Shown: in pieces, positions 1 to 23,524 of the stretch
How the letters are laid out: each line of letters opens with the position of its first letter
How positions within the stretch are numbered: position 1 is the stretch's first letter
From: a virus
DNA length: 23,524 bases
Reading direction: 5' to 3' (one strand)
IMG/VR virus record: IMGVR_UViG_3300008625_000077
Span: 1 to 23,524 of that record
Program-made: the position numbers and the translations under genes
The notes under the pieces: model-generated
The model's database searches: none
What the model saw: only the letters and a program-made list of their open reading frames with translations
What the model was told of the DNA's origin: nothing

Positions 1-139
1 CTCTAAGAACAGCATCTCTTGATGGAACATAGCGCTGATTGCATAGGCGAGCTTCTTTTGTATCATCTGTCAATGACGCAATAGTATCTGCACCTAAACT
101 AATTAGTGCTGCGTTACATATTTCTACAACTGATGCCAT
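1..139 (-). CDS. Head-tail adaptor / tail tubular protein A-like, N-terminal part (cut by window edge)
   Basis: Only the first 46 codons are inside the window; the gene runs off the left edge. The visible N-terminus begins MASVVEICNAALISLGAD and continues with a segment ending RYVPSRDAVLR. This pattern (ICN-AL--LGA, then Y---RDAVLR) is typical of phage head-tail adaptor or T7 gp11-like tail tubular A proteins, which form the ring below the portal. The start is ATG at 139, preceded by GGAG seven bases upstream on the minus strand. It lies downstream of the capsid and small structural genes, the usual place for a connector gene. The role is inferred from the N-terminal pattern and gene order. 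Confidence 0.65.
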   Translation of the reverse strand, partial: MASVVEICNAALISLGADTIASLTDDTKEARLCNQRYVPSRDAVLR

Positions 140-155
140 GGCCTACTCCAGTAGA

Positions 156-194
156 GGGTCCTTCTTCTCCGAGGAGATTGGAGAAGAAGGACCC
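156..194 (-). other. Perfect 15-bp inverted repeat between structural genes
   Basis: GGGTCCTTCTTCTCC at 156-170 is repeated as its exact reverse complement at 180-194, with a 9-base loop. One arm is almost all pyrimidine on the plus strand. It lies between the stop of the 140-aa structural gene and the ribosome-binding site of the adaptor gene. No U-tract follows on the minus strand, so it is not a standard intrinsic terminator. An mRNA stability or processing hairpin, or a partial terminator that lowers tail-gene expression, is more likely. Confidence 0.7.
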
Positions 195-200
195 GTTGCG

Positions 201-623
201 TTAATCTACTGTGTACAAGATAGCGCAAGCAATCGTTCCAGTAGCAGAACCGCCACCAGTTGTGATTACTACGTCAGTTTCAGTAGTATTCTCATACCCG
301 AAACCTCCGATTGCACCGTCCGCAGACAGAGATAGATTACCAGCAGTAGCTGCAGCCGTTGCCGTAATATAACGATCATCGTCAGAAGCATCTCCGACTT
401 TAAGCGTTACACCAGTACCAAGCGCATCGTGATGGATAATAACATCGTATACATTAGCACCTTTAGGCAAACGAGCGATAGTGATGTCACTACCTGTTGC
501 CAAAGATGATGCTTCATACGTATCCTTCCAAACACGAAGACGACCTCCAGTCTCATCGACAGGAGCTGCAACAGCGGGAACTGCATCCAAGTTGGTGATA
601 TTAACACCTTTTACACTAGACAT
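201..623 (-). CDS. Small virion structural protein candidate, 140 aa
   Basis: This protein is not assigned to a named family. It is rich in Ala, Thr, Gly and Ser and predicted mostly beta: alternating short hydrophobic stretches with Thr/Asp-rich turns, and no cysteine apart from one near the C-terminus. It starts at ATG 623 after an AGGGGG ribosome-binding site and lies 13 bp downstream of the major capsid gene. A small beta-rich protein directly after the capsid gene is often a head decoration, stabilisation or head-fibre protein, and I infer a role of that kind. A strong hairpin follows its stop codon. Confidence 0.6.
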   Translation of the reverse strand: MSSVKGVNITNLDAVPAVAAPVDETGGRLRVWKDTYEASSLATGSDITIARLPKGANVYDVIIHHDALGTGVTLKVGDASDDDRYITATAAATAGNLSLSADGAIGGFGYENTTETDVVITTGGGSATGTIACAILYTVD

Positions 624-636
624 GATTTACCCCCTA

Positions 637-1524
637 TTAAGTTTCGTCGCACTTGATTTCAACTACACGCTCTTCTTCAACACGAGTAGCACCAATAGAC
701 ATGGCGTAATACACGTAAGTAGAGAAACGTTTGTCAGAACGCTCAGTAATCTTAGCTGTAGGCTCTTTACCTACTGCAAGACCAAGACCACCCTTATTCC
801 AAGCAATTACACGACGGTAAGAACTAGAATCAGCGTTTAGTCTCTCTGTGCGAACGAAGTTGAATCCCATAAAGGTATTCACGTCGCCTTGCACAAGCGC
901 TTTAACAGAGTTGTAATCTGAACTTGTTACTTCAGTTGTCTGCAATAGATCATGGATCTGTTTAGCAGAACAAGCAATGTAACGCTCTTCCGAAGGATCT
1001 ACTTCCGCGGCATCTAGCTGTTCTTTAGCAGCACGAAGCTTACCAATAGTCAGGCCAGAATTAACCACAGAACCAGATTCAACGTAGTTCACTGCGATCT
1101 GTTGTGAAGAAGGGAATGCAACAGTTGTAGAACCAGTCTCACCTGTATAAGCATTACCAAAAGCACTAGTGATAATTTCATCATCAATAGCGCGACCCAT
1201 TGCCCATGCGGCATTAAGAGCATAAGCACTAGTAGGATCAATCAGAGTTCTGATCTTGTCGAAATCATCAACAAGGTCACCCCAATCATAATCAACTAGT
1301 GATACACGTCTACGATCGTGTGGCGTGTGGATCAGAGGAGAATCAGCATGACGGCTGGTTACTTTCTGAGCCGATGTAGCACCAATCTGATCAAAGTAAG
1401 CATTCTTACCATTGATCGCCATAGTGTTCACCGCACCACGAAGACGAGACCCTTTCTGCTGCAGGAGGTGCATTACATTTGCACTATACTGCTGGACAAA
1501 AGCAGTAGTAATTTGATTAGACAT
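637..1524 (-). CDS. Major capsid protein
   Basis: This 295-aa protein has the size and composition of an HK97-fold major capsid protein and resembles the BPP-1-like podoviral capsid group (Phage_capsid_2 type). Visible features are the N-terminal helix after MSNQITTAFVQQYSANV, a central acidic helix region (DWGDLVDDFDKIRTL), an Ala-rich segment with AMGRAIDDEIITSAFGNAY, and a C-terminal WNKGGLGLAVGKEP stretch ending in a strand-rich tail with RVEEERVVEIKCDE. I chose the ATG at 1524 rather than one six codons upstream because AAAGGAG sits seven bases before it. It follows the scaffold-like gene after an unusually structured leader of about 135 bp, consistent with separate control of the most abundant virion protein. 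Confidence 0.85.
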   Translation of the reverse strand: MSNQITTAFVQQYSANVMHLLQQKGSRLRGAVNTMAINGKNAYFDQIGATSAQKVTSRHADSPLIHTPHDRRRVSLVDYDWGDLVDDFDKIRTLIDPTSAYALNAAWAMGRAIDDEIITSAFGNAYTGETGSTTVAFPSSQQIAVNYVESGSVVNSGLTIGKLRAAKEQLDAAEVDPSEERYIACSAKQIHDLLQTTEVTSSDYNSVKALVQGDVNTFMGFNFVRTERLNADSSSYRRVIAWNKGGLGLAVGKEPTAKITERSDKRFSTYVYYAMSIGATRVEEERVVEIKCDET

Positions 1525-1563
1525 AATTGTCTCCTTTAACAAAAATTAAACAAGTTTTCGAGT

Positions 1564-1657
1564 GAGCTCCCCGTTAAACGGACCCGTCTCTACATTCACA
1601 CGTGTTCCGTGGTAGTCTATCCTACTGTCTGCACGGACCCTAGCCAGAGCTCCCCGT
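1564..1657 (-). promoter_or_regulatory. Structured leader of the capsid gene: 11-bp direct repeats flanking a long hairpin
   Basis: GAGCTCCCCGT occurs at 1564-1574 and again at 1647-1657 (plus-strand reading). Between them TCCGTG at 1606-1611 pairs with CACGGA at 1632-1637, and GTAG at 1612-1615 pairs with CTAC at 1622-1625. This gives a two-part hairpin with a six-base loop and a one-sided six-base bulge. GGACCC also occurs twice (1580-1585 and 1635-1640). The stretch is non-coding and lies just upstream of the capsid ribosome-binding site. No clear sigma-70 promoter or U-tract was found. It may be an RNA processing site, a translational enhancer, or a promoter of an unrecognised type. Confidence 0.5.
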
Positions 1658-1659
1658 AA

Positions 1660-2463
1660 TCAACCTGAAGCAATATCAGGATGGGCATATTCAAATAGCT
1701 TAGCCATTCTTGTAACAGCTTCGCCATGTGTTGGATTAGAAGCGTCACCATAAGATGTCATGAAATCAGCATCTCTTTGTAGAGAAGCAATCTCACGTTG
1801 GGCTTCATCAGGTGTCATTGTGAAGGAGCTATTTCCATCTCCAATCGCAATACTATCCTCAGCCATCGCCATACCAATCTTGGCAAACATCTTAATGACT
1901 CTAGGATCATTACCTAGCCCTGATTCTTCTAGTAACTCTATTCCTTCATCACCTCCAAATTCTTGTGCGACACGCGACGCCAGTCCTACACGCTCATCAT
2001 AAGCATTACCAAATTCACCACGAAGGGTTTCTTCAGCTTGTAGACGACGATCTTCTAAAGCAGTTTCTACTTTACCGTATGCATCGACGCTAGTCTTATT
2101 ATACCAATCAAATAAGCCTTCGGCTTGCTTTTTTGATAATCCTAGATTATACGCTGCATCTTTGAATTGTGACAATTGTTCACTATCACTTAAAGAACCT
2201 GCTTCTTCTCCTGGATTAAACTCATAAGAGGCTGCTTCACTTGGTCTGCCTAACTTATCATAAAAAGTGCCCCAATCAGATTCATCAGCATTTTGCCCAG
2301 GAATAGCCACCTTATCTGCACCGACCATTTTCTGTGCATTAAAATAAGAACGTGCTAGATCTTGAACATTGCCAATATCTTTAAACGCTGGTTCAGCTCT
2401 CAAATCTTCTGGAAGACTATCTGAGAAAGGAACTTCTACTTCTACATCATTTTCACTCATCAT
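1660..2463 (-). CDS. Capsid scaffolding protein candidate
   Basis: The 267-aa protein is acidic, helical and cysteine-free. It lies between portal/Bbp19-like genes and the major capsid gene, the usual place for a scaffold. The N-terminus has the pattern DSLPEDLRAEPAFKDIGNVQDLARSYFNAQKMVG, common in scaffold-like proteins of podoviruses and some siphoviruses. A central region rich in Glu, Arg and Leu (roughly residues 105-165) is likely coiled coil, and the last third is Met- and Asp-rich. It would guide procapsid assembly and then leave or be degraded. The start is ATG 2463 or ATG 2460, after AAGGA. It overlaps the end of the upstream gene by 11 bp, so the two are probably translationally coupled. 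Confidence 0.7.
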   Translation of the reverse strand: MMSENDVEVEVPFSDSLPEDLRAEPAFKDIGNVQDLARSYFNAQKMVGADKVAIPGQNADESDWGTFYDKLGRPSEAASYEFNPGEEAGSLSDSEQLSQFKDAAYNLGLSKKQAEGLFDWYNKTSVDAYGKVETALEDRRLQAEETLRGEFGNAYDERVGLASRVAQEFGGDEGIELLEESGLGNDPRVIKMFAKIGMAMAEDSIAIGDGNSSFTMTPDEAQREIASLQRDADFMTSYGDASNPTHGEAVTRMAKLFEYAHPDIASG

Positions 2464-2716
2464 TGTTTCCTTCTATTATTGCGTCGATGTCAGCGGGCGT
2501 CAATTTAAGAAGATACATAATTCTTAGGAAGACGTTTCTTTCGCCTTCTCTATAAGCAGTCTCATGTGAATCATTCCTAACGTATGTTGGATGACCCATG
2601 TGGCACTGCTCATATAAATCAGCAAATACTCTTTTACCTTGCTCTGTGCCAAAAACAAAAGAGTAATCTGCGAGTTTTTCTTCAGCACTATAGTGGTATA
2701 CTTGCTTCTCCGGCAC
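2453..2716 (-). CDS. Bbp19-like small phage protein
   Basis: This 87-aa protein resembles the family named after Bordetella phage BPP-1 Bbp19. It shows a central GKRVFADLYEQC segment, then a HETAYREGERNVFLRIMYLL helix like the family's R-GxR-V---I pattern, and an acidic tail. The start codon is GTG at 2716, chosen because GGAG lies six bases upstream. It overlaps the end of the portal gene by 29 bp and the start of the scaffold-like gene by 11 bp, a tight chain typical of coupled head genes. The molecular function of the family is not known to me; a head-assembly role is inferred from position. Confidence 0.65.
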   Translation of the reverse strand: MPEKQVYHYSAEEKLADYSFVFGTEQGKRVFADLYEQCHMGHPTYVRNDSHETAYREGERNVFLRIMYLLKLTPADIDAIIEGNNDE

Positions 2717-4385
2717 CTAATGCTCCTTGAGCGAAATCACCTTCACCCTTTGCAAATTTACTATATGCCTCAGCAGCACCTTGTGCACCTTCAATCATTT
2801 GTTGTGCTTCTACTTGTTGCTGTTGCGCCTGTCGTTGTTGATCAACTTCACCTTGCTCCTTCATAATATTAGAAGGAACTGCAAATAACTTAGCTACCCA
2901 TCTGAAGGCTTTATCACCATCTACATTGGTCATTAAGGCAGGATCTGCTTGAATGAATGGAGACATTACTTCCAAGGTTCTAATCAGACTTTCAGACTCA
3001 ATTGCCTTTTGAGCTCGAGCAATAGGTGATACATACTCAATCTCTAGGACTCCAGTCTCTAATCCTGGGGGCCCTTCGGGTAATCTCTTTGACCTCTCTA
3101 ATAGTGCATATACTCGTTTAATTAGAGGACCTAGGAACTCTGACTGCATGCGCCCCATCATAGGACTCATAAGTCTCATCTTCTCTTCCCTACGTTGAAG
3201 AACCTCTGTAGCAGTTTGCTCCATATGTGTCTTCTGTTGTGTAGGTGTTAAAAGCATATCTACATAAAAAGCTTTACTAATATGCTGACGACGCTGTTCC
3301 ATCATATCTAGGCCAACAGTAAAACTACCTTGACTCTTAAGAGGTTCAATACGATCTTGCGTACCTGATCTGTAATAATTAAGACCACCAGGAACCGTGC
3401 GAACAGGGTTCATAAAGCCATCATCAGGAACCATTAAAGGAGGATCAACTGCTTTTTGTGCTGCTTTAATAACGGTCTTACTCATCTCGTTAAGCATCTT
3501 AATATCAGGTAAGACTGTCATTGCAGGAGAACGACCATACGTCTCTCCAACAAGTTTAGACCAACGTGGAACTAAGAATGGAAACTCGTCATAACCAGAC
3601 TCGTAAACAACATGCCTAGTATCAATATGAACGTAGTATGATCCATATGCTTTACTCTTCTTATCCTTCTTCTTGAAGCCGTAATCAGAACGTGGCATTA
3701 CACAATGAATAAGATCTACTTCTTTATCTTGGTCCTGTTCTGCCTGGCGACGCATCTGAGTAGATAGTGATTCAATACCCCAACGCTGAATGATCTGTCT
3801 AAAGCTCATTCTAACTTTGCGATACAACACATCAATCTTACCTTGATGATTTTCCATAATGAAACAATCAGCAAGATGAAGTGTACTGAAACGAATGCCC
3901 TTGCCTACCTCTTCATCAACATACATGACAGAGGTTCCAAAGGCAGCTGTATCTAAATAAAGCTCATGCGCCTGTGGATTGAAGTTCATCTCAGGAGAAT
4001 TGAAGACATCATACATGGCGCGCTGTGTCTCAAGCAGCCAATCACGAACATCTTTATTCTCTAGAAGTTTCTTATCAGTAAGTGTTAAAGCAAACCATGG
4101 TTGCTCTGGTGAAGTAAGAAATGATTGAAGACCCGCGGCAAGTTGCTCACAAGACCATGGAGCAGTACCATCATAGATCTGCTCTGTTCTCTTATTACCT
4201 TTACTTGTTCTGGTCTGGAAATCTGCTCTACGTGGTAGGACAAGCTCAGCAACCTCTTGCCAGTGGGTTTCCCACGTGGCACGGTTACCTTTCATCTTGT
4301 CAAACCTTCTGATTATAAAATCAGCGAGTTTAGCCTTTTTTCCAGGGCCAGGACTTAATCCTTTTGATGGATCTTCAATAGCCAT
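2688..4385 (-). CDS. Portal (podoviral head-tail connecting protein)
   Basis: The 565-aa product matches the bacteriophage head-to-tail connecting protein family, the podoviral portal. It would form the ring at one capsid vertex through which DNA is packaged and ejected. The N-terminus contains the family hallmark W----WQEVAELVLPRRADF, followed by an IYDGTAPWSCEQLAAGLQSFLTSP segment and W--LTL. The middle has a FPFLVPRWSK-VGETYGRSPAM block, and further on a MEQTATEVLQRREEKMRLMSP block is conserved in the family. The C-terminal 60 residues are Gln-, Ala- and Gly-rich, typical of the portal barrel end. ATG 4385 follows AGGGG. It sits directly downstream of the Pro-rich gene and terL. Confidence 0.9.
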   Translation of the reverse strand: MAIEDPSKGLSPGPGKKAKLADFIIRRFDKMKGNRATWETHWQEVAELVLPRRADFQTRTSKGNKRTEQIYDGTAPWSCEQLAAGLQSFLTSPEQPWFALTLTDKKLLENKDVRDWLLETQRAMYDVFNSPEMNFNPQAHELYLDTAAFGTSVMYVDEEVGKGIRFSTLHLADCFIMENHQGKIDVLYRKVRMSFRQIIQRWGIESLSTQMRRQAEQDQDKEVDLIHCVMPRSDYGFKKKDKKSKAYGSYYVHIDTRHVVYESGYDEFPFLVPRWSKLVGETYGRSPAMTVLPDIKMLNEMSKTVIKAAQKAVDPPLMVPDDGFMNPVRTVPGGLNYYRSGTQDRIEPLKSQGSFTVGLDMMEQRRQHISKAFYVDMLLTPTQQKTHMEQTATEVLQRREEKMRLMSPMMGRMQSEFLGPLIKRVYALLERSKRLPEGPPGLETGVLEIEYVSPIARAQKAIESESLIRTLEVMSPFIQADPALMTNVDGDKAFRWVAKLFAVPSNIMKEQGEVDQQRQAQQQQVEAQQMIEGAQGAAEAYSKFAKGEGDFAQGALGAGEASIPL

Positions 4386-4386
4386 A

Positions 4387-4602
4387 CTAAGCCCCTAGTT
4401 TTCTTTTAAGAACCTTTGCTTCGTCTTTAAGACCTTTAGGTCCCGTCAATATCGTTGACTTTTTACCTTTACCTAGATAGCGCTGCTGCACTTCTTTTTT
4501 CTTTGCTGCCGCTTCTGCTGGAGCACTCTCCGCTCTCGTTGGAGGCGGTGGTGGAGGTGCAGGAGGTGGCGGTGGTGAAGGTGAACTGAATAATCCAGAC
4601 AT
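4387..4602 (-). CDS. Small proline-rich protein between terL and portal
   Basis: A 71-aa protein with a run of prolines at residues 8-22, an Ala/Glu-rich linker, and a basic C-terminal half with the motif GKGKKSTILTGPKGL. Short proteins with this combination (Pro-run, then a basic TILTG-GL motif) occur next to terminase and portal genes in several podoviruses. No enzymatic function is known to me. ATG 4602 has a strong AAAGGAG site eight bases upstream. The stop is one base from the portal start, so expression is probably coupled. It could be a head completion or minor virion protein; this is inference from position only. Confidence 0.65.
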   Translation of the reverse strand: MSGLFSSPSPPPPPAPPPPPPTRAESAPAEAAAKKKEVQQRYLGKGKKSTILTGPKGLKDEAKVLKRKLGA

Positions 4603-4612
4603 ATTTTCTCCT

Positions 4613-5905
4613 TTACATTATTGCATATTCATTGTCAGCAAACGCTGGAAGATCTTCATAGTTCCTCTCTTCACGCATGCCAACGGCCAAATAACGAAAA
4701 GCATCTGCACCGTGTGAGGTCCAATCGTGTTTAGGTTTTTCCCTGTACATTCCACGCTTTTCATCATATTCTTTTACGTACTGCTTCAATGCGTCGATAC
4801 CTCGTTCGCATTTTTCTTCATCAAACCAGATTCTAGGAAGGAGCTGTCTAACAGCTGAAATACCGTCTTGAACACCGATCTGTGGAGCCATTATAAACCG
4901 AATACCAAAATTAAGTGCAACTTCTTGTCTACTTTTACCGGTACCTAATTCGCGAACTGCTATATCATGCGGAGCAATATGGTCTCCATAGGAATATCCT
5001 TTCTCTCTAAGTATAGCAGCATACTCCTCTAACCCACGACCGTTGTCTTCATAATAATCTATTACCCATACCTCCCGATTATTAACCTGGTAAAACCAGA
5101 TAGCGGTAGCATCGTGCATACCTATATCCCAAGCAGTATGAACAGGAAGTCTTGGATCATACGGGACGTGAGTAATTCTACCTTCTTCAACTGCTTTCTT
5201 CATACCATCACCGTAATATGATCCTACAAGAGCTGCGTCAAATGAACAGAAGAACTCTTGTTGTATAAGTTCCTCAGGCATTCCTGCTGCGCGCTCTTCG
5301 TCAACAGCTGACATAGGGATTGATCCTGTTTTATCAATGGTCAATTCCTCTGCAAACCAGTTATCATTCTTTTTAGCTTGCTGCATTAATTCATAACCAT
5401 GGTTCCTTCCACGTGGTGTATAAATAAACACTGCCCAACCGCCATTCTCTGCGAGGATTGGTCTAATATAATCCCAAGCTCTAGGATCCTGTAGTGAATA
5501 CTCACTGAAAACACAACCAACAGGGTTTGCTCCTACAAGTCTATCAACGTTATCAGTACCTACGACCTGCCAAATAGAACCATTCTTCAACTCGAGCTTC
5601 ATCTCAGTATTGTTTACTCCGGTAACTAACTCCTCTGGCCAATGATCCAAGAAGGATCTTCCAGTTTTAGTAATACCATCCCAAACAATCTTACGCCCTT
5701 GTTGATATGTCGGCAGCAAGTGCCAATAGAGTCCTGGTCTTTTGAATGCAGAATAAATCGTCCAGTTCATTGACGTCATATCCTTACCTGCTCGTCGATG
5801 CCAAACGGCAACGGCTCTTTTTCCCCCGGTAGCCAAATAGTCCCACAATGGAGACTGATACTCACGTGGTGACCAATTCTTAGGAATCTTTATCTTTGAT
5901 GCCAT
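4613..5905 (-). CDS. terL: Terminase large subunit
   Basis: The 430-aa ATPase-nuclease drives DNA into the procapsid and cuts the concatemer. The ATPase half shows a Walker A-like HRRAGKD at residues 36-42, a Walker B-like CVFSEY at 131-136 with the catalytic acid in the SEY form seen in T7/P22-type terminases, and a YTPRGRNHG coupling-type motif at 162-170. The nuclease half has TAWDIG with Asp260, VIDYYED with Asp283, and a late HGADAFRYL. The length is normal, if slightly short. ATG 5905 overlaps the upstream gene by 26 bp and has only a weak ribosome-binding site, so it is probably translated by coupling. Confidence 0.92.
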   Translation of the reverse strand: MASKIKIPKNWSPREYQSPLWDYLATGGKRAVAVWHRRAGKDMTSMNWTIYSAFKRPGLYWHLLPTYQQGRKIVWDGITKTGRSFLDHWPEELVTGVNNTEMKLELKNGSIWQVVGTDNVDRLVGANPVGCVFSEYSLQDPRAWDYIRPILAENGGWAVFIYTPRGRNHGYELMQQAKKNDNWFAEELTIDKTGSIPMSAVDEERAAGMPEELIQQEFFCSFDAALVGSYYGDGMKKAVEEGRITHVPYDPRLPVHTAWDIGMHDATAIWFYQVNNREVWVIDYYEDNGRGLEEYAAILREKGYSYGDHIAPHDIAVRELGTGKSRQEVALNFGIRFIMAPQIGVQDGISAVRQLLPRIWFDEEKCERGIDALKQYVKEYDEKRGMYREKPKHDWTSHGADAFRYLAVGMREERNYEDLPAFADNEYAIM

Positions 5906-6212
5906 TCGCTTTTTCTACGACTTCTTTATCAGGAGTAAACTGAACAAGTTCAACAGTGATTGAATGATCACCTGACTGCTCTATATCTACTGCCTTAAGC
6001 TGTGGAGCTACATACCTGGCTAACTCTTTATGACAAGATACTCTCATAGTCATATCCTGCTTTTTATCCTTAGCCACCATGATCATTGCTTCAATAGGAG
6101 AATACTTATGCTTATCCATCATCTCCTTTACAGCTCTAGTCTTAGCTTGCCTAGAAGTAGGCTGCCCTTTCTTAGGACGTCCTGAGCCATCTCTCGCGCC
6201 ACCCCAACTCAT
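5880..6212 (-). CDS. Terminase small subunit candidate (DNA-binding)
   Basis: This 110-aa protein begins MSWGGARDGSGRPKKGQPTS, a Gly/Arg/Lys-rich start typical of phage small terminase or DNA-binding proteins. Two helices follow (VKEMMDKHKYSPIEAMIMVAKD, then an RVSCHKELARYVAPQLKAV segment), similar to small terminases that sit directly upstream of terL in such phages. It would recognise the packaging site and recruit the large subunit. It is the first gene of the leftward head operon. ATG 6212 is preceded by GGAG at a longer than usual spacing of about ten bases. A GC-rich island about 350 bp upstream is one possible binding site. The assignment rests mainly on N-terminal pattern and position. 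Confidence 0.65.
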   Translation of the reverse strand: MSWGGARDGSGRPKKGQPTSRQAKTRAVKEMMDKHKYSPIEAMIMVAKDKKQDMTMRVSCHKELARYVAPQLKAVDIEQSGDHSITVELVQFTPDKEVVEKANGIKDKDS

Positions 6213-6243
6213 AATATATGATCTCCGTAAGTGTATAGTTAGG

Positions 6244-6272
6244 ATTGTACCACGTCTCTATAACAATGTAAC
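6244..6272 (-). promoter_or_regulatory. Possible leftward promoter of the head/packaging operon
   Basis: On the minus strand GTTACA (6267-6272) is separated by 17 bp from TACAAT (6244-6249). Each box has one or two departures from the TTTACA/TATAAT form used elsewhere in the window. It lies just upstream of the terminase small-subunit gene, where a promoter for the leftward operon is expected. A weaker match fits late genes that need an activator, but no activator site was proven. Confidence 0.4.
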
Positions 6273-6335
6273 AATAAATGCGATTAAAGATTTGATTTTT
6301 TCGAACAAAGGGTCTTGTAGCGACTAAACAGGGTT

Positions 6336-6481
6336 ATTGTTATTACTATATAGAGAACTTTTTTAATTTTTCTAAACCCCATGCAAAATTGCCAATATGT
6401 CCAATAACCCAATAATATCCTTATATATCAATCACTTACGCATATTGGCACCCCTGTCGGTTATTGGCAACTGCCAATAAT
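6336..6481. repeat. 146-bp divergent-region element, copy A
   Basis: Aligns base for base in length with 20925-21070. The first 85 bp are nearly identical (shared blocks include ATTGTTATTACTATATAGAG, TCTAAACCCCATG and TGCCAATATGTCCAATAA). The last 20-plus bp are also identical, around the perfect dyad TTATTGGCA-AC-TGCCAATAA at 6461-6480, while the middle has diverged. It contains six copies of the hexamer CCAATA or its complement (starts 6392, 6401, 6409, 6443, 6462, 6474). Such an array suggests binding of a phage protein, as a replication iteron set or a transcription operator. It lies between the leftward head operon and the rightward early genes. Confidence 0.85.
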
Positions 6482-6563
6482 ATTGAGCCTTTTTGTAGGT
6501 AGCCAACTATTTTTATCCGTTAGCCTTTCCAAGTCCCCCTAGTTATTTTTACTAATGCTCTTA

Positions 6564-6655
6564 CCCTCGCGCGCCGGCCTGGGGGCCCCTGCCCGCCCGT
6601 CGTCGCACACTCGCACATGCCCGCCCGCCCCTGCGCCCGTGACCGGTCCCGCGGG
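6564..6655. other. GC-rich island with clustered palindromes
   Basis: About 90 bp of mostly G and C in an otherwise A+T-rich genome. It contains the palindromes GCCGGC (6573-6578), GGGGCCCC (6582-6589), GACCGGTC (6641-6648) and CCCGCGGG (6648-6655), and three copies of GCCCGCCC (6591, 6619, 6623). The plus strand is strongly C-rich. No coding frame is supported. Position upstream of the terminase genes makes a packaging or cleavage site possible, but this is inference. Confidence 0.6.
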
Positions 6656-6796
6656 TACATGCTACATTGCTTATGCCAGCCGAGCTAGGTCCGGGTTGCC
6701 GCGTCAAAGCCGAGAAGGAGAGTGATAGTATCAAGGCACGTTATAGCCGATGCCAGACAACTGCTGATTGTCGGAAAACAAATTGCAAAAAAAGTG

Positions 6797-6825
6797 TTTA
6801 CATTGTCGGTCAACCGATGTATAAT
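6797..6825 (+). promoter_or_regulatory. Rightward sigma-70 promoter P1 with operator-like dyad
   Basis: TTTACA at 6797-6802, a 17-bp spacer, and a consensus TATAAT at 6820-6825. The spacer contains the perfect dyad TCGGT-CA-ACCGA, which would place a bound regulator between the -35 and -10 boxes. Transcription would begin near 6832 and give a leader of about 140 nt before the first gene. It is very likely strong and recognised by host RNA polymerase. Confidence 0.85.
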
Positions 6826-6868
6826 AGCACTAACGGGTGAGAAATTGGATTGACAGTTTCAAGCTCGT

Positions 6869-6884
6869 GGCTCTTTAACAATTA
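6869..6884 (+). promoter_or_regulatory. rrn-type boxA antitermination site
   Basis: The sequence GGCTCTTTAACAATT matches the E. coli rRNA-operon boxA (TGCTCTTTAACA) at 11 of 12 positions. It lies about 40 nt into the leader of the transcript from the promoter at 6797-6825. BoxA RNA is bound by NusB-NusE and helps RNA polymerase read through terminators. A terminator lies downstream at 7322-7351, so antitermination could connect the two early units. The motif is seen directly; its function here is inferred. Confidence 0.6.
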
Positions 6885-6973
6885 GGTATGGTATTGATTT
6901 CAATGACATTGGAGGATGTTTCATTCTCTGATTGTTGAAGATTTTTAAACGTTCTAAGAAAGGAGAATTTATC

Positions 6974-7312
6974 ATGAACGACAAAATGAAAAACAAAACC
7001 AAAGAGCAACTTGTGGCAATGATTGAAGATTTGGAAAATCAAGTTTCCGAGTTGAAGATCAAGAGAGCGAGAAATGTTAAAAAATATCGCTTGATCAACG
7101 GCAAAGTTGATAAAAAATTGCCAAAACAAGAGCTTGCTCTGATCGCTAACGCACCTGAAGATGAGGAATTTACTGGTGTCGATCTTGAGAATTTTGCAAA
7201 AGATTCTGGCGATCTGGTAACCCGTCAGCCAGAAGGTCGCATTTTCGCATGGTATCGTGCAGCGATGGTCGATGGTGGATACATTGAAGCGGTTAAGCCA
7301 GCGGTTAACTAA
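6974..7312 (+). CDS. Early protein of unknown function with N-terminal coiled coil, 112 aa
   Basis: No family recognised. The N-terminal 45 residues are highly charged and helical, with heptad-like Leu/Ile spacing (EQLVAMIEDLENQVSELKIK), suggesting a coiled coil that dimerises. The middle is basic (roughly residues 32-54), and the C-terminal half is acidic, then ends with an aromatic PEGRIFAWYRAAMVDGGYIEA segment. The ATG at 6974 is preferred over one 14 codons upstream because AAAGGAG lies eight bases before it. It is the only gene between the boxA-containing promoter leader and a strong terminator, so it is probably made early and in large amounts. A regulator or host-takeover protein is possible. 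Confidence 0.75.
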   Translation: MNDKMKNKTKEQLVAMIEDLENQVSELKIKRARNVKKYRLINGKVDKKLPKQELALIANAPEDEEFTGVDLENFAKDSGDLVTRQPEGRIFAWYRAAMVDGGYIEAVKPAVN

Positions 7313-7321
7313 AAAGGTCAA

Positions 7322-7351
7322 GGGCAGTCATTTCGGTGGCTGCCCTTTTTT
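7322..7351 (+). terminator. Rho-independent terminator
   Basis: GGGCAGTC at 7322-7329 pairs with GGCTGCCC at 7338-7345 (one G-T wobble), followed by a run of six T. It ends the first rightward transcript ten bases after the stop codon. Confidence 0.9.
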
Positions 7352-7421
7352 GTTTCCGTCACCGGGCGCTCGAAAACTGCATAGAGTAGAGTGGAGGGCG
7401 AAGCAATTTTACGTTTAGCCG

Positions 7422-7450
7422 TTTACATTTGTCGTAAACCGATTTATAAT
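7422..7450 (+). promoter_or_regulatory. Rightward sigma-70 promoter P2
   Basis: TTTACA at 7422-7427, 17-bp spacer, TATAAT at 7445-7450. The spacer reads TTTGTCGTAAACCGATT and keeps the ACCGA half-site placed two bases before the -10 box as in P1. It drives the small-gene cluster 7526-9118. A short hairpin (GCCTG 7489-7493 with CAGGC 7503-7507) ends seven bases before the first ribosome-binding site and may tune its access. Confidence 0.85.
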
Positions 7451-7525
7451 AGACTATATGAGCGCAGACCACGGTCATACTTGACTAAGCCTGATTTGGT
7501 CACAGGCATATAAAGGAGAAACGCA

Positions 7526-7660
7526 ATGGATAATCTTATTGCATGGGTAGTGTTGGCAGCCATTTTTGGTGCGTACGGCATGTGTGTTGTAACTGGACTT
7601 ATTTCAAAAGAGACATTAGATGAAGCCAATGGTGTGGAAAAAACGATACTACGTCGTTGA
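7526..7660 (+). CDS. Small membrane protein, 44 aa
   Basis: Encodes one hydrophobic segment (residues 4-26, LIAWVVLAAIFGAYGMCVVTG) followed by a charged tail with SKETLDEANGVEK. The likely topology is a single-pass inner-membrane protein. ATG 7526 has an excellent AAAGGAG site with the leader AGGAGAAACGC. It is the first gene after P2. No family recognised; early phage membrane peptides often act on host membrane functions or superinfection, but nothing in the sequence proves that. Confidence 0.7.
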   Translation: MDNLIAWVVLAAIFGAYGMCVVTGLISKETLDEANGVEKTILRR

Positions 7661-7662
7661 TA

Positions 7663-7755
7663 ATGATGAGCGATTTCATAATACGCTCATTAGTGATTAC
7701 AGCGGTTGCTTTCAACACTGTAGTCTGGACTTGGTTAATTGAAAGCTATTGTTAA
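7663..7755 (+). CDS. Tiny membrane peptide, 30 aa (uncertain)
   Basis: A short frame starting ATG ATG two bases after the previous stop. It encodes a mainly hydrophobic peptide (FIIRSLVITAVAFNTVVWTWL) ending IESYC, a plausible single membrane helix. There is no clear ribosome-binding site; the TGATAATG arrangement would allow re-initiation after the upstream gene. It fills the gap before the helix-turn-helix gene, and a good ribosome-binding site follows its stop. It could be chance. Confidence 0.35.
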   Translation: MMSDFIIRSLVITAVAFNTVVWTWLIESYC

Positions 7756-7767
7756 TAGGAGAAACAA

Positions 7768-7965
7768 ATGAGAGGACGCAAGATCACTCAAGAACAGAAA
7801 GAGCAAATGATTGAATTAGCTCTTATAGATAAGACACCACGTGAGATAGTTGCGGCTGTAGGCTTGGCATACTCAACTGTGTGTACTTTTTTGAATAAGC
7901 ATAAAACATCAATTGAGTTACTTCGCTCTAAGCAAGTAAAACGTTGGTGGCAATTCTGGAGATAA
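7768..7965 (+). CDS. Helix-turn-helix DNA-binding protein, 65 aa
   Basis: Residues 7-42 form a homeodomain-like or resolvase-type helix-turn-helix: KEQMIELALIDKTPREIVAAVG, then a recognition helix around YSTVCTFLNKHK. The C-terminal tail is basic and aromatic (KRWWQFWR). The start has AGGAG eight bases upstream. It is a candidate regulator of the window's own promoters, which share TCGGT/ACCGA half-sites. Its target is not shown by the sequence. The stop is three bases before the next start. Confidence 0.75.
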   Translation: MRGRKITQEQKEQMIELALIDKTPREIVAAVGLAYSTVCTFLNKHKTSIELLRSKQVKRWWQFWR

Positions 7966-7968
7966 GTA

Positions 7969-8172
7969 ATGGCAGCAATTACAATTGACTCAAAGGCACC
8001 TGAGGGCAACGCCTTCATGGTGCTTGGTAAAGCTAAGTCAGTAATGAACGCTTTGGGTTATGAGCGAGATATTATCGATCAGATGATGTCAGAAGCTATG
8101 GACGGTGACTATGATCACTTGTGCCAGACCGTGGAAGAGTTCACTGATGGTTTCATGGAGATAGAAAGATGA
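7969..8172 (+). CDS. Conserved-type small phage protein, 67 aa
   Basis: An acidic helical protein beginning AITIDSKAPEGNAFMVLGKAKSVMNALGY. The pattern D--APEGNAF---GKA is found in small proteins of many phages, usually of unknown function. Glu/Asp-rich helices follow. GGAG lies within the end of the preceding gene, eight bases upstream of ATG 7969. The stop overlaps the next start as ATGA at 8169-8172, indicating coupling. Confidence 0.75.
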   Translation: MAAITIDSKAPEGNAFMVLGKAKSVMNALGYERDIIDQMMSEAMDGDYDHLCQTVEEFTDGFMEIER

Positions 8173-8777
8173 CTTATGAAGCATTTGCACTATTTAAAGA
8201 CTCAGATGACTCTATCAGGAAACTGGTAGGGTTCACCCAAGCAGCACAAGGTAAAGCCTTTTGCATGGATAAGGATAATTTGTTTATATCTACTGAAGAG
8301 CTCATTGACAAACTATCACTGGCTCAGATGGTAACAATATATAACAAGTATGCAGATAAAGAAATAAAGAAGTTTAAGGACAAAACGACAGGGGCTGAAC
8401 GCCTCTGGCATGTTCTAGAAGTATCTGCACAGCCTTCTGTATATGACAAAACCTCGGACGGTGGTGATAAATCACGAATTGAGCATATACCAAGACGTAA
8501 GAAGTCTGACAGGCTATACGTCTATGAGAAAGTAGATGATTTCGAGAAAGCTATTGCAGGTATGCCTAAACAAGCTAAAGATCTAGCACATATCGTAAAA
8601 GCTGAATTACGCTCTCGTTGGACAGAGCCAGAGTTAAAGCAGGTGATACACGCTGCAGCACGCTCTGGTGCACTTAAGACGAAGCAAGATCCTTGGCGCA
8701 TATTTCAGTATTACAGAAGCCATCTTTTGAATGCTGGTATTCTACGTTTAACAACAAGATCATTGAGGGATATATAA
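8169..8777 (+). CDS. Phage protein with two small helical domains, 202 aa
   Basis: The central part (about residues 48-85) has LSLAQMVTIYNKYADKEIKKF followed by KTTGAERLWHVLE, resembling a small domain found in phage proteins and in DUF3489-type proteins, where it takes the form MV-IYN---KF-D---A--R-W. A basic linker with PRRKKSDR follows. The C-terminal 55 residues (RWTEPELKQVIHAAARSGAL, then a PWRIFQYYRSHLLNAGILR block) look like a winged-helix fold. DNA binding is plausible. Coupled at both ends: ATGA with the previous gene and TAATG with the next. Function unknown. Confidence 0.75.
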   Translation: MTYEAFALFKDSDDSIRKLVGFTQAAQGKAFCMDKDNLFISTEELIDKLSLAQMVTIYNKYADKEIKKFKDKTTGAERLWHVLEVSAQPSVYDKTSDGGDKSRIEHIPRRKKSDRLYVYEKVDDFEKAIAGMPKQAKDLAHIVKAELRSRWTEPELKQVIHAAARSGALKTKQDPWRIFQYYRSHLLNAGILRLTTRSLRDI

Positions 8778-9118
8778 TGTGGTTATATTTTGATGATGCG
8801 TTTGTCAGTGTTGTAACACACCGAGAAGATGCTAATGTCGTCTTGGTGCGTTCACGCTGGAAAGCACATATTAATAAGCTGTTTCCTAAAGCAGTAGTTA
8901 AGTATTTGCCTAAGGCAGATTACCCATACAGAGCAGAAATTCTTAAAAAGGATTTCTCAGCTATGTTAGCCAGGAAAACAGAGGAAATGCTGTATACAAA
9001 CTTCAAGTATGCGCTTAAAGAAAAGTCTCCGGATCTCTACGAAGCAGCTTTACTGGTTTATGAAGATACCTTGTGGGGTAGAGAGATCCACGGGTGGTTG
9101 GGTAACCCTAACGTATAG
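8777..9118 (+). CDS. Hypothetical protein, 113 aa
   Basis: The start is ATG 8777, overlapping the preceding stop by one base, with GAGGG upstream; an in-frame ATG 28 codons upstream would overlap the previous gene deeply and is rejected. The protein is Lys-, Tyr- and Trp-rich with a predicted beta start (MWLYFDDAFVSVVTHREDANVVLVRSR given in parts: WLYFDDAFVSVV, then NVVLVRSRW) and a helical C-terminal half. No motif recognised. It is the last gene of the rightward cluster, followed by a strong terminator. Confidence 0.65.
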   Translation: MWLYFDDAFVSVVTHREDANVVLVRSRWKAHINKLFPKAVVKYLPKADYPYRAEILKKDFSAMLARKTEEMLYTNFKYALKEKSPDLYEAALLVYEDTLWGREIHGWLGNPNV

Positions 9119-9132
9119 GTTACTTTATCGTT

Positions 9133-9166
9133 GAGCCCCTATGGACATCCTAGGGGCTCTCTTTTT
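9133..9166 (+). terminator. Rho-independent terminator of the rightward small-gene cluster
   Basis: GAGCCCCTA at 9133-9141 pairs perfectly with TAGGGGCTC at 9151-9159, followed by TCTTTTT. The T-tail is on the plus strand only, so it serves the rightward unit. The stem may still hinder leftward transcripts coming from 9166 onward, since transcription converges here. Confidence 0.9.
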
Positions 9167-9540
9167 CACCTTTTTCTTATGATCCTTAAGAATTCTTGCC
9201 AATCATATGGCTTCTCAAACAAAACTCTAGGAACTGTTACCATACCATCCATTATCAAGTCATTGCTCTGATAAGGATCGTACAGTTTAATATCATCTTT
9301 GTGTCTGATGACAATCCAAACAGTACCTCCAGCATCTGCTCGTCTCATTAGCCAGGCAGCTTGATCTGCTCTTAAGTGGACTTTGTTACCAGTGACAACT
9401 TTTAGTTCTAACCAGAACTCATCTCCACCGCAGCAACCATTTACATCAGGAACTCCTTGACTTGTTGCTGTTTCAATACGTTGCCAATGAACCTCAGTTA
9501 ACGCTTTCCTTATGCTGTTCCAGAAGCCGTTCTCTTTCAT
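9166..9540 (-). CDS. PD-(D/E)XK nuclease of VRR-NUC / resolvase type
   Basis: The 124-aa product has the compact catalytic core of VRR-NUC-like nucleases: GVPD with Asp32, then ELK at 45-47 with Glu45 and Lys47, and Q60 followed by AAWL. Such small stand-alone enzymes act on branched DNA (Holliday-junction or flap-like structures) and help resolve replication or recombination intermediates before packaging. I prefer ATG 9540 with GGTGAG before it, although GTG at 9549 is also in frame. It is the last gene of the long leftward replication run and overlaps the preceding 68-aa gene by about 47 bp. Confidence 0.75.
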   Translation of the reverse strand: MKENGFWNSIRKALTEVHWQRIETATSQGVPDVNGCCGGDEFWLELKVVTGNKVHLRADQAAWLMRRADAGGTVWIVIRHKDDIKLYDPYQSNDLIMDGMVTVPRVLFEKPYDWQEFLRIIRKR

Positions 9541-9700
9541 GTGTCTCACCCATTAAATATCGTGTTCCTTGCATTATAAGGTGTAAACGCTCTCTAGCTT
9601 CGGGAAGATTACCTTCGGTTTCCAATAGTCTAAACACTAGCAAAATATCTGTATAGATAGCCTCTAGTTTCAATTGACATTCCTTGTTATCATGTATCAT
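9494..9700 (-). CDS. Small helical protein, 68 aa, between polymerase and nuclease
   Basis: The protein is almost wholly helical and charged, with an LKLEAIYTDILLVFRLL start and an ERERLLEQHKESV end. It starts as ATGA overlapping the polymerase stop (9697-9700), with GGGGG in the polymerase C-terminal codons serving as ribosome-binding site. Its C-terminal third overlaps the nuclease gene in another frame. The coupling and clean fill of the gap support a real gene. Function unknown. Confidence 0.6.
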   Translation of the reverse strand: MIHDNKECQLKLEAIYTDILLVFRLLETEGNLPEARERLHLIMQGTRYLMGETHERERLLEQHKESVN

Positions 9701-11541
9701 TTTACATTCCCCCAGTTAGGTCCTATCTCTGCATCACAGAGAATAGGTATAGTTATTTCAGGCATACATTCCTCCATGATCTTCTTTATCTCAGCAGCTT
9801 CTTTTAGACCCTCTATTGATAAATCTACTTCATCGTGTACTGTCAATTGTGGGGTATAACCAGCATCGTCTAATAAGACAATAGCTTTCTTCATCATATC
9901 AGCACTAGATCCTTGTATAAGAGCATTCAGTGCTTTATATGTGAAAGCGCGGCGTATCAGCGGACCATATTCTTCTAATGCCTCCTTTCTTGGTAATGGC
10001 TTATCATAACCACTATACTTCGTAGGTTCCCATAGATCAAACCTTCTCTTTCTGCCGAGGATAGTTTTTAAATATCCACGACGTGAAACTGTGTTAGTGC
10101 AATAATCTTGCAGTCCTTTAACAAAAGGAACTTTCTCATGATATTGATGAAAGATTCTTTTAGACTCTTCAGGTGTCATACCTAATTGCTCAGTCATTCT
10201 TCTTGTGCCCATACCATAAGTCATTCCCAGGTTCAATGTCTTTGCAGTGGTTCGGTTAACGTTCGCCATCTCAGCAATCATGGTATGATAATCTGTAGAC
10301 GGGTCCTCTATAAATTGTTTTGCTGCATCTAAGGCACCTGGGAACTTTAGCAAGCTTGCGTAATGTATTGTAACACGGGGTTCTTGCTGGCTATAGTCGA
10401 ATTTCCCCCATAAAGATCCTTCATCTGGAATAAATAAAGATCTTATTTGTGGTCCTATGCCATCACCACGTGCAGGTACTTGTTGTAAGTTAGGATTTGC
10501 AGAACTAAATCTACCAGAAACTGTTCCACCATCATCTCTTCGTAACTGATGGAATTGCGTGAATATTCTACCATTCTTAGAATGATCTAGAATCATGTTT
10601 TGTAGAAAAGTTCCGCGTGCTTTATTTAGTTTTCTTGTTTCTAGAATAGTAGAAGCAATCTCATGAGGGTCGCTAGCTAAAAATTGTTGGGTAAATGAGG
10701 GATTACCCTTATCGGTGGTATTATAGGGTAAACCTAAGGTCCTATAGGCCTTTTCGATACTTTTACTAGACCATATATCAATTGGATTACCCGCTATGCG
10801 AGTCATTCGCTTAGATAATTCCTGTTCTTTAATACCCCAAGCATCATATAGTTCTTCTGTTTTATCTACATCAACGGCTACACCGCGTATTCTCATTTTA
10901 AATAATACTGATTGCAGCTTTGACTCTAACTGAAAAAGATCCCACAAGCCTTCTTTTTTAAGCTTTTCGCGTTGTATAGCAAAGATTTTCATAGGTAAGA
11001 CAGCATCTTGCTCTGCGTAAGGTCCTACATATTTACTAGGTAATTGCCACAAGCCAGCTTTAACATCTTTAATACCATAAGCATCCGCGGCTATTTTAAG
11101 CAGTTCTTCGTCTTTACTGTCTCCAAGATATTCTTCAGCAAGAGCCTGGAGGGCGAAACTTCTTTTATTTTCATCAAGTAAAGGCTCGGCTATTTGTATA
11201 TCCCATAAAGGTCCACTGACGTGTATATCTTCAGTCCATAACCATTCTAGATCATATAATAAGTTTGCCCCGCATTTAGGGATATTCGTAGATAAAACTT
11301 CTTGCAGCCAGGAGACAATAACTTTCTTGTCCATATTTCCTGACTTATGACCTATAGGGAAATAGCCTACAAAACCTGTGTCTGTGGCTATGGAGACACC
11401 AGCTAAGTGTCCATCATGTCGAACACCTCCTGGTCCTAGTTTCTTTAGATTTGGATCGTTAGTTTCAGTATCTAACGATATGATTGATGCATTAGATAAG
11501 TTCGGCAGCTCCGAAGGTGGTCTCCAGATACTCTCTGTCAT
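9697..11541 (-). CDS. polA: Family A DNA polymerase with 3'-5' exonuclease (Leu at the 762 position)
   Basis: This 614-aa replicative polymerase lacks the 5'-3' exonuclease domain of bacterial Pol I. The proofreading domain shows exo I DTE at 24-26, exo II around GANLLYDLEW (91-100) and exo III Y-x3-D within PYAEQD. The polymerase domain shows motif A FDYSQQEPR (Asp382), motif B R430-x3-K434-x7-YG, and motif C VHDE (Asp570). In motif B the residue equivalent to E. coli Phe762 is Leu438 (segment KTLNLGMTYG). I chose ATG 11541, with GGAG before it (leader GGAGAAACGAAT), over a start 22 codons upstream. Even so it overlaps the dCMP deaminase gene by 50 bp. Confidence 0.93.
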   Translation of the reverse strand: MTESIWRPPSELPNLSNASIISLDTETNDPNLKKLGPGGVRHDGHLAGVSIATDTGFVGYFPIGHKSGNMDKKVIVSWLQEVLSTNIPKCGANLLYDLEWLWTEDIHVSGPLWDIQIAEPLLDENKRSFALQALAEEYLGDSKDEELLKIAADAYGIKDVKAGLWQLPSKYVGPYAEQDAVLPMKIFAIQREKLKKEGLWDLFQLESKLQSVLFKMRIRGVAVDVDKTEELYDAWGIKEQELSKRMTRIAGNPIDIWSSKSIEKAYRTLGLPYNTTDKGNPSFTQQFLASDPHEIASTILETRKLNKARGTFLQNMILDHSKNGRIFTQFHQLRRDDGGTVSGRFSSANPNLQQVPARGDGIGPQIRSLFIPDEGSLWGKFDYSQQEPRVTIHYASLLKFPGALDAAKQFIEDPSTDYHTMIAEMANVNRTTAKTLNLGMTYGMGTRRMTEQLGMTPEESKRIFHQYHEKVPFVKGLQDYCTNTVSRRGYLKTILGRKRRFDLWEPTKYSGYDKPLPRKEALEEYGPLIRRAFTYKALNALIQGSSADMMKKAIVLLDDAGYTPQLTVHDEVDLSIEGLKEAAEIKKIMEECMPEITIPILCDAEIGPNWGNVK

Positions 11542-11962
11542 ATTCGTTTCTCCAGTATCGTCCTGCTTTCTTCCATAATTCTTGTCCTGATGAAGGATAG
11601 TCTTCAAGAAAAATGATGCGTGTACAGGAAGTATTCAACAGTAGTTTTGTGCATGTAATACAAGGTGCTGTTGTGCAATAGCACGTCTTAATTTCGTAGA
11701 CGTCTCTGCACTGTAATAAAGCATTCTGTTCTGCATGTATTGCTTCACATTCATTTAAAAAACTGCCCGAAGGCTTTTCAGCCCCCGGACAGGGTTCTTC
11801 TATGCAATGACTCATACCAGCAGCTCCGCCATTATAACCGGTAGCAAGAACATGGTGACGCCCGCTGACAAGGACACAACCAACTTGTCTTCTTGCACAA
11901 GTACCGCGTTTAGCTACTAGTTTAGCCATTTCAAGGAAGTAGGTATCGCGATCAATCCTCAC
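11492..11962 (-). CDS. dCMP deaminase
   Basis: The 156-aa enzyme converts dCMP to dUMP, feeding dTMP synthesis. The zinc-binding cytidine-deaminase motifs are clear: HAE at 76-78 (in IHAEQNALLQC) and PCITC with Cys101 and Cys104. An extra Cys/His cluster (SHCIEEPCPG, 51-60) is the second zinc or allosteric insertion typical of T4-type dCMP deaminases. GTG 11962 is the start, supported by GGAGG five bases upstream. The gene overlaps the hydroxymethylase-like gene by 11 bp and the polymerase by 50 bp, so all three are probably coupled. Confidence 0.9.
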   Translation of the reverse strand: MRIDRDTYFLEMAKLVAKRGTCARRQVGCVLVSGRHHVLATGYNGGAAGMSHCIEEPCPGAEKPSGSFLNECEAIHAEQNALLQCRDVYEIKTCYCTTAPCITCTKLLLNTSCTRIIFLEDYPSSGQELWKKAGRYWRNEYDREYLETTFGAAELI

Positions 11963-12755
11963 GAACGAAAACCTCCGTCATGAAGTTAGTAGGACATTCA
12001 ATAATCCTACCATGAGCAAGACCGCGCAATTGCTCAACTAACTGACATTGTGATGTAAAATCATATGGATTAAATGGTTCGTATTCCCATGTTCTTATTT
12101 CTGAATAGAGAACATCACCGGCTTTTTCCCAATTACGTTGATACAAATGCTGAGAACCTGCTGTTAGATATAAGTTACCTAACGTCAAATCAGTCAAACC
12201 TCTGTTTCGCAACATTAGCATTATGTAACCAGTAAGCATAGTAAAGTTAAATACGTCATATGGCCAACCAAGCCAAGCATCACTAGATCTCATTGTATCG
12301 TGACAGTTAATTACACCATCACGAATAGTCCATTGAATAGCAACGGTACAAGGTATGTCTTTACTAGGCCGCGGGTTAGGTCTCCATATAGTCATTACCG
12401 CTTGTCTTGTATCGTTATCCTTTAAGAGCATATCACATACGTAATTCAATTGGTCTACTACTCGAGGGCCATATGCACCATTAAACCGCATACCATCATC
12501 ACTGAATTGCTCTATCACTTTACTGTACGGAGCAATAGTTGCTACTCTGTTATCACCAGTGATGATCCATCTAGCTTCTGCTGGCATAAATTTATAGCCT
12601 AGCTTTCTCTCGCAGACAGTAACAATAGGATATTTCATATCAACAATAGAAGTATATGCAAGCTCTTCTCTTACCAGCATACCCCTTGGGTTACAGGTGG
12701 GTGCATCAAGCATTTTATTCAATAAGGCTATCCAAGCTTCATTTGCTGTTGCCAT
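11952..12755 (-). CDS. Thymidylate-synthase-fold enzyme, predicted dCMP hydroxymethylase/methylase
   Basis: The 267-aa protein has the thymidylate synthase fold: catalytic Cys136 in DIPCTVAIQWTIRDG, MRSSD at 155-159 in the nucleotide-binding site, and GSQHLYQRNW near the C-terminus. In LGWPYDVFNF, Asp167 takes the place of the Asn (E. coli ThyA Asn177) that selects dUMP. T4 gp42 dCMP hydroxymethylase also has Asp there and shares the CT---Q--IRD--IN----MRS-D layout. I therefore predict dCMP as substrate, giving 5-hydroxymethyl-dCMP or 5-methyl-dCMP. ATG 12755 follows the strong AGGAGGT. Flanked by dCMP deaminase and a kinase. Ordinary thymidylate synthase is the alternative. Confidence 0.8.
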   Translation of the reverse strand: MATANEAWIALLNKMLDAPTCNPRGMLVREELAYTSIVDMKYPIVTVCERKLGYKFMPAEARWIITGDNRVATIAPYSKVIEQFSDDGMRFNGAYGPRVVDQLNYVCDMLLKDNDTRQAVMTIWRPNPRPSKDIPCTVAIQWTIRDGVINCHDTMRSSDAWLGWPYDVFNFTMLTGYIMLMLRNRGLTDLTLGNLYLTAGSQHLYQRNWEKAGDVLYSEIRTWEYEPFNPYDFTSQCQLVEQLRGLAHGRIIECPTNFMTEVFVRED

Positions 12756-12831
12756 GTTTTACCTCCTCATAATATAGGTATAACAAAAAGGAAATCCAGA
12801 TGATACCAAAAACAATCATTGCTGTAACCAT
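12739..12831 (-). CDS. Tiny membrane peptide, 30 aa, between kinase and hydroxymethylase-like genes
   Basis: A short frame from ATG 12831 encodes one strong hydrophobic segment (MIVFGIIWISFLLYLYY, residues 5-21) and a charged tail EEVKHGNSK. GGAG lies seven bases upstream, inside the last codons of the kinase gene. It ends 17 bp inside the next gene, whose ribosome-binding site lies in the frame. It exactly fills the 60-bp gap between two otherwise tightly packed genes. Likely a single-pass membrane protein of unknown role. Confidence 0.5.
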   Translation of the reverse strand: MVTAMIVFGIIWISFLLYLYYEEVKHGNSK

Positions 12832-13424
12832 CTTAGAGCTCCTTGGATGTTTCTAGCATCCATTGCGAATTGTTCAACTTGACCACCATGATCTTCAATA
12901 CAATAACGTAGACCATCTACTCTGTTTTGGAAACCTCCGCCACGGGTAATTCGAGCAGCAAGGCTATCACCTTTACAAGATTTATTGCCATACCACAGAT
13001 CTATATAACGCTTGCAAACAGCTTCCATATTGTCATACATTTCATCTCTTGTTTCGCGCATTTCTTTATGCCGAGCAACACCCGCCTTAACTGTCTTTGG
13101 CATTGCGATGATATATAAAGCACTAGCCTGTTGAGCTTTAATGTCCATAATTTGTTCATTAAAAGTAGGATCTGACCCATCTCTATAAACAGCTGCATAA
13201 ATATTTTCACTCATCCAGAGTCTGTCAATGACAACCAAACGCGTTTTAGATGCTTCAATAGCGTCATGAAGAATACCAAGCTGATAACTATACATATCCA
13301 AATCATCATCATAGGTAAGATGAATATACTCACTACCAGGGGATATCTGACATATCTTGTTTGCCAAGGTGGTTTTACCTGTCGCATCTGGTCCATCAAT
13401 AATAATCAATCCTTTATGCTTCAT
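12816..13424 (-). CDS. P-loop deoxynucleoside monophosphate kinase-like protein
   Basis: The 202-aa protein has a Walker A loop GPDATGKTT at residues 11-19 and a VVIDRLWMSENIYAAVYRDG segment that matches the DR---S-x-Y element of thymidylate kinase-like enzymes. It would phosphorylate a dNMP. Next to a dCMP hydroxymethylase-like gene and a MazG-like gene, a role like T4 gp1 (making hydroxymethyl-dCDP as well as dTDP) is attractive, though it belongs to the thymidylate kinase-like group by eye and not to the T4 gp1 group. The start overlaps the MazG-like stop as ATGA (13421-13424). Confidence 0.75.
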   Translation of the reverse strand: MKHKGLIIIDGPDATGKTTLANKICQISPGSEYIHLTYDDDLDMYSYQLGILHDAIEASKTRLVVIDRLWMSENIYAAVYRDGSDPTFNEQIMDIKAQQASALYIIAMPKTVKAGVARHKEMRETRDEMYDNMEAVCKRYIDLWYGNKSCKGDSLAARITRGGGFQNRVDGLRYCIEDHGGQVEQFAMDARNIQGALRWLQQ

Positions 13425-13834
13425 CGATAATCCCTCTCTTCTGCCATAAAGGCTTCCATAACAATACCTTCAATATCAGGAGATTTCCAGTCATCTGGTT
13501 TTACTACATCAAGAAGTGTACCTCGTTTAGAGTCATCAGCATTATTGGCGCGCACTTTACTCATGTTTGCTCGCTGAACTTCATCCCAACCTTCTTGCCA
13601 AGGGAAACCCATACCGTAAGCTGTTCCCATAGCAACATAAACAAGATCGATTAATGCATCAAAGACTTCAGCATAATCCGCTTTTTCCAAGCCAGCTTCT
13701 AATTCAGCTAATTCTTCTTTAAGAAAGTTTACCCTAAATTCTTGGTAATGTTTAGATCCAAGGTCTGGTTTACCTATCTGCTTTAAACCAAATTTTTCAT
13801 GAAAAGCAATAATGTCTTTATACATATCAGCCAC
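13421..13834 (-). CDS. MazG-like all-alpha NTP pyrophosphohydrolase
   Basis: The 137-aa all-helical protein has the acidic metal-binding pattern of the MazG/PRA-PH group: KEELAE with Glu41 and Glu44, then EVFDALID with Glu56, Asp59 and Asp63, leading into LVYVAMGTAYGMG, a typical sequence for these enzymes. They hydrolyse (d)NTPs to NMP and pyrophosphate; phage versions may clean the nucleotide pool or lower ppGpp. I chose GTG 13834 (GTG GCT GAT ATG) because GGAGG lies six bases upstream; the next ATG at 13825 has no proper spacing. It overlaps the methyltransferase stop by 8 bp. Beside the hydroxymethylase-like enzyme it could serve as a dCTPase-type partner. Confidence 0.75.
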   Translation of the reverse strand: MADMYKDIIAFHEKFGLKQIGKPDLGSKHYQEFRVNFLKEELAELEAGLEKADYAEVFDALIDLVYVAMGTAYGMGFPWQEGWDEVQRANMSKVRANNADDSKRGTLLDVVKPDDWKSPDIEGIVMEAFMAEERDYR

Positions 13835-14651
13835 GACAATCCTCCCAATGATCAGAACTAGAATAAGGTGTTTCAATACAAGACCATGGTGGGAAAATAT
13901 CTGGCTTGTCCATACTTTTATGTGTAACTCTCCAAATAACATTTCGTGAATGTTCAGGAAATAATGGAGCAAACATAACGGCTAAAAAGTTCACATCATA
14001 ATATTCTCTTAAAGCATCAAAAGCACCGTCAAGTTCCCATTCATATAACTTGTTTTTATAATCGGTAATAGAAGCAAAAGTTCCGTAATGAGCCTCAATA
14101 GTAAAGCCGTGATCTTCTAACATACGACCAAAGGCTTCGTAGGTCATCTCATTGACGTGGTTTGCTGCTGCTTTACCATTAAAGCAAGGGGTAGAAATAA
14201 AAGCTACACCGTCATTAGTCAAATGTTCTTTAATAGTTTTAAGCATGCGATGAACGTGCTCAGGCTCAATATGTTCAACAACTTCAAAACATGTAATTAT
14301 ATTTCGATCGTTGGGCAAAGCTAGTCCTGTAACATCACCACTAATTAATTCAATTGGAAACTTACCGGTGTGGAACATTTCAGGTACTTCCAATTTGTTT
14401 ACGTCAACTCCAATATAGTCTTTTGCTATCATTCGAGATGAGTACATTGTTTTAGCTAATGGAACTTCTTTACCGCAGCCAATATCTAAAATCTTGGCAT
14501 TCTTATAGCGTCCTTTAGCATTCAAATATTTGATTACATGGGTCCATCTAAGTACATGTGCAATATAATCTCTGTGAATAAACCCACGTTTTTCGGCTGT
14601 GTCTAATGACAAGTGGGTGTTGTCAATAGCCTTTCCTCTAGCATTCGCCAT
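13827..14651 (-). CDS. Class I SAM-dependent methyltransferase
   Basis: The 274-aa protein has a Rossmann-fold methyltransferase core: motif I ILDIGCGKE near residues 54-62, an acidic residue ending strand 2 (YIGVDVNKLE), LISGDVTGL, and CFEVVEHIEP (motif IV region), followed by VAFISTPCFNG. There is no DPPY or NPPY motif, so it does not look like an adenine or N4-cytosine DNA methylase. The substrate cannot be read from the sequence; a small molecule, nucleotide, glycan or protein is possible. ATG 14651 follows AGGAGAAACG. Its place at the head of the nucleotide gene run suggests a link to DNA base modification, but this is inference. Confidence 0.8.
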   Translation of the reverse strand: MANARGKAIDNTHLSLDTAEKRGFIHRDYIAHVLRWTHVIKYLNAKGRYKNAKILDIGCGKEVPLAKTMYSSRMIAKDYIGVDVNKLEVPEMFHTGKFPIELISGDVTGLALPNDRNIITCFEVVEHIEPEHVHRMLKTIKEHLTNDGVAFISTPCFNGKAAANHVNEMTYEAFGRMLEDHGFTIEAHYGTFASITDYKNKLYEWELDGAFDALREYYDVNFLAVMFAPLFPEHSRNVIWRVTHKSMDKPDIFPPWSCIETPYSSSDHWEDCRG

Positions 14652-14671
14652 CGTTTCTCCTATAGTTAATG

Positions 14672-14687
14672 CCCCTCCGAAGAGGGG
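14672..14687 (-). other. CUUCGG-type hairpin between genes
   Basis: On the minus strand CCCCTC and GAGGGG form a 6-bp stem closed by a TTCG tetraloop, an exceptionally stable RNA hairpin. It lies just after the stop of the 86-aa gene and before the methyltransferase ribosome-binding site. No U-tract follows on the minus strand, so it may block 3' exonucleases or cause pausing and partial termination. Read on the plus strand the stem has a T-rich tail (ACTTTGTTTT), though no rightward transcript is expected here. Confidence 0.65.
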
Positions 14688-14695
14688 ACTTTGTT

Positions 14696-14956
14696 TTAAT
14701 CGTCAGCAATTTCTCTGCGTTCTACTTCAATACAATTATTATCCATAAGTACTCGCTGATAATAAGACAGGATCCTACTAACAGATTGCTTAGTAGTCAA
14801 GCGGCGTTCAAGAATAGCTAGCAAATCATTGCGCTCAATAGGTTCTTGCTTAGTAACCTCTTTGATAACCTCAACGATTTCCCAAGCTTGATCAGGAACA
14901 TCACATTCCGCTGGACAATCTTTGTATGAATAAAACTTTAGAATTTTCTTTGCCAT
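14696..14956 (-). CDS. Hypothetical helical protein, 86 aa
   Basis: No family recognised. After a short strand with a Cys pair (YKDCPAECD) the protein is helical. ERNDLLAILERRLTTKQSVSRILSYYQ followed by a strand with CIEVERRE resembles a small winged-helix arrangement, so nucleic-acid binding is possible. ATG 14956 follows AAGGA. It sits between the DUF932 gene and the hairpin upstream of the methyltransferase. Confidence 0.6.
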   Translation of the reverse strand: MAKKILKFYSYKDCPAECDVPDQAWEIVEVIKEVTKQEPIERNDLLAILERRLTTKQSVSRILSYYQRVLMDNNCIEVERREIADD

Positions 14957-14968
14957 ATTTTTTCCTTG

Positions 14969-15949
14969 TTAGGCGGCCTTAGCATACTCCTGAGCAAGAT
15001 CAATTGCATTTCGCTTAAGAGTTGCATTACGACCAAACCATGCGTTAAACATTGCAGCATCTCGTTCACGACCTAACTTGTGATCAACAACATAAGTGAC
15101 TGCATTAGCTGCTGCCCACCAAGTGTTTTTTGTAGGTAAGTCATGACCAGGTTGCTTCCAAATAGCCTCACGCACTAATGACGCTGTTCTCTTAAACTGC
15201 TGAAAATCTACCACAACATCAGACTTAACATCTTTTATTTGTGATGGAGCTAGAAGTTCCGGTTGGAAAAGCTTGGCAATATATTCATCGACCTTTTTAT
15301 CCGTGAATTCTTTGCTCGCAAGAAATTCTGCATTATGTTTAAGTTGATCCATCTGATTACTAGCTAAACCAAGTGCATCTTCAGCTTTGGCAATAACAGA
15401 AGCGTCAAACTCCTGAATATGCGGCATTCTGAATTGTCCCTTAGAGCTTTCACCTAAGGCATATGTCAATGTGTTATTACACACGACACGCGTAGGCGTA
15501 AACTTCATAATAAGACTTTTACCCCATTGATGTGGCTGAGATAGTAGAAGATAACCTTCAACCTCATCACCACCAGGAAGAGTAAATCCCTTATTAATTT
15601 TTGCTAATCCCCAGACATGTTGTCCTCCCTTAAGTGATCCAGCTGTATTCATTTCCATGTGACCTGCATCAGTGAACTTCTTAAAGAATTCAAACACTTT
15701 CTCGTTTTGAAATGGAACGTAGTTAGATCCGCATACTCCAAACTGTGACTCATCAGAATCTCTCATAAGAACTCTGTAATCAAGTACTGGAATATCTGTC
15801 GTAGTTTTCAATGGACGTGCGGACACGGTCCAATCCAAACCAGCAGCTACTAGCATTTCGTGAGGGGTTAAATCGTGTTCTACCTGAACACCAAGGCCAT
15901 GCCATGGAACGTCACCCGCCCAAGCCATAGATTCGACTTCATGTGCCAT
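14969..15949 (-). CDS. DUF932 phage/plasmid-like protein
   Basis: The 326-aa protein matches the DUF932 / TIGR03299 family. It has the hallmark N-terminal WHGLGVQV, the central YVPFQNEKVFEFF segment, and a RVVCNNTLTYAL block followed by a helical C-terminal half with a late WWAAANAVTYVVDH segment and GR----FNAWFGRNA. The family is common on phages and plasmids; its biochemical role is not established to my knowledge. It starts at ATG 15949 after AAAGGAGAAACGAT and has its own promoter with a perfect dyad close to the transcription start, so it is probably regulated apart from the upstream helicase and primase genes. Confidence 0.85.
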   Translation of the reverse strand: MAHEVESMAWAGDVPWHGLGVQVEHDLTPHEMLVAAGLDWTVSARPLKTTTDIPVLDYRVLMRDSDESQFGVCGSNYVPFQNEKVFEFFKKFTDAGHMEMNTAGSLKGGQHVWGLAKINKGFTLPGGDEVEGYLLLSQPHQWGKSLIMKFTPTRVVCNNTLTYALGESSKGQFRMPHIQEFDASVIAKAEDALGLASNQMDQLKHNAEFLASKEFTDKKVDEYIAKLFQPELLAPSQIKDVKSDVVVDFQQFKRTASLVREAIWKQPGHDLPTKNTWWAAANAVTYVVDHKLGRERDAAMFNAWFGRNATLKRNAIDLAQEYAKAA

Positions 15950-15984
15950 ATCGTTTCTCCTTTCTATAAATGGTTAATTGTCAT

Positions 15985-16002
15985 ATAAGGTTTTGACCTT
16001 AT
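15985..16002 (-). promoter_or_regulatory. Operator-like dyad at the DUF932 gene transcription start
   Basis: ATAAGGT at 15985-15991 and its complement ACCTTAT at 15996-16002 form a perfect 7-bp dyad with a 4-base centre. It lies about 7 to 24 bases downstream of the -10 box, overlapping the expected start of the transcript. A repressor site or a 5' RNA hairpin are both possible. Confidence 0.55.
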
Positions 16003-16008
16003 GTGTAT

Positions 16009-16037
16009 ATTATATACCGACAAAATATCTAAGTAAA
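16009..16037 (-). promoter_or_regulatory. Leftward sigma-70 promoter before the DUF932 gene
   Basis: On the minus strand TTTACT (16032-16037), 17-bp spacer, TATAAT (16009-16014). The spacer ends with TGTCGGTA, the same half-site seen in the rightward promoter at 6797-6825. It lies in the only sizeable gap inside the leftward replication run, so it boosts the DUF932, methyltransferase, nucleotide-enzyme and polymerase genes independently. Confidence 0.8.
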
Positions 16038-16072
16038 CAGACTTTTTTACTTTTTTACGGGATAATAAAAAA

Positions 16073-17545
16073 TCATAGACTATAAAATAAGTTTGTCATC
16101 GGTTGTATCAAATGTAAGGATTGTTTTGCTCGAGTGCATCCAACATAAAAAACTCGTGCTTCATCATCTGGATATTTGGTCATGTCATTAAAAGATCTTG
16201 GTGCAATATCTGTTAATAGCATAACATTATCTGCTTCACCACCTTTAGCTCCGTGAATAGTAGATATTTTAATTCTTGGTTTATTTTTGAATGATTCTTT
16301 TTGTCTTAAACAAGCGATGATGTATTCACGTTCTTTAGGCCTGATCTTATCTAGACCTTTATGCCAAATAATGTTGGGCATACCAGCTGTTATTCTGGTA
16401 TACATCGTGTTTTTATTTCTGTTTAGTTTAAGACGGTGAGATGTATATCTATTTATAGACTTTATCTCTTCATGAAAGCATATCCCGTTACGACGAAGCT
16501 TTTCCCAGGATTGTATTGCTTTTAATGCTGGACTGTCTAATATCCCTTTGTTTTTAGATTCATAGACATATCCATTGCGTTCACACATTTCCTCTAGTTG
16601 CTTTAACATATAGCCATTTCTAGCTAAAAGCAACCAGGAACCTTTACTTACATCAGGTTGTTCATAGTGACTGTACCATTGAATACTACCTGGTATGTGC
16701 TTGGGGTCCCATCGTTTGGCTCTGCGCTTAGATACACGTCCAATAATTCTGCTCGCGAAACTGTGGATCCTTTCTGGGACACGGTAACTTGTGCCAAGGA
16801 CTTGAACTGATCCATTAAGTGTTCTGAATCTATCAACGTCGGCTCCGGCCCATCGGAAAATTGCTTGGTCATCGTCTCCTGCAACATATACTACCTCTGC
16901 TTGTTGTGATAATTTATTTATTACTTGCCATTGTACCACGGAAAGATCTTGAGCTTCATCAATAAACAATACCTGCAATTCAGGATCTACTCCTTCCTCA
17001 ACAAACTTAGTCAACATGTCTGTATAATCAATTAACCCCATTAAATCCTTATACTGGTAAAAGGCATCGGCAACTTGCCTTAGTTCAAACCAATTAATAT
17101 CTTCATCGTAAGACGTTTGCCATTGCTCTTCTAAAGATATTTGCTTAATACGTCGCATATTCTCATGAAATAAAAATCTGTCTCCTTTCTTAGAAGTCAT
17201 GAGAGTACCTTCAGTTAAATCTAACTTAGATGAAAACTCAATGCCTAATCTAGTACCTAATTCTCTATAATGACTTAACTGCATAACGCTAGACTTATTA
17301 ATACCTAACTGTCTATAACAGAGAGAATGAATTGTTCTAAAGAATACTAGGTCGTCATCACTCAAATCAAATTTATCAATAGCTCGTTCTTTAGCTTCAT
17401 TTGCTGCCTTCTTTGTAAAAGCCAAGAAGCCTATATTCTCAGGTTTTACGCCATTGGTAATATGGTCTTCAACTAGCTTTAATAATGTTGTGGTCTTCCC
17501 TGTGCCAGGTGGTCCTACAATAATCTGAACTTTGTTGGGGTTCAT
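16073..17545 (-). CDS. SF1 UvrD/Rep-like DNA helicase
   Basis: The 490-aa protein shows the ordered motifs of superfamily 1A helicases: motif I GPPGTGKTTT (11-20), motif Ia FLAFTKKAANEAKERA, motif II LFIDEAQD, motif III GDDDQAIFRWAGAD, motif V ISTIHGAKGGEADNV and motif VI RVFYVGCTRAKQSLHLI. It unwinds DNA using ATP, probably at the phage replication fork or in recombination. It is shorter than full UvrD (about 700 aa), mainly in the 1B/2B insert regions. ATG 17545 overlaps the primase stop as ATGA and has no clear ribosome-binding site, so it depends on coupling to primase translation. Confidence 0.9.
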   Translation of the reverse strand: MNPNKVQIIVGPPGTGKTTTLLKLVEDHITNGVKPENIGFLAFTKKAANEAKERAIDKFDLSDDDLVFFRTIHSLCYRQLGINKSSVMQLSHYRELGTRLGIEFSSKLDLTEGTLMTSKKGDRFLFHENMRRIKQISLEEQWQTSYDEDINWFELRQVADAFYQYKDLMGLIDYTDMLTKFVEEGVDPELQVLFIDEAQDLSVVQWQVINKLSQQAEVVYVAGDDDQAIFRWAGADVDRFRTLNGSVQVLGTSYRVPERIHSFASRIIGRVSKRRAKRWDPKHIPGSIQWYSHYEQPDVSKGSWLLLARNGYMLKQLEEMCERNGYVYESKNKGILDSPALKAIQSWEKLRRNGICFHEEIKSINRYTSHRLKLNRNKNTMYTRITAGMPNIIWHKGLDKIRPKEREYIIACLRQKESFKNKPRIKISTIHGAKGGEADNVMLLTDIAPRSFNDMTKYPDDEARVFYVGCTRAKQSLHLIQPMTNLFYSL

Positions 17546-19047
17546 AGTATTGCATCGGAACCAAAGTCTGGTACATCAAACTCTTCTGTTTGTTGAGCAA
17601 ACTCTTGTACAGACCAGGCATTAATACCTTTACCTTTCACATTAAAGAAATGATGCTCAGCTCCACGATCTTTAAGCATCGCATAGATCTGATGAACCTT
17701 AAAATCTCTAAAATGCTGTCTATCTAAGAAAGCAAGAAGATCATTTACTCTAAAATAAGTTCGACCATTCTCCGTCCACGGCTTACCAATAAGTAATTCT
17801 TCTTTAACTTGAGCTTGAACTCTACCAGTAGCGAAAGCTTCAAGCATTTCCCAAAACTGTCCTGCAGCAGAAGCATCTTCAGGAACTTCAACAATATTAA
17901 CGTTGTCTAATAGGTGTTGTATAAGCTGTTGCCAATTATTTCTGTTAACAATAGATGGCATTGAGTTAAGCTGCTCCATACATCTACGTTGAAATCTATT
18001 CTGATTTTGTAAGTCATCTGTAGATAATTCTAAGCGTTCACCTTCAACATCAATAAACCAAATAGGTGGTCGTGTATCTAACTTTGTTAAACTGCCTAAG
18101 TTAGGTTGTCCACCTCCAGATACGCCGATACCATGCTCTCTTTGTCTACAAACCATCGCGTTACAATGTGGAGCGAGTGGAACCCTATTACACATATACT
18201 CATAGTCTTTTCGTTTTAAACTCTTAACAACCGCTAAGACCTCTATACTCTTTAGAGGTGGGTCCATGTATTGTCTATTCAACTCTTCAACTTCTTCTTC
18301 CCATTTATCTGGAACTGCCTTACGTGCATAAACGCCAAGGTTAAATAGTCCATCATTACGCGTTCCTTCTGGAAAGCCACTTGTTGCTAAATGTTGTAAA
18401 CAAGGTGGGCCATCAGGTAATTGATCACATGTCTGTGCTTTTATTTTCTTGACGGCTCTTTCTGTTTGTTTAAAACTATTAGCATACTCAATAAACTGTG
18501 CTGGTGATAAAGCATTACCATCATTATCAAGGCAATAGCGAGTAGTCTTATCACCATTAAAATATGGCATGTTTAGCCATGAGCCAACATCACCTCTTTC
18601 TACCAATAATTTTGTTTGCTTAGGAAATATCTCACAACCGCCAAAGCCACAACTTGCTGCCATGTCAGTTAGTTTTTCCTGCATAAGACTCGCAGGTATA
18701 GGCTTCTTTACAAAAAGAAATAAATGCAAACCGCCACTCTTTGTTCTACATGGAACAAGAGGGTAATTCTTAGAGCGTATTTTCTTTATTTGTTCTGGTA
18801 TATCTAAATCGTAAACGTCAATATCAGCTGCACCCCAATGACACTTAGCATCATCGTCGATAGGAACTATACCAAGGCCTTTCTTACCTTGCAAATGTTC
18901 TTCCCATAAAGCATCTGTAACTGGCTCATTTAGCGTCTGAGCACGACCGGTCTTTTTCCCAGAGTGTTTTTCTCCTTTGATCTCATACGAGCCATGCGCT
19001 CGTGCAAGACCTTTAAATAGCTCTGAGAACTCTGTTACTAAATCCAT
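17542..19047 (-). CDS. Archaeo-eukaryotic primase (AEP, TOTE-type) replication protein
   Basis: The 501-aa protein has an N-terminal AEP-like primase domain: the metal-binding hhDhD motif AADIDVYD with Asp75 and Asp77, and the s-x-H motif SGGLH with His108, in an arrangement resembling the TOTE conflict-system primase family. A middle helical PriCT-like region follows, with FPEGTRNDGLFNLGVYAR and a Cys/His cluster (YMCNRVPLAPHCNAMVCR) that may bind zinc. The last third (IWFIDVEGERLELSTDDL onward) is a helical extension, perhaps a helicase- or DNA-binding domain. No DnaG-type or DnaB-type protein is encoded in the window, so this is the likely replicative primase. ATG 19047 follows AGGAG. Confidence 0.8.
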   Translation of the reverse strand: MDLVTEFSELFKGLARAHGSYEIKGEKHSGKKTGRAQTLNEPVTDALWEEHLQGKKGLGIVPIDDDAKCHWGAADIDVYDLDIPEQIKKIRSKNYPLVPCRTKSGGLHLFLFVKKPIPASLMQEKLTDMAASCGFGGCEIFPKQTKLLVERGDVGSWLNMPYFNGDKTTRYCLDNDGNALSPAQFIEYANSFKQTERAVKKIKAQTCDQLPDGPPCLQHLATSGFPEGTRNDGLFNLGVYARKAVPDKWEEEVEELNRQYMDPPLKSIEVLAVVKSLKRKDYEYMCNRVPLAPHCNAMVCRQREHGIGVSGGGQPNLGSLTKLDTRPPIWFIDVEGERLELSTDDLQNQNRFQRRCMEQLNSMPSIVNRNNWQQLIQHLLDNVNIVEVPEDASAAGQFWEMLEAFATGRVQAQVKEELLIGKPWTENGRTYFRVNDLLAFLDRQHFRDFKVHQIYAMLKDRGAEHHFFNVKGKGINAWSVQEFAQQTEEFDVPDFGSDAIL

Positions 19048-19064
19048 AAGTTCTCCTCAATAAA

Positions 19065-19141
19065 GGCTGCATGTACATACGAAGGCAGCCACTCCGTTCT
19101 AAATAATCTACAAGTAAGAATATAAAGAAACCTCTTGTAGA
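19065..19141 (-). other. Gap with two inverted repeats upstream of the primase gene
   Basis: CTTGTAGA (19134-19141) pairs with TCTACAAG (19107-19114) around a 19-base loop and is followed on the minus strand by TTATTTA. A second pair, GGCTGC (19065-19070) with GCAGCC (19085-19090), is followed by TTTATTG. Both lie in the 117-bp gap between the ssDNA-binding candidate and the primase. They may act as weak terminators or attenuators that lower primase and helicase expression relative to the ssDNA-binding protein. Confidence 0.45.
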
Positions 19142-19164
19142 AGATGATGTACTCACCCAACGTT

Positions 19165-19938
19165 TTAGATTAGATCATCATTATTATCATCTTCACCAGA
19201 TGGTGCACTCACGTTAACTGCGCCGGAACTTACGGATTCATGGAAAGCTTTTGCTTCCATATAAACGTCAGCTTGATTAACAAGACCAGCAGACGTAATA
19301 CTCCAACCAAACCAAGTACCCATGTCGTTAGACTCTGGAACAGTTGTTAGGTTATAGACTTGGCCAAACATTGGTGGGGTGATTACTTTACCATCAATGT
19401 TTTCACGACGTGAAGCAATCATACTATTCCAGCGTCTAGCTTTTTTAAGCTGCGTTGAAGACATTGTAATAACTGCTTGCATTGGTTTACCATCTGGTCC
19501 TACAGCAATAACATAATGGTAAGCGGTCTGAACAATATTATTTCCATTTGGTAAGAAGTCTTTACCATCAATGGTTTTCATATTTGACAGAATAGGATCA
19601 TTAGGCTCATACTGATTAACAAGACCACCACCTTCTTCACGTGGTTTCCATTCAACAAACTTACGTTGATATGCTGTAGGAATAACTTGAAGACCAGTAT
19701 CACCATCGAAGATTTCGTTAGATACAGTATTATGTATCATACCTTCTTCTGCACCTTTAATGTAAGCACCATCAGACTTCTTACATTGTGGTGAACCTGA
19801 CTGTAATATAGACAGGAATGGAATAGCCAGATCATCTGCGCCAATTGTTTCTAAGCCAGCACCTGAGTCAAGTGCTATTGAAGTAAGCATCTCTTTAGAG
19901 AGCTCAGTGGTTTTTTGGGTAACTAATTTATTAGTCAT
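19165..19938 (-). CDS. Conserved-type phage replication protein, possible ssDNA-binding protein
   Basis: The 257-aa protein has a beta-rich middle part (GADDLAIPFLSILQSGSPQC, then VIPTAYQRKFVEWKPRE and a TWFGWSITSAG segment) and a flexible, acidic C-terminal tail of about 15 residues ending DDNNDDLI. Acidic tails ending in a hydrophobic residue are typical of SSB and T7 gp2.5 and dock partner proteins. Together with its position directly upstream of primase and helicase, this suggests the phage's ssDNA-binding protein. There is no sequence motif proving an OB fold. ATG 19938 follows AAAGGAGAAACAA, a strong site. Strong expression would fit an SSB. Confidence 0.6.
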   Translation of the reverse strand: MTNKLVTQKTTELSKEMLTSIALDSGAGLETIGADDLAIPFLSILQSGSPQCKKSDGAYIKGAEEGMIHNTVSNEIFDGDTGLQVIPTAYQRKFVEWKPREEGGGLVNQYEPNDPILSNMKTIDGKDFLPNGNNIVQTAYHYVIAVGPDGKPMQAVITMSSTQLKKARRWNSMIASRRENIDGKVITPPMFGQVYNLTTVPESNDMGTWFGWSITSAGLVNQADVYMEAKAFHESVSSGAVNVSAPSGEDDNNDDLI

Positions 19939-19953
19939 TTGTTTCTCCTTTCT

Positions 19954-20511
19954 TTACTTCTTGATAGAAGCTTTGTTTGAAATGTGGATACTAAATGTAT
20001 CCATTGGTATAGGCTCACCGGCCTCAATCTGCTCTTTAACAAACGCACGAAGTGTTTGCCAATGAACGGAATCTTTTTCGCTAAATGGAATATTCTCTTC
20101 AGACATGAGCTCTTTAACATGGTCAGCAGTATCTTCTTCACCGCGACCAAAATTCATTTTGATCTCACTTTTAATAAGATCGCCAAAGCCATTGTCTCGT
20201 AACCAGGAATAAGCTACATCAGCATTCTTTTTAGAAATAGCCGCATAATATTCTGTTGCTACAGAAATGGCAGAGCCATCTTCAAGAACAACTTTCTCTA
20301 AGCCAAGCTCACTCATAGCTTGGGGAAGAGCTTCATATTGTAGTCGATCTAATTCTTTCTTTTTATCTTTAAGCAACTGCTCAATATCTTCAATTTCTCT
20401 CACTGTAGCAGAAAGAGTTGCTGCGATATAAGAGACTAAACCTAAGTTCATCTCAGCAGCTGATTGATTTTTGGGTGCAGCGTCAGCTGCCATCATATCA
20501 GATAGATCCAT
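19954..20511 (-). CDS. Conserved phage protein with N-terminal coiled coil, 185 aa
   Basis: Residues 35-60 (VREIEDIEQLLKDKKKELDRLQ) form a likely coiled coil. The rest follows a pattern found in many phages: EALPQAMSELGLEKVVLEDGS, then YYAAISKKNADVAYSWLRDNGFGDLI, IKMNFGRGEED, and VHWQTLRAFVKEQIEAGEPIP. No function is known to me, but such genes lie near phage replication genes. ATG 20511 has AGGAGAAACA upstream and overlaps the preceding gene by 14 bp. It is the second gene of the leftward replication run. Confidence 0.75.
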   Translation of the reverse strand: MDLSDMMAADAAPKNQSAAEMNLGLVSYIAATLSATVREIEDIEQLLKDKKKELDRLQYEALPQAMSELGLEKVVLEDGSAISVATEYYAAISKKNADVAYSWLRDNGFGDLIKSEIKMNFGRGEEDTADHVKELMSEENIPFSEKDSVHWQTLRAFVKEQIEAGEPIPMDTFSIHISNKASIKK

Positions 20512-20839
20512 TGTTTCTCCTTATGTCAATAGTCGTAGGATAATAGTGCTTCAACTCTTTATCCCATTTTAATAGATTAACGTATCCCCCAGTTTTACTA
20601 GAAGCAATCATAGCCGCAGCGGCAATTGAACCAGGGTCTCCCATTAATAATAGATAATCCTTCACTGTAAACAAGTCTAAGCCTTCTTGTAAGACTTTTA
20701 TAACTTCATCATTATTGAAGGTAAACAAGTTACCATGAGGGAGTAGTACGCTGATGTTACCATATTCTGTTGCACTAAGAATGTTTCGCCCGCGTACTTC
20801 CTGCGTAACATAGACTGTAGGAACAGTTTTTTCTGTCAT
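20498..20839 (-). CDS. Conserved phage protein, 113 aa, first gene of the replication run
   Basis: A compact alpha/beta protein whose pattern recurs in phages: EYGNISVLLPHGN, FNNDEVIKVLQEGL, FTVKDYLLLMGDPGSIAAAAMIAS, VNLLKWDKELKHYYP and TIDIRR. The function is unknown to me; it is often found beside the neighbouring coiled-coil protein. ATG 20839 has AAAGGAG eight bases upstream, and a leftward promoter is only about 33 bp further upstream, so this is the promoter-proximal gene of the replication operon. Confidence 0.75.
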   Translation of the reverse strand: MTEKTVPTVYVTQEVRGRNILSATEYGNISVLLPHGNLFTFNNDEVIKVLQEGLDLFTVKDYLLLMGDPGSIAAAAMIASSKTGGYVNLLKWDKELKHYYPTTIDIRRNNGSI

Positions 20840-20871
20840 AATTATTCTCCTTTCTGTGTAGTAAAGTGTAT

Positions 20872-20900
20872 ATTATAATTCGGTTTTTATCCAATGAAAA
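20872..20900 (-). promoter_or_regulatory. Leftward sigma-70 promoter of the replication run
   Basis: On the minus strand TTTTCA (20895-20900), 17-bp spacer, TATAAT (20872-20877). The spacer keeps ACCGA placed two bases before the -10 box, as in the rightward promoters at 6797 and 7422. It drives the genes from 20839 leftward and faces away from the SF2 helicase promoter. Confidence 0.75.
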
Positions 20901-20924
20901 CAGGGAAATTAAATTTAGTCGTTA

Positions 20925-21070
20925 ATTGTTATTACTATATAGAGAAATTTTTTTATTTTTCTAAACCCCATGGAAAAATGCCAATATGTCCAATAATCCA
21001 ATAATACCCTTATATAGTAAGGACTTAGGGGTTATTGGGTGTTTATCGGTTATTGGCAACTGCCAATAAT
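20925..21070. repeat. 146-bp divergent-region element, copy B
   Basis: Second copy of the element at 6336-6481, same length and orientation. It keeps the ATTGTTATTACTATATAGAG start, the CTAAACCCCATG block, the CCAATA hexamer array and the terminal dyad TTATTGGCA-AC-TGCCAATAA at 21050-21069. The middle (about 21019-21043) differs from copy A. It fills nearly all of the gap between the leftward replication promoter (20872-20900) and the rightward helicase promoter (21082-21110). The remaining few dozen bases of the 306-bp gap hold only these promoters and leaders. Confidence 0.85.
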
Positions 21071-21081
21071 TTATTTCCAAG

Positions 21082-21110
21082 TTTACATATTTAATCCGCC
21101 GGCGTATAAT
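21082..21110 (+). promoter_or_regulatory. Rightward sigma-70 promoter of the SF2 helicase
   Basis: TTTACA at 21082-21087, 17-bp spacer, TATAAT at 21105-21110. The spacer lacks the ACCGA half-site but contains the palindrome CGCCGGCG. The -35 box lies 12 bp after the dyad of the 146-bp element, so a protein bound there could activate or block it. Confidence 0.8.
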
Positions 21111-21145
21111 ATATAATAACAATTACCCACCAGAAAGGAGAATAT

Positions 21146-22585
21146 ATGAAGTTCAAAACAACACCCTATGCCCACCAATTAGAAGCCTTCAACAGAAGCT
21201 GCGACCAACCAGCCTTTGCTTACTTCATGGAAATGGGCACAGGTAAATCAAAAGTTCTTATTGATAATATTGCATATTTATATTATAAATCAGAAATAAA
21301 TGCTGCCATCATCTTTGCTCCTAAGGGAGCATATAGGAACTGGACAAATATCGAACTAGGTAAGCACACGCCTGATGATATTACTATGACCTTTGCTTAC
21401 TGGACACCTAATCCTAAGAAAAACGAAAAAGATGCGTTGCTCTCTGTCCTTCAACAAGGTAGTGATACACTAAAGGTCCTTGTAATGAACACAGAAAGTC
21501 TGTCTACGACTAAAGGAACGAAGTTTGCTCAACAATTTTTAATGCGCCACCACACATTAATGGCGATAGATGAGTCAACGGGGATCAAAAATTATAAAGC
21601 AAAACGAACAAAAGCTGCTCTTAATATTGGTAGACGAGCAAAGTATCGACGTATTTTAACAGGTGAACCTGTTACCAAGAGTCCGTTAGATCTGTATAGT
21701 CAAATGGCTTTCCTCAATCCTAACATTATTGGTCATACCTCATTCTATTCTTTTCGAAATAGATATGCAATCTTAAAACAACGCTATACAAATGCAAGGA
21801 CATTCACAGAAGTAACAGGTTATAAAAATATTGAGGAATTACAAGCACGTATACAAATAGCCTCTTATCGCGTACGTAAAGAAACATGCTTAGATCTACC
21901 TCCAAAGATATATACTACTAGAGAAGTTGAGTTAACTGCTGAGCAAAAGAAAATCTACAAAGATCTTGTTAAACGCAGTCGAGCTGAACTAACAGAAAAA
22001 GGAAAGTTTGGTGTAGTGTCTACGCCTATGGTTATCACAAAGATATTACGACTACATCAGGTGGTTTGTGGCACATTAAAAGATGATAACGGGGAGTTAC
22101 ATAGTATAAATAGTAATAGAGTTAAGTCGCTTATGGAACTTCTGGAGGAAGTAGATGGAAACGTTATTATTTGGTGTAACTATATTGCTGACATTCACAA
22201 CATATCTAATGCTTTATCTAAGGAATACGGGCCAGAGTCTGTGGTCCCTTATTACGGAGCAGTTAGTTCTGATGATAGAGTTGAAGCTGTCGATAGGTTT
22301 CAATCAGGAGAAGCACAATTCTTCGTAGGTCAATCACGTACAGGAGGTTTTGGTCTAACCCTTACTAAGGCCACCACTGTTATATACTTCTCTAATAATT
22401 ATGATTTGGAAGTTAGACTACAATCAGAAGATCGTGCACATAGAATTGGCCAAGATGTTTCTGTTACATATGTCGATATGATTTCACCAGGAACAATTGA
22501 TGAGAAGATTATCCAAGCATTAAAAGCTAAGCGCAATCTATCAACAAAAGTTATGGGAGATGATTGGAGAGACTGGATAAAATAA
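21146..22585 (+). CDS. SF2 helicase, SNF2-like
   Basis: The 479-aa protein has the two RecA-like halves of SNF2-type superfamily 2 ATPases. The first half shows motif I GTGKS (31-35), the DEST box (142-145) in place of DEAH/DEGH, and the motif III region LTGEPV. The second half has FFVGQSRTGGFGLTLTKA (motif V) and RAHRIGQ (motif VI), the SNF2 signature end. It would translocate on DNA to remodel forks or displace bound proteins. The start has AAAGGAG seven bases upstream. It is the only rightward gene in this part and has its own promoter, opposite the other replication genes. Confidence 0.9.
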   Translation: MKFKTTPYAHQLEAFNRSCDQPAFAYFMEMGTGKSKVLIDNIAYLYYKSEINAAIIFAPKGAYRNWTNIELGKHTPDDITMTFAYWTPNPKKNEKDALLSVLQQGSDTLKVLVMNTESLSTTKGTKFAQQFLMRHHTLMAIDESTGIKNYKAKRTKAALNIGRRAKYRRILTGEPVTKSPLDLYSQMAFLNPNIIGHTSFYSFRNRYAILKQRYTNARTFTEVTGYKNIEELQARIQIASYRVRKETCLDLPPKIYTTREVELTAEQKKIYKDLVKRSRAELTEKGKFGVVSTPMVITKILRLHQVVCGTLKDDNGELHSINSNRVKSLMELLEEVDGNVIIWCNYIADIHNISNALSKEYGPESVVPYYGAVSSDDRVEAVDRFQSGEAQFFVGQSRTGGFGLTLTKATTVIYFSNNYDLEVRLQSEDRAHRIGQDVSVTYVDMISPGTIDEKIIQALKAKRNLSTKVMGDDWRDWIK

Positions 22586-22672
22586 AGCCTCGGAGTGACT
22601 AGTTCCGAGGCTTAAGATCCATCTTCGAGGAGAAACGCTCTTGAGGAGAGGACATTAGTAAGAAGAGTGGAT
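22576..22672 (-). ncRNA. Candidate small antisense RNA with anti-ribosome-binding-site seed
   Basis: A consensus minus-strand promoter (22679-22707) points at this stretch, which ends in a U-tailed hairpin (22585-22613), predicting an RNA of about 97 nt. Its middle contains GCGTTTCTCCT (complement of 22628-22638). This pairs fully with the leader AGGAGAAACGC of the small gene at 7526. It pairs over 9-10 bases with the leaders of the DUF932, methyltransferase, polymerase, helix-turn-helix, 257-aa and 185-aa genes. A second CTCCT follows the same logic at 22644-22648. Promoter, length, seed and terminator fit a trans-acting regulator of translation. It could instead be the remnant of a lost rightward gene's ribosome-binding site. 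Confidence 0.5.
22585..22613 (-). terminator. Intrinsic terminator, U-tail on minus strand, after the SF2 helicase gene
   Basis: AAGCCTCGGA (22585-22594) and TCCGAGGCTT (22604-22613) form a perfect 10-bp stem with a 9-base loop. On the minus strand the stem runs into TTTATTTTAT, a good U-tract; on the plus strand no T-run follows. It therefore stops leftward transcripts (the small RNA and any read-through from 22717-23524) and adds a 3' hairpin to the helicase mRNA. Confidence 0.8.
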
Positions 22673-22678
22673 AATTGT

Positions 22679-22707
22679 ATTATACCAAACGATATTATTA
22701 ATGTAAA
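22679..22707 (-). promoter_or_regulatory. Leftward sigma-70 promoter just upstream of a terminator
   Basis: On the minus strand TTTACA (22702-22707), exactly 17 bp, TATAAT (22679-22684), the same form as the strongest promoters in the window. It lies in the gap after the stop of the 51-aa gene. The only thing downstream before the terminator at 22585-22613 is the candidate small RNA. Confidence 0.8.
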
Positions 22708-22716
22708 CAGTATTGG

Positions 22717-22872
22717 CTAATTAACCCGATTAGTACAGTCACATGGCGGACATACCATCTGCTGTGGTATAGACATCATCTGTCTTGGCATATCCATCAT
22801 TTGAAAGAAAGCATAACTTGCTGTTGCTGTAATCATTCCAATGCCAAATACTATGGCGCATCTTTTATTCAT
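22717..22872 (-). CDS. Small membrane-anchored protein with Cys-rich tail, 51 aa
   Basis: The frame encodes a basic start (MNKRC), one hydrophobic segment (AIVFGIGMITATASYAFF, residues 6-23), a Met/Gln-rich stretch and a CPPCDC tail near the end. Topology suggests a signal-anchor with the tail outside the cytoplasm. It overlaps the upstream holin-like gene stop as ATGA (22869-22872), so it is probably translated by coupling. Possible roles include a spanin-like or lysis-accessory protein; there is no lipobox to support an outer-membrane spanin. Confidence 0.6.
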   Translation of the reverse strand: MNKRCAIVFGIGMITATASYAFFQMMDMPRQMMSIPQQMVCPPCDCTNRVN

Positions 22873-23297
22873 TTTCCCTTCGCTAATTGCGCTCCAAAGT
22901 AGAACTCAACAATCATTGTCGCCCACTTAAAGATCTCTTCATACTTAACCATAGCTTCTACTGTTATATAGGTTGTTGTCTCTGGTTCTTCTATCATCCC
23001 ATACAACCAGCTAGTGCCTTTCTCTACTACTGGGATAGCAACTTCAATACCAAATAGCCCTGCTAGTGGATATAAAGCTACCAAGCCAAGAATAGAAAAC
23101 ACCAACACTCTACGGTTAAGGGCAGCCATAGGGCTTTCCTTGTTTGCCTGTGCTCTAGCTTTTTCTAAAGCCTCATTATTAACCTGATTACCTTGTATAG
23201 CCAGCTTAAACGCTTCATGGTTTTGCTGTGATTTAATTGCAATCAGCTTAGCAATAAAGCCTAAAATAATAGGTATAACATTAGTCAGTAATGCCAT
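22869..23297 (-). CDS. Inner-membrane protein, holin-like candidate, 142 aa
   Basis: Three hydrophobic segments are visible: residues 4-21 (LTNVIPIILGFIAKLIAI), about 64-86 (RVLVFSILGLVALYPLAGLFG) and a C-terminal WATMIVEFYFGAQLAK. A charged helix with NHEAFKLAIQG lies between the first two. Small three-segment proteins ending F-FG---AKGK are common near phage lysis genes, so a holin role is possible. I chose ATG 23297, which overlaps the stop of the 35-aa gene by one base and has GAGGTGG upstream; GTG at 23300 is the alternative. Confidence 0.65.
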   Translation of the reverse strand: MALLTNVIPIILGFIAKLIAIKSQQNHEAFKLAIQGNQVNNEALEKARAQANKESPMAALNRRVLVFSILGLVALYPLAGLFGIEVAIPVVEKGTSWLYGMIEEPETTTYITVEAMVKYEEIFKWATMIVEFYFGAQLAKGK

Positions 23298-23404
23298 CAC
23301 TTAAACCACCTCTTAATGATATTCCAATAGTGTTTAAAACAGTTAGCAGGACATACCTCAACATACACCCCTCTAGCATTACGATACATCTTAGTCTTTT
23401 TCAT
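23297..23404 (-). CDS. Tiny basic protein, 35 aa
   Basis: Starts MKKTKMYRNARGVYVEVCP and ends with a basic aromatic tail (YWNIIKRWFK). It is preceded by GGGGGAG six bases before ATG 23404, one of the best ribosome-binding sites in the window, and its TGA overlaps the next ATG. Coupling and site strength support a real gene despite the length. Function unknown. Confidence 0.55.
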   Translation of the reverse strand: MKKTKMYRNARGVYVEVCPANCFKHYWNIIKRWFK

Positions 23405-23413
23405 ATTCTCCCC

Positions 23414-23479
23414 CTAGCAACAGTACAGATACGGAAAGAACAAAGTACAGTCTGCTATCGGCACTAGATAATCAATCAT
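23414..23479 (-). CDS. Very short frame, 21 aa (uncertain)
   Basis: ATG 23479 overlaps the stop of the gene at the right edge as ATGA. It encodes a hydrophobic peptide ending LFFPYLYCC before a TAG, just upstream of the strong ribosome-binding site of the next small gene. No ribosome-binding site of its own. It may be chance. Confidence 0.25.
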   Translation of the reverse strand: MIDYLVPIADCTLFFPYLYCC

Positions 23480-23524
23480 CCAATCGTCTTTAATGTTTCA
23501 ATAAAACCTATTTCAGTCATTAAG
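23476..23524 (-). CDS. C-terminal end of a gene cut by the right window edge
   Basis: An open frame enters from the right edge and ends TEIGFIETLKTIG before TGA at 23476-23478. There is an in-frame ATG at 23520, but the frame is open to the edge and no ribosome-binding site can be judged. Too short to identify. Confidence 0.35.
   Translation of the reverse strand, partial: LMTEIGFIETLKTIG

Follow-up and report, generated by a model that had tools for sequence, protein, structure and literature searches.

The locus and its neighbourhood

The 23,524-nucleotide stretch of DNA analysed here (the window) covers part of the genome of an uncultured podovirus, and its source is probably a marine phage. 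Sequence comparison shows that its portal is similar to that of HTVC010P-type Pelagibacter phages, and its replication genes are similar to those of the spring-water phage ct3Et533 (primase 47% at the amino acid level) and of DSL-LC04, which has a gammaproteobacterial host. A sister contig of 34,939 bp is near-identical to the window (99.87% identity over the 14.6 kb compared). Near its right end the window holds the features listed below, among them a probable small-RNA gene on the minus strand, so judged from the sequence.

21082..21110, plus strand: promoter of the GTTTACAT-N16-TATAAT set, preceding the convergent helicase gene
21146-22585, plus strand: helicase gene, convergent with the RNA unit, with its own promoter at 21082..21110
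22578..22672, minus strand: predicted small RNA of about 95 nt, start placed 7 nt after the -10 and end taken from the U tail
22585..22613, minus strand: terminator hairpin, stem AAGCCUCGGA/UCCGAGGCUU, ten pairs, U tail to about 22578
22617..22672, minus strand: predicted 5' domain, an AUCCA/UGGAU plus UCUUC/GAAGA helix closing on two open CU-rich stretches
22628..22638, minus strand: anti-Shine-Dalgarno motif B, GCGUUUCUCCU, with UCUCCU lying in an open internal loop; complementary to AGGAGAAACGC
22641..22649, minus strand: anti-Shine-Dalgarno motif A, UCUCCUCAA, which overlaps the open CCUCA hairpin loop; complementary to TTGAGGAGA ahead of gene 19047
22679..22707, minus strand: promoter, TTTACA-17 bp-TATAAT, 11/12 consensus bases, TG-extended -10
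22717..22872, minus strand: small ORF, putatively the last gene of the late operon, with the RNA unit directly 3' of it

In ct3Et533 the helicase gene is convergent with the end of the structural operon. This synteny suggests that the late operon ends with the minus-strand genes at 22717-23300 and that the candidate RNA unit is their 3' neighbour.

The 14.6-kb comparison with the sister contig shows differences in three clusters only (21151-21238, 21989-22402 and 22747-22795), which have the appearance of patchy recombination between strains; they include a 3-bp insertion in the 22717-22872 gene. Both sequences stop at exactly the same base, 23524 of the window, which may mark a genome terminus or a circularisation repeat and not a break made at random in assembly. 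Elsewhere, 6336-6481 and 20925-21070 each hold a 103-nt repeat (90% identical) and, after it, a 25-nt perfect repeat, TCGGTTATTGGCAACTGCCAATAAT, in the same orientation and 14,589 bp apart. Both copies lie upstream of an early-class promoter; a replication origin or a shared control region is possible. The long leader that follows the promoter at 6797 contains GGCTCTTTAACAATTAGG (6865-6890), a sequence similar to ribosomal boxA (TGCTCTTTAACA), an antitermination signal; two more GCTCTTTAACA matches, at 20031 and 20109, are antisense within coding sequence. Finally, a very G+C-rich island (cgcgcgccggcctgggggcccc...) occupies 6555-6660, in an A+T-leaning intergenic stretch before the early promoters.

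Promoter, terminator and predicted RNA

A first-pass annotation of this DNA had described a perfect minus-strand promoter at 22679-22707, a short distance from a U-tailed hairpin at 22585-22613, with no real gene between them. The promoter is present at that position with the 17-bp spacing, but it is not perfect, as it matches 11 of the 12 consensus bases. The hairpin was found: its stem has ten pairs, and on the minus strand it is followed by a U-rich tail. The only reading frame between the two elements is one of 18 codons without a Shine-Dalgarno sequence. The TTTACA of this promoter has a G before it and a T after it, like the other promoters of the phage (GTTTACAT). We searched the 35-kb sister contig for the pattern GTTTACAT-N14-18-TATAAT, using the reversed pattern as a control, and found exactly four copies, all with N16, and none of the control. 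In window coordinates these are 6797 and 7422 (early genes), 21082 (helicase) and the promoter of the candidate RNA unit; the other three stand a short way upstream of phage genes, in sense orientation. With four copies against none in the control, a chance origin of the 22707-22679 promoter is unlikely, and the sequence supports its membership in a phage-specific promoter set.

The promoter lies 94 bp ahead of the end of the hairpin (22613-22585). The hairpin is common to the convergent helicase transcript, and its U tail is clearly better on the minus strand. A scan for promoters with at least 10 of 12 consensus bases followed by a strong terminator within 180 bp returned the candidate as the only strong promoter-terminator unit in the window. 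In 100 shuffles, scored with a slightly different unit definition, the 11/12 stringency gave no unit and the 10/12 stringency 0.01 units on average, and none was found by the scan in eleven loci from related phages. At the sequence level the unit has what is expected of an independently transcribed, trans-acting sRNA gene, namely its own promoter, an intrinsic terminator and no plausible translated ORF, and its transcription is likely.

The fold predicted for the RNA has an energy of -28 kcal/mol (z -4.0), much of it due to the terminator; the fold of the 5' domain alone is marginal, weakly better than shuffles (z -1.9). In the predicted ensemble CCUCA and UCUCCUC are about 90% unpaired, while in motif B the GCGUU stretch is partly base-paired and would need opening.

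Searches of viral contigs with exact-hairpin, two-motif and motif-plus-hairpin patterns found the unit only in the near-identical contig, whose clustered substitutions include none that is informative for the RNA element; relatives of intermediate identity did not turn up. Distant blastn searches against phages gave short matches only (E 0.4-5). In helicase relatives of about 50% amino acid identity the locus is absent: on reading the stretches after the helicase we saw no comparable unit, and the next gene mostly begins a short distance past the helicase stop. In ct3Et533 there is no room for it. At the loci found via the 22869-23300 protein, other genes stand at the place of the unit. An Rfam scan of the window gave no match at the gathering threshold. 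The two-motif pattern had 38 hits in bacterial genomes, which look like chance, since none of the 37 examined carried a promoter-terminator unit and most lay in open reading frames.

Complementarity to phage ribosome-binding sites

The RBSs of this phage are often AAAGGAGAAACNATATG. The core AGGAGAAAC occurs seven times in the window; six copies are real RBSs (7514 and 7757 on the plus strand; 14661, 15961, 19949 and 20521 on the minus strand) and the seventh is antisense to the candidate RNA. The longer form AGGAGAAACGC is found in the window at 7514 and 22628 only. Motif B matches the RBS core and motif A matches the leader of the primase gene, so that two separate motifs fit two different RBS forms. 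The complementary leaders are the following.

7514..7524, plus strand: RBS of gene 7526, 11-nt perfect complement of motif B
7757..7765, plus strand: RBS of gene 7768, 9-nt complement
11545..11553, minus strand: RBS of the DNA polymerase gene, if its start is 11541, 9-nt complement GGAGAAACG
14652..14661, minus strand: RBS of gene 14651, 10-nt complement
15952..15961, minus strand: RBS of gene 15949, 10-nt complement
19052..19060, minus strand: RBS of gene 19047 (primase), 9-nt complement of motif A
19941..19949, minus strand: RBS of gene 19938, 9-nt complement
20513..20521, minus strand: RBS of gene 20511, 9-nt complement

The exact 11-nt complement to the leader of gene 7526, and the pairing over 9-10 nt with the leaders of 15949, 14651, 11541, 7768, 19938 and 20511, had both been proposed in the first-pass annotation and agree with our results; the leader of 19047, which pairs over 9 nt with the second motif (22649-22641), had been absent from it. 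With gene starts picked by eye from the ORF list, which makes the leader counts uncertain, perfect pairing of at least 9 nt was found in 8 of 22 early/middle leaders vs none of 18 late ones, eight of these taken from the sister contig (Fisher p 0.005). The same threshold is reached by 0/52 leaders of ct3Et533, 2/41 of DSL-LC04 and 0/47 of E. coli (one genome region; E. coli may not be the host).

We then compared these eight leaders with shuffled versions of the RNA; attention to the motif and to the 9-nt threshold came only after the first-pass annotation had flagged them. Dinucleotide shuffles matched a mean of 0.41 leaders and none of 500 reached eight; when both CTCCT motifs were held fixed the mean was 0.89 and 1.6% of shuffles reached eight, so the count lies beyond chance. 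The single 11-nt match is weaker when taken alone (p 0.024 with dinucleotide shuffles; p 0.064 when CTCCT is held fixed). Summed duplex energies were no better than those of CTCCT-fixed shuffles (p 0.26), and early and late leaders showed no difference in duplex energy (p 0.18); total duplex energy was dropped as evidence because any CTCCT-bearing RNA does nearly as well. The leader counts indicate a match that exceeds a generic anti-Shine-Dalgarno sequence in length and specificity, though not in summed duplex energy, and they support a long complementarity that would be specific to the early/middle RBS class of this phage and not to RBSs generally.

A candidate RNA against early ribosome-binding sites

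The promoter, the terminator, the motifs and the specificity of the complementarity are present in the sequence, and from them we infer transcription, pairing in the cell, repression and its timing as follows. The sRNA gene would lie between the putative last late-operon gene and the terminator that also serves the convergent helicase gene. From the early-class phage promoter, transcription by host RNA polymerase would begin near 22672 and end at the U-tailed hairpin, producing an RNA of about 95 nt with two largely unpaired anti-Shine-Dalgarno stretches. These could pair with the AGGAGAAAC of the early and DNA-replication gene set and with the TTGAGGAGA of the primase gene, blocking ribosome binding at the target leaders; late genes would be spared because their RBSs lack the AGGAGAAAC core. 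Read-through from the late operon could supply extra copies of the RNA sequence as infection proceeds. A phage sRNA gene whose RNA masks early and replication RBSs is the best explanation of the locus as a whole, and we hold it at slightly under an even chance; masking of the phage's own early RBSs, considered by itself, is a shade more tentative.

The first-pass annotation had named as its rival a vestigial rightward RBS, and we judge it possible though unlikely that AGGAGAAACGC at 22628 on the plus strand is the RBS of a gene lost from after the helicase. A short minus-strand RNA could still exist in that case, its complementarity being a by-product of the common RBS consensus, and the complementarity predicted is identical. 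In nine other contigs TTTCTCCT stands beside a GCCTCGG/CCGAGGC hairpin, mostly as the RBS, with ATG, of an opposite-strand gene, and DSL-LC04 and 023Pt_psg01 carry a same-direction gene right after the helicase. At 22628, however, there is no ATG at the usual distance, the only start being that of a five-codon TTG frame; a pair of RBS relics, 16 nt apart, would be needed; and a terminator lies between the site and the helicase, with a strong opposing promoter just beyond. The missing ATG, the two RBS-like sequences 16 nt apart and the opposing promoter favour the sRNA, though not strongly. It is improbable, in turn, that the hairpin merely ends two convergent operons and that no dedicated RNA is made, the promoter match being due to chance or inactive. 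Promoter-like matches near the site are in total at chance level, and a terminator also closes the equivalent region of ct3Et533, but this promoter combines its 11/12 match and 17-bp spacing with the GTTTACAT form common to three others.

An RNA directed at the host, made early to mask host Shine-Dalgarno sequences and so aid the shut-off of host translation, has a similarly low probability. It would recall ncS27 of Burkholderia, a double-hairpin RNA of family RF02278 with RBS-complementary CU-rich stretches, which attenuates growth when overexpressed (PMC5688073), and RF02278 is the best, if sub-threshold, Rfam match of the candidate. Yet pairing with the canonical AAGGAGGU has a 5-nt perfect core and -10 to -11 kcal/mol, whereas the phage RBS core pairs better, over 10-11 nt and at -16 to -20 kcal/mol, and the E. 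coli leaders counted above also speak against it, with the same reservation about the host. Still less probable is that the transcript serves as a short mRNA encoding an 18-residue peptide (MSSPQERFSSKMDLKPRN), or as a leader with no regulatory role: the ATG-started frame does lie within the RNA, ending in the loop of the terminator, but no Shine-Dalgarno sequence precedes its ATG (CUCUUCUUACUAAUG) in a phage with strong RBSs.

Returning to a phage sRNA that masks early RBSs, one RBS core for the early and replication class plus one complementary sRNA at the end of the late operon might form a translational early-to-late switch. We consider this doubtful; the promoter of the unit is of the early class and is not an obvious fit with a late switch. 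If true, a single RNA would silence a whole class and leave late genes untouched, in a switch built on the choice of RBS, while phage gene timing is usually put down to transcription (new polymerases, sigma factors, antiterminators). RBS sequence would then be a regulatory address, with one RNA reading many unlinked genes together, and similar RNAs could be sought as orphan promoter-terminator units whose transcript fits the phage's own RBS core better than the canonical Shine-Dalgarno.

Small phage antisense RNAs that pair at phage ribosome-binding regions are represented by c4 RNA of phages P1 and P7 (RF01695) and sar RNA of P22. Those have one neighbouring or overlapping target and serve temperate immunity control, whereas the candidate would have many unlinked targets; the c4 model gave no match at gathering in the window and none at E<=10 in 22560-22760. 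The NfeR1-type anti-Shine-Dalgarno sRNAs of alpha-proteobacteria ('cuckoo' RNAs) carry repeated loop motifs (CCUCCUCCC, for the canonical Shine-Dalgarno) and a terminator hairpin, and have many targets; the candidate differs in having CUCCUC plus an extension for AAACG. VpdS and PreS (lambda) are likewise phage-encoded trans-acting sRNAs, but they are Hfq-dependent, have particular targets and are not directed at a common phage RBS core. VpdS, of phage VP882, alters phage and host mRNA levels, and VpdS, PreS and OOP have other targets (review PMC12197685). In a small literature search we found no phage RNA fitted to the phage's own common RBS core.

In mode of action the candidate would resemble most the Burkholderia double-hairpin or 'toxic small RNAs' (RF02278; ncS03/05/27/62), of 57-92 nt, which combine a terminator hairpin with unpaired CU-rich stretches complementary to RBSs (UCUCCUC in the model). 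The candidate likewise has its CU-rich anti-RBS stretch unpaired ahead of the terminator hairpin (probability about 0.9). Its score against the RF02278 covariance model is 19.6 bits (E 0.064), far below the gathering value of 50, and since the match is sub-threshold we do not claim membership. RF02278 is a cellular beta-proteobacterial family of conserved sequence, whereas the candidate would be a phage RNA fitted to the AGGAGAAAC core of the phage.
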